From positions 310,001-374,000 of the forward strand of contig NZ_LANF01000019.1 of NCBI RefSeq assembly GCF_000966265.1: 64,000 nucleotides of DNA, written 5' to 3'. Made by a program: the position numbers and the translations under genes. This DNA is from Palaeococcus ferrophilus DSM 13482 (GTDB lineage: Archaea > Methanobacteriota_B > Thermococci > Thermococcales > Thermococcaceae). Every line of letters begins with the position of its first letter. Within the stretch, counting starts at the first letter, position 1. Positions 1 through 64,000 of the stretch are shown here, in pieces. The notes under the pieces were generated by a model that worked only from the letters and a program-made list of their open reading frames with translations, was not told the origin of the DNA and did no database searches.

Positions 1-351
1 GCTCTCCTTTATGAGGAGCGCGTTGGCGGTGTCTATAATGTCGTTTGAAGTCGCCCCAAGGTGGACGTATCTTCCATGCTCGCCGCAGACCTCACTTAAA
101 GCCTTGACCACGGCCATTATGTCGTGATGTATCTCCGCCTCAATCTCCTTAACTCTTTCAAGCTTCACCCACTTTGTGTTCGCTCTCTCCGAGATAACCC
201 TCGCGCTCTCCTCAGGGATGTTGCCGAGCTTCGCATGAGCCCTCGCGAGGGCAGCCTCAACGTCGAGCAACTTTTGCAGTTTGTTCTCCTCGTCCCAGAT
301 TCTTCTCATCTCCTCGCTCCCGTACCTGTAATCAATGGGATGAACTGCCAT
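1..351 (-). CDS. purB: Adenylosuccinate lyase, N-terminal part (runs off the window)
   Basis: The first 117 codons of a gene that continues past base 1. The N-terminus begins MAVHPIDYRYGSEEMRRIW and continues with a helix-rich segment and a GATSNDI motif, as in archaeal PurB of the fumarase/aspartase superfamily. The enzyme cleaves SAICAR and adenylosuccinate, releasing fumarate, in the cytoplasmic purine pathway. The ATG at 351 has a GGTGAT ribosome site at 355-360, which fixes the start. The C-terminal signature loop lies outside the window. Identification is from family knowledge of the N-terminus. Confidence 0.9.
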   Translation of the reverse strand, partial: MAVHPIDYRYGSEEMRRIWDEENKLQKLLDVEAALARAHAKLGNIPEESARVISERANTKWVKLERVKEIEAEIHHDIMAVVKALSEVCGEHGRYVHLGATSNDIIDTANALLIKES

Positions 352-489
352 TTTATCACCACTTGCGTGTAAGTTTTGCCCTTAAAATAGTTTTCTTTTT
401 ACATAAATCTGTCTAAAGTTCAGGAGAGGCTATGCAGTGTTGACATCACCTTTTTAACTGAGGGGGTGTAACATTTAGGGGTGGTTTCC

Positions 490-957
490 ATGAGGTGTCC
501 CTTCTGTCGGCCCGATGAGAGTGCCGTGCTGTACTATGATGAAGAGATTAGGATACTGCTCGACTCGTATCCCGCGAACAGGGGGCACGTCCTGGTAGTC
601 CCGGCGAGGCACGTCGAGAGATGGGAAGAACTCGAGCCCGGGGAGAAGATGGCTCTCCTCCATGGTGTTGAATTGACCATGGGAAAGCTTAAGGAAGTCC
701 TCGCGCCGGACGGCTTCAACGTGGGTATAAACCTCGGGGATGCCGCGGGTCAGACGGTGAAGCACCTCCACGTCCACGTCATTCCCCGCTATAAGGGGGA
801 CTGCGGGAGGCCCAGGGGAGGGGTTAGGAAGGCTGTGCTGGATGTGGAGGACGAGAACCTGAACATGCGGGAAAGGTGGCTCAAAAACCGGTTTGGGGAG
901 GATGAAGTAAAAATGTTAAAGGAGGCGTTTGCTCAGAACGAGAAGAGCGATGAGTGA
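490..957 (+). CDS. HIT family nucleotide hydrolase/transferase
   Basis: A 155-residue histidine-triad protein. The triad HLHVHV is at residues 92-97, and a CPFC pair at residues 3-6 probably binds zinc, as in many HIT proteins. Family members hydrolyse nucleoside phosphoramidates or dinucleoside polyphosphates; the substrate here is unknown. ATG 490 is preferred over the upstream in-frame GTG 481 because GGGGTGG lies just before it and would otherwise be inside the gene. The last 25 bases overlap the 3' end of the convergent hypothetical gene. Confidence 0.9.
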   Translation: MRCPFCRPDESAVLYYDEEIRILLDSYPANRGHVLVVPARHVERWEELEPGEKMALLHGVELTMGKLKEVLAPDGFNVGINLGDAAGQTVKHLHVHVIPRYKGDCGRPRGGVRKAVLDVEDENLNMRERWLKNRFGEDEVKMLKEAFAQNEKSDE

Positions 958-1418
958 ACGTAGGACTCCTCCTTTTCGGGTTCCTGTCTCTTCCCAAGCG
1001 CCAGTGCCGTGTGGAGGAGCTCCCTGAAGCCGCTGTCGCAGTAGATGAGGAGCAGGAACTCGCCATCCACGTTCCCCATTTCCCCGTGGGGCTGGATGGA
1101 AAAGAGAACGTAGTTCGTACCCTTCTTGATGATCTTCATCCTCTTCGTTGAGAAGCGGGCTATGCCGTACATCGTGCGCGCGTGTTCCCCCCATACCGCT
1201 ATCAGCTCTATGTGGCCATCCTCGAAGAAAATATCCAATAGGGGTGGCACGTCCGCCGAGATTATTGGGTACTTAAAGCCGTCGCTCACGAAGTATAGGA
1301 GCCCCCTGGCAGAGCCTATGACTTTCCGCCTGGCGAGCATGTCAACGTATTTACCTATGACTTCAACATAATCAATCACAAAACCATCCTCCCGTGGGAC
1401 ATTCAATTCCTGGTTCAA
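933..1418 (-). CDS. Hypothetical protein, 161 aa
   Basis: A soluble protein with no recognised family. It has alternating hydrophobic and charged strands (for example HIELIAVWGEHARTMYGIAR and NYVLFSIQPHGEM), suggesting a mixed beta fold, and a short charged tail rich in E and K. The only upstream candidate start is TTG at 1418, preceded at about 20 nt by AGGTGA, so the true start could be an internal GTG. It is convergent with the HIT gene and overlaps it by 25 bases. I treat it as real because of its length and amino-acid composition, with moderate certainty. Confidence 0.6.
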   Translation of the reverse strand: MNQELNVPREDGFVIDYVEVIGKYVDMLARRKVIGSARGLLYFVSDGFKYPIISADVPPLLDIFFEDGHIELIAVWGEHARTMYGIARFSTKRMKIIKKGTNYVLFSIQPHGEMGNVDGEFLLLIYCDSGFRELLHTALALGKRQEPEKEESYVHSSLFSF

Positions 1419-1508
1419 GAAAAGCTGATTTCACTGGTCACCTACGTTATTATGTATGTATACTCAACCTTATTAAACTATAGTTCCAAAAACAAACCGG
1501 TGGTATGG

Positions 1509-2192
1509 GTGAGGATAGTTTCCGCGGACACAGGGGGGGCGCTCCTCGACAGGAACTACACTCCCGTGGGGCTCATAGCCACGGCCGCGGTTCTCGTGGA
1601 GAAACCCTATAGGACCGCCTCCATGAGCATTGCACGGTTCTCCGACCCGTTTAACTACGATATGCGGGGCAGGCAGGCGATGAGGGATGAGGTTCTTCTG
1701 GCCCTCAAGCTCGCGAAGAAGGTAAAACCCGACGTGGTGCACATAGATTCGACCCTCGGGGGGATAGAGCTTAGAAAGCTCGATGACCCGACCATAGATG
1801 CGCTTAGGATTTCGGACAGGGGGAAGGCGATATGGCACGAGCTCGCGAGAGAACTCCAGCCCATAGCGAAGCGGTTCTGGGAGGAGAAGGGGATTGAGGT
1901 GGTGGCCATTGGAAAGGAGAGCGTTCCCGTCAGGATAGCGGAGATATATGCGGGGCTGTACTCGGTTAAGTGGGGGATTGAGTTTGCACGTGAGCACGGG
2001 AGCGTCCGCATAGGGCTTCCGAGGTACATGGACGTTGTTCTCGAGGGGAAACGCCTCGTTGGCCGGAGCCTCGACCCGAGGGAGGGTGGCCTGTACGGGG
2101 AGGTGGAGGCTGACTCCGAAGGTCTGGAGTGGGAGGTCTACCCCAACCCCGTGGCGAGGACGTTCATGGTTTTTGAGGCGCGGCGGCGTTAG
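1509..2192 (+). CDS. DUF4152 family protein
   Basis: A 227-residue protein starting MRIVSADTGGALLD, a conserved Thermococcales family for which I recall structural-genomics work but no assigned function. Conserved stretches include HIDSTLGGIELRKLD, ISDRGKAIWHEL, SVPVRIAEIYAG and GRSLDPREGGLYG. The carboxylate-rich motifs ADTGG and HIDSTLGG suggest a nucleic-acid or metal-dependent role, but that is inference only. GTG 1509 is chosen because GGTGG lies about 5 nt before it and family members start at this point; the reading frame is open upstream to 1452. Confidence 0.85.
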   Translation: MRIVSADTGGALLDRNYTPVGLIATAAVLVEKPYRTASMSIARFSDPFNYDMRGRQAMRDEVLLALKLAKKVKPDVVHIDSTLGGIELRKLDDPTIDALRISDRGKAIWHELARELQPIAKRFWEEKGIEVVAIGKESVPVRIAEIYAGLYSVKWGIEFAREHGSVRIGLPRYMDVVLEGKRLVGRSLDPREGGLYGEVEADSEGLEWEVYPNPVARTFMVFEARRR

Positions 2193-2233
2193 GGTTTTAT
2201 ACTATGATGCGGAGTATAATGCTGGTGGTGGGA

Positions 2234-2488
2234 ATGGACTTCGACCTCTTCATGGAGCGCTACGGGTACAAGCTCTTGTTTCTGCTGTTTGGGTTGGTCT
2301 TAGCGGGGATACTTAGCGTCCTCGGGCTGGCGGTGTACTCCATGCTCAAACTGTTCGGTTATGTGGGGGCAATAGTTCTGGTGATGTACATGACCTACGC
2401 TTTTCTCGTCCAGCGCAGGGTTCTCGACGCATCAGCGGAGGCCCATGGCAAGTATTTCTATGACCCCAAGCAGGGTAAGAGGCCGTGA
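2234..2488 (+). CDS. Small two-helix membrane protein
   Basis: An 84-residue protein with two predicted membrane helices (about residues 11-35 and 38-58) followed by a short charged tail ending KYFYDPKQGKRP. No family was recognised. ATG 2234 has GGTGGTG five bases upstream; an in-frame ATG at 2204 is less well placed. It lies 41 bases after the DUF4152 gene on the same strand and may be co-transcribed with it. Confidence 0.65.
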   Translation: MDFDLFMERYGYKLLFLLFGLVLAGILSVLGLAVYSMLKLFGYVGAIVLVMYMTYAFLVQRRVLDASAEAHGKYFYDPKQGKRP

Positions 2489-2491
2489 TTC

Positions 2492-2548
2492 CGAAAAATT
2501 TTCGAAATTTTTTCCCCTCTTTCGAGCCATAAGTTTTATACCCACAAA
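2492..2548 (+). promoter_or_regulatory. iorA promoter with upstream palindrome
   Basis: A TATA box GTTTTATACC lies near 2533-2542, about 25-30 nt before the iorA ribosome site. Upstream at 2492-2504 is a perfect palindrome CGAAAA-A-TTTTCG, followed by a T-rich run that may also end transcription of the upstream gene. Whether the palindrome is an operator or part of a terminator cannot be told from sequence alone. Confidence 0.45.
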
Positions 2549-2571
2549 ACGAAGCTTTTCCGGTGGTGAAC

Positions 2572-4479
2572 GTGGAATCGGCTAAGGCTTATCCTTCTAA
2601 CTCAGCCGACATAAAAGGGAGAAAGCGTGAAAGGAAGCTTCTCATGGGGAACGAGGCCATAGCCTACGGCGCACTTGAGAGCGGCATAGCTTTTGCCACC
2701 GGCTATCCCGGAACGCCCTCGACGGAGGTTATAGAGACGATAGCCCATCTCAAGCCGGGGGTCTTCGCGGAGTGGGCGCCGAACGAGAAGGTTGCACTGG
2801 AGGAGGCGGCAGGTGTTGCCTACACTGGCCTTAGAGCCCTCGTCACGATGAAGTGCGTTGGGTTAAACGTCGCGGCCGATCCTCTCATGAGCCTCGCCTA
2901 CTCGGGCGTTGAGGGCGGTTTGGTCGTTCTCGTGGCCGACGACCCCGGACCGCATACCTCCCAAACGGAGCAGGACGATAGATACTACGGCAAGATTTCG
3001 CTCCTCCCCGTTCTTGAGCCGGCCGATCCCCAGGAGGCCCACGATCTCATAAAGTACGCCTACGAGCTGAGCGAGCGCTATAAAGTTCCGATAATCTTCA
3101 GAACTACAACGAGGGTGAACCACACCACCGCCGACGTTGAGGTGGGGGAGTTCGTTGAGCTTGACAGGAAACCCGTCTTCAAGAAGGACATTGAGAGATA
3201 CGTTAGGGCGAGCATGCCAGGGAACAGGAAGAGGCACCGCTGGTTGAACGAGACACTGGGAAAGATAGAGGCAGAGTTCAACTCTATGCCCTTCAACTGG
3301 ATCGAAGGCGAGGGAAAAATCGGAATAATCGTCGAGGGCGCCCCCTACAACTACGTAAGGGAGGTTCTGCCCAAAATAGGCGCGGACTTCAAGGTTCTCA
3401 AACTCTCCACACCGCACCCGCTCCCGAGGAAACTCGTCGTTGATTTCCTCAAAACGGTTGACTACGCAATTGTCATAGAGGACGGCGCGCCCTTCCTCGA
3501 GGAGGAGGTCAAGGTGGTGGCCTACGAAGCCGGGCTGAAAGTTCCGGTCTACGGCAAGAGAACGGGGCACTTCCCGCTTGAGGGCGAGCTAACGCCCTCC
3601 CTCGTGAAGAACGCCCTGCTGAAGATCATCGGCGAAGAAAGTGAAGAATACACCAAGCCTGAAGAGGTTGCCTATGCCGAGAGCTTAGCTCCGAAGAGGC
3701 CGCCCGTTATGTGCCCCGGCTGTCCGCATCGCGGTTCTTATAGGGCGGCGCTCGACGCTTTGAGGGACCTCAAGCTCGGCCGTTATAAAGTTCCGATACA
3801 CGGCGACATAGGCTGCTACGCCCTCTCGCTCCTCCCGCCGCTTGAGGCCATCTGGACTGAATACGTTATGGGCGCTAGCATAAGCTTAGCGAACGGCCAG
3901 AGCGTCGTCATGGACAAGAAGATAATCGCTACCATTGGCGACTCAACCTTCTTCCACAACGGAATTCAACCGCTCATAGATGCCGTCTACAAGAACCTGA
4001 ACGTCCTGGTGATGATACTCGACAACAGGACGACGGCGATGACCGGCCACCAGCCGCACCCCGGAACGGGAGGAAGCGAGACCGGAAGGAAGTTCAACGA
4101 GATAGACATAGAGGCCCTCGTGAAGGCCCTTGGAGTCAAGTACGTCAAGACCGTTGACCCCTACGACCTCAAAGCCACGAGGGAGGCCATAAAAGAGGCT
4201 ATGCAGGTTGAGGGGCCGGCGGTGATAATAGCAAAGCGCGAGTGCGTCATTCCGGTCATAAGGCGCGGCGAAATAGGCGAACTGCCGGTGGTCATCGAAG
4301 ATAAGTGCACCGGCTGTAAGGCATGCATCCTCATGACGGGCTGTCCAGCTTTGGTTTACGACCCGGAGACGAAGAAAGTCAGGATAGACGAGCTCATATG
4401 TACGGGCTGTGGCGTCTGCAACCAGACGTGTCCCTTCGATGCCATAAAGTTCCCGAGCGAACTGAGGAAGGGGGCTTAG
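2572..4479 (+). CDS. iorA: Indolepyruvate:ferredoxin oxidoreductase, alpha subunit
   Basis: A 635-residue catalytic subunit that oxidatively decarboxylates aryl pyruvates (from Trp, Phe and Tyr) to aryl-CoA, reducing ferredoxin. N-terminal pyrimidine-binding domain with GYPGTPSTE; TPP/Mg site GDSTFFHNG near residue 456 followed by LDNRTTAMTGHQP; two C-terminal 4Fe-4S clusters with cysteines 579/582/585/591 and 610/613/616/620. GTG 2572 has GGTGG at 2562-2566; an earlier in-frame GTG at 2563 lies inside this ribosome site. The beta subunit gene iorB is not adjacent: the neighbours are a membrane protein and a small hypothetical gene. Confidence 0.95.
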   Translation: MESAKAYPSNSADIKGRKRERKLLMGNEAIAYGALESGIAFATGYPGTPSTEVIETIAHLKPGVFAEWAPNEKVALEEAAGVAYTGLRALVTMKCVGLNVAADPLMSLAYSGVEGGLVVLVADDPGPHTSQTEQDDRYYGKISLLPVLEPADPQEAHDLIKYAYELSERYKVPIIFRTTTRVNHTTADVEVGEFVELDRKPVFKKDIERYVRASMPGNRKRHRWLNETLGKIEAEFNSMPFNWIEGEGKIGIIVEGAPYNYVREVLPKIGADFKVLKLSTPHPLPRKLVVDFLKTVDYAIVIEDGAPFLEEEVKVVAYEAGLKVPVYGKRTGHFPLEGELTPSLVKNALLKIIGEESEEYTKPEEVAYAESLAPKRPPVMCPGCPHRGSYRAALDALRDLKLGRYKVPIHGDIGCYALSLLPPLEAIWTEYVMGASISLANGQSVVMDKKIIATIGDSTFFHNGIQPLIDAVYKNLNVLVMILDNRTTAMTGHQPHPGTGGSETGRKFNEIDIEALVKALGVKYVKTVDPYDLKATREAIKEAMQVEGPAVIIAKRECVIPVIRRGEIGELPVVIEDKCTGCKACILMTGCPALVYDPETKKVRIDELICTGCGVCNQTCPFDAIKFPSELRKGA

Positions 4480-4526
4480 GCCCCATAATTTATTAACCCT
4501 CATGCGTATTAATAACCGGTGAAAAA

Positions 4527-4814
4527 ATGAAGGTCAAAGAGCTTCTTGAGATGGTTGATGAGGCCATAATGAAGGTGAACCTGAAGATAGTCGAGTCAAC
4601 GGCGAGGATATTTGAGAGCCCCTACACCTCATGGGAGTTTAACAGGAGGAGCGTTGACCTCGAGGAGGAGCTTGAGCGCCTGAAGAAGCTTAAAGCGTTT
4701 CTGGAAAAGCGGGACCCCGAGGAAAACGCGGAGGCCCTTTTCAGGGACAGGGAGTTCGAGGAGCTCTTAAAGTACCTCAAGTACATGCGAACCCTGGACA
4801 GGTACGAGCCGTGA
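4527..4814 (+). CDS. Small hypothetical helical protein
   Basis: A 95-residue, highly charged protein, predicted mostly alpha-helical with heptad-like runs (DLEEELERLKKLKAFLEK), ending in KYLKYMRTLDRYEP. No family recognised. It has its own promoter-like AT-rich stretch (ATTTATTAACC near 4488-4498) and starts at ATG 4527 after GGTGAAAAA. The stop is two bases from the end of the convergent neighbour, so this small locus is tightly packed. Confidence 0.65.
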   Translation: MKVKELLEMVDEAIMKVNLKIVESTARIFESPYTSWEFNRRSVDLEEELERLKKLKAFLEKRDPEENAEALFRDREFEELLKYLKYMRTLDRYEP

Positions 4815-4816
4815 GC

Positions 4817-5143
4817 TCACCTTTTAATCTCTTTGTAAAGCTCCAAAACCTCATCCCGCATCTCCTCGACGACTTCCCTTGTGACGGAGCTTATTGAGAG
4901 GCCGTACCTCTGGTAGTGGAGTATAACCCCATGCAGCGCGGGATGCCTCGCTTCCAGCACCCCCATGGCCGCCTCCGGAGGGTACAGAAGCCCGAGCTCC
5001 CTGTAAACCACGTACGAACCCATCAATGTGAGGGCCTCGAAGTAGTTCAAAAAGGCCATCCTGTAGTCGCCCCGGCCGTAGCTAGTCTCGGCGATGTTGA
5101 TGCTATCCTCTATCTTTTTGAGCAGTTCCGCTTCCAATACCAT
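4817..5143 (-). CDS. Hypothetical helical protein, 108 aa
   Basis: A protein of about 108 residues, all helical by pattern (LLKKIEDSINIAETSYGRGD, then ALTLMGSYVVYRELGLLYPP), resembling HEPN-like or tetratricopeptide helical folds only in general character. It ends with a charged helix EVVEEMRDEVLELYKEIKR. ATG 5143 follows GAGGGGGG directly, so TTG 5137 (spacing about 5) is an alternative start. It is divergent from the AI-2E-family permease gene. Confidence 0.6.
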   Translation of the reverse strand: MVLEAELLKKIEDSINIAETSYGRGDYRMAFLNYFEALTLMGSYVVYRELGLLYPPEAAMGVLEARHPALHGVILHYQRYGLSISSVTREVVEEMRDEVLELYKEIKR

Positions 5144-5198
5144 CCCCCCTCAATGCTCCCCCGATAAGTTTTAATCCTTTGTGCACAAAATTTTCCCC

Positions 5199-6203
5199 AT
5201 GAAGCGCACTAACGTTGCCGTCTGGGCCGTGGTTGCACTCGTGGTACTCTACCTTGCCTGGGCTATGATTAGGCCTATGCTCTCGGCCCTGTTCTTCGGT
5301 GCGGTCGTTGCCTACGCCTTTCTCCCCGTCCACAGAAGGCTCTCAGGGAAGGTGGGCGAGTTCTGGTCGTCCATTCTCCTCGCTTCCCTGCTCCTCATCT
5401 CCATAGTTGGGGTCGCCATCGTAGCCGTCATGACACTCAGCGATGTTCTATCGTCCGCCTATGCCTACACCACGGACGTTTTCGAGTGGCTCTACTCCAT
5501 TGGGCTCCCTGTTTCCGTCGAGACATCCATAAAGAACTTCCAGGTTCAGCTCCTACCCCTCCTCCAGGAGAGGCTGTTGAGCTACACCTTCTCCCTCCCG
5601 GGCTACGTGATTCAGTCGCTGGTGTTTCTCGTGTTCATGCAGTACCTCCTCGTGAATTCCTCGGAGATACGGCGCTATCTTCGCGAGCTGATACCCACGG
5701 AGGAGCGCGAGCTCGCGGAGGATTTAGTGTCGGGGATAACGAAGACCCTCGATGCTCTCGTGCGTTCTTGGCTTCTCCTGAACCTCTTCAAGGGCCTGGT
5801 CATGACCGCAGGGCTCATCATATTCGACGTGACCGACACGGGGGGAGCCATAGTCGGAGGGCTCCTCACGGTTTTCTTCAGCTTCATACCCCTCTTCGAG
5901 GGCTGGATGATATGGGCCATAGCCGCGTGGGTTCTTGTGCGGGATGGGTTCCTCCTCAAGGGGGTTCTGCTCGCCGTTTACGGCTTTGTCCTCGTCTCCC
6001 CATTGCCCGACTACACGATAAGGCCAAGGCTGGTGGCCAAAGAGGCGAGGCTCGACTCCACGATGGTTCTCCTCGGTATGATAGGGGGCGCGATGGCCTT
6101 CGGCATAAAGGGGATAATAGCCGGCCCGATAATCTTCAACCTGCTCGCTTCCCTCGTGAGGGAGTGGAAGAGGCTCAACAGGAGAAGAAGGTCAAAGGGT
6201 TAG
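5199..6203 (+). CDS. AI-2E family transporter (PerM/YdiK-like permease)
   Basis: A 334-residue polytopic membrane protein with about seven hydrophobic segments, including a paired helix near the N-terminus, a soluble middle portion and a C-terminal conserved part with PLPDYTIRPRLV and GIKGIIAGPII, typical of the AI-2E exporter/PerM superfamily. The substrate in archaea is unknown. A TATA-like AAGTTTTAAT at 5166-5175 puts the transcript start near 5195, so ATG 5199 gives a nearly leaderless mRNA; the in-frame GTG at 5181 would lie upstream of transcription start. Its end overlaps the nicotinamidase gene by 12 bases. Confidence 0.85.
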   Translation: MKRTNVAVWAVVALVVLYLAWAMIRPMLSALFFGAVVAYAFLPVHRRLSGKVGEFWSSILLASLLLISIVGVAIVAVMTLSDVLSSAYAYTTDVFEWLYSIGLPVSVETSIKNFQVQLLPLLQERLLSYTFSLPGYVIQSLVFLVFMQYLLVNSSEIRRYLRELIPTEERELAEDLVSGITKTLDALVRSWLLLNLFKGLVMTAGLIIFDVTDTGGAIVGGLLTVFFSFIPLFEGWMIWAIAAWVLVRDGFLLKGVLLAVYGFVLVSPLPDYTIRPRLVAKEARLDSTMVLLGMIGGAMAFGIKGIIAGPIIFNLLASLVREWKRLNRRRRSKG

Positions 6204-6734
6204 CACCGTAACGCCCCTATCATCCATCTCCTTCAGGGCCCTCTCCTCGTCCTCTGGTTTTATGCCCTTCACGGCATCCTTAAGTAGAAACACCTCGAAG
6301 CCGTGCCTAGCTGCATCGAGGGCCGTGGCCCTCACGCAGTACTCGGTGGCCACACCGCAGACGTAAACCCTCCTAACGCCCTTCTCCTTGAGAATTTCCG
6401 CCAGGTTGGTGCCCTCAAAGCCCGAGTAGGCCTCTTTGTCCGGTTCGTCGGCCTTGGAGATTATTATTGCCTCCTCCGGGAGTTTCACGACGAGCTCCGC
6501 TCCAGGGGTCCCCTGCACGCAGTGGGCCGGCCACGGACCGCCTCTCTCCCTGAAGCTGATGTGGTTTTCGGGATGCCAGTCGCGGGTGGCCACGATGAGG
6601 GCCCCTCTCTTTCTGAACTCCTCTATGTACTCCTCCACCCTCGGGATTATCCTGTCACCTTCGGGCACTGGGAGTGCTCCACCCGGCATGAAGTCCCGCT
6701 GCATGTCAACAACTATGAGCGCCTCCTCCGGCAT
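6192..6734 (-). CDS. pncA: Nicotinamidase
   Basis: A 180-residue isochorismatase-fold enzyme that deamidates nicotinamide to nicotinate in NAD salvage. The catalytic triad is visible as D10 (VVDMQRDF), K94 and C133 (CGVATEYC), and the metal ligands as D52, H54 and H71. The protein aligns from memory with the crystallised Pyrococcus horikoshii enzyme along its whole length. ATG 6734 is preceded by GGTGG with 5-nt spacing and begins MPEEALIVVDMQ as in that homologue; an upstream ATG at 6761 would add nine residues. Confidence 0.95.
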   Translation of the reverse strand: MPEEALIVVDMQRDFMPGGALPVPEGDRIIPRVEEYIEEFRKRGALIVATRDWHPENHISFRERGGPWPAHCVQGTPGAELVVKLPEEAIIISKADEPDKEAYSGFEGTNLAEILKEKGVRRVYVCGVATEYCVRATALDAARHGFEVFLLKDAVKGIKPEDEERALKEMDDRGVTVLTL

Positions 6735-6806
6735 AACAACCACCGGTTTAAACTTTGACATTGGGCCTATTTAGTCTTGTGCCGCCGGGGATTAAAAGGG
6801 GGAGAT

Positions 6807-8051
6807 CTATCCACGAAGCCCCTCTCTGAGTATTGTAACAACGCGTTTAATCTTGCTTTGCAGCTCCTCCAGATTTGCGGTGATTTCTTCGGCGGATGCG
6901 GTTATCTCCTCAATGGCGGACGTCTGTTCTTCCATAGCGCTCATTGTGGAGTTAACGTTGTCGGTAACCTTTTGGAGGGAGTTCTCGAACTCTTCAAGCG
7001 TACGAGATACATCCAGCAGGGAATTAAGGAACTCCTCCATCTCAGACGAATGGAGGCTGAGCTCCCGGGTTATCGTTGAAATATTCTCGATAGCGGGCAG
7101 AATCTTTTCGATATTCTCCTCTATTGTTCTGGCGGTCAGTTTCGTGGTGGCCTCCGATGCCAACGCTATTGCTCTAATCCTCTCCGCGACCTGCCTGCTG
7201 TCTTCCGCAAGTTTTCTAACTTCGTCGGCGACTATTCCAAAGCCCCTCCCAGCCTCACCGGCACGCGCTGCCTCAATGGCAGCATTAAGGGCTAGAAGGT
7301 TTGTTTGTTTGGCTATGTCGGATATGACGTTCACGTTTTTTGTGACCTCGGCATTCTTTTCAAGCATCTCATTGAGATGTCCTCTGAGCTGTTCAAGCTC
7401 CTCTTTGAGGCCCTGAAGGGACGTGCTCTCCCTTTCACTTCTCCGGGAGATTGCTCCTAGGCTTTCACTTATCTCTTTTCCACGGTTCATTATGCTATCA
7501 AGCTCTCTCATAGTGTTTGAAAGCTCAACAAGTGACTCATCTCCCATTCTTGCTATTTCCTGTGTCTCGAGCGAGATGGTCTGTGTACTCTCAGATATCT
7601 GAGATAGGGCCTGGGAGACCTCGCTCATTGAAGTGTTGATCTCCCCAATGTTTCTCTCAGTTGTCATAAGCTCGTCAACAAGAGCCTCAACCCATCCTTG
7701 CTCCATGTACGAGTTCCCCTCGACAAGTCGTTTTATGAATTCATGCACAAGGGTGGCGTCTCCACCGGAAGCACGTATCATGAGGGGAATAATCTTGTTG
7801 AGTACAGGTTCGTAGTGTACCTTTAGAAAGTGTCCAAAATCAAAATTGTACTCCTCTAGATGTACTCTCCCGGAGGTTATCAGAGCTTCCTTATCAATGT
7901 TCCCGTAACACAGGTTTTTGATGTACTCCTTCATCGCCTGTGCATGGGCTCGCCTGACGTTATCTGGAACCCTCAGTTGCATGTGGATTTCGTCTATCAC
8001 TCTGTCCACATCGTCATGGATTTTTTTGTATATCTCCACAAGAGACTCCAT
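6807..8051 (-). CDS. Soluble methyl-accepting chemotaxis protein
   Basis: A 414-residue receptor with no membrane segment. Residues 1-130 are a helical, globin-like or helical-bundle sensor region; the rest is a long coiled coil with the signalling tip at about 246-282 ([20 protein letters not shown], then [14 protein letters not shown]). This tip binds CheA/CheW in the archaellum control pathway. No HAMP domain is visible, so a cytoplasmic signal is likely. Heme binding is possible only if the N-terminus is a protoglobin, which I could not establish. The start at 8051 follows GGAGGTAATAAGG. No che genes lie nearby. Confidence 0.9.
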
Positions 8052-8214
8052 CCTTATTACCTCCAGTCATATCCCTGATATATCCATCTTTACTTTTAAG
8101 CATTTATCCTTCGCAATGTTTCCGGGTAAATCACGAGAGCATCCGACTACAAAGCATGAATTCAATTTCATAAACTTTTTAACGTTTGGGAGATTAGTAC
8201 CTCTGGTGGTGTCC

Positions 8215-9831
8215 ATGGCGAAACGTCCAATAGTTCTGTTCCTCGTAATCATCATTGTCATCGGGGGTGGGTGCGTATCCTCCCCAGTATCCCAACCCTC
8301 CAACGCCACCCATGAGAGTTTGCACCTCGTGAGAATAGGGTTGTCTGACAACGTATACGTTTCAGTGGACCCGAGGGTGGAGCTTGTGGAGGTAATATAC
8401 CGCATCTCCAGCTCGGAGTGGTACCAAAAGCAGGTGGCACCGGAGAAGGTGGGTGTATCGCCCGAAAACTATGAGTATCTAAGGGATATAGACGAGTACT
8501 TTGGAAAGTACAGGGAGTTGAGAGCGGTTAAGATAGCGAGGGAGCTATCCAAAAAAGGTTTGACCTACGACGCGGTTCCAAGGTTCGCCGTTCATCTCAA
8601 TCCAGACACCTTTAAACTCGAGAGGAACTGGAGTGACATGCTCAGGGACAGGCCGTGGCTGGATGAAAAAGAGTTAAACGAATTCGTGGAGGCGGTAGAA
8701 GAGTTTGCAGAGGAGACCGACTTCTGGAGGTTCTACAATGAGCATGTGGAGCTCTACAACGCCACCATCAACGAGTTCGTAAGGGAGAACCCTGATCTCG
8801 CTGGAATTCCCAAGTTCGAGGAGGAGTTCTTTGGCGAGAAGGCGGCCTCATGGGATATAATCCTCCAGATGGGACTTGTGCACCACAGCTTCGGCGGTTG
8901 GGTTGAAGGGAAAGAAGGAAAGGAGATTTACAGCTTTCTCGGGATATGCCGTTTTAAGGGGAACCTTCCGGAGTTTTGTGGTGCATCCGTCCACGAGTTC
9001 GCCCACAGCTTCGTGAATCCTGCAGTTGATAGAAACTACGAGCTCTTTGAGCCTTACGAGGCTCTGTTCACCCCGGTCAGAGAGAAAATGTCGGACATGG
9101 CATATAAGAACTTCAAGACAATGCTGCACGAGACGCTCGTCAGGGCGTTTGAGGCTTATTACCTAAGGGAAACCAGAGGGGAAGCGGCCGCGAGAGAGAG
9201 TCTCCTCGCCGATAAAGCGAGGGGCTTCTATTTCATTGAGGAGGTCTACAACGCGTACGTGAACGAGTACGTTCCCAACAGAGATAGGTACAGAACTTTC
9301 GATGACTTCATGCCGAGGCTCGCCGAGATCATAGGGAATGTGTACAAAAAGACCAACGGTGGGAAAAACGTTGAACTGCCCGAATGGCCAACCGTAAATG
9401 ATTTTGCGGAGAGGCTCTCCGAAAAAGGCGGCCTCGTGGTTTATCATGGGGGTACCACTACGCGTTACCTCGCGGAATGGATAGGGAATAAGTTCGGGTT
9501 GAGCGTGAAGCGGGAGGATGAAATTGAGGGTGACGACCTCAAAAACAACCTCGTCCTCATTCTCCTCCCGGACAGTGAACTCCTGAAGGAGCTTGAGGGG
9601 CGCATGCTAATAAGGGCGAACGGAACTTCCGTTTACAGCAATGTAACTGGAAAGACCTACACGGGGAGCATCAGGGCCTTTGAGGTCATCAAAAACCCGT
9701 GGGATGAGGACGGGCTGATACTCCTCGTGGTTGGCACGGAGGATGGAGCAATGAGGAGCATTCACGCCTACAATAATATGCACTACAGCATAAGGGACGC
9801 CGGGACTGATGAGCTCCTCGAGGGCTGGTGA
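8215..9831 (+). CDS. DUF4932 lipoprotein with HExxH motif
   Basis: A 538-residue exported protein. The signal peptide ends in a lipobox-like IGGGC with the cysteine at residue 20, so the mature protein is probably lipid-anchored on the outer face of the membrane. A zinc-protease-like HEFAH is at residues 260-264 (context ASVHEFAHSFVNP), with later E-rich helices that could provide the third ligand (LHETLVRAFEAYY). I place it in DUF4932 on overall character, not on a search. ATG 8215 has GGTGGTG five bases upstream; the open frame extends to 7918 without signal-peptide logic. Proteolytic activity is inferred, not shown. Confidence 0.75.
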   Translation: MAKRPIVLFLVIIIVIGGGCVSSPVSQPSNATHESLHLVRIGLSDNVYVSVDPRVELVEVIYRISSSEWYQKQVAPEKVGVSPENYEYLRDIDEYFGKYRELRAVKIARELSKKGLTYDAVPRFAVHLNPDTFKLERNWSDMLRDRPWLDEKELNEFVEAVEEFAEETDFWRFYNEHVELYNATINEFVRENPDLAGIPKFEEEFFGEKAASWDIILQMGLVHHSFGGWVEGKEGKEIYSFLGICRFKGNLPEFCGASVHEFAHSFVNPAVDRNYELFEPYEALFTPVREKMSDMAYKNFKTMLHETLVRAFEAYYLRETRGEAAARESLLADKARGFYFIEEVYNAYVNEYVPNRDRYRTFDDFMPRLAEIIGNVYKKTNGGKNVELPEWPTVNDFAERLSEKGGLVVYHGGTTTRYLAEWIGNKFGLSVKREDEIEGDDLKNNLVLILLPDSELLKELEGRMLIRANGTSVYSNVTGKTYTGSIRAFEVIKNPWDEDGLILLVVGTEDGAMRSIHAYNNMHYSIRDAGTDELLEGW

Positions 9832-9833
9832 CT

Positions 9834-10985
9834 CTATTCCTCCCCCTTGAAGAAGGCCCAGAATGTCGCCATGGAGAGCCCGTAGAGGGATCCCGTGAGG
9901 AGGAAGGGGATTACGAGGGAGCGGTCAAAGATAAGGCCGCCCAGGTACTGGCCCATTCCAAAGGTGAGCGTCCACGCGAGGTTTCTGAGAGCTAAAGCGG
10001 TTGGTCTTTCGTCAACGGAGAAGAAGCGCATCATGAATGCGTCCCATATGGGGTTAACGATGTTCATCAGAATCGTTCTGACCGTATAGACGATGGCAGC
10101 CAGGGGGAAGGTGGGGATGAAGGGCATGCCCGCTATAAGGGCACTTGCACTCCCGTTGAAGCCCACTATCGTCCTGACGCTCCCGAACCTGTCCGCTATC
10201 ATGGGAAGGAGGAATGTGAGGAATCCCATTATGAACTGTTGAAAGGCAAAGAGGCCTCCTATGCTCTCGAGACTCGTCCCGAAGCGCGCATTGAACCACA
10301 ATCCCATGTATGGAATCGTTATCCCGGCTCCAAGCCCTATGAGAGCACTCGGAAGGGAGAACTTGAGGAGCTTAACGGCCATCTCGCGCTCGAAGTGCAC
10401 CCTCTTCGCCTCCCGCTTGAGCACGGGCGAGACGAGGGCTATCGCCATTAACTGGATGAGTATGAATAGAGCCGCCACCTCAAGCGTGCCGCGGTAATCG
10501 AGAGTCTTCGGCAAAAATCCACCGAGGAGCATTCCTGCACCGGCTCCAATCGTCCCGAGGGCGGAGTTTAGGGAAAAGAGGTAGTGGCGGTTCCTCTCAC
10601 TAGCCTCCTCACTGAGGAGGGACATCAAGGCCGGCCCCTCTAGGGCCATGCCCACGCCGAGCAGAACCGAGGCGATGGCTAAAAACATGAACTCCGGGAA
10701 GAGTATCTGGAGGAGCCTTCCCGCGAGGAAGAAGGCGAGCGCAGTCATTATGGTTCGTCTGTAGCCGATTTTAACGCTTAAGGGCCCCGCTATAAGGAGC
10801 AGGGCCGCCTGTGAAATGGTTGAGAGTGAGAAGAGGAGCCCCATCTGAGAGTAGCTCATTCCAAGGGAGCGATAGTAGAAGGGGAGCACAAACCACGCTA
10901 TGTTACCCCCTAACCAGCCGAAGAATGAATAAACCACCACCAGATAAGCGTCCCTGCTGAAGCCGAGGTAGTTCCTGAGTCCCAT
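9834..10985 (-). CDS. MFS transporter (tandem paralogue 1)
   Basis: A 383-residue, 12-helix major facilitator protein with the loop 2-3 motif GYRRT and the mid-protein segment LPSALIGLGAGITIPYM shared with the next gene. Substrate unknown. A TATA box TTTATAAAC at 11006-11015 places the transcript start near 10987, so ATG 10985 gives a leaderless mRNA; an earlier ATG at 11003 would precede the transcript. It stops 2 bases from the end of the convergent DUF4932 gene. The two MFS genes are tandem duplicates that keep separate promoters. Confidence 0.85.
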   Translation of the reverse strand: MGLRNYLGFSRDAYLVVVYSFFGWLGGNIAWFVLPFYYRSLGMSYSQMGLLFSLSTISQAALLLIAGPLSVKIGYRRTIMTALAFFLAGRLLQILFPEFMFLAIASVLLGVGMALEGPALMSLLSEEASERNRHYLFSLNSALGTIGAGAGMLLGGFLPKTLDYRGTLEVAALFILIQLMAIALVSPVLKREAKRVHFEREMAVKLLKFSLPSALIGLGAGITIPYMGLWFNARFGTSLESIGGLFAFQQFIMGFLTFLLPMIADRFGSVRTIVGFNGSASALIAGMPFIPTFPLAAIVYTVRTILMNIVNPIWDAFMMRFFSVDERPTALALRNLAWTLTFGMGQYLGGLIFDRSLVIPFLLTGSLYGLSMATFWAFFKGEE

Positions 10986-11005
10986 GGTCGGGCCTCTGGA
11001 CATCC

Positions 11006-11030
11006 GTTTATAAACCTATCGAAGCGCTTA
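11006..11030 (-). promoter_or_regulatory. Promoter of MFS paralogue 1
   Basis: On the minus strand this reads CGCTTCGATA followed by GGTTTATAAAC, with the TATA box about 25 nt before ATG 10985. The CGCTTCGATA block and TATA spacing are repeated in the promoter of the second MFS gene at 12221-12241, suggesting either a shared regulator or a duplicated promoter. Confidence 0.6.
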
Positions 11031-12200
11031 GACACGATTGTGCTTTGAGAAGAAGCCGTAGAATATCAGCGTCGCGAGCACGTAGAGGCCAGCGGTCGTG
11101 TAGAAGGGGTAGCTGAGGGAGATTGAAAAGAGGAAGCCCCCAATGTAGTTGCCGAGACCGCGCATGAAGGTCGAAAAGGCCCTTCTTATGCCAGCGGCGG
11201 TGGCCTTTTCCTCCGTGGTGAAGAAGCCCATCATGAAGGAGTCGTTTATGGGCCACACTATGTTCATCAGGATGGAGCGGACTATGTAGAGGGCGGCGGC
11301 AATGAGAAAGAACCCGATGGAGGGGAACGTGGCGAAGAGAATAGCGGCTGTTAGCTGGAAAGATGCTATAACGTTGACCGAACCGATCTTCTCGACGAGC
11401 TTGGGGAGGATGAACGACCCAAGGCCCATCACGAGCTGCTGGAAGAAGAACACCCCGCTTATCGCCGCGAGCGTGGTTCCAAAACGTATGTTAAAGTAGA
11501 GGCTCATGTAGGGAATCGTTATCCCTGCCCCGAGGCCGATGAGGGCGCTCGGAAGTGAGAACTTGAGTATCTTGACCACAAGCTCCCTCCTCCAGTTGAT
11601 GCGGGGGTTCTTAACCGGAACATCGCGTATTATTGCCAGCGCGGGTATCACGAGGGCGAACTGAAGGAGTGCCATCGAGACGACCAAGCGGTAGGCTATA
11701 CCCTCCGTTATGCCAAAGGTTCTCATGAGGAAATCGGGGGAGGAGCCGGCAACGAGGACGCCGAGGGCGTTGAATATCGTGCCGAGTCCGAAGCTTATTG
11801 AGAAGGCATGGTGCCTCAACCTATCCCCCACCTCCTCGCTGAGCAGTGCCGAGAAGTTGGGCTGCCTTATGCCCATGTTCGCCCCAACGAGGAAGAAACC
11901 GAGGAGGAGGACGTACCTGTTTATCGCCAGCACCTGGAGGATTCGCCCCATCAGGCCCAGCAGAGCCCCGAGTATGAGCGTTCTCCTATAGCCGAACTTG
12001 AGGGAGAGTTTTCCAGCGATGAGGAAGAACAGCCCTCCCACGAAGGTCTGGGTGGAGAAGAAAAGCCCCATCTCGTCCATTCCGTAGCCCAGGGCCCGGA
12101 GATAGAAGGGCATTATGAAGACGGAGAACTGGAGGAATAACTGGCCTATTGCATTGGCCCCTATGAGTATCTTAGCGTCCCTTCCGTACTGGCCCAGCAT
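11028..12200 (-). CDS. MFS transporter (tandem paralogue 2)
   Basis: A 390-residue, 12-helix major facilitator transporter, clearly paralogous to the downstream gene: same length, GYRRT after helix 2, LPSALIGLGAGITIPYM in the middle, FGTTL...FQQ in the second half and the VRSILMNIV..FMM motif before helix 10. Substrate unknown. ATG 12200 is about 25 nt from a TATA box at 12221-12229, so the transcript is probably leaderless. Its stop lies about 40 bases before the start of paralogue 1, and the two are likely transcribed separately. Confidence 0.85.
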   Translation of the reverse strand: MLGQYGRDAKILIGANAIGQLFLQFSVFIMPFYLRALGYGMDEMGLFFSTQTFVGGLFFLIAGKLSLKFGYRRTLILGALLGLMGRILQVLAINRYVLLLGFFLVGANMGIRQPNFSALLSEEVGDRLRHHAFSISFGLGTIFNALGVLVAGSSPDFLMRTFGITEGIAYRLVVSMALLQFALVIPALAIIRDVPVKNPRINWRRELVVKILKFSLPSALIGLGAGITIPYMSLYFNIRFGTTLAAISGVFFFQQLVMGLGSFILPKLVEKIGSVNVIASFQLTAAILFATFPSIGFFLIAAALYIVRSILMNIVWPINDSFMMGFFTTEEKATAAGIRRAFSTFMRGLGNYIGGFLFSISLSYPFYTTAGLYVLATLIFYGFFSKHNRV

Positions 12201-12220
12201 GTTTGAACGTATATCGGTGC

Positions 12221-12241
12221 GTTTATAAAATTATCGAAGCG
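12221..12241 (-). promoter_or_regulatory. Promoter of MFS paralogue 2
   Basis: On the minus strand, CGCTTCGATAATTTTATAAA (start of the element) matches the paralogue 1 promoter in the CGCTTCGATA block and in TATA position. ATG 12200 follows at leaderless spacing. The intergenic region behind it (12242-12421) contains a T-rich stretch suitable as terminator of the S-layer-like gene and no other recognisable feature. Confidence 0.6.
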
Positions 12242-12421
12242 TGCGCCCCTGCATATCATCTCCGAAAAACTTATTAGTGAGAAAAAGAAGCATTACGTCG
12301 TGTTTAAATCGGCTGGATAATCGTTCTGCAGTGAAATAAGACAAGTGAAAATAAGAGTCCCTTTCACTTTTTGTCCATCAACCTTTTCAAAAATAGGGAA
12401 AAGGGGCGCTCGGTTTTGGGC

Positions 12422-13903
12422 TCATGCGTTCTGCATGAACTCCTCAACGGCCTGCGCCGTCTCCGGATAGCCCCTTCCGGCGAGGATTATGACCTTGTAC
12501 GTCGGGTTGTCGGGGTTGTCGAGTATCTTGACCACGTAGCCCTCGCTCAGGACCTCGTTCTTTATCCCGTCTATGGTTGACTTGCCATAGACCTGCTCGA
12601 GGAGCGACCAGGCCTTGTTGCTCACCCATCCGCCAATTATTATGACGTTCTTGTTGCTTGGAAGGGAGGTCAGCTCCTCATCGCTCATGATGAGCTTGTG
12701 GACGTCGTCTATAACGTTGGCGTTGATGGTCTGCACCTGCACCTGGGTCTGCACCTTCTGGGTCTGGGCCCACTTGAAGGAGTAGTCCACGACGTTTCCA
12801 TCATCGTCCTTTTCAATCTCCACGTAGAGGCGGAGGTTTCCGAAGGGAAGGGTTATCCACTGGTTGTTGACGAGCTCAACGCTCGGGAACCCGTTGTCGG
12901 GGTCAACGTGGAGGTAGAGCGTGAAGAGGTTGTTTGCAGGGTCAATGTCCCACACCCACTGGCCGGTGTAGACGTCTCCATCGCTGTACTCCTTGAGCTT
13001 TTCGTAGTAGTCGTAGGAGTACTGCACCTGCTTAGTGCCGCCGATTCCCACGAAGAAGCCCGTTGGTGAGAACACGAATATCTTTTTGGCACCGGCCTCC
13101 TGAAGGGCCTGAACCCTCGCACTCGCGTCGTTAAGCTCCTCGGAGTCCTCGTTGTTGTTGGCGTCAATGTAGAAGACGTAGTACTTGTCCTTTGATAGTA
13201 TCCTGTTCTGGGTGTACCCGCTTGGGTATGTGACTTTCACGAAGGTGTTCTCCTGGTTGACGTCTATGTCCTGGAACGTTAGCTTCCATCCACCGACTTC
13301 GAGGGTCGCCCCGAGGGCGGCCGTATCGCTCTCCTCATCGTGGGAGTATATGTACATTTTGTCCTTGCCGTCAACCTGGGTTGAGACGGTTACAGTTTTT
13401 GAGTCCCCGAGGCTCAGGGGCGTACTGTTCTGGTTGAAGATTATCTCAACCGCCCTGTCCTCAAAGACGACCTTCTTCGTGGAGGTGTTGAGATAGACCT
13501 TTGAGAGGTTTGCCCTGACAGCGACCTTCTTCCCAATCGGGGGCGCCGTCGCGAAGCCGTCTATGCCAAGGCCCTCGGTGCTGAGGTCGGGCATGATTGA
13601 GCCTTCCACGTAGTGGAGGGCATTGTCGTCACCAAAGGGCAGGCTGTGGTACTCAACAAGCACATCCACCTTGTCGGTGTACGTTGAGGGTTTTATCCCC
13701 TGGAGGACGAGGAATGCACCGAGCTTTGCTCCGGCTATGGCGTCCTCGTTTATGTGGAGCGGGGTGTTGTTGACGACCTTGGTGGTCGGGAGCACTATCA
13801 CCGAGTTGGTGGAGTTCACTGAAAAGCTGTAGGCGCTTCCAAACCCCGCGTAGGCGAGGAACACAAACGCCACCACAAGCGTGGCAAAAATTTTCCTTCT
13901 CAT
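12422..13903 (-). CDS. S-layer-like surface protein
   Basis: A 493-residue exported protein: basic N-terminus, hydrophobic signal segment and cleavage near SAYS. The body is rich in Asn, Thr, Ser and Val with several NxS/T sequons, and the C-terminus has NVIIIGGWVSNKAWSLLEQ, then YKVIILAGRGYPETA, as I recall for the S-layer C-terminal domain of Thermococcales surface proteins. It probably assembles outside the cell, but it may be a paralogue rather than the main S-layer protein. ATG 13903 has CCGGTGA six bases upstream, and a TATA box (ATAAAAAC) near 13936-13945 drives it. Confidence 0.75.
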   Translation of the reverse strand: MRRKIFATLVVAFVFLAYAGFGSAYSFSVNSTNSVIVLPTTKVVNNTPLHINEDAIAGAKLGAFLVLQGIKPSTYTDKVDVLVEYHSLPFGDDNALHYVEGSIMPDLSTEGLGIDGFATAPPIGKKVAVRANLSKVYLNTSTKKVVFEDRAVEIIFNQNSTPLSLGDSKTVTVSTQVDGKDKMYIYSHDEESDTAALGATLEVGGWKLTFQDIDVNQENTFVKVTYPSGYTQNRILSKDKYYVFYIDANNNEDSEELNDASARVQALQEAGAKKIFVFSPTGFFVGIGGTKQVQYSYDYYEKLKEYSDGDVYTGQWVWDIDPANNLFTLYLHVDPDNGFPSVELVNNQWITLPFGNLRLYVEIEKDDDGNVVDYSFKWAQTQKVQTQVQVQTINANVIDDVHKLIMSDEELTSLPSNKNVIIIGGWVSNKAWSLLEQVYGKSTIDGIKNEVLSEGYVVKILDNPDNPTYKVIILAGRGYPETAQAVEEFMQNA

Positions 13904-13984
13904 AGCTTTCACCGGATACTTACTGGTGCTTGGAGTTTTTATACGTTTGCTTAATGGTTGTGAAAGTGAGGAACGTAAGGAGGC

Positions 13985-15316
13985 TTACCACCCCTGTATC
14001 TTCCTCAGGACGTCGTCCCCCACCTTCCCCTCCTCAACATCGGCTATGGCCCTCTCGAGCCGATCAAGCCCTTCATCGAGGACTTCTTCCTCTATCGTCA
14101 GGGGAGGCTCGATTCTGAGCACGTTGCCCTGCAGGAACGCGAGTATCAGGCCAAGTTCGTAAGCCCTCCACACGACCTTCTTGGCCTCATCATAGGCCCG
14201 CTCCTTGGTTTCCCTGTCCCTAACGAGGTCAACGCCGATCATAAGGCCCTTTCCGCGCACGTCCCCTATGAGCTCGTGCTCCTCCTTCATCCCCTTAAGC
14301 CTCTTTTTTGCGTGGTTTCCAAGCTTTTCTGCTCTCCTCAGGAGGTCCATTCCCTCTATCTCCTCGATGACCGCCAAAGCGGCCCTGCTTGCCACGGGGT
14401 TCCCGCTCATCGTGAAGGTATGGCCTAGGGGCGGGAGGGAGTCCATAATCTCTGCCCTCCCCAGTATCGCGCTTATCGGCAAACCGCCACCTAGGGGCTT
14501 GGCCAGGGTTATTATGTCCGGGACAACCCCGAAGTGCTCGATGGCGAACCACTTCCCCGTCCTACCCATGCCGCTCTGCACCTCGTCCATGACGAGGAGA
14601 ATTCCATGCTCGTCGAGAATTCTCTTAACGCGCCTGAAATAGTTCTCCGGTGGAACCACCATCCCCGCGTCTCCCTGAATCGGCTCCGCGAAGAGGGCAG
14701 CGGTGCCCTCCGCGTAGACCTCCCCCTCGAACTTGGCCTTGATGAAGTCCACGCACTCCATTTTGCAGCTTCCCGGCTCCTTCCCAAAGGGACAGCGGTA
14801 GCAGTTGGGGTAGGGGATGTAGTGAATCCCGCTGAGCTCCCCCACTATGGAGCGAACCTCGAAATCGAGGCCCGTCACGCTCATGGCACCGTAGGTGGCC
14901 CCGTAGTAGCTTCTCAGGTAGCTCAAAACCGCCCTCCGCCTCGTGTATGCCCTCGCGAGCTTCAGCGCCCCATCGTTCGCATCGCTCCCGCTGAGGCCAA
15001 GGAGGACTTTGGTGTCCTCTATGGGTGAAATCTCGGAGAGCTTCTCCGCTAGAAGGAGCGGCTCCACGGGGAAACCGTAGATGAACGTGAAGTGGATCAG
15101 CTTATCCGCCCCTTCTTTTATCGCCTTCACCACGCGGGGGTTGTTGTGCCCCACGTTCTGAACGGCGGCATCGGCAAGGAAGTCTATGTACTCCCTCCCT
15201 TCAATGTCCCACACGCGGGCGTTCTCCGCCCTCACGCCGACTATGGGAGCGTAGCTTACGCGGGCTGCCCTTGGGAAAACCCGGGAGTATCGCTCCACAA
15301 CCTCTTCCTTACGCAC
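13985..15316 (-). CDS. Class III PLP enzyme (aminotransferase or amino-acid racemase)
   Basis: A 443-residue fold-type I PLP enzyme of the GABA/ornithine aminotransferase family. K273 ([11 protein letters not shown]) is the Schiff-base lysine and D244 (MDEVQSG) the pyridine-nitrogen ligand. Four cysteines C172/C175/C184/C188 form CxxC-x8-CxxxC, probably a structural site, a feature I associate with the archaeal amino-acid racemases of this family in Thermococcales. Racemase (broad-substrate or Ala/Ser) versus aminotransferase cannot be settled here. GTG 15316 is preceded by GGTGATAAC. The divergent Lrp gene makes amino-acid-responsive control likely. Confidence 0.85.
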
Positions 15317-15441
15317 GTTATCACCTGAATGCTATACGCGTTTGAAACTAATAGAATTTTCGCCTCGATTTTGCGAATTCAGCAATATAATACCGAAAAA
15401 ATTTAAAATTTCGTATAAGACTATTTAAGTTGGTGGTGAAG
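15317..15441 (+). promoter_or_regulatory. Divergent control region, racemase/Lrp
   Basis: A 125-bp AT-rich region between divergent genes. The Lrp-side TATA is near 15421-15428 (CTATTTAAG), close to its ribosome site GGTGGTG. Candidate dyads include GAATTC at 15376-15381 and the AAATTTAAAATTTCG stretch. Lrp-family proteins commonly bind such regions upstream of their own gene; the operator itself cannot be defined from one sequence. Confidence 0.4.
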
Positions 15442-15891
15442 ATGAGACTGGATGATCTGGACAGGGATATCCTCCGCCTCCTGCAGGAGGACGGGAGAAT
15501 GAGCTACACGGAGCTGGCGAGGCGCCTGAAGGTTCCTGAATCGACGGTGAGGCTGAGGGTGAAGAGACTCGTGGAGAAGGGGGTTATAAGGAAGTTCGCG
15601 GCGCTCATAAACCCTTTCAAGGCCGGCTACGGGATTATAGCCTTCATCGCGGTGGACATAGAGCCCGGGAAGGTCAAGTCCGCGGTCGAAGAGCTCTCCC
15701 GCCTCGGGGAGGTTGACGTTCTGGGTATAGCCACGGGTGCCCACGACGTCCTCATGCAGGTAACCGTGAGAGACCTCCAGGAGCTTGAGAACTTCCTCCT
15801 TGAGAAGCTGGGCAGAATAGAGGGAATAAAGAGCACCGAAACCTCCATCCTCACAAGTGTGAAAAAATGGGGGTACGCGAGGGTGTTTTAG
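15442..15891 (+). CDS. Lrp/AsnC family transcriptional regulator
   Basis: A 149-residue regulator. N-terminal winged helix-turn-helix (residues about 4-52: LDDLDRDILRLLQEDGRMSY then RLKVPESTVRLRVKRL) and a C-terminal RAM/effector domain (VDVLGIATGAHDVLMQV), which binds amino acids in this family. ATG 15442 has GGTGGTG five bases before it. It is divergent from the class III PLP enzyme and overlaps the convergent racemase-family gene by 4 bases, so it probably controls one or both amino-acid enzymes next to it. Confidence 0.92.
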   Translation: MRLDDLDRDILRLLQEDGRMSYTELARRLKVPESTVRLRVKRLVEKGVIRKFAALINPFKAGYGIIAFIAVDIEPGKVKSAVEELSRLGEVDVLGIATGAHDVLMQVTVRDLQELENFLLEKLGRIEGIKSTETSILTSVKKWGYARVF

Positions 15892-16598
15892 TACTCAAAG
15901 AGGCTTCCGAGGCCCGGGATGACATCGTGTATGTCCAGCTCCCTGAGTGCGAGCCAGAGCGAGGCCTGGTTGCTCGTGATCACGGGAACTCCAAAGTCCT
16001 CCTCGAGGAGCTCGATTATCTCAAAAGTTCTGAAGTTGGTGCAGCTGATGAATATAGCGTCTGCCTCGTCCATGAAGGTGGCCTTGGCAAGGCGGTAGGC
16101 CTCGTAGGGCTCCAGCTTTCCGATTTGGGTGTTGTCCTCGATGCCGAGGCCCCTTATGTCGAGCACTTCGAACTCGTTGGCCTCAAGGAACTCCCTCTCC
16201 CTCTCGTTTATCTCGTCGGTGTAGGGCGTTATCACGAGAACCCTCTGCGCGTCAACAGCTCCCAGCGCCTCAAGAACGGCCGAGCTCGTGCTCACAACCG
16301 GAAGGTTTACTTCCCTCTCTATCTTTGCCTCCAGCTCCTTCTCAAAGTTCTTCCCGCCAATAAAAGAGCCGCTGGTGCAGCCGTAGAGTATTATGTCCAC
16401 GTTGGCATCCTTCAGAAGCTTGGCACCCTCGACGGCGAGGGCCTCCATCTTGAGGAGCTCCTCCTCCGTCACGTTCCTCAGCGGCATTCTGGACGTGTGA
16501 AGTGAAACACCCTCCGGGAGCGCCTCGTGGAGCTCCATCTCCATTGTTGTATTTGACGAGGGCACGAGAAGCCCTATCCTTCCCCTCCATCCGTACAT
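15888..16598 (-). CDS. Asp/Glu racemase superfamily protein (maleate isomerase-like)
   Basis: A 236-residue protein of the two-cysteine racemase/arylmalonate decarboxylase/maleate isomerase group. C74 (LYGCTSGSF) and C186 (ISCTNFRTF) are the paired catalytic cysteines, and LVPSSNTTMEMEL at the N-terminus resembles the maleate isomerase signature. Possible reactions are cis-trans isomerisation of maleate or racemisation of an acidic compound. Start ATG 16598 follows a GGTGAG-type site. It sits back to back with a nitroreductase gene and convergent with Lrp. Confidence 0.8.
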   Translation of the reverse strand: MYGWRGRIGLLVPSSNTTMEMELHEALPEGVSLHTSRMPLRNVTEEELLKMEALAVEGAKLLKDANVDIILYGCTSGSFIGGKNFEKELEAKIEREVNLPVVSTSSAVLEALGAVDAQRVLVITPYTDEINEREREFLEANEFEVLDIRGLGIEDNTQIGKLEPYEAYRLAKATFMDEADAIFISCTNFRTFEIIELLEEDFGVPVITSNQASLWLALRELDIHDVIPGLGSLFEY

Positions 16599-16693
16599 AT
16601 TCTCACCTACAAAGGCTCTGCAGGAGCCCTATTAAACCTTTGGTTCCGGAAACTTTGATAAGCTCCAACGCCCAGCTTTTTCCGGTGGTGCGT

Positions 16694-17302
16694 GTGGAAC
16701 TCAACGAGGCCATAAACCTGAGGACGTCGGTGAGGTACTTCATGGAGGAGCCTGTGAGTGACGGGGAGATAAGGGCCCTAATCGAGGCGGCCATAAGGGC
16801 GCCGACGGCGAGCGGCCTTGAGAACTGGCTCTTCGTGGTCTTTAAGAGCGACGAGGCGCGGGAGAAAATCTACGAGCTCATAGGCGAGGGGATGGAGGAG
16901 TACTACCGCGCCGTTAACCTGCCCGAGGAGAAGATAAAGAAGCTCAGGGGGCGGATTTTTGAGGGGGGCATGTTCAGGGCGCCCGCCTACATCGCGGTCT
17001 TCATCAACAGGGACGTTCGCTTCCTTAAGGGGAAGGAGTTTGACGATGTGGAGTTCCTCTGGAGCGCTGAGAGCGCCGCCCTGGCGATAGAGAACCTCAT
17101 GCTGAAGGCCGTGGAGCTCGGCCTCGGGACGGTGTACATCGGCGTCACGAACTTTAGGGGCATAGAGGAGAAAGTCAGGGAGCTGGCTGGGCTGGGGGAG
17201 GAGTGGGCCCTTGTTGGGGTCATCCCCGTCGGCAGGCCAAGGGGCGAGGTAAAACCCCGGAAGAGAAAGAAGTCTGTGGATGAGGTTCTCAGGTTTGTTT
17301 AG
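16694..17302 (+). CDS. Nitroreductase family flavoprotein
   Basis: A 202-residue FMN-dependent oxidoreductase of the NADH oxidase/nitroreductase family. The FMN-phosphate motif is INLRTSVRYF at the N-terminus, then APTASGLENW (flavin contact), AALAIENLMLKAVELGLGT (the dimer helix) and VGVIPVGRP near the end. The substrate is not predictable. GTG 16694 has GGTGG with five-base spacing at 16684-16688; the frame is open further upstream to 16502, but only by passing through the promoter region. Confidence 0.85.
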   Translation: MELNEAINLRTSVRYFMEEPVSDGEIRALIEAAIRAPTASGLENWLFVVFKSDEAREKIYELIGEGMEEYYRAVNLPEEKIKKLRGRIFEGGMFRAPAYIAVFINRDVRFLKGKEFDDVEFLWSAESAALAIENLMLKAVELGLGTVYIGVTNFRGIEEKVRELAGLGEEWALVGVIPVGRPRGEVKPRKRKKSVDEVLRFV

Positions 17303-17337
17303 CAAAGCTTTTATCTCCCTTCTCCCTACACCGACCC

Positions 17338-17667
17338 ATGATGGAGTTCGTCGTGCTCGCCGGAATCGTGGGTGGCTGGCTCGTGATGACGTCCACCCTC
17401 TTCCTAATGCTGGCTTTTGGACGTGATTGGGGGATCCTGGGCGTTTTTCTCCTTGTTGCAGTGATAGAGATTAACAAATGGCTCAAAAACAGATATCTGG
17501 GAAGCTTTAGAGGTGCAACGACAAGGGAGGAAGACCTGGCCCTTCACATGTTCGAGATGAACGAGCTGATAGCCATGTCCTCCTACGCAACCTCCCTCTT
17601 CCTCTACTACGTGATTCAGAAATACATCGAAATTACCGTGGTCTTCCCGGGCAGGCAAGGTTTTTAA
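17338..17667 (+). CDS. Small membrane protein, 109 aa
   Basis: Two closely packed hydrophobic helices at the N-terminus (VVLAGIVGGWLVMTSTLFLM, then GILGVFLLVAVIEI) and a third near residues 83-97 (YATSLFLYYVIQ), with a charged, soluble middle (TTREEDLALHMFEMNE). No family recognised. A TATA-like AGCTTTTATC near 17305 puts the transcript start close to ATG 17338, so it is probably leaderless. It ends 28 bases before the ThiI-like gene. Confidence 0.65.
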   Translation: MMEFVVLAGIVGGWLVMTSTLFLMLAFGRDWGILGVFLLVAVIEINKWLKNRYLGSFRGATTREEDLALHMFEMNELIAMSSYATSLFLYYVIQKYIEITVVFPGRQGF

Positions 17668-17695
17668 CGACCGGAGGATAGTCGGGGTGATGGCG

Positions 17696-18631
17696 ATGTA
17701 CAACGTAATCATAGTCAGGTATGGCGAGATTGGGACCAAATCTGCCCAGACGAGGAGATGGTTCGAGAACCTTCTGGTAAACAACGTTAGGGAGGCTCTC
17801 CTCGACGACGGGGTGAGCTTCAAGAAGGTCGTGGCCAAAAGGGGAAGGGTATTCGTGAAAACGAACGAGGCCGTCAGGGGGGCCGAAACTTTAACGAGGG
17901 TCTTCGGGATAGTCTCCCTCTCCCCCGCGATGGAGGTTGATGCGGAGCTCGAAAAGATAAACAAAACCGCCCTCAAGCTCTTCAGGAAGAAAAAGCGGGA
18001 GCTCGGAATTGAAAGGCCCCGCTTTAGGGTCACCGCGCGGAGGATAACCAAGGAGTTTCCCCTCAAGAGCCCGGAGCTCCAGGCGAAGGTCGGGGAGTAC
18101 ATCCTCGAGAACGAGGAGAGCGAGGTCAACCTGCACGAATACGAGGTAGAGGTCGGCGTTGAGCTCATGGAGGGAAAAGCCTACGTGTTCACGGAGAGAA
18201 TCGCGGCGTGGGGCGGGCTCCCGATAGGCACGCAGGGAAAGGTAGTTGCACTGCTCAGCGGGCCGAATTCCGCTTTGGCTTCCTTCCTCATGATGAAGCG
18301 CGGGGTTGAAGTTATCCCCCTCCACATAAAGCGCTCGGAGGAGGAGCTCGAGGAGGTCAGAGCCCTCTGGGGGAAGCTCAGGAAGTACGCCTACGGCGCC
18401 AAGGGTGAACTCGTGGTGAGCGAGGGGGAGATGGTTGAGGAGGCCATGAAGCTCGTGAGGGACTTTGGAGCCAAGGGCATCGTGATGGGCCGCTACGTCG
18501 AAAGGTTCACGGAGGAGCTCGGCGAGGAGCTCGTTAGGGAGAACGAGAAGGTTGACGTCCCGATTTTCTATCCGCTTATAGGCCTTCCGTGTGAGTACGT
18601 TGAGGAAGTGAGAAGGAGGGTTGGGCTGTGA
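17696..18631 (+). CDS. ThiI-like protein: THUMP domain plus degenerate PP-loop
   Basis: A 311-residue protein. The N-terminal ferredoxin-like/THUMP region (MYNVIIVRYGEIGTKS through about residue 165) binds tRNA in ThiI. It is followed by an adenine-nucleotide alpha-hydrolase domain whose PP-loop reads LLSGPNSALA instead of SGGxDS, so catalysis is unlikely. The length and degeneracy match a Pyrococcus protein of known structure that I recall. ATG 17696 lies after GGGTGA; two in-frame upstream codons (17687, 17690) fall in the ribosome site. The stop overlaps the next gene by 4 bases. Confidence 0.85.
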   Translation: MYNVIIVRYGEIGTKSAQTRRWFENLLVNNVREALLDDGVSFKKVVAKRGRVFVKTNEAVRGAETLTRVFGIVSLSPAMEVDAELEKINKTALKLFRKKKRELGIERPRFRVTARRITKEFPLKSPELQAKVGEYILENEESEVNLHEYEVEVGVELMEGKAYVFTERIAAWGGLPIGTQGKVVALLSGPNSALASFLMMKRGVEVIPLHIKRSEEELEEVRALWGKLRKYAYGAKGELVVSEGEMVEEAMKLVRDFGAKGIVMGRYVERFTEELGEELVRENEKVDVPIFYPLIGLPCEYVEEVRRRVGL

Positions 18632-19212
18632 AGGTGGTTGCCCTTTTGAGCGGGGGCATTGACTCCCCCGTGGCAGCTTATCTAATGCTCGCGAAGGGCG
18701 CGGAGGTTATTCCCGTTCACATGCACGTTGGAGAGAAAACGGACGAGAAGGTGGGGCTCATAGCGAAGAAGTTAGCCGAATACGGCCCTGTGGAAGAGCC
18801 GATCATAGTGGAGCCCAAGGAGAGGAACAGGGTCATACCGAAGCTTAGGGAGATGGGGAAGGAGAAGTACACCTGCGTCCTCTGCAAGTTCAGGATGGTC
18901 AAAGCGGCTGAGAGCGTCGCGCTCGAGAGGGGCGCCAAGGCAATAGTGATGGGCGACAGCATAGGGCAGGTGGCTTCCCAAACGCTCGACAACATCCTCA
19001 TAGTGAGCCGCGCCACGCGTCTCCCCATAATCCGCCCGCTGGTTGGCCTCGACAAAGAGGAGATAGTCCGCATAGCGAAGGATATTGGCACCTTCGAGCT
19101 CTCGGTCCTTCCCGAGGATGAGTGCTGGTGTGTCCCCAGGCACCCGGTAATAAGGGGCTCGTGGGGCGAGTTCGTGAAGATACACAGGGCGCTCTTCGGG
19201 AGGGAGCCGTAG
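18628..19212 (+). CDS. ThiI-like PP-loop ATPase domain protein (active-site copy)
   Basis: A 194-residue stand-alone PP-loop domain with an intact ATP-pyrophosphatase signature LLSGGIDSPVAAYL at the N-terminus and two further conserved segments (MGDSIGQVASQT, VGLDKEEIVRIAK). Cysteines in TCVLCKFRM and ECWCVPRHP may hold metal or take part in sulfur transfer. With the upstream THUMP protein it probably makes 4-thiouridine in tRNA. Start GTG 18628 overlaps the upstream stop (GTGA), a translationally coupled arrangement. Confidence 0.88.
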   Translation: MKVVALLSGGIDSPVAAYLMLAKGAEVIPVHMHVGEKTDEKVGLIAKKLAEYGPVEEPIIVEPKERNRVIPKLREMGKEKYTCVLCKFRMVKAAESVALERGAKAIVMGDSIGQVASQTLDNILIVSRATRLPIIRPLVGLDKEEIVRIAKDIGTFELSVLPEDECWCVPRHPVIRGSWGEFVKIHRALFGREP

Positions 19213-19736
19213 TGAGGAGGTTCTACGTTTACGCCTCCCTCTCCATTCCCCTGCTTTTCGTGGTGGGGCTGCTCTTCGTCATAAGCCAGAACCCGTGGTT
19301 CTCGCTCACGGACAACGCCCTCAGCGATATGGGCTCCCTCCACAACCCGAAGGGCTACCTCTTCAACGGCTTCATCATGTTGCTCGCCACGGTGATGTTC
19401 GTGGTCTCAGTCGGGATGGCGAGGGAAGGCTACTCCTACCTCATGCCCATAGCTTCCCTTTTCCTGTTCCTCGTGGGCGTATTCCCCGAGGAGAAAGCTC
19501 CCCATGCGCCTGCGGCCATACTGTTCTACACCACCGCTCTGGCGGATATAGCGCTCGTGGGAGGGAAGAAGGGGAAGAGGGGATGGAGTGCCCTCGCCGT
19601 TGTGACCTTTGCTCTCATGCTCGTCCTGCCCCTGTTAGTTCGGGGGCTCGCGATTCCGGAGCTCGTCGGGGCGGCCACAATAACCGGGTGGTTCCTTTAC
19701 CTCGGGCTCATGTTTCGCGGGCAAAAACGTTTTTAA
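19212..19736 (+). CDS. DUF998 family membrane protein
   Basis: A 174-residue protein with six predicted membrane helices. The N-terminal part FVISQNPWFSLTDNALSDMG and the later VGVFPEEKAPHAPAAILFY are hallmarks of DUF998, a family with no firmly assigned function. GTG 19212 overlaps the last base of the upstream stop codon, indicating coupling to the ThiI-like operon. Its final codons contain the TATA box of the phosphofructokinase gene. Confidence 0.8.
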   Translation: MRRFYVYASLSIPLLFVVGLLFVISQNPWFSLTDNALSDMGSLHNPKGYLFNGFIMLLATVMFVVSVGMAREGYSYLMPIASLFLFLVGVFPEEKAPHAPAAILFYTTALADIALVGGKKGKRGWSALAVVTFALMLVLPLLVRGLAIPELVGAATITGWFLYLGLMFRGQKRF

Positions 19737-19780
19737 AGGGCCACACCAACCTTTGAATATCCTACTCACCGAGGGTGATA
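19730..19780 (+). promoter_or_regulatory. pfkC promoter with TGM-like operator
   Basis: TATA box TTTTTAAAG at 19730-19738 lies partly in the end of the upstream gene and predicts a transcript start near 19762. At 19764-19780 is ACTCAC-CGAGG-GTGATA. The right half is a perfect match, and the left half a four-of-six match, to the Thermococcales glycolytic motif TATCAC-N5-GTGATA bound by TrmBL1/Tgr. A downstream position is typical of glycolytic genes repressed without sugar. Motif and regulator are from literature knowledge. Confidence 0.7.
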
Positions 19781-19783
19781 CAT

Positions 19784-21172
19784 ATGGACTGGCGCGAGTT
19801 TACCGGGGCCTTCAAGGACATGAGCTTTTACCTCGCCTACAACACCAACGTTGACGCGATAGTTTACCTCACACCCGAGAAGGTTCAGGCGCTTATTGAG
19901 GAATTCGGGGCGGATAACGTCAGGAAGAGAATTGAGGAGTACCCAAGGCAGATAGACGAGCCCCTTGACTTCGTTGCAAGACTCGTCCACGCCCTCAAGA
20001 CGGGAAAGCCCAACGCGGTGCCTATGTTCGACCAGAGCCTCAACAACTGGTTTGACGGACACTTCAAGTACGACGTTGAGAGAATAGGGGGGCAGGTGGG
20101 CATCATAGCCAACATCCTCGCCAGCCTCGACTTCAAGAGGGTCATAGCCTACTCCCCTCTCCTGGGAAAGAAGCAGGCGGAGATGTTCGTTGACAGGCCG
20201 AACCTCTTCTACCCTGTCGTCGAGAACGAGATGCTCGCCTTTAAGCCTCCACGGGAGGCCTACCGCGAGGACGACCCCGTTAAGATAAACCGCATCTTCG
20301 AGTTCCGGAAGGGGATGCGCTTTAGGCTCGGGGAGGAGGAGATAGAGGTTCCCTTCTCGGGGCGCTTCATCGTATCCTCGAGGCCCACGGAGCTGAGAAT
20401 CGAGACGCGCGATGAGCTGAGGCCTTTCCTTCCTCAAATCGGCGAGAGCGTTGATGGCATAATCCTCTCGGGCTACCAGGGCATAAAGCGCCACTATCCG
20501 GACGGAAAGACGGACGATTACTACATAGCGCGCGCCAGGAGGGACATTGAGCTCCTTAAGAAGAACCACGACGTCAAGGTGCACATAGAGTTCGCTTCAA
20601 TCCAGGACAAGGAGCTCAGAAAGAAGGTTGTGAGGGAGCTCTTCCCCATGGCGGACAGCGTCGGCATGGACGAGGCGGAGATAGCCCACGTTCTCAACGT
20701 CATGGGCTACCCCGACCTGAGCGACAGGATATTCAACTACAACCGCATTGAGGACGTCGTTCTTGGAGGGAAGATCATCCTCGACGAGGCCAACCTCGAG
20801 ATACTCCAGATACACACCATTTACTACATCATGTACATAGCCAGAAGCTCCAACCCGCTGAAGGAGGAGGAGCTCAGGAGCAGTCTTGAGCTTGCCACGG
20901 TTCTCGCGGCTACAAGGGCTTCACTTGGCGATATAACCCGTCCCGAGGACCTGGCCGTCGGGGAGAAGGTTCCATACAACGAGCGGGGAGAATACGTGAA
21001 GCTCCGCTTCGAGGAGGCCAGAAAGAGGATAAGGACGAGGGGCTACAAGATCGTCATAATCCCCACAAGGCTCGTTAAAAATCCCGTCTCGACGGTCGGA
21101 CTCGGCGATACGATATCCGCGGGAGCCTTCGCGAGCTACCTGGCACTGCTGAGGAGGAAAGGGGTCCTCTGA
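19784..21172 (+). CDS. pfkC: ADP-dependent phosphofructokinase
   Basis: A 462-residue ribokinase-fold sugar kinase that phosphorylates fructose 6-phosphate with ADP in the modified Embden-Meyerhof pathway. The sequence is close along its length to my recollection of Pyrococcus ADP-PFK (for example LVHALKTGKP, RIGGQVGIIANIL, FRKGMRFRLG) and unlike the ADP-glucokinase paralogue. The catalytic GLGD aspartate is D442, and SVGMDEAEIAH carries the NxxE-type metal motif region. ATG 19784 is chosen because GAGGGTGAT lies before it; the GTG at 19775 is inside the ribosome site and the operator. Confidence 0.95.
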   Translation: MDWREFTGAFKDMSFYLAYNTNVDAIVYLTPEKVQALIEEFGADNVRKRIEEYPRQIDEPLDFVARLVHALKTGKPNAVPMFDQSLNNWFDGHFKYDVERIGGQVGIIANILASLDFKRVIAYSPLLGKKQAEMFVDRPNLFYPVVENEMLAFKPPREAYREDDPVKINRIFEFRKGMRFRLGEEEIEVPFSGRFIVSSRPTELRIETRDELRPFLPQIGESVDGIILSGYQGIKRHYPDGKTDDYYIARARRDIELLKKNHDVKVHIEFASIQDKELRKKVVRELFPMADSVGMDEAEIAHVLNVMGYPDLSDRIFNYNRIEDVVLGGKIILDEANLEILQIHTIYYIMYIARSSNPLKEEELRSSLELATVLAATRASLGDITRPEDLAVGEKVPYNERGEYVKLRFEEARKRIRTRGYKIVIIPTRLVKNPVSTVGLGDTISAGAFASYLALLRRKGVL

Positions 21173-21178
21173 GGCCTC

Positions 21179-21212
21179 ATCTTGTTCGTTTTTCTGGTTT
21201 TTGTCCTTTTTC
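21179..21212 (+). terminator. T-rich terminator after pfkC
   Basis: Three runs of T (TTTTT, TTTTT, TTTTT within about 30 bases) follow the pfkC stop on the plus strand, the usual form of an archaeal factor-independent terminator. No strong hairpin precedes it. The convergent xerA gene ends about 40 bases further on. Confidence 0.6.
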
Positions 21213-21248
21213 AAACGTCGTGCCCCTCTGGAAGTTCTTCCTTGGGTT

Positions 21249-22088
21249 TTAGTCCTCAAAAAGCCTCTCCACAAGCCTCGCCTTCTCCTGGGCCTTTCTC
21301 AGGTGCTCCACGGTAACCCTCGTGTAGATTTGAGTCGTCGAAAGGCTCGAATGCCCCAGGAACTCCTGTATTGACCTTATGTCCACGCCGTTCTCGAGCA
21401 TGTGGGTGGCGAAGCTGTGGCGGAGCATGTGCGGTGTAACCTTCACCCCGGCCCTCTCGCCGTATTTGCGGAGGAGGTACCATACGGTCTTGGGGGAGAG
21501 CCTGTCCTTGCTCTGTCGCCTGTCCTCAACGAAGAGGTACTCGCTGTCGTCATCCCTACCATTGAGGTAGCGCTCTATCAGCTGGAGCGTCGCCTTCGGA
21601 ATGGGCACGACCCTGTCCTTGGCGCCCTTTCCTCCCCTCACGTGAAGCAGGGAGCGCTCGAAGTCAACGTCCTCCTTTTTCAGGTTGCAGAGCTCGCTGA
21701 CGCGCAGACCGCTCGTGTAGAGAAGGAGCACTATGAGCCTGTCGCGTTCCCGCGTGGGGGGTATAACGTTCAGGAGCTTCCTCACCTCGTCCTGTCTGAG
21801 GCTCTTTGGGAGGCTTTTGGGAACCTTGGGAGGTTTTAGCCTCTCCGCCTCCTCGTCCATCCCCTCGAACCGGAAGTAGGCCTTGATGGCCTGAACCACG
21901 AGGTGGAGGCTCTTAGTCGAGTAGCCCTTGCGCCTCAGTCTGGCCAGAAAACGAAGGGCAGAGCGGGCGTTTAAATCCCCGCCCGACTCAAGGAAGCGCT
22001 CCACGTAGTAGGAGTACATCCGCACCGTGTGGGGACTCTTCCCCTCCAGTTCGAGGTAGGTGCGGAACTCCTCTATTACCTCGTCCAT
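21249..22088 (-). CDS. xerA: Tyrosine recombinase XerA
   Basis: A 279-residue archaeal Xer recombinase that resolves chromosome dimers at a dif site. SAM-like N-terminal DNA-binding domain (residues about 1-85), then the catalytic domain with R129 (SGLRVSEL), K154 (GGKGAKDR), H220 and R223 ([10 protein letters not shown]), H246 (LGHSSL) and the nucleophile Y255. All six active-site residues are present, so it should be active. I found no obvious dif-like site in the window. It ends the minus-strand series topA, TOPRIM protein, xerA; the gap to the previous gene is 11 bases. Confidence 0.93.
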
Positions 22089-22099
22089 ACCCCTTCACT

Positions 22100-22933
22100 T
22101 CACTCCTCGAGCCTGAACTCCTCCTCGGGCTGAACCTCAGGTTCCTCCTTGGGCTCCTCCTCCTTGAAGTCCTCGAGGAGGCCGAGGGCCAGGTAAACCG
22201 TCTTGAGGAGCTGAGACACGAGCTCTTCGTTTTCGGCGTAGATGTAGCCCTGTCCCACGATGACCTTTCCGTTCAGGCCGAGACCCTCAACGGCCTTCGC
22301 GAGGTACTCCTCGTCAGGCGCTTCGCCGCCGAACGCCTTCTCCCACACCTCGCTTATCCTGTACACCTTCTCGGCCCTCTTCTTGAGGAGTTCGTTGAGG
22401 TTCTCGTTCTCCGCCTTGACGCGCTGGTACTCGTTGTAGAGCTCCTGGTAGCGGGCGTTTAAATCGTCAAGCTGGGCCTCTAGGTCCTTTTTTTCGCTCA
22501 ATATTGCATCGCAGCGCCCCTTGAGGTCGAGGAGCTCGTTCCTTAGGCCCATGTACTCGGGGAGAACCTGGAGGCTCTTGAGGCCGGCCCTTATAAGGGC
22601 GTTCCTGAGTTCCTTCTTGACGAGCTCGACATCAACGTGCTCAAGGTCGTGGCCGAGCGGTATCTTCATGCGCTCTATCCTTCCTACGAGCCCTTCGAGC
22701 TCACTGAAAAAGCGCTCCGCAAGCTCCCTTCCAACCCTGTCCGCGTCGGTTGCGATTATAAGAAGATCGGCACCGGCAACGGCGCTCTTGGCTATCTCAA
22801 GGTTCGTTGTCGGGATTATCGCGGATATCGTTATGTTGTACTCGCTACCGAGGGCAAGGCTCTGGAGGGCCTTGCTCACGACCTCAACGTCGCTTGCCCC
22901 TTCAACCAGAATTCTAACATCAACTATGGCCAT
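22100..22933 (-). CDS. TOPRIM domain coiled-coil protein
   Basis: A 277-residue protein. Residues about 1-85 form a TOPRIM domain with the acidic motif VEGASDVEV and the DxD-type motif [10 protein letters not shown]. Residues about 120-195 form a long coiled coil ([20 protein letters not shown] and onwards), and the C-terminus is very acidic ([10 protein letters not shown]). TOPRIM domains act in primases, topoisomerases and OLD-family nucleases. Here it follows topA by 65 bases on the same strand, so a role beside topoisomerase or primase is possible. Function otherwise unknown. Confidence 0.75.
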
Positions 22934-22998
22934 TTTTCACACCTCACAGCGGGTCGTTACCCATCTTAATCTCCACCTTGCGCTTAAAAAACCTCCCC

Positions 22999-25900
22999 TC
23001 ACTTCCTCCAGTTCCTGCAGTTCATGTCGAGGCAGACCTCGTACTCCCTTCCCCTCTCGCGGATTTTGACGACGGGTGCTCCATCGCAGCAGGTTTTGTC
23101 CGTGGGGATTATCTCGCCGCGCTGTAGGAGGGGGTAGGTGACGTTGCAGTTGGGCCAGTTGGAGCAGCCGACGAAGCGCTTTCCTGTTCTCCTGTTGTAG
23201 CGGACGACCAGATCGCCGCCGCACTTGGGGCACTTGCCAACGACGAGCGTTTTCTTCTTTTCCTGCTCCTCAACGGCGCTTTTAACTCTCCTTTCCTCCT
23301 CCTCGCTCAGTTCCCTCACCTTGCCCCTCGAGCGCGGCTTCTCCTCTGAGACGAACTGTGCCGCGAGGTCCTTCCCGATTTCAAGCTCCTTGGCCTTGAA
23401 CTCCTCGAGTATCTTTGTGAGGCCCGATTTGGCTTCCTCTATGACCTCCTCCTTCTTCCTGCGCCGCCCCATAATCTCCTCCATCTTCTCCTCAAATGCC
23501 TTGGTGAGCTCAACGCTCACTATGCTGGGGACGTGCTTCTCCAGGGCCTCTACGACCTTCATTCCAAGGGGGGTGACCTTTATCTTTCTCTTGCCCTCTA
23601 TGTAGCCGCGGTTGTAGAGGGTCTCGAGTATCTGGGCGCGCGTCGCTTTGGTGCCTATTCCCAGATCCTCCATGCGCTTGATGACGGATGCGGGGGAGTA
23701 CCTCGCTGGCGGTTTGGTTTTCTTCTTCTCGCGCTTTATCTGAATGACCTTGATGGGCTCGCCCTCCTTGAAGGCCGGCAGAATCACTTCGTCGAACTTG
23801 ACGTACTTGCCGTATACCTTCAGCCAGCCTTCCTTAACGGTTCTCGCGCCGCTCAGGATGAAGCGGTGGTTGTTGGAGTTTATGACCACCTTCATCGTCT
23901 CCCTCACCGCGGGCTCCATGAAGAGGGCCAGAAAACGCCTCACAACGAGGTCGTAGATATTCCCCTCGTCCTTACTCAGATCCCCGGGCTTGGGGAGCTC
24001 TCCCGTTGGGTAGATTGCCGGGTGCGCAGGGTCGTCCTTCTTGCCCTCGACCGGTTTGAGCGTCTCCTTTCCCAAAAGCTCGTGGGCGAAGGGCTTGTAC
24101 TCTGGCAATTTGGCGAGGTTCTGGAGTATGTTGCGGAAATTGAGGTTTTTGGGGAGCTTCTGGGAACTTGTGCGGGGATAAGAGCAGTTGTGAACCACAA
24201 CGCCGTTGGCGATGAAGTTGTGATAGTTATCGACCACGAGGTCGTACACCTTACCGCGGTAGTGGAACTTCTCAATCGACCTTATGCCGAGAATGTAAAC
24301 ATCGCCCGTGGCTATCCTGCGCAGATCAGTGTCCGTGAGGTAGTCCACTATTCGCTGGAGCTTGTCGAGGCTTATTCCCCTCCCGTGTGCGGCTTGGTTG
24401 GACATGTCGAACTTTTTCCAAAGGGCATTGCTGGATTTTATCTTTCCTTCCCAGCTTTTGACATTAAGAACGCTGTAGTGGTGCGAGTACGCTTTTCTTT
24501 TCCTGATGGCAACTTTCTTTACGTGCTCCAAATCTTTTCTTTTGATCCTGAGGTGATTTTTCATCACTTCATAGAACCTCGGGGCATCGCGGGAGTACAC
24601 CTTAAGCTCGTAGGCCATAAAACTTCCTTTTTTGTCCTTCTTTTCCCATAGGTACGTTCCAACCCCCAGAAGCTGCCACATCTGCTTAGCAGTGTACACA
24701 GCCATGCGGTTCTTAGAGGTGAGGACTATCTGCGGGGAGTGGGATTTCTTCCTACCGGTTGGTTTCGTTCCTATGTGGCCGTCTGCATCGTAATAGCCGG
24801 CCAGAAACGCCGCCATCCACTCTGGCTTAGTCATCACTTCTCCTGGGATCCTGAAGATTTCGGTTTTATTGCCATAGGGGCAACCGAGAAGCTCAAAAAG
24901 CCTCGTTAGTGACTTGCTACGAATGATTATTATCTTATACTTTCCATCGAAGGCAAAAGGAACTCCAAGGTACTCAGTTATCTCCTTAACAGCCCTCAGG
25001 GTGTCCTCCGTTCTATCCTTTGCGGGTATTGTTATCGCTCCCTTCTTTGCGAGATGGCCGTCTCCCACCACAAGACCAAAAAGGTACCAGAATTCCTCAC
25101 CGAACTCAAAGGAAATCGGGGCCAGTGATGTGCTGTAGGAGAATCCCCTAAGTATCTCCCTTAACTCGTCAATGGATACAATGCCCCTCTCCAGCAGGAA
25201 CCTAACTATCGGAACGGGCATCTTGCCCCGCAGGTATTTGTAATAGGTAGGCTCTTTTATCCTGAAGCGCCACATTATCTCAGATTTTAAACCGGCGCCT
25301 TTTATTCTGGCTTTTAGGACACCGCCAAATTCTGGGTCATAGAGGATGTAGTCCTTCATTGAAGTGGCGTTTTCAAGAAGGAAGCTTAAGAGCGTTGGGG
25401 GCTCGGCCCTTGAAGAGTATCCATTCCTGTTTATGAAAAGAACGGCCTGATCATCCTCCCTCAGCTCTCCCGCCGGGACAAAGATCAACAGGTCATCCCG
25501 GTATACTAGGACGGGATGGTCCGCCGTAAGGTAGAGTTCGGTTCTATCTGTGAGAGTGACCTTGTACATCGGCTCATCCGCGTCCCTCTCCAGGAGTCTG
25601 TATCCAGCCCTCGATAGTTTCAGGTCAAAGTCAAGCGCAAAGACCTCGCCCTTCTCTGGAAGCTCCTTTATTCTCTTAACTCCCTGAGGAGTGGGTATCA
25701 GTGAATCGGGATGCAGGCAATAACCCTTCTCGTACAGTTTCTGGGCTATCTCAAGGGTCTTCTTTGGGGAGTAACCGAAGGCGGAATAGGCCTCCCTCTG
25801 AAGGGTACCGAGGTCGAAGGGCACCGGTGGGTGCCTCTTCCCCTGCTTCACCTCGACTCTCTCAACGAAAGCCGGCCCCTTCCTGGCTTCCTCGACTATT

Positions 25901-26664
25901 CTCTTGGCCTCTTCCTCGTCGAGGATGCGCTCCTTCTCGTAGGTTGCTGTGTAGTTCTCCCCGTTCTTCTCGAGGAGCATTTTGATGACCCAGTAGGGGG
26001 TGGGCTTAAAGTTGGCTATCTCCCTCTCCCTGTCGGCCAGAAACTTTAGGGTGGGCCCCTGAACCCTTCCGGTTGAGAGAACCATCCACTTCCCGCTGGC
26101 GCGCCTTATTGATGAGCTCAGGGCCCTCGAAAGGTTCACGCCCCAGTACCAGTCGAGAATGTGGCGCGTTACTCCCGCGTCGGCCATTCCGAAGTTTATC
26201 GTTGGCTCGAGGTTGTACCATGCTTTGAGGAGGTCCTTCTTGGTGAGCGCGGAGAACTTCATGCGCTTTGCCTTTGACGGGTCAACGCCGCAGGCGTACT
26301 TCAGGGCGGTGTAGCCTATGACCTCACCCTCCGTATCGTAGTCGCAGGCAACCACGAACTCATCGGCCTGCTTCGCGAGCGTTGCGAGGGCCTTAACGTA
26401 GTCCCTTGCGTAGCTCTTCCCCTTCTCCGCCTCGTAAACGGGCACCCAGTGGATGTCGAATATTGGATAGCCCCAGGTTTTAACCTTCGGGGCGAGGGTG
26501 AAGAGGTGACCGACAGCTGGAGCTACGATAATCCTCTTCCCGTCCCTCACAAACTCGTAATAGGGTACTTTGCCTATGCTCTTTCTCGTGGGCTTGCCCT
26601 CAGCCAGGGCATAGGCTATCTTTCTCGCGACGTTGGGCTTCTCGGCGATTATCAGTACGGTCAT
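22999..26664 (-). CDS. topA: DNA topoisomerase I (type IA), intein-containing precursor
   Basis: The 1221-residue precursor contains a 511-residue intein; the spliced enzyme would have 710 residues. It relaxes negative supercoils by single-strand passage. TOPRIM domain at the N-terminus ([23 protein letters not shown]), catalytic core with nucleophilic Tyr829 of the precursor (CSYPRTSS; residue 318 after splicing), and C-terminal zinc-binding sequences CPKCGG-x20-CSNWPNC and CCDG...CLDMNC. The intein sits three residues before the catalytic tyrosine, so the enzyme is inactive until splicing. It begins the set topA, TOPRIM protein, xerA. Confidence 0.93.
24187..25719 (-). mobile_element. Intein in TopA, 511 aa, with LAGLIDADG endonuclease
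   Basis: Protein splicing element at residues 316-826 of the precursor. It begins with Cys1 (GY|CLHPDS), has the block B TxxH as TADH at 380-383, and ends in HN before Cys+1 ([10 protein letters not shown]). A two-motif LAGLIDADG homing endonuclease is inserted: [12 protein letters not shown] at 527-538 and [13 protein letters not shown] near 620. Both acidic metal ligands are present, so it may still be active. The DNA is in frame with no stops. Confidence 0.92.
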
Positions 26665-26774
26665 GATTCACCCCATACCGTATGTGCGGGTGGCTTTAAA
26701 GGGGTTACCCCAACACCGGGGTTGAGGCTCCCACCCGTTTACAATTGGTACGTCCGGTTCTCCAGTAGAAGATG

Positions 26775-27653
26775 TTAGAAGGGGAGCTCAAGCCCAAGCT
26801 CCACGGCCTTTCTCTTTATCTCTTCCAGGGGAACGATGGCGCTCCTCGCCCCGACCTTCTGAACGGTAAAGTACGCCAGCAGGGCGCCGAGTGTGGCGGC
26901 TTTCTCCAGCGACCATTCATTGAGGATACCGTATATGAAGCCGGCATCGAAGGAATCGCCGGCTCCAGTGGTGTCAACCGCCTCGGCGTGGAGCTTTGGG
27001 GTTGTGATTACCTCGCCCTTCTCGCTCCTCAGCATCGCGCCGCCGCCGTTGAGGGTAACTATGACGTTTTTCGCTCTCACCTCAGCTATGGCCTCCAGAC
27101 TTCCGTACTTGCGTTTGAACTCGTCCTCGTTCATCAGGAGGTACGTGACCTTCTCCACGGCCTCTTCCGGGAGTTCAGCCTCGCCTATGTCTATGGAGAC
27201 GCTGATTCCCCTCTCGTGGGCGAAGTTGACGGCATCAACGATGAGCTCTCGGGGATTGGACGACATGTGGATGTGCCTCGTCCTTGAGAGATAGTCGAAG
27301 TCGAGCGTCCTGTGGGCGTTGGCCCCGCTGAACTTGATTATCCGCTTGTCCTCGCCCCTTATCATGGCAATCGCCACTCCGGAGGGGACGTCAAGCCTTT
27401 TTATTCCCCCTGTGTCCACGCCGATTTTGTTGAAGTAGCTTATGTGGGCCTCTCCAATCTCGTCCCTTCCCACGGCGCCTATGAACCCCACCCTAAGCCC
27501 GAGGGTGCCGAGCCACGATGCGGTGTTTCCTGCGGCTCCTCCGAGGCCGAAGAACGCCCCCCTCGCCATCATCTTCTCGTGAAATTCCGGGAATCTATCA
27601 ACGAGCAGGATTATATCGTAGTTCAGGTTCCCAATGGCCACAACGTCGAACAT
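26775..27653 (-). CDS. PfkB family sugar/nucleoside kinase
   Basis: A 292-residue ribokinase-fold kinase with the N-terminal [13 protein letters not shown] motif (residues about 36-48) and the C-terminal anion-hole motif [13 protein letters not shown], whose catalytic base is D233. The length and these motifs are those of the ribokinase/nucleoside kinase group. Thermococcales use such kinases on ribose 1-phosphate, nucleosides and myo-inositol, and I cannot decide between them. It is divergent from another PfkB gene, with about 60 bases between starts. Confidence 0.82.
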
Positions 27654-27713
27654 TCCACCACCCGTAGCGGGTAGGGGCTAAAAGTATAAAAACGTGAGGG
27701 GAGAGGCGGAGTT

Positions 27714-28586
27714 ATGCGTGTGCTGGTCGTGGGGAACCTAACTCGTGATGTTATAGTGAGCGGGAAGGGACGGTGGGAGCGAACGGGAGGCGGTGCCTAC
27801 TACTCGGCCCTTGCCCTTAGAGGCCTGGCTAGGGTGGATGTGGTGACCAAAGGCGCCCCCGAGGGTCCCCTTCCCGAGGGCATAAACTTTCACGTTCTTC
27901 CATCTGACGAGATAACCACGTACCTTCTGGAGTACCGCGGTGAGGGGAGGAGGCTCTCCCTCCTAAGTCGCGGTGGAGAGATACGCCCGGAGGAGCTGCC
28001 CCCGCTGGAGGACTACGACTTCGTGGTGGCCAACCCCGTGGCGGGGGAGCTGTCACCGAAGACGCTCGAGCGCCTGATGGAGAGGCCCCTTGCCCTCGAC
28101 GTCCAGGGCCTCGTGAGGAGGTTCGGGGAGGAGGGAGAGGTATTCATGGGCCCGCTTGAGCCCGATGTTCTGGATGGGGTATGGGTGCTGCACGGCGATG
28201 TACGAGAGATTCTAACGCTGGGAAGCTTTGAGAGAGTCCTTGAAACCCTTGCGGAGCGCGTTGAGGTTGCCCTGATATCCAACGGCTCCGAGAGGGGGAT
28301 AGCCCTTCACAGGGGGAAGGTTTACGCGTTCTATCCACCCAGAAGGGATGTGGAGAATCCCACGGGGGCGGGGGACACGTTATTGGGGGCCTTCTCGTTC
28401 TTCTACAGAACTTTGCCATTTGTGAAGGCGTTAAAAACAGCCGTTGCCTTCACGGCGCTGTCCCTCGAGGGCAGTGCGAACCTCAAAAAAGCCATGAGCA
28501 TGGCCCGGGAGGTACGGGTGGAGCGGCTCAGCAACGTCGATCCCGGGCATCACTACCCCAAAGGCCAATCTACATCATCGCCGTGA
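27714..28586 (+). CDS. PfkB family carbohydrate kinase (diverged)
   Basis: A 290-residue kinase of the same fold: MRVLVVGNLTRDVIV at the N-terminus, a TGGGAYYSALAL motif at 24-35 and the catalytic motif NPTGAGDTLLGAF with D221. Its lid and middle region are short and quite unlike those of its divergent neighbour, so it probably has another substrate. The C-terminal stretch (SNVDPGHHYPKGQ) has no counterpart in the neighbour. The start at ATG 27714 follows a GGCGGAG-like site with a TATA box (AGTATAAAAAC) near 27683-27693. Confidence 0.78.
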   Translation: MRVLVVGNLTRDVIVSGKGRWERTGGGAYYSALALRGLARVDVVTKGAPEGPLPEGINFHVLPSDEITTYLLEYRGEGRRLSLLSRGGEIRPEELPPLEDYDFVVANPVAGELSPKTLERLMERPLALDVQGLVRRFGEEGEVFMGPLEPDVLDGVWVLHGDVREILTLGSFERVLETLAERVEVALISNGSERGIALHRGKVYAFYPPRRDVENPTGAGDTLLGAFSFFYRTLPFVKALKTAVAFTALSLEGSANLKKAMSMAREVRVERLSNVDPGHHYPKGQSTSSP

Positions 28587-28612
28587 ATTGTAGGGGGAGG
28601 GAGCTTTAAAAC

Positions 28613-29719
28613 CTAACGGGCCAGTTCCCTCAAAAATTCAACGTAGAGTCTCTTGACCCTTCTGACGGAGCTCAGGCTCACCCATTCATCCGCGGCGTGC
28701 CAGTTTCCGCCGATGGGCCCGAACACGAGCGTTGGGACTTTGAGGTATGCCCCGAAGTAGTTGAAATCCCCCACGCTCCTGCCGTACGTGACTTCGGGGG
28801 TCTCCCCAAAGAGCCTCCCATATGTCTCCTTGAACCTCTGGGCGTACGTTGAGTTTTCCCTCGTCAGATAGGGCAGCATCTCGGGGGTTGGGCGTGGGTA
28901 TCTGCTCACCACCACCCTGGAGCGCAGGTCGAGCTTCGAAATGAGCTTCTCAATGTCGCCCTTAACCCTATCCCACTCCTCTCCCGGTACAACGTGCCTG
29001 TCAACGATGGCCTTTGCGTATTCCGGGATGCTCAGCCCGTCGGCGCTTCCCTCGAAGTGGAGAACTGCCCAGCTGCCCCTTCCAAGCTTCAGGTGCTTCT
29101 TAGTCCTCAGACGGCCGATGTTCCCCACGACCTTCGCTAAATCCTCGACGGCGTTCGCCCCGCTGTCGGGCTGCGTTGCGTGGGCCTTCTTTCCGAAGGC
29201 CTCGATCTGAATCACGAAGCGCCCCCTCGCCCCCAGCATAAGGCGTTCGTTCGTGGGCTCGGCGATGAGGGCAACGTCCGCTTTTCTGACGATGCCGCTC
29301 TCTACGAGCCTCCACGCTCCCCTAGAGTAACCCTCCTCATCAACGACCGCGGTGAATATCACGGTGGGGCGCTCCTTTCGCGGGAGCTGGCTTACCTCAA
29401 TGAAGGCCGACATCAGTGCGGCCAATCCTCCCTTCATGTCCGCGCTGCCAAGCCCGTAGAACCGGTCCCCATCAAGCTCACCCCAGGGGTTGCGCGTCCA
29501 CCCATCCGAGAGGCCAACGGTGTCCATGTGCCCGTTCAGAAGTACCGTGCGCTTCTTTCCACGTATTCGGGCTATCACGTTTCTCCCGAAACCCTCGACT
29601 TCCTGTGTCTCCACGGTGGCGTACTCCTCAAGGATGCTCGCGATGGCGTTGGATATCTCCTCCTCGTGTCCAAAATGAGAGTCTATTCGTACAAACTCCT
29701 TCAAAAGCTCAGCTTCCAT
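28613..29719 (-). CDS. M20 family metallopeptidase/deacylase (ArgE/DapE/ACY1)
   Basis: A 368-residue di-zinc hydrolase. Visible ligands and catalytic residues are H64 and D66 (NGHMDTVG), D94 (SADMKGG), and E128-E129 (DEEGYSRGA), with a lid domain from about residue 165 onward (GRFVIQIEAFGKKAHATQP). Likely substrates are N-acyl amino acids or small peptides; deacetylase of lysine or arginine synthesis is possible but unproven. ATG 29719 has GGTG six bases upstream and a TATA box near 29751-29760; a longer open frame upstream has no signals. Confidence 0.82.
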   Translation of the reverse strand: MEAELLKEFVRIDSHFGHEEEISNAIASILEEYATVETQEVEGFGRNVIARIRGKKRTVLLNGHMDTVGLSDGWTRNPWGELDGDRFYGLGSADMKGGLAALMSAFIEVSQLPRKERPTVIFTAVVDEEGYSRGAWRLVESGIVRKADVALIAEPTNERLMLGARGRFVIQIEAFGKKAHATQPDSGANAVEDLAKVVGNIGRLRTKKHLKLGRGSWAVLHFEGSADGLSIPEYAKAIVDRHVVPGEEWDRVKGDIEKLISKLDLRSRVVVSRYPRPTPEMLPYLTRENSTYAQRFKETYGRLFGETPEVTYGRSVGDFNYFGAYLKVPTLVFGPIGGNWHAADEWVSLSSVRRVKRLYVEFLRELAR

Positions 29720-29907
29720 CCTATGCACCAACATATTACTATTGCGGTTAAGCTTTATAACACTTTTTAATACAATTTCCCTGTAATCCACAGGATATAT
29801 AACAGCGCGGCAGAATTTGAATGGAAACTTGAGTGGGGCCTGGAGTTTGCGAGGTTCTTCGGTATTTTGCCCGTTATGGGCCAAAAGAACAAGGAGGAAA
29901 CTCAAAC

Positions 29908-31611
29908 CTAGAGCACGTTCAGGTACTTGTGCACCTGAAAGCTGAGCCCCACGTTCTCCCTCCCCATAATGAGGGCGGCCTCGCGGTAGAGCTCCATCAG
30001 CCTGCCCTGGGAAATCTCTATGGGCTCCCTTGGCTGGAGCACGAGCGGCGCTATTCCCTTCAAAAGGCCCGCGTACCAGCGGACGTTCTCGACCTTCGTC
30101 TCGCTTGTAACGACGAGCTTTGCATATGTCTTTGCTCCGGCCTCCTTCAGGATTTTGATGCTCTCAACCTCTCTGAGTACAAGCTCCCTCCAGTCCTCCG
30201 TTGCCCTCGCGCTCTCGTCCTTTATGTCAACGCTCGCGTAATCGGTGAGCGGTGCCACCTCCTTAATCAGCTCCGGCAGGCCACCGTGGGTCTCAAGGAA
30301 GTTGCGGAAGCCGCGCTCTCTCATCCTCTCCATGAGCGCCTTGAGGGGCTTCAGCTGGAGCGTGGGTTCCCCGCCGGTGTAGCTTATGGAGTGTATATCG
30401 CCGGTATCGAGGCGGAGGATGGCATCAACGACGTCATCAACGCTCGCGGGATTCGGTTTGTACTCGAACTTTCCAGTGAAGGGTTCAATCTCGTAGCGCC
30501 ACTTTGACACCTTGGTTGGGTCTATAAAGCCTGCAGAATCACAGTTCTTTACGAGATATCCGCTAACAATGTAGTTTCCGCTTTCGGTTTTTATGTTGTA
30601 GACCCAGTCCTCTCCAATCTCGACTATATCGACAACCTTATCTCTCCCTCTAACCCACCTATCGAGGGCAGCCCTACGTTTTCTCTCCATTTGCCATTTT
30701 AATTCAAGGAGAAGCGCCATAACCCTCTTCCCTTTTATTCTGATTCCCCTTCCTTCATCAACGTACTCATATCCGAGTTTCTCAAGGTACTCGGCAATCC
30801 GAGCTTTTTTCTCCGGGTTTTCTTGGGCTATTCTGACAACACCTCCAACCGTTCCTTCTGCGTCTATCATCCCGGCTATATAGCCCCTCATATAGAATCG
30901 GTCTATTTTAGGGGGATGTAGAATCTCCCTCTCAAATCTGAAAACCTCATCAGTTCTTGTCAGATAGAGGGCGGGCATTATTTCCTTTTTTCCAGTTATT
31001 GAGGTGTGCTTGTGGTCGAGCCAGTAAAATGAGTACCCCAGTTCATTTGCCCATTGTTTAAACCTCTCAAGAACCTCCCTGTCTTTCATTGCTATACGTA
31101 TCCGTCTTGAGCCGTTTTTTAGGCTCCATATTGTTCCATCGCCGTCAACTATTCCAGCCAACCATCCGCGAATGAACGATTTATTCGGGTTAAAGACAAA
31201 CGTTGTCCCGATTGTCCTGACGTTTTTTCCGAGGAGATCTTTGATGGCTCTTTTACGCTCTCCATAGTAGTAGAACTTGTGGTTGGGGGTAACCTTAAGG
31301 GAGTTTCCGCTTTCAAACCTCACTCTAACGACTTCGGATGGCCTCTTAAAGCTCTCCAGGACCCTGACTGGATACAGTTTGTTGGTTTTTTCGTTGTATC
31401 CCATTACGAGTTCTCCGGGCTTTATGGTTTCAATGTTCCTCCAGCTTAAATCGGCCATTAAAACCTTGCTCTCTCTTCCAAAGCACCACTCACAGTGAAG
31501 GTCGCAGCCGGCGAATCTAACGAATATCTGCCTCCTCCCGAAGGCGGAACCTTCAACGCTTCCCCCTTCCCCCTGCCAGCTGTTGAACACCTCAGCCATC
31601 AGCAGCTTCAT
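29908..31611 (-). CDS. queE: 7-carboxy-7-deazaguanine synthase, intein-containing precursor
   Basis: The 567-residue precursor gives a 253-residue radical SAM enzyme after excision of a 314-residue intein. QueE makes 7-carboxy-7-deazaguanine on the way to preQ0 and archaeosine in tRNA. N-terminal EVFNSWQGEGGSV, cysteines 36, 40 and 43/+1 of CxxxCxxC (CDLHCEWC), then the GGEPTLQ motif and a variable C-terminus. The intein inserts exactly at the third cluster cysteine, so no 4Fe-4S site exists before splicing. The start overlaps the upstream small gene by 20 bases. Mature sequence deduced from the splice junctions. Confidence 0.9.
   Translation of the reverse strand: MKLLMAEVFNSWQGEGGSVEGSAFGRRQIFVRFAGCDLHCEWCFGRESKVLMADLSWRNIETIKPGELVMGYNEKTNKLYPVRVLESFKRPSEVVRVRFESGNSLKVTPNHKFYYYGERKRAIKDLLGKNVRTIGTTFVFNPNKSFIRGWLAGIVDGDGTIWSLKNGSRRIRIAMKDREVLERFKQWANELGYSFYWLDHKHTSITGKKEIMPALYLTRTDEVFRFEREILHPPKIDRFYMRGYIAGMIDAEGTVGGVVRIAQENPEKKARIAEYLEKLGYEYVDEGRGIRIKGKRVMALLLELKWQMERKRRAALDRWVRGRDKVVDIVEIGEDWVYNIKTESGNYIVSGYLVKNCDSAGFIDPTKVSKWRYEIEPFTGKFEYKPNPASVDDVVDAILRLDTGDIHSISYTGGEPTLQLKPLKALMERMRERGFRNFLETHGGLPELIKEVAPLTDYASVDIKDESARATEDWRELVLREVESIKILKEAGAKTYAKLVVTSETKVENVRWYAGLLKGIAPLVLQPREPIEISQGRLMELYREAALIMGRENVGLSFQVHKYLNVL
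30544..31485 (-). mobile_element. Intein in QueE, 314 aa, with LAGLIDADG endonuclease
   Basis: Residues 43-356 of the precursor. It starts with Cys1 (EW|CFGRES), has a block B TxxH as TPNH at 108-111, two LAGLIDADG motifs (WLAGIVDGDGTI at 150-161 and YIAGMIDAEGTV at 244-255) and ends YLVKN before Cys+1 (N|CDSAGF). The penultimate residue is Lys, not the usual His, which may slow asparagine cyclisation. Codon use is AT-richer than in the flanking extein, consistent with transfer. Confidence 0.9.
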
Positions 31612-31945
31612 TCACGCTCACCTTCTCTCCATTGAGCAGGAGCCGCCACGTTATGTATGCGTCAATCTTTATCACCATGCTCGGATTTTTTGACTCCGGA
31701 ACCACAAGGAGGGCCTCCACAAGACCCTCTTCCATCTCCAGTTCCCGGAGCAGGCGTCTGAACAGCTCCTCCCTATCCGTGATCATGTCGTCCATAAGCG
31801 AGGCCTCGTTCTGCTCGCTTACGTCGAGGATGGCCCCCTCCTCCCAGAGGGCGTTGAGCAAGGGGGTCAAATCGTCCATCACCCTGTATATCCTGTAGAG
31901 TCTTCCCATGTGCCGCTCACTCTCAAGACGGGCGTTTATCCTCAT
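31592..31945 (-). CDS. Hypothetical protein, upstream of queE
   Basis: A 117-residue soluble, acidic protein with no recognised family. Helical N-terminus (RHMGRLYRIYRVMDDLTPLL), middle (DREELFRRLLRELEMEEGLV) and a short beta stretch at the C-terminus (NPSMVIKIDAYITWRLLLNG). It overlaps queE by 20 bases, so the two are translationally coupled, and it is likely needed with QueE or merely shares its promoter. ATG 31945 is chosen because GGGTGA lies five bases upstream; other in-frame starts at 31951 and 31954 fall within that site. Confidence 0.65.
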   Translation of the reverse strand: MRINARLESERHMGRLYRIYRVMDDLTPLLNALWEEGAILDVSEQNEASLMDDMITDREELFRRLLRELEMEEGLVEALLVVPESKNPSMVIKIDAYITWRLLLNGEKVSVNEAADG

Positions 31946-32045
31946 TCTCATCACCCATGGAAGTGGTTGGGAATCCTTAAAGACTTTTTGAGTGCAAAAC
32001 CTTAAAAGGGCTCCCAGTTAGGTTCCCCTAAGTGAGGTGAGAGAC

Positions 32046-32849
32046 ATGATTTTCGAGACACAGGAGGAGAGGCCGGAGATAATGGAGAACCTCCACCGCG
32101 TCGGCATCACCAACCTGAGGACCGTTGCAAGGATAAACTGGAAGGGAAAGGTTTACACGTTCATCCCGACCTTCGAGATAACGATAGACGTGCCCGCGGA
32201 GAAGAAGGGCATACACATGAGCAGGCTTGTTGAGAGCATAACCGAGACCATGGGCGAGGCCGTTGAGGAGGAGGTCCTTGAGCCCCACACCTCGCTCGAG
32301 GAGCTCGGAAAGTGCATAATCAAGCGCCTTGAGGGCAAGCACCCCCACAGGCGCGCCGAGGTCTGGATAAAGACCCAGCTCGTCATGGAGAGAACCACGC
32401 CCGCAAGCGGCAGGAGGAGCCTTGAAACGTATGACGTCGAGGTCGGCGTTGTTAAAAACTACGATGGCTCCTTTGAGAAGGTTCTCCGCGTGAAGGCCAT
32501 AGGCAACACGGCCTGTCCTCACGCGATGGCCAACAACGAGGGGAAGACCCACATACAGCGTGCAGTTGGTGAGCTCGAAGTCAGGGCCCCATTTGATGAG
32601 GAAATCGCCCTTGAGGACATGATAGACGTTGTCGAGGGTTCCTTCAGCCACCCAACGTACACGCTCCTCAAGACGGTTGACGAGAACGCGGTTGTGCAGG
32701 GGATGTACAGAAACCCCAAGTTTGTGGAGGACGTTGCGAGGGAGATTCTCGCGAGGGCAAAGGAGCGCTTCAAGGGTAGGATTCACGTTAGGGTTGTCAG
32801 CCACGAGAGCATTCACAAGCACGACGTGATAGCTGAAACCTGGAGCTGA
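32046..32849 (+). CDS. mptA: GTP cyclohydrolase MptA (FolE2-type)
   Basis: A 267-residue GCYH-IB family enzyme that opens GTP to make 7,8-dihydro-D-neopterin 2',3'-cyclic phosphate, the entry to archaeal pterins and, in organisms without other GCYH, to deazaguanine. Conserved stretches include [20 protein letters not shown], the catalytic NTACPHA (cysteine of family IB) and [16 protein letters not shown] 32046 has GAGGTGA before it. It is divergent from the small gene that precedes queE, and both products serve early steps of pterin or 7-deazaguanine synthesis. Confidence 0.93.
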
Positions 32850-32875
32850 TTTTCCATTTTTGCCCTTCTCTTCTA
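32850..32875 (+). terminator. T-rich terminator after mptA
   Basis: TTTTCCATTTTTGCCC directly after the stop codon on the plus strand gives two T runs, the usual form of an archaeal intrinsic terminator. Confidence 0.5.
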
Positions 32876-32884
32876 TGCCCACCG

Positions 32885-32920
32885 TTAAATTTAAAAAATT
32901 GCCGACTTAAGTTTAGTCGG
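32885..32920 (+). promoter_or_regulatory. Promoter of MTH1187-like operon with inverted repeat
   Basis: TATA-like TTAAATTTAAA at 32885-32895 is followed, at the expected transcript start, by CCGACT-N7-AGTCGG (32902-32920), a perfect 6-bp inverted repeat. The location suggests an operator or an RNA hairpin at the 5' end. No regulator is assigned. Confidence 0.5.
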
Positions 32921-32928
32921 GTGTCGAA

Positions 32929-33234
32929 ATGTCTGTTATCATAGAGTTCGTTATCGTGCCCCTGGGGGAGCTCAGCCTGAGCCGATACGTAGCGGCGGTA
33001 GTAAAGCTTTTAGAGGAGAAAGGCGTAAAGTATATGCTGACACCCATGGCAACGATAATGGAGGTTCCAACTGTGGAGGAGGGCCTCAGGATCATAAACG
33101 AGGCCCACGAGCTGATGTTCAAGCTCGGTGCAAAGAGGGTCTCGACCACGATAAGGATTGACGATAGAAGGGACAGGGAAAGGCACATGGAGGATAAGGT
33201 CGAGTCCGTGATGAATAAGGTCAGGGAGGGTTGA
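32929..33234 (+). CDS. MTH1187 family thiamine-binding protein
   Basis: A 101-residue ferredoxin-like protein of the MTH1187/YkoF group. It shows SVIIEFVIVPLGELS at the N-terminus, LTPMATIMEVPTVEEGLRII in the middle and KLGAKRVSTTIRIDDR at the end, the usual family landmarks. Family members bind thiamine or its pyrimidine part; this function is transferred by family only. Its stop overlaps the TTG start of the DUF373 gene by 4 bases, so the two are coupled. Confidence 0.88.
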   Translation: MSVIIEFVIVPLGELSLSRYVAAVVKLLEEKGVKYMLTPMATIMEVPTVEEGLRIINEAHELMFKLGAKRVSTTIRIDDRRDRERHMEDKVESVMNKVREG

Positions 33235-34409
33235 AGATTCGGGCCCTTGTTCTTGCGATAGATAGGGATGATGACTTCGGTAGGAAGGCGGGCGTTAAGG
33301 GTCCGGTAGTTGGGAGAGACGCCTGCATAGACGCCGCCCTAAAACTCAGTCTCGCGGATCCTGAAGATAGCGATGCGAACGTCCTCTACGCGGCCATAAA
33401 ACTTAGGGACCAGCTCAAGGAGAGCGGTGATTTTGAGGATGTGGAGGTTGCTCTCATCACGGGGCACGAGGATGTTGGGGTTAAGAGCGATGTTGAGCTC
33501 CTGAAACAGCTGAACGCGGTTCTCCACGAGTTCGAGGCGGATGGGGTCATCCCCGTTACGGACGGGGCCGAGGACGAGCAGGTTTTTCCGATAATAACTT
33601 CGCGCATACCCATAATAAGCACCCACCGCGTGGTTGTCAAGCAGAGCGAGAGCATAGAGACGACATACTACATAATCTACCGTTACCTCAGGGAGATTCT
33701 GGGTGATCCGGAGGTTGCGAAGGTCGTCCTTGGAATCCCGGGTCTCATAGCGATAATGTACGGTGTGGCGAGGCTCATATCCATCCAGTACCCTCAGAGC
33801 GTTGGTATAATCTCCTCCGCCGTCGGGGGGACGATACTCCTCGTCATCGGTGCCTACTTCTTTAACAAGGGCTTCAACCTGTCTCCCATGCTAAAGGGAG
33901 CGTGGGCGGGTGTTAAGGATGCCTTCAGCAAGAGGCTCGTTAGCGTGGTCTCGACGGTGATAGGCATTTTCGTCATTCTGAGCGGCGCCCTGCAGGTCCA
34001 CTTCAACCTCGCATACTACATCAGGAACTCCTCGACAATCTCTCTCCCCGGCGTTCCAACCAATCCACTGCTCCAGCTTGTTCTATACGTGTACTTCCTG
34101 AACCCGATGCTCGTTACGGGTCTTGGCGTCATAATCCTTGGACGCATGCTCCAGGCGTACATAAGGAAGGACTACCACATATGGCACCACGTAACGGAGC
34201 TCCTCCTCCTGCCGGCGATATGGGGGAGTGTTGACATAACCACCACGTACATCCTTAACCTAGCGTCCCCGGCGCTCATAGAATTCTACCGCAAGCTCCT
34301 TATAGTCATAGGAGATATAGTCTTCGCGTCCCTCGTGGGGATGTACATGAGGGAAAAGGTTAGGGGATGGGGTAAGATTGAGACTCGAAAGGGCACTCCG
34401 AGAGCTTGA
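33231..34409 (+). CDS. DUF373 family membrane protein
   Basis: A 392-residue protein: a soluble N-terminal domain of about 165 residues (ALVLAIDRDDDFGRKAGV, then DAALKLSLADPEDSDANVLY and EDVEVALITGHEDVGVKSD), then six or so membrane helices from about residue 168 on. DUF373 is an uncharacterised archaeal family. Starts at TTG 33231, which overlaps the upstream stop as TTGA. It overlaps the next coiled-coil gene by 32 bases. Position suggests a single operon with the MTH1187-like and coiled-coil genes. Confidence 0.82.
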   Translation: MKIRALVLAIDRDDDFGRKAGVKGPVVGRDACIDAALKLSLADPEDSDANVLYAAIKLRDQLKESGDFEDVEVALITGHEDVGVKSDVELLKQLNAVLHEFEADGVIPVTDGAEDEQVFPIITSRIPIISTHRVVVKQSESIETTYYIIYRYLREILGDPEVAKVVLGIPGLIAIMYGVARLISIQYPQSVGIISSAVGGTILLVIGAYFFNKGFNLSPMLKGAWAGVKDAFSKRLVSVVSTVIGIFVILSGALQVHFNLAYYIRNSSTISLPGVPTNPLLQLVLYVYFLNPMLVTGLGVIILGRMLQAYIRKDYHIWHHVTELLLLPAIWGSVDITTTYILNLASPALIEFYRKLLIVIGDIVFASLVGMYMREKVRGWGKIETRKGTPRA

Positions 34410-35445
34410 GAAGCTCGAGGAAAAGAACGAAAAAAAGAGAAAAAAGCTCCACGATGAGTACTTTAAAAAGGCCGGCAGGATTCTCAAGGGCATAAGGAAA
34501 GAGATCAGCGGTCTCGAAAGGGAGAAACTCCCCAAGAAGGTTGACGAGAGACTTGCGAGGATAGTGGAGAACGAGAGGAGAGCTTACATCACGACGTTTG
34601 CCAACCTCCTCGGCAGGGTAGAGGGAATGGACGACATCGGGCGCTTCCTCCCGGAGTTCTCGAAGTTCCACGTGGGCCATGGACGCTACCTCCTCGAGTT
34701 CTTTGAGAAGAGGGTGTACAAAATAAACCGTCTCCTCCGCGACCTCTCTGCCCTCTACGCGGAATACCTGGAGGCGCTGGAGAAGCTTCCCCACACGGAG
34801 GTTCCGGATGTGGAATCAAAGCTCTCCCGCATGGGCGAACTGAGAAGGGACATAGGCAGGCTGGAGGGGGAGATTGGGAGGCTCCGCGTAGAGGAGGAAT
34901 CCCTGAAGGAGGAGCTCTCCAGAGCGAGGGAGAGCGCCGGCATCGGGGCCCTCGAGGAGAGGGTGAGGACCCTACGCAGCGAACTCTCCTCGAAGGAGAT
35001 GGGGGTGGTGTCCGCCCTCTCATCGCTCAAAAAACCCCTCAAGCGGGCAAGACTCGGAGGAGATGCCTTCAACGCCTTCATGGCGGACACGAGATTCGCC
35101 CTCAAGGAGCCGGAGGCTGTTAGAAAGCTCATCGAGGAGGGCCTCAACAGCGGTTACTTCTCCGGCAAATACGAGCTGAAGGCCCGTGAGGCACTCAAAG
35201 CGCTCGACCTGGTGCCGGAACTAAGGGAAAGAAGGGAGGCGTTGCTTGCGGCGGAGGGAGAGCTCAACGCCCGCAGGAAGGAGGTCGAGGAATTCGAGGT
35301 TAAACTCCGCCACCTTCGCGAGAGCATTGAGAGGAAGGAGAGGGAGCTCGAACGCCTCAGGGAGGAGATGGAACGCCTCGAGGAGCAGCTCAACGAGGCC
35401 ATCTCCAGAATCGAGGACATCTTGGGCGAACGGATAGAGCGGTAG
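34378..35445 (+). CDS. Coiled-coil protein, operon partner of DUF373
   Basis: A 355-residue soluble protein that is mostly coiled coil. Two highly charged heptad regions are at about residues 1-60 and 155-205, and a third at about 280-355 (ERKERELERLREEMERLEEQ). A less charged middle part (about 65-145) has ITTFANLLGRVEGMDDIGRF and GRYLLEFFEKRVYKINRLLRD. No family recognised. TTG 34378 is preceded by GGATGGGG. The 32-base overlap with DUF373 implies coupled translation. The low complexity makes its homology hard to judge by eye. Confidence 0.7.
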   Translation: MRLERALRELEKLEEKNEKKRKKLHDEYFKKAGRILKGIRKEISGLEREKLPKKVDERLARIVENERRAYITTFANLLGRVEGMDDIGRFLPEFSKFHVGHGRYLLEFFEKRVYKINRLLRDLSALYAEYLEALEKLPHTEVPDVESKLSRMGELRRDIGRLEGEIGRLRVEEESLKEELSRARESAGIGALEERVRTLRSELSSKEMGVVSALSSLKKPLKRARLGGDAFNAFMADTRFALKEPEAVRKLIEEGLNSGYFSGKYELKAREALKALDLVPELRERREALLAAEGELNARRKEVEEFEVKLRHLRESIERKERELERLREEMERLEEQLNEAISRIEDILGERIER

Positions 35446-35446
35446 G

Positions 35447-35470
35447 TTTATTAATTAGGGTAACCTAATT
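35447..35470 (+). promoter_or_regulatory. Promoter with 7-4-7 palindrome upstream of nfo-like gene
   Basis: TATA-like TTTATTAATTA at 35448-35458 is overlapped by AATTAGG-GTAA-CCTAATT (35453-35470), a perfect 7-bp inverted repeat with a 4-bp spacer. A protein binding there would block TFB/TBP or polymerase entry, so it looks like a repressor operator. Confidence 0.6.
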
Positions 35471-35485
35471 CTTTTGGTGGTGAGG

Positions 35486-36325
35486 ATGTTCAAGGTTGAG
35501 AGGCTTCGCTTCGGAACGGCCGGGATACCAATCTCAACTCCCAGGCGTTCTACCGTTGACGGCATAAAATGGGTGAGGGGACTCGGGCTGGACGCTATGG
35601 AGCTGGAATTCGTCCGCGGGGTCAACATGAAGCCGGAACTGGCAAAAAAGATAAAGTACGTCGCCAAAAAGCACGACGTCCTCCTCACGGCCCACGCGCC
35701 CTACTACATCAACCTCAACGCGGCGGAGAAGGCAAAGGTTGAAGCTAGCAAGAAGCGCATCATACAGAGCGCCGAGAGGCTCTACGAAGCCGGCGGCTGG
35801 AGCGTCGTCTTTCACGCGGGGTACTACCTCAAGCAGCCCCCCGAGAGCGTATATCAGAAGATACTGGAAGCACTCAAGGACATCCAGAAGGAGCTGATGG
35901 ATAGGGGGGTGGAGGTGTGGATAAGGCCCGAACTCACGGGAAAGCCCACCCAGTTCGGCGACCTCGAGGAGATAGTGAAGCTCAGCGAGGAGATTGAGAT
36001 GGTTCTCCCGACGATAGACTTCGCTCACGCACACGCGAGGAACAAGGGGAAGTGCAACTCAACTGAGGAGTGGCGCGGGATGCTCTCGCTCATGGAGGAG
36101 CGCCTCGGGAGGGAGGCCCTTGATAACATGCATATCCACATGAGCGGCATTGAGTACACCGCCAAGGGCGAGAGAAGGCATCTGCCCCTCAAGGAGAGCG
36201 ACATGAGATGGGAAGAACTGCTGGAGGTTCTCAAGGAGTTCAGGGTTAAGGGAGTGGTGATAAGCGAAAGCCCCAACATCGAGGATGACGCAATTCTAAT
36301 GAAAAAAACCTACGAGGAGCTCTGA
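35486..36325 (+). CDS. Endonuclease IV-like TIM-barrel protein
   Basis: A 279-residue protein with the AP endonuclease 2/endonuclease IV (Nfo) barrel. Recognisable zinc-site segments are LLTAHAPYYINL, VVFHAGYYL, IRPELTGKP, LPTIDFAHAHAR and NMHIHMSGIEY, which carry the expected His, Glu and Asp ligands. It probably incises DNA at abasic or oxidised sites. The N-terminus (RLRFGTAGIPIST) differs from bacterial Nfo, as is normal for the archaeal branch. ATG 35486 has GGTGGTG five bases upstream. Confidence 0.88.
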   Translation: MFKVERLRFGTAGIPISTPRRSTVDGIKWVRGLGLDAMELEFVRGVNMKPELAKKIKYVAKKHDVLLTAHAPYYINLNAAEKAKVEASKKRIIQSAERLYEAGGWSVVFHAGYYLKQPPESVYQKILEALKDIQKELMDRGVEVWIRPELTGKPTQFGDLEEIVKLSEEIEMVLPTIDFAHAHARNKGKCNSTEEWRGMLSLMEERLGREALDNMHIHMSGIEYTAKGERRHLPLKESDMRWEELLEVLKEFRVKGVVISESPNIEDDAILMKKTYEEL

Positions 36326-37128
36326 AGCTCCCTCACATTTCTCAGCTCGGACTCGAGGAACGCCACGTCCTTGGGGTCGAGGGACTCTTTATCGTAGGGC
36401 ACGAGGAGTAGGCCCCTGTGCAGCTCCACCATGTCGCGCAGGTTCGTGATGAACTTCAGGACAGCCTTTCTGTCGTTTTCGAGCATGAGGTATTCTATGC
36501 CGTCGAGGAGCACGACCTTGTCAAGGTCTGACTCCTTCAGGAACTGTTCTATGATGTGCTGAATGTAGGGGAGGCGCGTTGGGTGAACCGCCTCTTCGCT
36601 GTCTACCTTGGAGAGCCAGAGCACGGGCACTTTCTCGAGTCCCAGCCTCTCCCTGAACGCCTTCGGTGGAAGGCGCGTTATTGCCATCCCAGGTATCCTG
36701 TGGACGTACTCCTTGAAGAGGCTGTAGCAGACGTCTTTGTCCCCACCGTAGGCCGAATGTTCGATTTCACCTGAAACTTCCGTGGCTATCTTTATCACCT
36801 TGAACGTGCCCCTCGCGAAGGGAACGTAGAGCAGGAACACCGCCGCGAAAAACAGGAGCGCACCGACCACGAGGATTATTGAGCGCACCTCCATGAATGC
36901 GGCATGATCCTCCATGAGCACGTCCGTGCGGGAGATTACACCCAGTGTCTGGGCTATTGCAACGAGTACGAATGCGACGAAGAGCGACTGCACGCTTCGC
37001 TTGAACTCAGGGAAGCTCATGGCCTCGTAGAGCCGCTCCTTACTCCTGTAGAGCACCAGTATGCCCCCTACCATGAGGGCCAAAACCACGAGATCCCTAA
37101 GGAAGTACGGAAGGTCAAGCACCTTCAT
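36310..37128 (-). CDS. DUF835 domain membrane protein
   Basis: A 272-residue protein with three to four N-terminal membrane helices (residues about 8-25, 40-60 and 84-105) and a soluble DUF835 domain from about residue 130 with VVLLDGIEYLMLENDRKA and MVELHRGLLLVPYDKESLD. DUF835 is a widespread euryarchaeal domain with a KaiC/RecA-like flavour and no settled role. ATG 37128 sits about 10 nt from the transcript start predicted from the TATA-like TTTAAATA near 37160-37167. Its 3' end overlaps the nfo-like gene by 16 bases. A second DUF835 gene is at 55630-56607. Confidence 0.82.
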   Translation of the reverse strand: MKVLDLPYFLRDLVVLALMVGGILVLYRSKERLYEAMSFPEFKRSVQSLFVAFVLVAIAQTLGVISRTDVLMEDHAAFMEVRSIILVVGALLFFAAVFLLYVPFARGTFKVIKIATEVSGEIEHSAYGGDKDVCYSLFKEYVHRIPGMAITRLPPKAFRERLGLEKVPVLWLSKVDSEEAVHPTRLPYIQHIIEQFLKESDLDKVVLLDGIEYLMLENDRKAVLKFITNLRDMVELHRGLLLVPYDKESLDPKDVAFLESELRNVRELQSSS

Positions 37129-37250
37129 TGTTATCCCTAATTTATACTCTGGGGAGCTTCCATTATTTAAACGTTGCCGCAACGGGAGGGAAAGCTTTAA
37201 GTTGTTGGGGGTAGAGTGTCAATTATCCCGAGCGATATGGAGGTATTGCG

Positions 37251-37889
37251 ATGAGAATTACCTGGCTTGGACACGCGTGCTTTTACATAGAGACAAAGGG
37301 CGTGAGACTCCTGATAGACCCCTACGAGGATCTGGACGACGACCTTGTGGGAGAGGTAGACTACGTGCTCGTAACCCATGAACACCACGACCACTACGGC
37401 AAGGCGCCCCTTATAGCAAGGCTCAGGGAGGCCACACTGATAGGCCCGAAGACGGTCTACCTCATGGCCATCAGCGACGGGGTAACCAAGGCAAAGGCGG
37501 TTGAAATCGGGGAAGAGGTGGAGCTTGAAAACGGCGTGAAGGTTTTGGCGGCCTACGCCGAGCACCCCTCTAGCCAGTACCCCGTAGGATACATGATCTT
37601 AGGCGATAAGGTTCTCTACCACATGGGCGACACCTACTCCTCCCCCCGCTTCAGGGACTACCAGAAGTACAGGGTGGACGTTCTCCTGATCCCCATAAGC
37701 GGCCGCTCCACGGCGAGCGAGAGGGAAGCGGCGGATATTATTGAGCTCATCCGCCCGCGCATGGCCATTCCAATGCACTACGGTGTTTACGGGGATGCCA
37801 GCGTGGAGGAGTTCAGGAAGAAGCTGTTCGAGAGGAGAATCTTCGTCCGCGTTGTGGAACCCGAGTTCGGAAAGCCCATAGAGGTCTGA
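37251..37889 (+). CDS. MBL-fold metal-dependent hydrolase (UlaG/UPF0173-like)
   Basis: A 212-residue metallo-beta-lactamase-fold protein. The metal motif is THEHHDH at residues 42-48, followed by [20 protein letters not shown] and a C-terminal [11 protein letters not shown] that gives the last histidine. Substrate unknown; related proteins are phosphodiesterases or lactonases. ATG 37251 follows a GATATGGAGG ribosome site. The RadB gene begins two bases after its stop, so both are in one operon. Confidence 0.85.
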
Positions 37890-37891
37890 GT

Positions 37892-38551
37892 ATGCTGACC
37901 ACGGGGAGCAGGAACCTCGACGAGCTCCTTGGTGGCGGAATAGAGGAGGGAGTGCTCACCCAGGTTTACGGCCCCTTCGCGAGCGGCAAAACAACGCTGG
38001 CCCTCCAGGTGGGGCTCTTAAGCGGGGGCAAGGTGGCCTACGTTGACACGGAGGGCGGCTTCTCACCGGAGAGGCTCGCCGGAATGGCCGAAAACAGGGG
38101 CTTCGATGTTGAAGAGGCCCTGTCACGTTTTCTCCTTTTTGAGCCCATGAGCTTTTCCGAGCAGAGAAGGGGCGTGGGTCGTCTGAAGCGCGTGGTGGAT
38201 GAGCATTTCTCCCTCGTTGTGGTGGACTCCATAAGCGCCCACTACAGGGTGGAGGAGCACAGGGGGGATATGCTCCAGGACATCGCGCGGCAGCTCCAGG
38301 TGCTCTGGTGGCTCGCGAGGAGGCTTAACATAGCCGTTATGGTCATCAACCAGGTCCACTTTGACCCCAAGGGCAACGCGCCGCGCCCCATAGCGGAGAC
38401 CACGCTTGGATACAGGTGCAAGGACATCCTCAGGCTCGAAAAGCACCCCAAACCCTCCGTGAGAATAGCCGTCCTCGAGAGGCACCGCTTCATGGCCGAA
38501 GGCCGGATGGCGTACTTCCGCCTGAGCGATGCCGGGATAGAGGACATTTAA
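37892..38551 (+). CDS. radB: DNA repair and recombination protein RadB
   Basis: A 219-residue RecA-family ATPase paralogous to RadA but lacking the helix-hairpin-helix N-terminal domain, as is normal for RadB. Walker A GPFASGKTT at residues 27-35, Walker B LVVVDSI, and loop VMVINQVHFDPKG. RadB modulates RadA and Hjc in homologous recombination in euryarchaea. ATG 37892 immediately follows the MBL gene stop. This is a firm family assignment. Confidence 0.94.
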   Translation: MLTTGSRNLDELLGGGIEEGVLTQVYGPFASGKTTLALQVGLLSGGKVAYVDTEGGFSPERLAGMAENRGFDVEEALSRFLLFEPMSFSEQRRGVGRLKRVVDEHFSLVVVDSISAHYRVEEHRGDMLQDIARQLQVLWWLARRLNIAVMVINQVHFDPKGNAPRPIAETTLGYRCKDILRLEKHPKPSVRIAVLERHRFMAEGRMAYFRLSDAGIEDI

Positions 38552-38588
38552 ATGCACCCCGGGCCACAAAATTTCACGAATGCACACT

Positions 38589-38612
38589 ATTTTACGACGG
38601 TAAAATTATAAG
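38589..38612 (+). promoter_or_regulatory. Promoter of aromatic aminotransferase with 7-4-7 palindrome
   Basis: ATTTTAC-GACG-GTAAAAT at 38589-38606 is a perfect 7-bp inverted repeat with a 4-bp spacer, overlapping the TATA box AATTATAAG (38604-38612). The same 7-4-7 architecture occurs at 35453-35470, but with a different sequence. A regulator binding here would compete with TBP. Confidence 0.6.
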
Positions 38613-38643
38613 CCCCGAGTTCTAGTTTTAAACGGTGATTCTC

Positions 38644-39813
38644 ATGGCGCTGAGCGATAGGCTTGAGCTGGTTAACCCCTCAGAGATAAGGAAGCTCTTC
38701 GACCTCGCGGCTGGAATGAAGGGTTTAATCTCACTCGGAATCGGAGAACCCGACTTTGACACGCCCGAGCACATAAAGGAGTACGCGAAGGAGGCCCTCG
38801 ATAAAGGGATGACGCATTACGGCCCGAACGCCGGTTTACCCATGCTCCGCAGGGCCCTCGCGAAGAAGTTTAGAGAGCAGAACGGTATTGAAGCTGACCC
38901 GGAGAGCGAGATAATGGTTCTCGTCGGTGCGAATCAGGCGTTCATCCTCGGAATGGCAGCCTTTCTCAAGGAGGGTGAGGAAGTTCTCATCCCCTCGCCG
39001 ATGTTCGTGAGCTACGCCCCCGCCGTTATCCTCGCCGGAGGAAGGCCCGTGGAAGTTCCCACCTACGAGGAGAACGAGTTTAGGCTTTCAGTTGACGATC
39101 TCGAGAAGCACGTTACCGAGAAAACCAGGGCGCTCATAATAAACACCCCGAACAACCCAACAGGCTCTGTTCTGACGAAGAAGGACGTTGAGGAAATAGC
39201 GGACTTCGCGGTGGAGCACGACCTCATAGTGTTCTCCGACGAAGTTTACGAGCACTTCGTCTACGACGGTGTCAAGAACCACAGCATAGCCTCCATTGAC
39301 GGCATGTTCGAACGCACAATCACCGTCAACGGCTTCTCAAAGACCTTTGCCATGACCGGCTGGCGTCTCGGCTTCGTGGCGGCTCCATCGTGGATAATCG
39401 AGAGGATGACGCGCTTCCAGATGTACAACTCCACCTGCCCCGTCACCTTCGTTCAGTACGCGGCCGCTAAGGCCCTTGAAGACCCGAGGAGCTGGAAGGC
39501 AGTGGAGGAGATGAGGAAGGAGTACGACAGGAGGAGGAACCTCGTCTGGAAACGCCTGAACGAGATGGGACTCCCAACGGTCAAGCCCACCGGTGCGTTC
39601 TACATCTTCCCGCGCGTTAAGGGTACCGGCTTGAGCAGCAAAGAGTTCAGCGAGCTCATGCTCAAGGAAGCTAAGGTTGCAGTAGTCCCGGGAAGCGCCT
39701 TCGGAAAGGCTGGGGAGGGCTACATCAGGATAAGCTACGCGACCGCCTACGAGAAGCTCGAGGAAGCAATGGACAGGATGGAGAAGGTCTTAAAGGCGAA
39801 GGGTCTCGTCTGA
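38644..39813 (+). CDS. Aromatic aminotransferase (class I)
   Basis: A 389-residue fold-type I PLP aminotransferase, nearly identical in pattern to the crystallised Pyrococcus horikoshii aromatic aminotransferase. Schiff-base K233 (NGFSKTFAMTGWR), NNPTGSVL near residue 170 and DEVYEHF near 199 are family hallmarks. It converts Tyr, Phe and Trp to aryl pyruvates, the substrates of IorA encoded at 2572. ATG 38644 has GGTGATTCTC upstream. Confidence 0.93.
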   Translation: MALSDRLELVNPSEIRKLFDLAAGMKGLISLGIGEPDFDTPEHIKEYAKEALDKGMTHYGPNAGLPMLRRALAKKFREQNGIEADPESEIMVLVGANQAFILGMAAFLKEGEEVLIPSPMFVSYAPAVILAGGRPVEVPTYEENEFRLSVDDLEKHVTEKTRALIINTPNNPTGSVLTKKDVEEIADFAVEHDLIVFSDEVYEHFVYDGVKNHSIASIDGMFERTITVNGFSKTFAMTGWRLGFVAAPSWIIERMTRFQMYNSTCPVTFVQYAAAKALEDPRSWKAVEEMRKEYDRRRNLVWKRLNEMGLPTVKPTGAFYIFPRVKGTGLSSKEFSELMLKEAKVAVVPGSAFGKAGEGYIRISYATAYEKLEEAMDRMEKVLKAKGLV

Positions 39814-39842
39814 GCCCTTCTCCCATTTTCCCGCTGCGAAAA

Positions 39843-39851
39843 GGTTATAAG
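39843..39851 (+). promoter_or_regulatory. tRNA-Val promoter (box A)
   Basis: GTTATAAGC lies 27-35 bases upstream of the tRNA 5' end, the standard position of the archaeal TATA element for stable RNA genes. Confidence 0.6.
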
Positions 39852-39877
39852 CCCTCCAGGGGCTAGAGGTTGTGGAC

Positions 39878-39954
39878 GGGCCCGTGGTCTAGACGGTTAT
39901 GACGCCACCCTTACAAGGTGGAGGTCCGGGGTTCGAATCCCCGCGGGCCCACCA
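39878..39954 (+). tRNA. tRNA-Val (anticodon TAC)
   Basis: A complete cloverleaf. Acceptor stem GGGCCCG pairs with CGGGCCC. The anticodon stem CCACC/GGTGG (39905-39909 with 39917-39921) encloses the loop CTTACAA, giving anticodon TAC at 39912-39914 (codons GUN, valine). The T arm has GGTTCGAATCC. The 3' CCA is encoded at 39952-39954. No intron is seen. Confidence 0.95.
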
Positions 39955-39957
39955 GTA

Positions 39958-39982
39958 CAAACTTTTGCCGAGCAAAAGTTTG
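39958..39982 (+). repeat. Perfect hairpin just after tRNA-Val
   Basis: CAAACTTTTG-CCGAG-CAAAAGTTTG: a perfect 10-bp inverted repeat with a 5-nt loop, only 3 bases after the tRNA. A second copy of the arm follows (ATCAAAGTTTG). It may help 3' processing or terminate the transcript, though there is no long T run after it. It could also be a dispersed repeat. Confidence 0.6.
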
Positions 39983-40020
39983 ATCAAAGTTTGTTTAGAG
40001 ATTAAAGCAAAAAGAAAAGC

Positions 40021-40797
40021 TCAGTTTATCTTCTCGAGCATCTTGAAGGTGCTGGTTTCCACGAGTATGCGCCATATCCTCTCGTCGTAGCTGGGGTGTG
40101 TGGCCATGAAATCTCTCTTCGGCTTCCTCTCGAGGGTCGGCTCGATTCCCGGGAGCAGGGAGGCCTTAACACCCATCCTTATGTCCTCGTAGTACTTGAG
40201 CTCTTCCAGAGCATCCTTGAGGTCGAAGGGCCTTTCCAGCAGGTGGAGGGCCGTTTCATCCGCCATGAACTCCCTGTCCTTTAGGGTGTGCACCCTGAGA
40301 GCCTCGTAGAGTGCGTAGAGTATGAAGGATAGCATGGCGAGGTGCGTGTGTCCGGAGAGCAGCGTTACTAGGGCCATCACCACCATCCAGTAGCGGGCGT
40401 AGGCGAGGAACGGGAACAGGCGCGTGTCGCCATTCTTTATGTGTCCTATCTCGTGGGCGGCAACGCCGAGGATTTCGTTTTCACTCAGCACCTCGAAGAG
40501 GCCTAGGGAGAGCACCAGGGCGTTTTTGAAGGAGAAGGCGTTCGGGATGTAGTCCTCGAGGATGTAAACGCGGGGCATCGCTATTCCCGCTCTGGCGGCC
40601 ATCATGGCTATGCCGTCGTAGAGCCAAGGCATATCGTCATAGCGTAAACGGTGGTAGTTCCCGTTCTCCACGTTCCTCATCAGCGAACGGTAGAGGAGGA
40701 CGAGGGCCAGTGCCATTACTACAGCTATGCCCACGCCAAGCCTGCCAAGGGCGAGGAACACGACCAGCGCTTGGGCCACGAGGGGGATGTAAAACAT
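40021..40797 (-). CDS. M48 family zinc metalloprotease (HtpX-like)
   Basis: A 258-residue membrane protease with two N-terminal helices (residues about 3-37), the catalytic HEIGH motif at 115-119 (GVAAHEIGHIKNGD), a central pair of helices and a downstream acidic helix KDREFMADETAL that provides the third zinc ligand. It follows a BlaI/MecI-type repressor gene by 6 bases on the same strand, an association recalling bacterial antirepressor protease systems. Role here: membrane protein quality control or signalling, inferred. Confidence 0.85.
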   Translation of the reverse strand: MFYIPLVAQALVVFLALGRLGVGIAVVMALALVLLYRSLMRNVENGNYHRLRYDDMPWLYDGIAMMAARAGIAMPRVYILEDYIPNAFSFKNALVLSLGLFEVLSENEILGVAAHEIGHIKNGDTRLFPFLAYARYWMVVMALVTLLSGHTHLAMLSFILYALYEALRVHTLKDREFMADETALHLLERPFDLKDALEELKYYEDIRMGVKASLLPGIEPTLERKPKRDFMATHPSYDERIWRILVETSTFKMLEKIN

Positions 40798-40803
40798 AGA
40801 GCA

Positions 40804-41169
40804 TCACTTCTTGATCTTCGAGAGGTAGGCGAAGGTAGCCTCTTTGAAGTTGCTCATCAGTGCGTCAAGGATGCTCTCGACGACCCGCTGTTCGAACTCG
40901 TCCCTCGTGGTGGTCACCTTGTAGATGTACCTCATGCCCCCTCTCCCCTTGCTGACCTCGCGCTTGAGGAGGCCTTTGTCGCAGAGGCGGTTCATGAGTA
41001 TGCTAACGGTGGAGCGCCTGAGGTCTGGATGTTTTTCCCTGAGGCTCTCGTAGACCTCGCCGGCGGTAGAAACGCGGGCCTTCCACATGTACTCCATGAT
41101 CTCCGCTTCCAGGGGCGGCAGAACAGCTTTTAATCCCTCCTCGGTGAGTTTGAACTCGTGGGGCTCCAT
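40804..41169 (-). CDS. BlaI/MecI/CopY family transcriptional regulator
   Basis: A 121-residue winged-helix regulator with a PPLEAEIMEYMWKA start, an HTH of about residues 30-60 (STAGEVYESLREKHPDLRRS, then TVSILMNRLCDKGLLKRE) and a beta hairpin, then a C-terminal helix. The family recognises dyads through a dimer and in bacteria is cleaved by a partner protease. Here the next gene is an M48 protease. ATG 41169 begins MEPHEFKLTEEG; an AT-rich promoter region (TTATAAAAATT near 41214-41224) lies between it and the divergent deaminase gene. Confidence 0.85.
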   Translation of the reverse strand: MEPHEFKLTEEGLKAVLPPLEAEIMEYMWKARVSTAGEVYESLREKHPDLRRSTVSILMNRLCDKGLLKREVSKGRGGMRYIYKVTTTRDEFEQRVVESILDALMSNFKEATFAYLSKIKK

Positions 41170-41250
41170 AGCTATCCCTCTTTCCGGTGATGTTATTAAC
41201 TACGCGGATAACCTTTATAAAAATTCGCCCCTATCTCCTTTGGTGGTGTG

Positions 41251-41778
41251 ATGGAGATATTCCTCGACGAGGCGAAGGCGGAGAGAATAAGGCGGATTCG
41301 CCCGACGAAGGACGAATACTTCATGCTCATAGCGAAGCTGGTTTCCCTCAGGGCCACATGTCCAAGGCTGAGGGTTGGGGCGGTTGCCGTTAAAGACGGC
41401 TACATTCTCGCCACCGGGTACAACGGCGCGCCTAGGGGGATGGACCACTGCATCGACGTTGGTTGCCTCATAGTTGACGGCCACTGCCACCGGGCCGTTC
41501 ACGCGGAGCAGAACGTCATAGCGATGGCCGCGAGGAAGGGCATAAGCCTCGAGGGGGCGACCCTCTACGTCACGCACTTCCCCTGCGATACCTGCTTCAA
41601 GATAGTCCTCAACGCGGGAATACGGGAGATAGTCTACGAGGAGATGTACCCTAACGAGGCCACGGAGGTTCTCCTCAAGGAGGCGCGGGAGAAGGGCATA
41701 GTGAGGATAAGGCAGTTCAAGCTCGATAAGGAGCGTGCGAGGCTCTTCCTGCGGGAGCTCTTTGGGGAAGACTTCTGA
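41251..41778 (+). CDS. dCMP deaminase family protein
   Basis: A 175-residue zinc-dependent cytidine/deoxycytidylate deaminase-fold enzyme. HAE at 84-86 (HRAVHAEQN) and PCDTC with C112 and C115 form the zinc site, and E86 is the proton shuttle. The N-terminal GYNGAPRGM is typical of dCMP deaminases, which make dUMP for dTMP synthesis. ATG 41251 has GGTGG at about 41242-41246. A C/D box RNA begins in the first base after its stop. Confidence 0.9.
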   Translation: MEIFLDEAKAERIRRIRPTKDEYFMLIAKLVSLRATCPRLRVGAVAVKDGYILATGYNGAPRGMDHCIDVGCLIVDGHCHRAVHAEQNVIAMAARKGISLEGATLYVTHFPCDTCFKIVLNAGIREIVYEEMYPNEATEVLLKEAREKGIVRIRQFKLDKERARLFLRELFGEDF

Positions 41779-41843
41779 CGGCGGCGGCTATGAGGAACTC
41801 TAGGGTATCTGAATTGTGATGAGGGTCAAGACCTGAGCCGCCG
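41779..41843 (+). ncRNA. C/D box sRNA (predicted)
   Basis: Box order and spacing match an archaeal C/D box RNA. C box ATGAGGA (41790-41796, one mismatch to RTGATGA), a 12-nt guide, D' box CTGA (41809-41812), a 3-nt spacer, a perfect C' box GTGATGA (41816-41822), a 10-nt guide, and D box CTGA (41833-41836), bracketed by a CGGCGGC/GCCGCCG terminal stem. It would direct 2'-O-methylation in rRNA or tRNA through L7Ae, Nop5 and fibrillarin. Predicted targets contain AUACCCUAGAGU (D' guide) and GUCUUGACCC (D guide), with the fifth base from the box being modified. Confidence 0.85.
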
Positions 41844-41871
41844 AATCGCGAAAGGAAAATAAGGAGAGCTG

Positions 41872-42276
41872 TCAGAGGCTCTCAAGGTACTTCGCGTAGG
41901 CTTCCGCATCCATAAGCTCCTTGAGCTCCTCTTCGAGGTTGGCCGGCTTGAGCTTGGCTATCCAGGCCTCGTAGGGCTCCTCGTTGATCTTCTCGGGAGC
42001 GTCGTCAAGCTCCTCGTTGACCTCAAGGATTTCTCCGCTGACCGGGGCGTAGACCTCCGAGACGGCCTTGACGCTCTCGACCTCACAGAGGACGTCGCCC
42101 TTTGAGACCTCGGTTCCCACCTCAGGGAGCTCGACGTAGGCCAGATCGCCAAGCTCCTTCTGGGCGTAGTCGCTTATCCCTACGAGAACCGTTCCGTCCT
42201 CAAGAACCTGGGCCCACTCGTGGTCCTTGGTGTAGTAAAGGCCTTCTTTGACCTTGTATTCACCGACTTCAATCAT
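41872..42276 (-). CDS. gcvH: Glycine cleavage system H protein
   Basis: A 134-residue lipoyl carrier. The lipoylation site is K70 in [11 protein letters not shown], preceded by the [13 protein letters not shown]-like beta repeats of the H-protein fold. It shuttles the aminomethyl group between the P, T and L proteins, none of which is in this window. ATG 42276 has GGTGATTGCT before it; an ATG three codons upstream lies in the ribosome site. It faces the pantoate kinase gene back to back with about 100 bases between starts. Confidence 0.95.
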
Positions 42277-42376
42277 AGCAATCACCGCTTGTTTTATCTA
42301 CAAAAAACATTTAAACCTTTCTCTTCAGGGGCTACCCTTAAAAATTCCGGCGCGTATGCCCTCTGGAGGTGATGAG

Positions 42377-43283
42377 ATGCTGGTAAGGGCCTTTATTCCA
42401 GCTCACATAACGGCTTTTTTTGTGCCTGTGTTCAACGAGGAGCCCCTTCTGGCGGGTTCCCTTGGGGCGGGGGTAAACATAGATAAGGGCGTTAACGTTT
42501 TTCTCTCCATAGGGGACGGGCTGGAGAGACACATCCACGTAGCCTTCAACGGCGAGCCGGTCTCACGGGAGAGGGCCAGCATAAGCTACTCCGTGGCCGA
42601 GGAGCTCATTCCTAATGACTTCACGGGCGAGGTTGAGGTGTGGCAGTACTTCGACTTCCCCAACGGCTACGGCTTCGCGAACAGCGGTGGGGGTGCCCTC
42701 GGAACGGCCCTTGCTATAGCCTACGCGTTCAAAAATAGAACGCTCCTCCAGGCTGCCCAGGTGGCGCACAAACACGAGGTGCTCAACAGGGGGGGGCTTG
42801 GGGGATATAGTGGCCCAGCTCCACGGCGGGGTCGAGATACGCGTTAAGGCCGGCGGCCCGGGAGTGGGGGTGGTTGACGAGATTTTCGTGGAGGGTTACA
42901 GGGTTCTCGCCGTTCCGATGGGACGCCTCTCCACAAGGGAGGTGCTGGACGGGGAGGTTATAGCGCTGATTGAGCGCGAGGGCAGGAAGGCGCTCGATGG
43001 GCTCCTTACCGAGCCGACGGTTGAGAACATGATGAGGCTGGCGCGCTCCTTTGCTGAAAACACGGGTTTGCTGGAGGGGGAGCTCCTCGAGATGGCGAGG
43101 GAGCTCGACAGGGTTCTTGGAATTCCGTGCTCGATGGTGATGCTCGGAAGAAGCCTCTTCGCATTCCTGCGTGAGGAGGAGGTCGGAAAGGTCAGGGAGA
43201 TGCTCTCGGAGCTCTCCATCGAGAACTACACCATCGCGGAGGTCTGGGGTAAGAGACCCGAGGTGGGCCGGTGGGTAGGTTAA
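42377..43283 (+). pseudogene. Pantoate kinase, frameshifted at a G8 run
   Basis: The reading frame from ATG 42377 encodes a GHMP kinase (AFIPAHITAFFVPVFNEEP, GSLGAGVNI, FPNGYGFANSGGGALGTALA) of the archaeal pantoate kinase type, then runs off frame at GGGGGGGG (42789-42796). The continuation with DIVAQLHGG and VGVVDEIFVEGYR is in the next frame to 43283. With one G fewer the full 301-residue protein is restored. Pantoate kinase is needed for CoA in archaea, so a base-calling error or a recoding event is more likely than true loss. ATG 42377 follows GGAGGTGATGAG. Confidence 0.85.
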
Positions 43284-43323
43284 GTTTTTATCCCTCTTCC
43301 CCCATTTTATACCGGTGGTGAAC

Positions 43324-45000
43324 GTGAGGTATTCTGAGCTTGCCGACCTCTACGAGAGGCTTGAGAAGACAACGCTGAAAACCGTCAAGACGCGCCTCGT
43401 GGCGGAGTTTCTTCGAAAGGTTCCGGATGAGCTGATAGAAATCGTGCCCTACCTCATTCTCGGCAAGGTTTTCCCGGACTGGGATGAGAGGGAGCTGGGA
43501 GTTGGGGAGAAGCTCCTCATAAAGGCCGTCGCCATGGCCACGGGGGTTAGCGAGAGTGAGATTTTAAACTCCGTGAGGGACACGGGCGACCTCGGGAGGA
43601 GCATAGAGGAGGCCCTGAAGAAAAAGAGGCAGAAGAGCTTTTTCTCCCAGCCGCTCACCATAAAACGCGTTTATGAAAACTTCGTCAAGGTGTCGGAAGC
43701 CAGCGGGGAGAGGAGCCAGGACAGGAAGCTCAAGCTCCTCGCCAACGTCTTCATGGATGCCGGGCCAAAGGAGGGGCGCTATCTGGCGCGCACGGTACTC
43801 GGGACTATGAGGACGGGGGTTGCGGAGGGCCTTTTGAGGGACGCGATTGCGGAGGCCTTTAAAGTCAAGGCGGAGCTCGTTGAGAGGGCCTACATGCTCA
43901 CGAGCGACTTTGGCTACGTGGCAAGGATAGCAAAGCTCGAGGGGGATGAGGGTCTTTCCTCCGTCAGGATGCAGATAGGAAAGCCCATACGACCGATGCT
44001 GGCCCAGCAGGCCTCGGGTGTTGAGGAGGCCCTGAGGGAGATGGGGGGAACGGCGGAGTTCGAGATAAAGTACGACGGGGCGAGGGTGCAGGTGCACCGC
44101 GATGGAGACACCGTTATCGTCTACTCCCGCAGGCTGGAGAACGTGACGCGCTCCATCCCAGAGGTGGTGGAGAGGATAAAGGCCCACGTCAGGGCGGAGC
44201 GGGCGATAGTGGAAGGAGAGCTCGTGGCTGTCGGCGAGGACGGAAGGCCGAGGCCGTTCCAGTTCGTTTTGAGGCGCTTCAGGCGGAAGTACGATATCAA
44301 GGAGATGATAAAAAAGATTCCCCTCGAACTCAACCTCTTCGATGCCCTCTACGTTGACGGCGGGGAGCTCATAGAGGTGCCCCTTGAGGAGAGGAGGAAG
44401 AGGCTGGAGGAGATAGTTGAGGAGGGGGAGGGCATAAGGCTTGCCGTCAAACTCGTCACGGACAGTGCGGAGGAAGCAGAGCGCTTCTACAGGGAGGCAC
44501 TCAAGCTCGGTCACGAGGGGCTGATGGCGAAGAGGCTGGATTCAATCTACGAGCCCGGCAACCGCGGTAAGAAGTGGCTCAAGATAAAGCCGACCATGGA
44601 GAACCTTGATCTCGTCATCATCGGCGCCGAGTGGGGAGAAGGGAGAAGGGCGCACTTCCTCGGCTCCTACCTTGTGGCCGCCTACGACCCCGAAAGGGGC
44701 GACTTCGTGCCGGTGGGGAAGGTCGGGAGCGGCTTCACGGACGAGGATTTGGCGAAGTTCACGGAGATGCTCAAACCCCTAATCGTCGAGGAGCACGGCA
44801 AGGAAGTGGTTATAGAGCCCAAGATAGTCATCGAGGTAACATACCAGGAGATACAGAAGAGCCCCAAGTACGAGAGCGGCTTCGCCCTGAGGTTCCCGCG
44901 CTACGTTTCCCTCAGGGAGGACAAGGGGCCTGAAGATGCTGACACGATTGACAAGGTGGCCAGGCTCTACGAACTCCAGGAGAGCATGAAGGGGAAGTGA
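43324..45000 (+). CDS. lig: ATP-dependent DNA ligase
   Basis: A 558-residue archaeal replicative ligase with the N-terminal DNA-binding domain ([19 protein letters not shown]), adenylation domain with nucleotidyl lysine K249 in EIKYDGARV, motif VEGELVAV, motif EGLMAKR and KWLKIKP, and an OB domain. It seals Okazaki fragments. It matches Thermococcus ligase along its whole length from memory. GTG 43324 is used because GGTGGTG precedes it; an in-frame GTG at 43315 lies in that site. The next gene has its own promoter in the space after the stop. Confidence 0.96.
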
Positions 45001-45044
45001 GCGAAAGGGGTATAAAGCGGGAGCGCGTAAATAACGTGAGGCCC

Positions 45045-45716
45045 ATGAAATTAGTGCCCAGTGTGGCTTACCTTCAAATCCACCGGCAGGCGTTTGTCGG
45101 GTACTCCATGGCCCTCGGGGGCTGGATAGGGGAGAGACTCCTGAACCAGAGGAGCCTCCCCAGGCCGATATTCTTTTCCCGCGCTCTGAAAAAGCTCAAC
45201 TTCAAGCTCATGGGCGAGGAGAGGGATGATAACGAGGTAACCCAGTTTTTCACAGGCCGGAACGTTGGGGTGACCGTCTCACACGATCCCTTCCACGACT
45301 CCCTTTTCCTCCAGATTTATCCCCTCAAGAGGCGCATCTCCTCGGCGATGACCATCAGAGCTCAGTACATAGAGTTCTACGACCAGTTTGTGGTCTCCAT
45401 AGAGCCGGCCCAGAAGCTCCCGAGGGGGATAAGGAGCCTCGGAATAAACCCTCTAATCCTCGAGGATGACTACCCGCTGAGCGTGCCCTACTGGGGCATG
45501 GTGCACGAGGACTGGGAGAACGACCTCAAGATTCTCGTTATGGTCGATGAGGTGTTCCACGAGCTGCGCGAGAAGGAGTACCGTTGCCCGGTCTGCTTTT
45601 CTCCCCTCCGTATAGAAGGAAACGCCCTGAAATGCGACACCTGCGGCTTCACGTTTACGGATGAGCTTGGCTTTCAGGATGTTCTTGAGAGTGTGGAGGA
45701 AGAGCTCGCTTTCTGA
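45045..45716 (+). CDS. Hypothetical protein with C-terminal zinc ribbon
   Basis: A 223-residue soluble protein; the main body has no recognised fold (PSVAYLQIHRQAFVGYSMA, IFFSRALKKLNF, EFYDQFVVSIEPAQKL). The C-terminus has two CxxC pairs (CPVCFSPLRIEGNALKCDTC), a rubredoxin-like zinc ribbon. ATG 45045 is about 30 nt from a TATA box GTATAAAG at 45010-45017, so the message is leaderless and separate from ligase, although an in-frame frame opens within it at 44997. Confidence 0.75.
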   Translation: MKLVPSVAYLQIHRQAFVGYSMALGGWIGERLLNQRSLPRPIFFSRALKKLNFKLMGEERDDNEVTQFFTGRNVGVTVSHDPFHDSLFLQIYPLKRRISSAMTIRAQYIEFYDQFVVSIEPAQKLPRGIRSLGINPLILEDDYPLSVPYWGMVHEDWENDLKILVMVDEVFHELREKEYRCPVCFSPLRIEGNALKCDTCGFTFTDELGFQDVLESVEEELAF

Positions 45717-45762
45717 AGCGGGTGCAAAAGTTCGGAGTTGGAGCGAAAGAGTTATAACACAT

Positions 45763-45796
45763 AACGTTAAAATGCCTATTAGAACGCTAAAATAGG
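45763..45796 (+). promoter_or_regulatory. Promoter repeats upstream of ArsR-type gene
   Basis: Two copies of AACGYTAAAAT, at 45763-45773 and 45783-45793, are 20 bases apart (two helical turns), on the same strand, between a TATA-like GTTATAAC (45751-45758) and the start codon. CCTATT/AATAGG forms an inverted repeat around the second copy (45775-45780 and 45791-45796). A related TAACGTTAG sits at 46388-46396 before the DUF211 gene. The repeats look like a binding site for the neighbouring regulators. Confidence 0.55.
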
Positions 45797-45804
45797 TGAG
45801 CGCC

Positions 45805-46383
45805 ATGAAGAGGAAGGTTAAAGTTATTACGGACCCTGCGGTCATTAAGCTGATGCTGGAGGACACAAGGAGACAGATTCTCAGGCTTCTCCGCGATAGG
45901 GAGATGACCATCTCCCAGCTTTCCGAGATACTGAAGAAGACCCCCCAGACGATATACCACCACGTCGAGAAGCTCAAGGAAGCTGGACTGGTCGAGGTCA
46001 AGAGGACGGAGATGAAGGGCAACCTCGTGGAGAAGTACTACGGAAGGACTGCGGATGCCTTCTACATAAACCTCTACCTCGGAGATGAAGAACTCCGCTA
46101 TCTGGCCCGCTCGAGGCTCAAGACCAAGCTCGAGATATTCAAGGCCCTCGGGTATGAGTTCGATGACGAGGAGCTCCTCGACGTGATGGACAGGCTCCTT
46201 GAAAAGGAGCACGAGGTGAAAACGAAGGTCTCAAAGATGATAGAGGAGAACGAGGACAAACTAAGGGACTTCTCAAATGAGGACATAATCCACGCGATAG
46301 AGTGGCTCGCCAGCGCCGAACTCTCCCGTGACGAGGAGTTCAAGGAGCTTTCCACTAAGCTCGGTGAAATCCTTAAAAAGTGA
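45805..46383 (+). CDS. ArsR-type winged-helix regulator (upstream copy)
   Basis: A 192-residue regulator. Winged helix at about residues 10-75 (MLEDTRRQILRLLRDREMTI, then QTIYHHVEKLKEAGLVEV), then a helical C-terminal part (KSKLEIF-like and a long LLEKEHEVKTKVSKMIEEN helix). It resembles Pyrococcus PH1932-type proteins. Ligand unknown. ATG 45805 follows AGGTGAGCGCC. It is the first of three genes (regulator, DUF211, regulator). Confidence 0.8.
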   Translation: MKRKVKVITDPAVIKLMLEDTRRQILRLLRDREMTISQLSEILKKTPQTIYHHVEKLKEAGLVEVKRTEMKGNLVEKYYGRTADAFYINLYLGDEELRYLARSRLKTKLEIFKALGYEFDDEELLDVMDRLLEKEHEVKTKVSKMIEENEDKLRDFSNEDIIHAIEWLASAELSRDEEFKELSTKLGEILKK

Positions 46384-46409
46384 GCACTTAACGTTAGACG
46401 GTGGAAGGA

Positions 46410-46715
46410 ATGGCAAAGGGTATAAGGCTTCTCGTCCTGGACGTGCTCAAACCGCACCAGCCCATAGTGACGGAGCTTGCAATAGGTCTCAGCGAACTCA
46501 GGGGCGTCGAGGGAGTCAACATAACGCTCGTTGAGATAGACAAGGAGACGGAGAACGTCAAGATAACCATAGTCGGCGACGACCTCGACTACGAGGAGAT
46601 AGTGAGAACCATAGAGGAGTTCGGCGGTGTGGTTCACAGCATAGACATGGTTGCCGCGGGTAAGAGAATAATCGAGGAGAGCGAGACGCCACAGGACAGG
46701 CTGGAGGAGTACTGA
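46410..46715 (+). CDS. DUF211 family protein
   Basis: A 101-residue ferredoxin-like protein of archaeal DUF211. The N-terminus GIRLLVLDVLKPHQPIVTEL and the segment LRGVEGVNITLVEIDKETE, then IVGDDLDYEEIVRTIEEFGG, are its hallmarks. No function is assigned. It lies between two winged-helix regulators on the same strand, with a stop directly before the GTG of the second. ATG 46410 follows GGTGGAAGGA. Confidence 0.85.
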   Translation: MAKGIRLLVLDVLKPHQPIVTELAIGLSELRGVEGVNITLVEIDKETENVKITIVGDDLDYEEIVRTIEEFGGVVHSIDMVAAGKRIIEESETPQDRLEEY

Positions 46716-47282
46716 GTGAGGGAAGTCCTGATTATTACGGAGCCCGAGAAGGTTAAGCTGCTCTCCGACCAAACGCGCTTCCGGATAGTCAGCCTCCTCA
46801 GGGAAAGGCCCATGAGCGTGGGCGAACTTGCGGAGCTCCTCGGAAAGGACCGCTCCACAGTGCACCGCCACATAAAAGCCCTTGAGGACGCGGGCTTCGT
46901 GGAGGAGATTGGAAGGGAAGGCATCGAGCGCCTCTACACGAGAACGGCGAGGCTCTTCCTCCTCAAACCCTTCGGGGAGGAAGAGGACATAGTAGCGTTC
47001 AGGATGCACTACCTCCAGGTGGAGGCCGAGCGCCTCTACAACCTCCTCAAAAAGGCAGGCTTTGATATCAGGGACAGGGAGGAATTCATAGAGCTGACGA
47101 GGGAAGTCCTGAAGAACATAGAAGACCTGGCGAGGGAGCCATTGAAGAGACTCGAAGGCGTTGATCTCACGGAAATTGAGCTCTTCCACGTCCTCAATAT
47201 ACTCGTGTTCCTCGAGTCCTGCGAGCTCTGCGAGAAGGCTAGGCGGGCAAGGGAACTCCTCGGTATCGGGGAACTTAGGTAA
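46716..47282 (+). CDS. ArsR-type winged-helix regulator (downstream copy)
   Basis: A 188-residue regulator with a winged helix at about residues 10-70 ([20 protein letters not shown], then [20 protein letters not shown]), followed by a helical dimerisation or sensor part. It ends with a cysteine pair in [17 protein letters not shown], which could bind metal or a heme-like cofactor; a redox or metal signal is a reasonable idea but unproven. GTG 46716 directly abuts the DUF211 stop, so both are translated together. It is distinct from the upstream regulator in sequence. Confidence 0.78.
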
Positions 47283-47418
47283 CATTTTTCACTTACTATT
47301 TTACCTCTTAGTCAGTCACAGGAGTTCCCTTCTCCGTGCTTTTGCATTTTTCGGTCCATGTGTCACACTATGTTGGCTAATGTCCATGACTTTGCATCCG
47401 TGCCCAAAAATGGAAAAG

Positions 47419-47442
47419 TTTAAATATTCACCCATGGTGATA
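47419..47442 (+). promoter_or_regulatory. amylase promoter with TGM-like operator
   Basis: TATA box TTTAAATA at 47419-47426 is overlapped on its downstream side by ATTCAC-CCATG-GTGATA (47426-47442). The right half is a perfect match to the Thermococcales glycolytic motif TATCAC-N5-GTGATA and the left half matches at TCAC, as in the pfkC promoter. Start-side placement points to repression by TrmBL1 in the absence of maltodextrins. Regulator identity is from literature knowledge. Confidence 0.7.
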
Positions 47443-47475
47443 TATTTTTTGACAGTGATGTTTGGGGTGTGTAAA

Positions 47476-48855
47476 ATGGGGACAAAACTTAGAATCGCAG
47501 CCGTTTTCGTGGCCCTCGTGCTCTTCATGGGGGCCTTTGCGGTTCCAGCGAGGGCGGACACCCTCGAGGACGGCGGGGTAATAATGCAGGCATTCTACTG
47601 GGACGTTCCCGAAGGAGGAATATGGTGGGACACGATAAGGAGCAAGATACCCGACTGGGCGGGCGCGGGCATATCCGCCATATGGATTCCGCCCGCGAGC
47701 AAGGGGATGAGCGGTGGATACTCAATGGGCTACGACCCCTACGACTTCTTTGATCTCGGCGAGTACAACCAGATGGGAACTGTTGAGACTCGTTTTGGCT
47801 CAAAGCAAGAGCTTGTGAACATGATAAACACGGCCCACGCCTACGGCATAAAGGTCATAGCGGACATCGTCATAAACCACCGTGCCGGCGGAGACCTCGA
47901 GTGGAACCCCTTCGTTGGGGACTACACCTGGACGGATTTCTCAAAGGTCGCATCGGGTAAATACACCGCCAACTACCTCGACTTCCACCCCAACGAGGTC
48001 AAGTGCTGTGATGAAGGCACCTTTGGAGGCTTCCCTGACATTGCCCACGAAAAGAGCTGGGACCAGTACTGGCTCTGGGCGAGCAGTGAAAGCTACGCCG
48101 CCTATCTCAGGAGCATCGGCGTTGATGCCTGGCGCTTCGACTACGTGAAGGGCTACGGAGCGTGGGTAGTCAATGACTGGCTGAACTGGTGGGGCGGCTG
48201 GGCCGTCGGAGAGTACTGGGACACGAACGTTGACCTGCTCCTCAGCTGGGCCTATGACAGCGGTGCAAAGGTCTTCGACTTCCCGCTCTACTACAAGATG
48301 GACGAGGCCTTCGACAACAATAACATCCCAGCCCTAGTTGATGCCCTCCAGAACGGAGGAACCGTCGTCTCCCGTGATCCCTTCAAAGCCGTTACATTCG
48401 TTGCCAACCACGACACGGACATAATCTGGAACAAGTACCCTGCCTACGCGTTCATCCTCACATACGAGGGTCAGCCGACTATCTTCTACAGGGATTACGA
48501 GGAGTGGCTCAACAAGGACAGGCTCAAGAACCTTATCTGGATACACGACCACCTCGCTGGGGGAAGCACGAGCATAGTCTACTACGACAGCGACGAGCTC
48601 ATCTTCGTTAGAAACGGCTACGGAAGCAAGCCTGGACTTATAACTTACATCAACCTTGGCTCGAGCAGGGTCGGAAGGTGGGTGTACGTTCCCAAGTTCG
48701 CGGGTTCTACAATTCACGAGTACACGGGCAACCTCGGGGGCTGGGTTGACAGGTCGGTTGACTCAAGCGGCTGGGTTTATATCGAGGCACCGGCATACGA
48801 CCCGGCCAACGGGGAGTACGGCTATACAGTTTGGAGCTACGCCGGCGTGGGGTGA
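47476..48855 (+). CDS. Secreted alpha-amylase (GH13)
   Basis: A 459-residue precursor. The signal peptide (residues 1-27, cut after ARA) exports it to the outside, where it hydrolyses starch. Catalytic nucleophile D222 (WRFDYVKGY), acid E246 (GEYWDT) and transition-state D313 (NHDTD) are present. It closely follows recalled Thermococcus and Pyrococcus amylases, but the two C-terminal cysteines found there (in the IHEYT and WSYxGVG motifs) are replaced by Thr and Ala, leaving only C177-C178. ATG 47476 follows GGGGTGTGT; an in-frame ATG at 47458 is 18 bases upstream. Confidence 0.93.
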
Positions 48856-48859
48856 TCAC

Positions 48860-48880
48860 CTTTCTCTTTTCTTTTGTGTT
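48860..48880 (+). terminator. T-rich terminator after the amylase gene
   Basis: TTTCTCTTTTCTTTTG within 25 bases of the stop codon, a pyrimidine-rich run typical of archaeal termination. Confidence 0.5.
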
Positions 48881-49003
48881 GTCACGGAATTGTCGTGAAC
48901 CATTCTGGATGTATATCATCAGCAGTTGGAATTGAAACCGAAATCTTTTAAAGCTTAAAATTTCTTTTTTTGGTGGTATATTGCAAGCGCATCAGGTGAT
49001 TCC

Positions 49004-50312
49004 ATGAGGAGAGTGTTTATCTTCGCCTTGCTCCTCTTTGGTGTCTTGATTTCCCCTCTGCAGGTTCAATCTCCCATTCAATCACTAATGCGGATGATCC
49101 GGGGACATCGTTGGGGGAGAGATAAACTGCATCCCACAAACCGTTGATATTCACGATGCTGTAGTGTGTGATGTCAGATTGCACCTAACAAAGAATGAAA
49201 GCGTGAACCTAAAGCTTGAGGGAATCTACCTCAATGGGAAACTTGTGTGGAGTCAAAATATTTCCTCCGAAGCTGTTCGAGTCATAAATCCTCAGGTATC
49301 TCTTGGGCCTACTAACGTAGAGGGGAGCGTTACCATAGTTATTACTCTGGACAATGAACTTGCGGATTCTTACTCCGGAAAGCCCGTCTTCGATTCATAC
49401 CTGAACAAACTTGCAGGGAGGACGTTTACCATCACTGCCACAATTGATGGTATGAAAAATCCTATTGCCGGAACTTTCAGGGTGAAGAAGCTGGGCTACT
49501 GGGACTTATTAAAGGGAACCCTGTTATACATGTCTATGCTTGGTATAGGAATTGTGTTTGCCTTTGGCCCAACATGGGGTCATTCCCTGGGAGCTGGGAT
49601 ATTCTCCTTTGGCCTGGTTGTGTATCTCGCCAAAATGGCCTCGGAATTCCAGTGGATTCTCCGCTACGGGGGCTCTCCGGACTTTGTGCTTTTTGTACTG
49701 CTCCTTCCTTGGGTGGCCCTCACAGCACTCCTGATGATAAAAAATCGCTCAGGTGGCATAATTGGCCTTTTCCTGTGGATGGGCCTTTTGGTTGCCTCCA
49801 AGTATGGAGACAACGGGTGTGTTATGGCCTTTGTCTTTTCAATCACCCTCTGGACGCTTGTGGAGACCCATCTTTTTTCACTCGGCTTTTACAAGGTTTC
49901 CCGTGGAACGCTTTTTGAAATGGGCACGGTTATCCTTATGCTTCCGTATGCAGTCCCTCTAATGTACTGGGGCTTGGGGAAACTGCCAGGATGGGATTTC
50001 TGGGTACTGGCAATCTCATTTTTTGCCTTTGGAGCTTTAATGAAGGGTGAATACCTCTCAGTTACCGGCAAAAACCTATACCCAGTTGTTTATCCATCTT
50101 TCTTGATAGCTTTTGCATTCACTCAATCTCTCTGCTCTATAGCCTACCTGCTCCCTGCATTCAGGGTTCATCAGATTTCGAAGATGTTCCTTGAGAACTG
50201 GGGAGAGTTCGTCAAAGATGACCGAGAATTACAAAGTGAGAGCAGGCGAAGCCTCTGCTCGTTCATCTATCCCAAAAAGAGGCACAGACAGAAAAGGAAA
50301 CAAAAATTATGA
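49004..50312 (+). pseudogene. Exported multi-helix membrane protein, frame broken twice
   Basis: ATG 49004 (after GGTGATTCC) starts a signal peptide MRRVFIFALLLFGVLISP. The frame then shifts near CCCC at 49053-49056 and again near GGGG at 49101-49104. Adding one base at each site joins it to GDIVGGEINCIPQTVDIHDA and on to the long frame that ends at 50312. The joined protein has a roughly 140-residue extracytoplasmic part and then about nine membrane helices (from FLYMSMLGIGIVFAFG-like segments on) and a basic tail. No family recognised. Both breaks are in homopolymers, so errors are possible. The AT-rich promoter is at 48941-48957. Confidence 0.6.
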
Positions 50313-50372
50313 ACTATCCCCATGATTTTTGGAATGGCTGTTGTCTTGTTCCAACTAGTCTGCTAACGCACG

Positions 50373-50857
50373 TCATAGGGGAGGGGGGAATAGGAGGCAA
50401 GCAGTTATTCCCGAAATAGCGCTTGTAATCCGAACTAAATACTTCCTTTTTGGTGAGTTATGGGATAAAATAACCCCAAGTCTATAGTATGAGATAATAA
50501 GAGCAATTAATAATGACCCCTGCTCGATGACCCCCCTAATGGTGTAGAGCCCGGGAAAGATTAGGTTGGCGAATCTCAGGATGAGGGCAACAACTCCATA
50601 AAGCGCAGCGGGCTTAAAATACTCCACAACATTCGCCGTCAGCGTAATAGTCGACCTTAGAATGCCCTTCAAAATACAAAGGGGATTATCAAAAATATCA
50701 TTCCTCGGATAGTGTATCCAATGCTCGATGCTAAAAACAGCAAGGTAATTCCCGCGTGCCCAAGTGATGCCCCCCATGTTGAAATAGAAAATATTTGAGG
50801 CAGATAAAACATCCACGCATACATCGGAATCTTCAGCCATTTTGAGCTTCTAAACAT
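50373..50857 (-). pseudogene. Small polytopic membrane protein with probable frameshift
   Basis: ATG 50857 (after GGAGGGGAACCA) starts a hydrophobic protein that ends early at 50669. The next frame continues with LKGILRSTITLTANVVEYF and three more hydrophobic stretches to 50373. A missing C in the CCCC run at 50681-50684 (minus strand) would join them into a protein of about 160 residues with perhaps five helices. It overlaps the upstream gene by 25 bases. Function unknown; part of the AT-rich three-gene minus-strand set. Confidence 0.5.
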
Positions 50858-51237
50858 TGGTTCCCCTCCATTAGGTTGTCAAGGTGATATAAGATGGGGA
50901 GAATGATGAAAAGCGATGTCCATCCTACGATGGGTCTCGTCAAGTAACTTAGCAGTGCAGGCGTAATTGAGAGTAGGGCTCCGGCAGTTAATACGCCTGT
51001 TATCCTAAGGAACACTCTGAGGGCCGTTTTGGTTTCGTCCGTCTTGACCACCCGGGTGGTGTAACGTTCATATGCTAGGGTACCAGCTAGGAGGAGAAGT
51101 GCCACTCCCACCGGGATTATTATAGCGTACACAAAAGCATCCACAATGCTCCCTATATTATTTCTCCCCCAAGTTATTCCCACCAACAATGTTAACGAGA
51201 GAAAAAAACAAACAGAAAAGAATCGGAGGATTTTCAT
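50833..51237 (-). CDS. Small four-helix membrane protein
   Basis: A 134-residue protein with four predicted membrane helices (near residues 6-23, 32-53, 76-95 and 99-115) and a charged loop (YERYTTRVVKTDETKT) between the second and third. No family recognised. ATG 51237 has GGGTGATTAT before it, and its start is 4 bases after the stop of the exported protein upstream. With that gene and the frameshifted one downstream it forms a small operon in AT-rich DNA. Confidence 0.55.
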   Translation of the reverse strand: MKILRFFSVCFFLSLTLLVGITWGRNNIGSIVDAFVYAIIIPVGVALLLLAGTLAYERYTTRVVKTDETKTALRVFLRITGVLTAGALLSITPALLSYLTRPIVGWTSLFIILPILYHLDNLMEGNQCLEAQNG

Positions 51238-51241
51238 ATAA

Positions 51242-51949
51242 TCACCCCACATAGACGAACCCGATATCCGCATTAACCCCGGTTTCTATTATTGTCACTA
51301 TAAGTCCAATGAAGTTTGAGCTTAGTGCGAGGCGTTTGAGAGCACTTAGACTAAACGTTGTCCCTAGGGATTCAACCAGCTTTTTAATGCCGTAGAAGCT
51401 GAAAGCGAGTTTTCCGGCATCACCGAAAGATGACATTGATGTCCCAATGGTTCCAATAACCGTCCAGCCTTTCCGTGTGAATCTTGTTGGAAGCCTGACA
51501 CCAACCTTCCATGTCAACCATCCCTCCTTCTTGAAGTGGAAGGAGTTTTTCATGAGCCATGGTCCAAGGTACTCGACCTTCTTGTACTCATTTGAAAGTA
51601 TTCTCTTCCCATCCAGATCGGTAGCTTCCTTGAGGTTTACTTGAGCACTTTCTGGGAATATTACAGCGAACTGATACTGGCCGCTAAGTGGAATTCTGTA
51701 GTATTTAACCTCGACAGTATAATACCTTCCCCTTTGAACTTTCCAGACATCTATCTTTCTAAGCGGCCCATGAAGCGGGACAGAATAGTGCGTGGCTCCA
51801 ACTATGGACATTGAGACATAGGAACCAAAGCCTACGCCGCTCTCAGGCTTTACATGTTTCCTCAGAAATGGCATTGCCATGGCGCTTCCTGCTGTCACTC
51901 CGACCATCATCAAAGCCAGGAAGATTGCCATTAATGGCTTCCACTTCAC
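51242..51949 (-). CDS. Exported protein with hydrophobic C-terminal domain
   Basis: A 235-residue protein with an N-terminal signal peptide (MKWKPLMAIFLALMMVGVTA, cut near AMA). The mature part is beta-rich up to about residue 155 (YSVPLHGPLRKIDVWKVQRG, then GRYYTVEVKYYRIPLSGQYQ). The C-terminus is long and hydrophobic (SLSALKRLALSSNFIGLIVT, then TGVNADIGFVYVG). No family recognised. GTG 51949 has GGAGGTGA five bases upstream. The two genes after it encode small polytopic membrane proteins. Confidence 0.6.
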   Translation of the reverse strand: MKWKPLMAIFLALMMVGVTAGSAMAMPFLRKHVKPESGVGFGSYVSMSIVGATHYSVPLHGPLRKIDVWKVQRGRYYTVEVKYYRIPLSGQYQFAVIFPESAQVNLKEATDLDGKRILSNEYKKVEYLGPWLMKNSFHFKKEGWLTWKVGVRLPTRFTRKGWTVIGTIGTSMSSFGDAGKLAFSFYGIKKLVESLGTTFSLSALKRLALSSNFIGLIVTIIETGVNADIGFVYVG

Positions 51950-52015
51950 CAGCTTCACCTCCTGAAGTGTTCATGCTAATCAAAACATTTAGTCTTTAAA
52001 AATTTTTCTATTAAT

Positions 52016-52029
52016 TAGTAAATAGTAAA
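52016..52029 (-). repeat. Tandem TAGTAAA repeat upstream of the exported-protein operon
   Basis: Two adjacent copies of TAGTAAA, just upstream of a TATA-like TTTTTAAAG element (about 51995-52003, minus strand) that serves the exported protein gene. It may be an activator or repressor site. The rest of the 51950-52125 gap holds only AT-rich DNA. Confidence 0.45.
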
Positions 52030-52125
52030 CTGTCGATTATGTAATATTAAAACTGCCAATAATTGTTCAATATGGTATGAAAAGAGAAGTAAATAGTTCA
52101 TGATGTGCTGTGGCTGACCGTTGGC

Positions 52126-52755
52126 TCACCCACATGAACTCAAAATCCTGAAGACCTCATCCGTTAGATAATCGCCTTTCACCCTATCAACTGGGAATTC
52201 AACCGTCCCGTTTTGCGTTTCAATCCTCACCAAGACATCGTAGGGCCTCCCCCTCACTTCGACGGTCTCTTTCACGCAGGTGGTCTCCTTCGCGGCCCTG
52301 AACTCAAAGATGAGTACCGCCTTTCTCTCGAGGCTGTAACCTGTGTAGGTGGCGTTGAGGCAGCCTGTTAAAGTTATGCTTCTTGTTAAAGCCTCATCAA
52401 GGCTTTCGTAGCAGTTCCCTCTGCGGAAGACGAAGGGCCCTTCACCATTATTCGCCCGGCAGTAGAGCGTGGAGCCGTTCTCAAGTTCTATGATGGTATA
52501 ATCAGGAGGAGCCTCAAAGGTCTCGTTGATGTCCCAGACTCTCTTTCCTTTAGAGGACTCTTTGAAACGGAAGACCGCAACGTGGGTCACGTCGTTCGGA
52601 TAACCGGGAAGGAAATCCGTGCCTTTAAACTCGACCGGTTCGGGGAACTCCGCGTGCAGCTGGACTAAGTACCTCTCGGGGGATGAGAGGAAGAGGAGAA
52701 AGGCGATAGGTACGATGAAGATGAAAAAGAGGGAGGGTCCAAGGGGCCGCTTCAT
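52126..52755 (-). CDS. Hypothetical exported protein, operon partner of nnr
   Basis: A 209-residue protein with one N-terminal membrane anchor or uncleaved signal (SLFFIFIVPIAFLLFLSS) and a beta-rich extracytoplasmic part holding five cysteines (YCRANN, GNCYES, TGCLNA, TTCVKE, SSCG), which could form disulfides. No family recognised. ATG 52755 has GGTGGTCTC upstream. It follows the nnr stop by 9 bases, so it is probably in the same operon, but a functional link is unclear. Confidence 0.65.
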   Translation of the reverse strand: MKRPLGPSLFFIFIVPIAFLLFLSSPERYLVQLHAEFPEPVEFKGTDFLPGYPNDVTHVAVFRFKESSKGKRVWDINETFEAPPDYTIIELENGSTLYCRANNGEGPFVFRRGNCYESLDEALTRSITLTGCLNATYTGYSLERKAVLIFEFRAAKETTCVKETVEVRGRPYDVLVRIETQNGTVEFPVDRVKGDYLTDEVFRILSSCG

Positions 52756-52764
52756 GAGACCACC

Positions 52765-54207
52765 TCAGAACTCCAGCACCCACTTCACGGCATAAGGAAT
52801 CTTTTTGGCAACATCAAAGGCGGTGAAGTTCTCTTCCATCTCCTCCGTCACCATGTCGCCGGCGAGGCCGTTGAGGAAGGCCCCAACCGATGCTGCCCTC
52901 AACGGGGAGTTTCCGAGTGCAAGGAGTGCCCCAACCAATCCAGCTAAAACGTCCCCCGTTCCGCCCGTCGTCATGCCCCTGTTGCCGGTCTTGTTGTACT
53001 TCCAAACCTTTCCGTCGCTTATGATGTCGTAGGCCCCCTTGAGCAGGATTGTACCTCCAATGGTCTTGGCCTTCTCCACCACAAGCTTTGCCCTCTCTTC
53101 AAGGCTTCCTTCGGGGTTATCCCCAAACAGTACCCTGAACTCGCCGGCGTGGGGTGTCAACACGAACTTCCTGCCCTTAAGGACGTCTAAGTCCTCGGCA
53201 ATGGCCTTTAAAGCGTCGGCGTCTATGACTAGGGGCTTCTCACACCAGCGGAGGAACTCAAGGACGAACTCTTTCGTTTTAGTCTTCTCTCCGATTCCCG
53301 GGCCAATAACGACTGCATTAACACCGTCAGCTATTGCCAGAACGTCCTCCACGTCTTCCTTCGTGAAGTTCCTACCCTCAAAGGGGCGCAGGATTAGGTT
53401 GGGATCGTTTATTCTTCTCGCCGAGTACTCGGGCATCGCGAGGTAGACAAGATCCACAAGGTAGCTCGCCGCCTTAGCCGCCAGATAAGGGGCCCCGAAG
53501 TAGTCCTCGCTCCCGCCGACCACGAGAAGCTTCCCGTTCTGGCCCTTGTGTTCGCCCTTCTTCCTCAGCGCGAACTTAGCATCGCCGGGCCCCACGAGGT
53601 GGTAGAGCTCCCTTGGGTAGCCTATCTTTGCTATGACGCGCTCAAAATCCTGGTATTCCTCTTTGTCCCACTGGAACGTAACCGCAAAGTCGCAATCGAC
53701 GCGAACCCCACTCGGGTAGCCGCTCGGGAGGTCTACGCTCACGATCTTAGCCTTCCTGGCGTACTCGTTTATCTTCTCGATGGCACTCCTTATCGGCTCC
53801 CTCGGCTCACCCTTAGTCCCTGCCCCGAGGAGCGCATCCACTACCACGTTAAAGCCGGAGAGGTCGAGAGGGCGGATCTGAGAGGAGTCCTTAAGAACCT
53901 TGATCCTCACGAAGTCGAGTTTCCTAAGAGTCTCCCAGTTGTGGCGAGCTTCTTCGCTCCTTATCTTTGCCTCATCGCCGACGAGGAAGAGTGTAACCTC
54001 ATTCTCAAAGCTGAGGTACCTTGCAGCAACAAAGCCATCGCCGCCGTTGTTGCCCGTTCCGGAGAAGACCGCTATTTTAAGGCCCCTCCCAAAGCGCTCC
54101 TCGATGGTTCTCGCGACTCCCGCTCCCGCGTTCTCCATTAGCTGGTGAGGGAGTATACCCAACCACTTCGCGTTTATATCCCAGATGTAGACGTCCTCAA
54201 TTCTCAT
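52765..54207 (-). CDS. nnr: Bifunctional NAD(P)H-hydrate repair enzyme
   Basis: A 480-residue fusion of an epimerase (YjeF_N, residues about 1-210) and an ADP/ATP-dependent dehydratase (ribokinase-like, about 225-480). N-terminal sugar-phosphate motif FSGTGNNGGDGFVAARYL. C-terminal VVIGPGIG and the conserved NRGMTTGGTGDVLAGLVGAL with the catalytic Asp. It repairs damaged hydrated NAD(P)H, important at high temperature. ATG 54207 follows GGGGGTAATC. Length and domain order are normal. Confidence 0.94.
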   Translation of the reverse strand: MRIEDVYIWDINAKWLGILPHQLMENAGAGVARTIEERFGRGLKIAVFSGTGNNGGDGFVAARYLSFENEVTLFLVGDEAKIRSEEARHNWETLRKLDFVRIKVLKDSSQIRPLDLSGFNVVVDALLGAGTKGEPREPIRSAIEKINEYARKAKIVSVDLPSGYPSGVRVDCDFAVTFQWDKEEYQDFERVIAKIGYPRELYHLVGPGDAKFALRKKGEHKGQNGKLLVVGGSEDYFGAPYLAAKAASYLVDLVYLAMPEYSARRINDPNLILRPFEGRNFTKEDVEDVLAIADGVNAVVIGPGIGEKTKTKEFVLEFLRWCEKPLVIDADALKAIAEDLDVLKGRKFVLTPHAGEFRVLFGDNPEGSLEERAKLVVEKAKTIGGTILLKGAYDIISDGKVWKYNKTGNRGMTTGGTGDVLAGLVGALLALGNSPLRAASVGAFLNGLAGDMVTEEMEENFTAFDVAKKIPYAVKWVLEF

Positions 54208-54344
54208 GATTACCCCCGCTGGATTCTATGGCGTGAAGGGTTAAATCCTTTTGCCGCAGTTCCACCGGCTCGAGGGTCAAAAGGGTTTCCAAAGTTTATT
54301 ATTATGATGAAGGCGATGTGAGAGTATAAGCCTCACCCGTGGAG

Positions 54345-54655
54345 ATGCCCATGACAAGCCGTCCCCCAAAATGGGTTGAAGAGCATCCTGTTCTGACCTT
54401 CTACGTCATGGCCTTCGCCATCTCGTGGGCGGGCTACCTTCTAGGGCTGGCCTACACATATGACCTCTTCCCGTTTCAGAGTGCGCTTTTCTTCGCGGTC
54501 GGCGGCGTGGGGCCGGCTTTTTGGGAGAAGGAGTGGATGTCCCGGAGGTCATCCCCTACACGGCCCTTGTGACGTTGGTCGCAGCGGTTATCGTCGTGGC
54601 CCCCTTCGGGTGGGAGAACCTCTCACGCTCCGGAAGAACTGCGAGCAGTGCTTAG
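54345..54655 (+). pseudogene. Remnant of a CPBP/CAAX intramembrane protease
   Basis: The N-terminal part PPKWVEEHPVLTFYVMAFAI, then SWAGYLLGLAYTYDLFPFQS resembles the first helices of CPBP-family proteases. The frame breaks near TTTTT (54518-54522); a one-base insertion leads into VIPYTALVTLVAAVIVVAPF and WENLSRS to the stop at 54655, similar to the end of such proteins. Even joined, the length is about 103 residues against 250-290, and the EExxxR and H motifs are absent. It is a decayed gene with an internal deletion. It overlaps the convergent gene by 33 bases. Confidence 0.6.
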
Positions 54656-55036
54656 AGCAAGCCCAAAGCCCGCCAGGGCTGCCAGGTACCAGGGGATGAC
54701 AAACAGCGTCAGGCCCAACGAAACATGGGCGAAAGGCGCGTAGGGTAGATCAAACAGGAGTGCCGCGCCAAAGTAAGCCAACAGGGTTTTTAGGGGGAGG
54801 ACTCCCCTCCTGAGCGTCACCACGAGGTAAACTTCCAGGGCACCCATGAGGAGGATGTAGCCCGGGATGGTAAACCTCGGCCGGGGTAGCTTCATTAGAA
54901 GGGGAACGTTGTAAAAGAGCACTATTCCAAGAGTGTCCATCGCCGAGATGAACCGAAAGGCGAGCCGGAACATCAGTAAGAGCGGGAGCCATGGTGAAGG
55001 CCTTTTTCCAGCTTTGTTCATGTTCATGGAATCCAT
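54623..55036 (-). CDS. Hypothetical membrane protein, 137 aa
   Basis: A protein with about four hydrophobic helices (PLLLMFRLAFRFISAMDTLG, then GYILLMGALEVYLVVTLRRG, LLAYFGAALLFDLPY and LFVIPWYLAALAGFGLAL). The end is short and Ser-rich. No family recognised. ATG 55036 is the first of three starts (55036, 55027, 55021) after GGTGGGAATGATAAC. It lies between a decayed CPBP gene and a macrodomain gene. Confidence 0.55.
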   Translation of the reverse strand: MDSMNMNKAGKRPSPWLPLLLMFRLAFRFISAMDTLGIVLFYNVPLLMKLPRPRFTIPGYILLMGALEVYLVVTLRRGVLPLKTLLAYFGAALLFDLPYAPFAHVSLGLTLFVIPWYLAALAGFGLALSTARSSSGA

Positions 55037-55078
55037 GTTATCATTCCCACCGCCCGAGTGGGACTTTAAATCGAAGGG

Positions 55079-55618
55079 TTAGGAGCAGACCTCCAGAGCC
55101 CTTCTGTAGGTATCCTCCGAGTACAGCACGAGGTAGACCCTCTCGACGCTCCTCGCTTCCTTCTCAAACTCCTCGACGACCCTTTTGAAGATCTTCACGA
55201 CCTCCTCAAGCGGACAGCCGTAGATGCCGGCGCTTACCGCCGGAAAGGCTATGCTCTTAACACCGAGCTCCTCCGCCTTCCTCAGCGCCCCAAGGATCGC
55301 CCTCTTAAGCTTCTCCTTCTTCCCCTCGTCCCAGAGGCCACCGCAGTAGGGTCCAACAGTGTGGATGACGTAGCGGATGCCGTACTTCTCGAGCCTCATG
55401 GCAGGTGTCACGACGACCTCCCCGTGCTCGATGTGGTCTTTTCCAAGCTGCTCGCGCATGGCCTCCTTGCTTATCCTCACGTACTCGCGGGCGTTTCCGG
55501 CTGCGGCTTTTGCTATCGCGTAGGCAACGCCTCCACCGTGCTCCAGATAGCGGTTGGCGGCGTTGACTATGGCCTCGGCCGGAAAGCGGGTTATGTCGCC
55601 CCTTACCACCTCCAGCAT
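55079..55618 (-). CDS. Macrodomain ADP-ribose-binding protein
   Basis: A 179-residue stand-alone macrodomain. GDITRFPAEAIVNAANRYLE and the GGGVAYAI loop (near residue 30) bind ADP-ribose; later VIHTVGPYCGG and FPAVSAGIYGCPLEE are further family motifs. Members remove O-acetyl-ADP-ribose or mono-ADP-ribose. ATG 55618 follows GGGGATGGGCG; an upstream TTG- or ATG-starting frame at 55633 would add five residues. The next gene on the same strand overlaps only if that longer start is used. Confidence 0.92.
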   Translation of the reverse strand: MLEVVRGDITRFPAEAIVNAANRYLEHGGGVAYAIAKAAAGNAREYVRISKEAMREQLGKDHIEHGEVVVTPAMRLEKYGIRYVIHTVGPYCGGLWDEGKKEKLKRAILGALRKAEELGVKSIAFPAVSAGIYGCPLEEVVKIFKRVVEEFEKEARSVERVYLVLYSEDTYRRALEVCS

Positions 55619-55629
55619 CGCCCATCCCC

Positions 55630-56607
55630 TCACTCTTCGTTCCCCACAAGCCGCAGGAGGAAGTTCTTCTCCTTTTCGGATAGGCCCTTGAGGTCACTTA
55701 GAATCACGACACTGGCCCCGTGGAGGATGGCATAGTCCCTGAGCGTTGAGAGGAACTTCGCCACGGTGTTGAAGCCGTTCTCGAGTATCAGGTACTCCAC
55801 GCCCTCCACAACGATGAGGGGCCGCTTGCCCTCGTCACTGGCGCGCCTCATAAACTTAAGGGCGATGTCAAGTATTTTCGGCAGGTTCGTTGGTGAGACG
55901 GCATTCTCTTCGGTGGCCTTTGTTATCCAGAACCAGTTGGGACCGTTATCGCGCCGTCGGGAGAAAACGAGGGCATGCCTGAGGATATCGCGGGATATCG
56001 TGGGGAGGACCACCATTCCGGTGGGGAAGTCGGGGGGCGCGTTCTCAACCTCGAAGGATCCCTTGAACGTTGTGCCGATGAGGTGTCTCGTGGAGACGTA
56101 AGCTGCCAGAAGGGCCACGAGGCTCGAGAGTACGTGGAGTGTCCTTGGTTCCCCGAGTATGCCAACGATCCCCGCCATGACGCCAAAGATTCCCTCCAAC
56201 AGGCCTATCTGGACAAGCTGGCCCTCGCGGCTCATTATCAGAAAGGCCGAGGCAATCACAATGGACGCCGCTATCAGCGAAAGGGCCCCCACTTCGTGGG
56301 CGGGGGTTAGGAAGAGCAGGGCCGCTATCGGAAGGAACGAGAAGAACTTCAGTTCGAGGTGGTAGGGGACGGGCTTGAGGAGCTCCTCCCCCATCTTTAT
56401 GTTGCCCAGCCACAGGAAGAAGGCGAAGAAGGCGATGCTTATTTTGTACACCTCGTCAGCAGGGCGGAGGTGGTGTATCGCGAGGGTAAGCCAGCCGAAG
56501 GAGTAGTAGAGGAGAGATTTCCTCTCCGTGGTGTAGTAGCTGTAGAACATAATGACGTACGCCACGAGAAATGCAACACCGATTACCATGTCACCGTAAC
56601 CTATCAA
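55630..56607 (-). CDS. DUF835 domain membrane protein (second copy)
   Basis: A 325-residue protein with seven or eight N-terminal membrane helices (residues about 5-175) and a C-terminal DUF835 domain with GMVVLPTISRDILRHALVFS, PLIVVEGVEYLILENGFNTV and YAILHGASVVILSD. It is a larger relative of the protein at 36310-37128. Its TTG start (56607) overlaps the stop of the deaminase gene as TTGA and has GGAGGGG upstream; ATG 56589 is an alternative. Translation coupling to the MTA/SAH deaminase gene follows. Confidence 0.78.
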   Translation of the reverse strand: MIGYGDMVIGVAFLVAYVIMFYSYYTTERKSLLYYSFGWLTLAIHHLRPADEVYKISIAFFAFFLWLGNIKMGEELLKPVPYHLELKFFSFLPIAALLFLTPAHEVGALSLIAASIVIASAFLIMSREGQLVQIGLLEGIFGVMAGIVGILGEPRTLHVLSSLVALLAAYVSTRHLIGTTFKGSFEVENAPPDFPTGMVVLPTISRDILRHALVFSRRRDNGPNWFWITKATEENAVSPTNLPKILDIALKFMRRASDEGKRPLIVVEGVEYLILENGFNTVAKFLSTLRDYAILHGASVVILSDLKGLSEKEKNFLLRLVGNEE

Positions 56608-57878
56608 CCCAACCCCTCCATGGCTTTCTCCACGAGGGAGAGTACCTTCTCCTCGTCAAGCGTTAGTACTTCGCGGTCGAGCATTATAATCTTTCCGTCC
56701 ACTATGGTAGTTTCCACGTCGTTGCCGCTGGCCGAGTAGACCATGTGGCTTACCACGTTGTTTACGGGCCTGAGGTGGGGCTGGGAGAAGTTTAGTATGG
56801 CGATGTCCGCGAGGTAGCCCTCCTTTATGGCTCCCGCATTTAGGCGGAGTGCCCTGGCACCGTTGAGGGTCGCCATCCCGAAGACGGTCTTTGCATCGGC
56901 CACCGTCGGGTCGAGGTTGTGCACCTTGTGGAGAAGCGCTGCAAGCTTCATCTCCTCGAGCATGTCGAGGTTGTTGTTGCTCGCGGCACCGTCGGTGCCG
57001 AGGCCGATGTTAACTCCCGCGTTCAGGAGCTTTCCTATGGGCATGACGCCGCTGGCAAGTTTCATATTGCTCCCCGGGTTGTGGGCGACGGTAACACCGT
57101 GCCTGGCCAGAATCTGAACGTCCCTGCTGTCGAGCCAGACGCCGTGCGCTATGATGACGTCGCTCCCAAGGAAGCCGATGTCCTCAAGCAGGACAACGGG
57201 GCTTTTTCCGTAGCGCTCCTGGATTCTCCCGACCTCGCTCATGGTCTCGCTCACGTGAATCGTTATGAGCTTCCCGTGCTCGTCTGCGAGCTTTCTCACC
57301 TCTTTAAGCAGGGCTAGGGAACAGGTGTACGGCGCGTGCGGCCCGAAGACGAAGTGAACCCTCTCAGATTTAAGACCTTCTATGGCTTCCATCTCTCGGA
57401 GGGCCTCCCTCAGCTCCTTCTCCGTCCTGTCCGGATCGCCGAGGTCTATCATGCCGTAGGAAAGGTAGCCCCTAAGGCCGCTCTCGAGGACTGCCTCGGC
57501 CACCTTGTCCATGTGGAAGTACATGTCCAGGAAGGTCGTCGTCCCGCTCTTTATCATCTCAAGGGCGCCGAGGTAGGCACCGACCTTAATGGTTTCCTTC
57601 GTCAGCTTGGCCTCCTTCGGCCAGATGTGCTTTTCGAGCCACTCCATAAGCGGCAGATCATCCGCTAAGCCCCTCAAGAGGCCCATCGGGGAGTGCGTGT
57701 GGAGGTTCACGAAGCCGGGGGAAACTACCCTCCCTTTGGCGTCTATAACGGTGTCGACGGCCTCGTCTATGTTCCTGGCGACCTTGGTGATGGTGTTGCC
57801 CTCGATGAGAACGTCCGCCCTAACGACATCAAAGTTCTCGCCGTAGATGACGTGTCCGTTCTTGATGAGAATGCTCAT
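56604..57878 (-). CDS. mtaD: 5-methylthioadenosine/S-adenosylhomocysteine deaminase
   Basis: A 424-residue amidohydrolase-fold enzyme that deaminates MTA or SAH to the inosine form, in the S-adenosylmethionine salvage route. Metal motif FVNLHTHSPMG near residue 60, then HVSETMSEV, AHGVWL and GTDGAASNNNLDMLEE. Close to recalled Thermococcales MtaD. ATG 57878 follows GAGGTGATAGTC. Together with the next gene upstream (MTA phosphorylase) it makes a salvage pair, 66 bases apart. Confidence 0.93.
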   Translation of the reverse strand: MSILIKNGHVIYGENFDVVRADVLIEGNTITKVARNIDEAVDTVIDAKGRVVSPGFVNLHTHSPMGLLRGLADDLPLMEWLEKHIWPKEAKLTKETIKVGAYLGALEMIKSGTTTFLDMYFHMDKVAEAVLESGLRGYLSYGMIDLGDPDRTEKELREALREMEAIEGLKSERVHFVFGPHAPYTCSLALLKEVRKLADEHGKLITIHVSETMSEVGRIQERYGKSPVVLLEDIGFLGSDVIIAHGVWLDSRDVQILARHGVTVAHNPGSNMKLASGVMPIGKLLNAGVNIGLGTDGAASNNNLDMLEEMKLAALLHKVHNLDPTVADAKTVFGMATLNGARALRLNAGAIKEGYLADIAILNFSQPHLRPVNNVVSHMVYSASGNDVETTIVDGKIIMLDREVLTLDEEKVLSLVEKAMEGLG

Positions 57879-57944
57879 GACTATCACCTCTTTTTAAAGA
57901 ATTATGTTTCCGATGGAAGTTAAAAAGGTGACGGAAGAAGAGGA

Positions 57945-58718
57945 TCAGACAAACATCGTCTTCAGCACATCGGCACAGCCGCAGTGCCTCTCCTCCGGAA
58001 TCCTTGGGATGGCCTTCTTGAGGAGCTCCTGAACCTTGTAGTTGTTCTCGGCCATGACCTTGAGGACCTCCTGGGCATCCACCGGCTTGTCGGCCCAGAC
58101 GTCGTAGTCAGTGACGGTCGCTATGTTGGCATAGCACATTCCGAGCTCCCTAGCGAGGTTTATCTCCGGGACGAGGGTCATTCCGATAATATGGGCGTAC
58201 TGCCTGAACATGAAGCTCTCGGCGCGGGTTGAGAATCTCGGTCCCTCGATGCAGACGTAGGTGCCCTTCTCGTGCACCGGGAAGCCGAGCTCTTTAGCAG
58301 TCTCGTAGAATATCTTTCTCATCTCGGGGCAGAAGGGGTCAGCCATGGAAACGTGGGCAACGCGCGGCCCGTTGTAGAAGGTGTAGTCGCGCTTTTTAGT
58401 GAAGTCAATGAACTGGTCGGTTATGACGATGTCGCCCGGCTTGTACTCCTCACGGAGCGAGCCGACGGCGGTAACCCCTATAACCCTCTCGACGCCGAGC
58501 TCCTTGAGCGCCCAGATGTTGGCCCTGTAAGGAACCTCGTGCGGCGGAAACTCGTGGTGCTTGCCGTGTCTCGGGATGAAGGCCACCTCAACGCCCTCTA
58601 TCTCTCCAATTTCCACCGGAGCCGACGGTCTGCCGTAGGGAGTGTGCACCTTAACGGTCTCCTTGGGCTCGAAGACGCCGTAAACGCCTGAACCGCCGAT
58701 GATACCAATCTTCACCAT
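57945..58718 (-). CDS. mtnP: S-methyl-5'-thioadenosine phosphorylase
   Basis: A 257-residue enzyme of the MTAP/PNP family that phosphorolyses MTA to adenine and methylthioribose 1-phosphate. Phosphate-loop GGSGVYG near the N-terminus, [20 protein letters not shown] and a [17 protein letters not shown] substrate segment. A CGC triple near the C-terminus (RHCGCAD) is the thermophilic disulfide feature described for Pyrococcus and Sulfolobus MTAPs. ATG 58718 follows GGGTGATGTCT. Confidence 0.93.
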
Positions 58719-58832
58719 AGACATCACCCTGATAAAATAGGGGCCGGGTTATTTAAGGATTGCCTCCTCGGTGAAATGTGCGGCCCAAAAGAGAATGAAA
58801 GGAGCATAGCCATGAAATTCGGCGGCGGAGCT

Positions 58833-59183
58833 TTATTTTTCAAGCTTCTCCCGCAGCTGTTCCATCTCTATCCCGAAGTTCCTCGTGAGTTCCGTAATCT
58901 CCCGCTCAAGCCTGTCCACTGCCAGGTAGAGCTTGAAGAGGAGGATGTAGGCAAAGCCTATGGCCACGAGGAAGAGCGAATCGAGTCCCCTTCCGAGGCC
59001 GAGGATGTTGCGTATCTCCATTGAAATCTTCACTGGAAAGGCTGCGATGATAAGCATCACGAGCAGGAGCGACTCCCAGAACAGGAAATCGCGCCAGTCG
59101 AACTCCTTCTTTCCGTACTTGCCGAGGACGTAGAGCATCAGGCCGATTATTATCACGAAGGCAATGTACTGGGCAACATACAT
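58833..59183 (-). CDS. DUF2304 family membrane protein
   Basis: A 116-residue protein with three predicted helices (residues about 4-22, 32-52 and 70-92) and a charged C-terminal coiled tail (LDRLEREITELTRNFGIEME). DUF2304 proteins usually accompany dolichyl-phosphate-type GT2 enzymes, and this gene is 5 bases after such a GT2 fusion. ATG 59183 has GAGGTGATGGAT before it. Probably a helper of lipid-linked glycan synthesis. Confidence 0.8.
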   Translation of the reverse strand: MYVAQYIAFVIIIGLMLYVLGKYGKKEFDWRDFLFWESLLLVMLIIAAFPVKISMEIRNILGLGRGLDSLFLVAIGFAYILLFKLYLAVDRLEREITELTRNFGIEMEQLREKLEK

Positions 59184-59188
59184 ATCCA

Positions 59189-60511
59189 TCACCTCAGCTT
59201 ATCCAGCATTAGATTGAGGGCGATTTTGATACCTTCGAGCACGTTGGTTCCTTTTTTCATTGCGTATTCGGTGTAGACCGCCTTTATTGGCACCTCGATG
59301 ATTCTGCACTTGGCCTTTGAGACCTCGATTATTATCTCGCTCGAGACGGCGTAGCGGTCGCAGGTTATCCTCACCTTTGAGGCACACTCCCGGTTAAAAC
59401 ATCTCAGCCCGCTCTGGCTGTCGCTAACGTACCTGGCCGCGAACAGGGCGGTGATAGAGTCGAGGACGAAGTTGCCGAAGCGCTTGACGAAGGGCATCTC
59501 GCTGACATCACCCTTGAGGCGGGAGCCGACCGCGAAGTCCGCCCTCCCCTCAGCCACGGGGGCCATCACGCGGAGGGCATCGCTTACCAGGTGCTGACCG
59601 TCGGCATCGAAGGTTACTATGAGCTCCGCACCGCGTAGGAGGGCGTATTTTATGCCGGTCCCCAGGGCCCCACCTAGGCCGCGGTTGATTAGGTGTCTGA
59701 CCACCCTCACGCCCTTTGAGCGCGCTATCTCCTCCGTTCTATCGCGGGAGCCATCGTTGACCACTATGACCTCTTCGGGCCTGAAGTACTCGAGGAGCGA
59801 ATCGAGCACGCCCCCTATCGTCCTCTCCTCGTTGTACGCGGGAACCACTACGTAGGCGTTGAGGAGGCGTCTGAGGAGTTCCCTTGCCTGGATCAAATCA
59901 TTTACCTCAAAGGTGGGCCTCTCCGCGATTTGAAAGCTCATTCTCCCGCTCTCGTGGCCCGTTATCATGACGCTGAGTGCCCCCACGCGGTTAGCCGGTA
60001 TCACGTCGTAGCCATGATCTCCAACCACGACGGTCTTCGATGCCGGAACGCTGAATTCCTCCATGATCGCCCTGAGCTGCCCCTCGTTTGGCTTCACGTC
60101 CTCGATGGGAACATCGTCCCTCGCGGAGACCAGGTCAAAGAACCTCATGAGGCCGTGCATTTCGAGGGCCTTGAGGGCGGCTTCCCGGGGGCTTCGCGTC
60201 ATCAGGGCAACTTTTACACCGTTCTCTTTCAGAAAGCTGAGAAGTTCCCTCGCTCCATCAAAGGGATAGCTCTCCTCCATGCGCTCCACTTCAAGGTCTA
60301 TCAGTATTCTGTGTAGCTCATCAAAGCTTCTGCCGGTTTCCTTCGCTATTCTCTCGAGGTTCTCGTACATCGGGGTTAAGTCTCCCACCCTCTCCTCGCT
60401 TATGCCGAGGGATATCAGCCTCTGCCTGAGCTCCTCCTTTATCTCCTGAAAGGGTTTTGGCGCCCCTATGAGGGTTCCGTCGAGGTCAAAGACCACCAGT
60501 CTTATGTCCAT
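59189..60511 (-). CDS. HAD hydrolase - GT2 glycosyltransferase fusion
   Basis: A 440-residue fusion. Residues 1 to about 213 form a HAD phosphatase with FDLDGT (D9 region), a TRSPREAAL loop and GDHGYDVIPANRVG. From about residue 218 is a GT2 domain of the dolichyl-phosphate-mannose or glucose synthase type: PAYNEERTIGGVLDSLL, VNDGSRDRT and FDADGQH at 301-307. No C-terminal membrane helices are seen, and DUF2304 follows. The HAD part may dephosphorylate or control the lipid or sugar donor; this combination is unusual. ATG 60511 follows GGGTGAGCAGC. Confidence 0.82.
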   Translation of the reverse strand: MDIRLVVFDLDGTLIGAPKPFQEIKEELRQRLISLGISEERVGDLTPMYENLERIAKETGRSFDELHRILIDLEVERMEESYPFDGARELLSFLKENGVKVALMTRSPREAALKALEMHGLMRFFDLVSARDDVPIEDVKPNEGQLRAIMEEFSVPASKTVVVGDHGYDVIPANRVGALSVMITGHESGRMSFQIAERPTFEVNDLIQARELLRRLLNAYVVVPAYNEERTIGGVLDSLLEYFRPEEVIVVNDGSRDRTEEIARSKGVRVVRHLINRGLGGALGTGIKYALLRGAELIVTFDADGQHLVSDALRVMAPVAEGRADFAVGSRLKGDVSEMPFVKRFGNFVLDSITALFAARYVSDSQSGLRCFNRECASKVRITCDRYAVSSEIIIEVSKAKCRIIEVPIKAVYTEYAMKKGTNVLEGIKIALNLMLDKLR

Positions 60512-60622
60512 GCTGCTCACCCTTTACGCGCGCTTTTCTATAGGGGAATGGGGTTTAAATGACCTTCGCCGGTTCCGAAGGGTTTATCTACCTTACACTC
60601 CTTCACCCCGTGGGGATGAAAA

Positions 60623-61525
60623 ATGCTGTGGTTTTCACCGGTTGCGGGTTTTTTCCTCTCGCTAGCCCTTACACCGTACGTTGCATCGCTCATGCGGAAG
60701 GCGGGGATAGTTGGAAGGGACGTCCACAAGCTCGACAGACCGGAGGTACCGGAGATGGGGGGGCTGGCGCTTCTCATTGCCCTGCCCGTGGCTCTCCTTC
60801 CAGCACTCGGTGGTGCCCTCGACGTTGCGCTCCTCACGTTCCTTCTCTTCGGTGTGGTGGGGGTTATAGACGACCTCGTCGCGCTGAAACAGAGCCACAA
60901 GGTGGCGCTCTCACTGCTTGCCGCTTTACCCGCTGTTACCCTACCCTCCCACAACGTTGACGTCTTCGGGGTTGAAATTGGCCTCGGCCTTCTCTTCCCC
61001 ATCATGGCGGTCCTCTTCATCGCGGGCTCGGCCAACCTCGTCAACATGCTCGCTGGCTTCAACGGGCTTGAGGTCGGCACTTCCGCCATAGTCCTTGCCT
61101 TCATTGCCCTCATGACGGGAGGAGAGGCGCGTCTCCTTGCCCTAACGGGGATGGCCGTTGCCCTTGGCCTTCTGTGGTGGAACCGCTATCCTGCGAGGGT
61201 TTTCCCGGGCGATACGGGCACTTTGAGCCTTGGGGCCCTCATAGGGCTTGCCGCCATAATAGGGGGCGTTGAAGCCTACGCGGTGGTACTCTTGGTTCCA
61301 CATGCCGTTGATTTCCTACTCAAAACGAGGGTCCGCTTCCAGGGGAAGGCACGTGGCGGGGCAAAAATAAGGGAAGATGGAACGCTGAGTCCCCCTCCCT
61401 ACACGAGCTTTCTGGGGATGATAATGCGCACGGGTAGACTCACCGAAAGAGGCCTGGTGTTTCGGGTGTGGTTCCTTGAAGTGCTTCTTGGCCTTCTGGC
61501 TTACTCTCTTCGTCTATTACTTTGA
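60623..61525 (+). CDS. GlcNAc-1-phosphate transferase-like (MraY/WecA family)
   Basis: A 300-residue protein with ten or so helices and the family signatures HKLDRPEVPEMGG, GVIDDLVALKQSHK (aspartate pair), NMLAGFNGLEVG, VFPGDTGTLSLGAL and a histidine-containing loop near PHAVDFLLK. It probably transfers UDP-GlcNAc or a related sugar phosphate to dolichyl phosphate, the first step of archaeal N-glycosylation (AglH-like). It ends inside the convergent Cas6 gene, an 86-base overlap. ATG 60623 follows GGGGATGAAAA. Confidence 0.85.
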   Translation: MLWFSPVAGFFLSLALTPYVASLMRKAGIVGRDVHKLDRPEVPEMGGLALLIALPVALLPALGGALDVALLTFLLFGVVGVIDDLVALKQSHKVALSLLAALPAVTLPSHNVDVFGVEIGLGLLFPIMAVLFIAGSANLVNMLAGFNGLEVGTSAIVLAFIALMTGGEARLLALTGMAVALGLLWWNRYPARVFPGDTGTLSLGALIGLAAIIGGVEAYAVVLLVPHAVDFLLKTRVRFQGKARGGAKIREDGTLSPPPYTSFLGMIMRTGRLTERGLVFRVWFLEVLLGLLAYSLRLLL

Positions 61526-62231
61526 CCATACCAAAACCAAAGCGCGTCTTGTCGCCGAAGCCGTTCGCATACCCGAACTCCGCAATCTCAAGGCTGCCGT
61601 AATACCTGAAAACGATGAGAGAGCCGCGGTAGTACGCGTCCTTTACCTTTATCCTCACGGGCTTGTGCTTTATGACGCTTATCATGAAGTCCTTTTCTGA
61701 GGGCATCTCCCCCATCAGCTCGGAGTAGCGCATCAGCATGACTTTTCTCAGCTTCTCCTGGTACTGGGGATCCGTGGGGTAGAGGTCCCATATCTTCATC
61801 CTGTTGTTCTCAAGCTTTATGGTGCGAACTATTATGGGGCTCAGCGTTGAGAGGAGCATCCCGTCCCGTATCTTTGGCTCCTTGAGAACCTTTATCTTGG
61901 AAACGTAGAGCTTGAGATCCTCGATGAGCATGAGGGGGTTCTCCATGAAGCCCTCCGCGATGGCCTTTATGACATCGGGGGAGAAGGAGGAAACGTAAAG
62001 GCAGACATCGTCGGATAGAATCTGTATTCCCCTGTCGGGCAGGAGCTTCCTTGAGCGCACCATTATGCGCGAGAACGTGAAGTAGTCAAGGGGATTGGAC
62101 TGGATTACCTCCGCAAGTTCCGGAGATGAAAGGCTTATCTTACTCATTAACTGGCTGTACACGTCGTAGTTATAGTTGAACGGCAGGATTGCCCCTTCCC
62201 CTTCGGGCTTGAATTTTATCTCTATCCTCAT
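61440..62231 (-). CDS. cas6: Cas6-family CRISPR RNA-binding protein, probably non-catalytic
   Basis: A 263-residue RAMP protein of the Pyrococcus Cas6 type: MRIEIKFKPEGEGAILPF, KIKVLKEPKIRDGMLLSTLS, and the C-terminal glycine-rich loop GFGDKTRFGFGMVKV. Against recalled P. furiosus Cas6 the catalytic Tyr31, His46 and Lys52 align with Met29, Gln44 and Asp49, so RNA cleavage is unlikely; a non-catalytic homologue from P. horikoshii is known. It may still bind CRISPR RNA. No array or other cas gene is in the window. ATG 62231 follows GGGCGGGGA. Confidence 0.85.
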   Translation of the reverse strand: MRIEIKFKPEGEGAILPFNYNYDVYSQLMSKISLSSPELAEVIQSNPLDYFTFSRIMVRSRKLLPDRGIQILSDDVCLYVSSFSPDVIKAIAEGFMENPLMLIEDLKLYVSKIKVLKEPKIRDGMLLSTLSPIIVRTIKLENNRMKIWDLYPTDPQYQEKLRKVMLMRYSELMGEMPSEKDFMISVIKHKPVRIKVKDAYYRGSLIVFRYYGSLEIAEFGYANGFGDKTRFGFGMVKVIDEESKPEGQEALQGTTPETPGLFR

Positions 62232-62378
62232 TCCCCGCCCCCCATGATTGTACATTATGATATACTTCTCCACCGGATACTATTTGTAATACGTCCTAAT
62301 TGTTAATAAACGTTTCGTAAGATACAAAACGTGCCATTAGCTGGCTGGGGCAACATTAAGCGCAGCCCAATGAACAGG

Positions 62379-62388
62379 TTTATAAGGG
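62379..62388 (+). promoter_or_regulatory. PAN gene promoter
   Basis: GGTTTATAAG about 60 bases before the ATG at 62447; a transcript starting near 62410 would have a leader of about 37 bases containing the GGAGGGG ribosome site at 62434-62440. The region 62274-62378 holds no feature I can name, apart from a weak dyad GGCTG/CAGCC. Confidence 0.5.
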
Positions 62389-62446
62389 GTTATGAGTGGA
62401 TAAGGTTAAAAGCTGTTCTGGGATAGTAAGTATAGGAGGGGTAAAT

Positions 62447-63643
62447 ATGAGCTTTGAAGATGATGTGAAGGTTGGGGATACGAATTACGATGATTACGTT
62501 ATCTTCCTAAAAAGGCGCATAAGGCAGCTGGAACTTCAGGTGAGGACTCTGGAGGCGGATAAGGAGAGACTGGAGCGCGAGTTATCCCGCCTTAGAATGG
62601 AGATGTCCAGGATGAAACAGCCACCTGCTTTTGCAGGCACGCTCCTAGAGCTCCTTGACGATGAGAGGGCAATAGTGCAGAACTTCAATGGCCCACGCTT
62701 CGTCGTCAGGATAGCACCGTGGATAGAGCGCGATAAGCTTAAGCCAGGCTCAAGAGTAGCGCTTGACCAGAGGACGATGGCGGTCATAGAGCTCCTTCCG
62801 AGCCAGAAGGACCCGAGCGTCCTTGGATTTGAGGTCATTGAGAGACCGAAGGTCACCTACAGGGACATAGGTGGGCTCAGGCATCAGCTCAAGGAACTCA
62901 GGGAGGCCGTGGAGCTCCCGCTCAAGCATCCGGAGCTCTTTGAGAGGGTTGGAATAGATCCGCCCAAGGGGGTGCTCCTCTACGGGCCACCCGGCTGTGG
63001 TAAGACCCTCATGGCCAAGGCCCTCGCGAACGAGGTCAACGCGACCTTCATCAGGGTGGTCGGAAGCGAGCTCGTGAGGAAGTACATAGGCGAGGGGGCG
63101 AGGCTCGTGGGTGAGCTCTTCGAGCTTGCCAAGGAGAAGGCTCCTACCATAGTGTTCATAGACGAGATTGACGCGGTGGGAGCAAAGAGGATGGACGAAA
63201 CGACAGGCGGCGAGAGAGAGGTAAACAGGACGCTCATGCAGCTCCTCGCTGAGATGGACGGCTTCGACCCGAGGGGCAACGTCAAAATCATAGCGGCCAC
63301 CAACAGGCCGGACATACTCGACCCGGCACTCCTGAGACCCGGAAGGTTTGATAGGCTCATAGAGGTTCCGCTACCGGACTTCGAGGGAAGGCTTGAAATA
63401 CTTAAGGTCCACACGAGGAAGATGAACCTCAGGGACGTTGACCTCAGAGCCCTCGCCGGAATGACGGAGGGGGCGAGCGGTGCCGACCTCAAGGCCATCG
63501 TTACCGAGGCAGGAATGTTCGCCATAAGGGCGAGGAGGGAGTACGTTACCCACGAGGACTTCCTTAAGGCCATAGACAAGGTTCTTGGAAGCGAGCAGAA
63601 GCTGGCCCAGCAGATAGCCATACACGAGGTAATGTACGGCTGA
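62447..63643 (+). CDS. pan: Proteasome-activating nucleotidase
   Basis: A 398-residue AAA+ ATPase that unfolds proteins for the 20S proteasome. N-terminal coiled coil (residues about 15-60), OB domain (about 70-130), then AAA domain with Walker A GPPGCGKT at 180-187, Walker [11 protein letters not shown] and the second region of homology RPGRFDR. The C-terminus ends VMYG, a hydrophobic-Tyr-X motif that docks into the 20S pocket. ATG 62447 follows GGAGGGGTAAAT. Full-length and intact. Confidence 0.97.
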
Positions 63644-63649
63644 GCCTCC

Positions 63650-64000
63650 CTACCTCTTTTCTTTCATGATTATACCGAGGGCGAGAAGGTAGAGGGCCGG
63701 AAGGGCGAGGAAAGCCATCTTGTAACCAAAGGCATCTATAAGAAGGCCCAGGGAGTAGGGGCCCACCGTTGCTCCAAAGAAGCCTGCCATGTTCACGAAG
63801 CCCATGACGGAACCCCTGTTCTCATCCGTGGCAAGTTCGGCGGTGTAGGCGGTAACGATCGGCCCGATGGCGTAGAAGAATACGCCGAGGATGGGCACAA
63901 CCTGGGGGAGGGTGCTAACTGTCAGGAGTAAAATCAGGAGTGCGGTGAGTCCTATGGCCATCTCCGTGCTCTTTCTGCCGAGTCTGTCGTAGAGGGCACC
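63650..64000 (-). CDS. MFS transporter, C-terminal part (runs off the window)
   Basis: About 117 codons of a gene continuing past the window end. It holds the C-terminal three or four helices of a major facilitator protein, preceded by a DRLGRK loop, which is the typical MFS loop between helices 8 and 9, and ending in a basic MKEKR tail. Substrate unknown. It is convergent with pan, whose stop lies 6 bases away. Confidence 0.8.
   Translation of the reverse strand, partial: GALYDRLGRKSTEMAIGLTALLILLLTVSTLPQVVPILGVFFYAIGPIVTAYTAELATDENRGSVMGFVNMAGFFGATVGPYSLGLLIDAFGYKMAFLALPALYLLALGIIMKEKR

Follow-up and report, generated by a model that had tools for sequence, protein, structure and literature searches.

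A box C/D guide sRNA beside gcvH in Palaeococcus ferrophilus, orthologous to circular sR38 of Thermococcus kodakarensis

Table 1 of PMC9014305 describes a circular C/D sRNA of Thermococcus kodakarensis, sR38 (1167276–1167338, 63 nt). The counts for the wild type are 11,287 aligned reads and 106 circular reads; for the RNA-ligase knockout, the circular count is 0. The name follows the numbering of that paper and is not that of Rfam sR38; the paper gives no alias from the earlier transcriptome. The locus described here lies at 41779–41843 of a 64,000-nucleotide stretch of the Palaeococcus ferrophilus genome (the window), and had been presented in an earlier note as a previously unlisted C/D box guide RNA. 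This was correct with respect to Rfam, since the scan of 41779–41843 gave no match at the gathering score, but an orthologue had been reported in 2022 as T. kodakarensis sR38 (PMC9014305). The sRNA family is thus not new, having already been published as an expressed T. kodakarensis RNA, though it is absent from Rfam. Sub-threshold Rfam matches were obtained at 41786–41838 of the plus strand, in the same register, and were led by the archaeal C/D families sR44, sR1, sR14 and sR3; the best score was 25.4 bits (sR44) against a cut-off of 45, which places the RNA in no named Rfam sR family. These four families share the box framework of the window sRNA, and sR44 also carries the box C AUGAGGA, but their guides differ and the matches lie under the gathering scores.

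The comparison with sR38 was made in genome G029, which we take to be that of T. kodakarensis KOD1. Its minus-strand homologue, whose box C lies near 1167333, coincides with sR38 at 1167276–1167338. The identity of G029 leans on matching sRNA coordinates, the three other published ones that were readable also landing on C/D box sequences in this genome (L155–L157), while two further stretches were masked. Both RNAs have the same D' guide, CTCTAGGGTAT, followed by box D', the same box order and a place in a gcvH-linked family, whereas sR38 differs from the window sRNA in its D guide (AGAAAAAGAG) and its box D (CCGA). Additionally, the sR38 gene has an upstream TATA-like element (TTTTAA) and sits behind a match to sR51, and neither feature is visible at the window copy. 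Expression as a small stable RNA was seen for the orthologue in the RNA-seq counts tabulated in PMC9014305. The window sRNA is a genuine, intact archaeal box C/D sRNA and the orthologue of T. kodakarensis sR38.

Box C/D architecture

The following elements were found within 41779–41843:

41782–41788, plus strand: 5' arm of the terminal stem, CGGCGGC (sequence and predicted fold)
41790–41796, plus strand: box C, ATGAGGA (read directly; RTGANGA form in the homologues)
41797–41808, plus strand: D' guide, ACTCTAGGGTAT, 12 nt, pairing through positions 2–11 from the box with 23S rRNA UACCCUGGGG
41809–41812, plus strand: box D', CTGA (read directly)
41813–41815, plus strand: D'–C' spacer, ATT, 3 nt (read directly)
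41816–41822, plus strand: box C', GTGATGA (read directly)
41823–41832, plus strand: D guide, GGGTCAAGAC, 10 nt, variable among relatives and with no convincing target
41833–41836, plus strand: box D, CTGA (read directly)
41837–41843, plus strand: 3' arm of the terminal stem, GCCGCCG, 7 bp (sequence and predicted fold)

Boxes C, D', C' and D are present in the order expected of an archaeal box C/D sRNA, and direct reading agreed with the boxes, order, guide lengths and spacer given in the earlier note. The 7-bp GC terminal stem claimed there was also recovered, both in the sequence and in the RNA fold prediction (41782–41788/41837–41843). With guides of 12 and 10 nt, a 3-nt spacer and this stem, the sRNA measures 62 nt, within the size of archaeal box C/D sRNAs (~50–65 nt). 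Position 5 of box C is not the U of RUGAUGA but G in the window, and A, C or G in the listed homologues; the same variant occurs in Rfam sR44.

The boxes are short, and a chance arrangement with no RNA gene behind it had to be considered. A four-box descriptor matched once in the whole window, both strands included, and gave 0 matches in 200 simulated sequences of 64 kb each (first-order Markov), in line with the claim that such an arrangement is very unlikely to arise by chance. Family-wide conservation and the sequencing of the orthologue as RNA also count against coincidence, the probability of which we regard as practically negligible. The box architecture, the near-universal conservation in Thermococcaceae and the published T. 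kodakarensis transcript together uphold the reading of the locus as a C/D box guide RNA.

Conservation of the D' guide and its predicted 23S rRNA target

Homologues across Thermococcaceae were recovered by DNA search of relatives. The D' guide with its box D', CYCTAGGGTATCTGA, was present in 86/94 genomes of the family and in 70 of the 74 near-complete ones, and the reversed control pattern gave 0 matches in the same genomes; the search for conserved boxes in relatives, which had been proposed earlier, was thus positive for this part of the RNA. This genome tally is a fairer measure of conservation than the set of loci L001–L030 and L100–L123, which were picked by similarity or exact pattern, so that guide identity among them is partly selection. 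The four near-complete genomes without CYCTAGGGTATCTGA (G008, G016, G020 and G032) all belong to the Pyrococcus-like group g2, which we take as Pyrococcus from Rfam matches, and each holds the guide variant CCCAGGGTAT. A weak match in the distant genome G076 looked spurious, having no matching guide and box and resembling coding DNA.

The 16S and 23S rRNA genes were not found in the assembly of the window genome (23 contigs, rated 99.99% complete) with models RF00177, RF01959 and RF02540, presumably because of an assembly gap, and the target was therefore read from relatives. Among rRNA sites, 23S UACCCUGGGG paired best with the D' guide, and this site came first in 7/7 of the 23S sequences tested. 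The duplex covers guide positions 2–11, with eight Watson-Crick and two G-U pairs and position 1 unpaired, and the N+5 nucleotide of the 23S site is a C, in a G-C pair with position 5. When aligned with a 2905-nt E. coli 23S sequence, the predicted methylation site falls at U2442, which is 2441 in the usual 2904-nt numbering (conversion via A2451). The D' guide would thus most likely direct 2'-O-methylation of the 23S C corresponding to E. coli 2441, next to the peptidyl-transferase centre. The rRNA and tRNA target search proposed in the earlier note yielded a defensible 23S target for the D' guide and none for the D guide; run as an exact-complement search for AUACCCUAGAGU, it would have missed the 23S site owing to the two G-U pairs. 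Within the window genome, the complement of the guide 12-mer occurs without mismatch only at the sRNA gene itself.

Taken alone, the match to 23S stands out only moderately: 3.6% of shuffled guides pass the strict test and 13% the looser one. Guide variation in the Pyrococcus-like genomes and in two genomes of g3 is confined to positions 8, 10, 11 and 12 (the variants of L169 and L171 were read by eye). The changes at positions 8 and 10 turn G-U into G-C with the 23S site, position 11, where the duplex ends, is unpaired in three Pyrococcus-like variants, and position 12 lies outside the duplex and varies freely. Six of the 30 possible single changes at positions 2–11 would keep the 23S pairing. 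The comparative support for the predicted 23S target is stronger than the single match, since the Pyrococcus changes fall mostly at wobble pairs and pairing is kept, and we consider the prediction good.

The same guide variants helped to weigh other targets. The tRNA scan gave nothing credible; the one further RNA gene in which a near-match recurred was that of tRNA-Cys (AUAGCCUAGAG), which in most Thermococcaceae fits the D' guide over 11 nt but for a single mismatch. A true C/D sRNA methylating C11 of this tRNA instead of 23S appears very unlikely, because the mismatch (G-G) is at position 4, adjoining the nucleotide that would be methylated, a second mismatch is present in the window genome and G001 (GATAGCCTAGTGG), and the Pyrococcus-like variants lose tRNA-Cys pairs while keeping those with 23S. 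Somewhat less remote, but still improbable, is a true C/D sRNA that would act mainly as an rRNA folding chaperone, a role proposed for archaeal C/D sRNAs (PMC4644070), or would guide another rRNA site such as 16S CCCCUGGGGU. The latter pairs at guide positions 4–12 in 6/7 genomes, but positions 1–3, next to the box, are unpaired, and in the Pyrococcus-like G003 another 16S site ranks first. At the 23S site, pairing begins at position 2 in every species, and the changes seen are compatible with wobble pairing.

The explanation that we hold with high confidence as a whole is that of a C/D guide sRNA orthologous to circular sR38, whose D' guide would direct methylation of the 23S C2441 equivalent, whose D guide is probably not a conserved guide and which is probably trimmed from the deaminase transcript. 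It draws on the box architecture, the conserved D' guide, the 23S complementarity and the T. kodakarensis homologue coinciding with a sequenced RNA. By analogy with what is known of such RNAs, the C/D and C'/D' motifs would serve as assembly sites for L7Ae, Nop5 and fibrillarin. D' guide positions 2–11 would base-pair with 23S rRNA 5'-UACCCUGGGG-3', and fibrillarin would 2'-O-methylate the C that lies opposite the fifth guide nucleotide counted from box D'. This C corresponds to E. coli 2441 and is separated from the peptidyl-transferase ring by a few nucleotides. The literature examined gave no methylation data for it. The locus adds a guide RNA that is unlisted in Rfam yet near-universal in Thermococcaceae, and it offers a concrete methylation prediction next to the peptidyl-transferase centre, for which the genetically tractable T. 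kodakarensis could serve as test organism.

The rRNA matches of the D guide GGGTCAAGAC were no better than those of shuffled sequences. Its candidate targets at the 16S 5' end and in 23S near 645 were discarded, being at chance level and shifting between species. A core, GGTCAA, is common to several genera, but many Thermococcus have an A-rich stretch in place of the D guide and CCGA in place of box D. It is unlikely that the D guide is conserved as a methylation guide.

Neighbouring genes, promoter and carrier turnover

The sRNA is flanked by two genes, whose names had been given correctly before:

41248–41778, plus strand: dCMP/cytidine deaminase-like gene (PF00383; ORF, Pfam E 1.2e-26), stop codon at 41776–41778, the probable co-transcribed upstream gene
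41872–42285, minus strand: gcvH (PF01597 GCV_H; ORF and Pfam), convergent downstream neighbour

G002 (g1) and the inspected loci of g3 and g5 also have a gcvH gene close to their copy of the sRNA, so that gcvH is the ancestral neighbour; among the loci examined, the deaminase gene adjoins the sRNA only in the window. Most relatives have a TATA-like element (TTTATA, TTATAA, TTTTAA or TTTATC) ~27–32 bp before the sRNA, the search expression having missed L015 and L018. No such element was seen upstream of the window copy, where the sequence is GC-rich and coding, and for this reason the RNA is probably processed from the deaminase transcript, being trimmed out of its 3' end. Processing from the same transcript had been suggested before as a possibility; it is plausible, and the missing element strengthens it as a reading of the sequence.

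The missing element would equally suit a degenerate, unexpressed remnant of an sRNA that had lost its own promoter. We find this barely credible, given the intact state of the boxes, the terminal stem and the conserved guide, and the presence of the family in almost all Thermococcaceae. Moreover, most archaeal C/D genes have no promoter of their own and rely on flanking genes (PMC7994747), which makes the arrangement in the window an ordinary one. Processing of an intact sRNA from the deaminase transcript is the simplest reading.

In Pyrococcus-like genomes (L163–L171), an sRNA with no other relation to that of the window carries nearly the same guide, placed before its box D. This carrier is a member of RF00095 (snoPyro_CD) in L163, L166 and L170, where the guide, CCCTAGGGTAT or CCCAGGGTAT, pairs with the same 23S site. 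It differs from the window sRNA in holding the guide before box D and not D', in its other guide (GTTCGCTAGA...), which is unrelated, and in the location of its gene elsewhere. The best 23S match of the second guide lies near the shared site. These loci suggest that the guide moved between sRNAs or arose twice.

A broader scenario, to which we give about an even chance, is that one guide sequence persisted across Thermococcaceae through a remodelling of its carrier: a gcvH-linked D' guide in Thermococcus and Palaeococcus-like genomes, and the D guide of an unrelated sRNA in Pyrococcus. The companion guide would have been lost in many Thermococcus, and the window gene would have lost its own promoter, leaving the sRNA to come from an mRNA 3' end. 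The locus shows a guide conserved while carrier, companion guide and promoter turn over; the general understanding of C/D sRNAs is unchanged by it.

The D'–C' spacer measures 18–22 nt in Thermococcus loci L026, L027, L029, L030, L102, L111, L113, L114 and L137. Several Thermococcus copies with long spacers contain a 6-bp GC hairpin there (CCGCGCTCCGCGCGG is one), so that a K-turn-like stem would take the place of the usual internal K-loop.

In genomes of g3 and g5 (L012, L015, L020, L024, L136 and L137), another C/D sRNA, sR51 (RF01305), was found directly upstream in the same orientation, and the two sRNAs may form a small cluster there. Elsewhere in the window, at 40021–41169 of the minus strand, an M48 peptidase gene adjoins a gene for a penicillinase-repressor-family (BlaI-like) regulator; the pair resembles BlaI/M56-type pairs, but the peptidase is M48.
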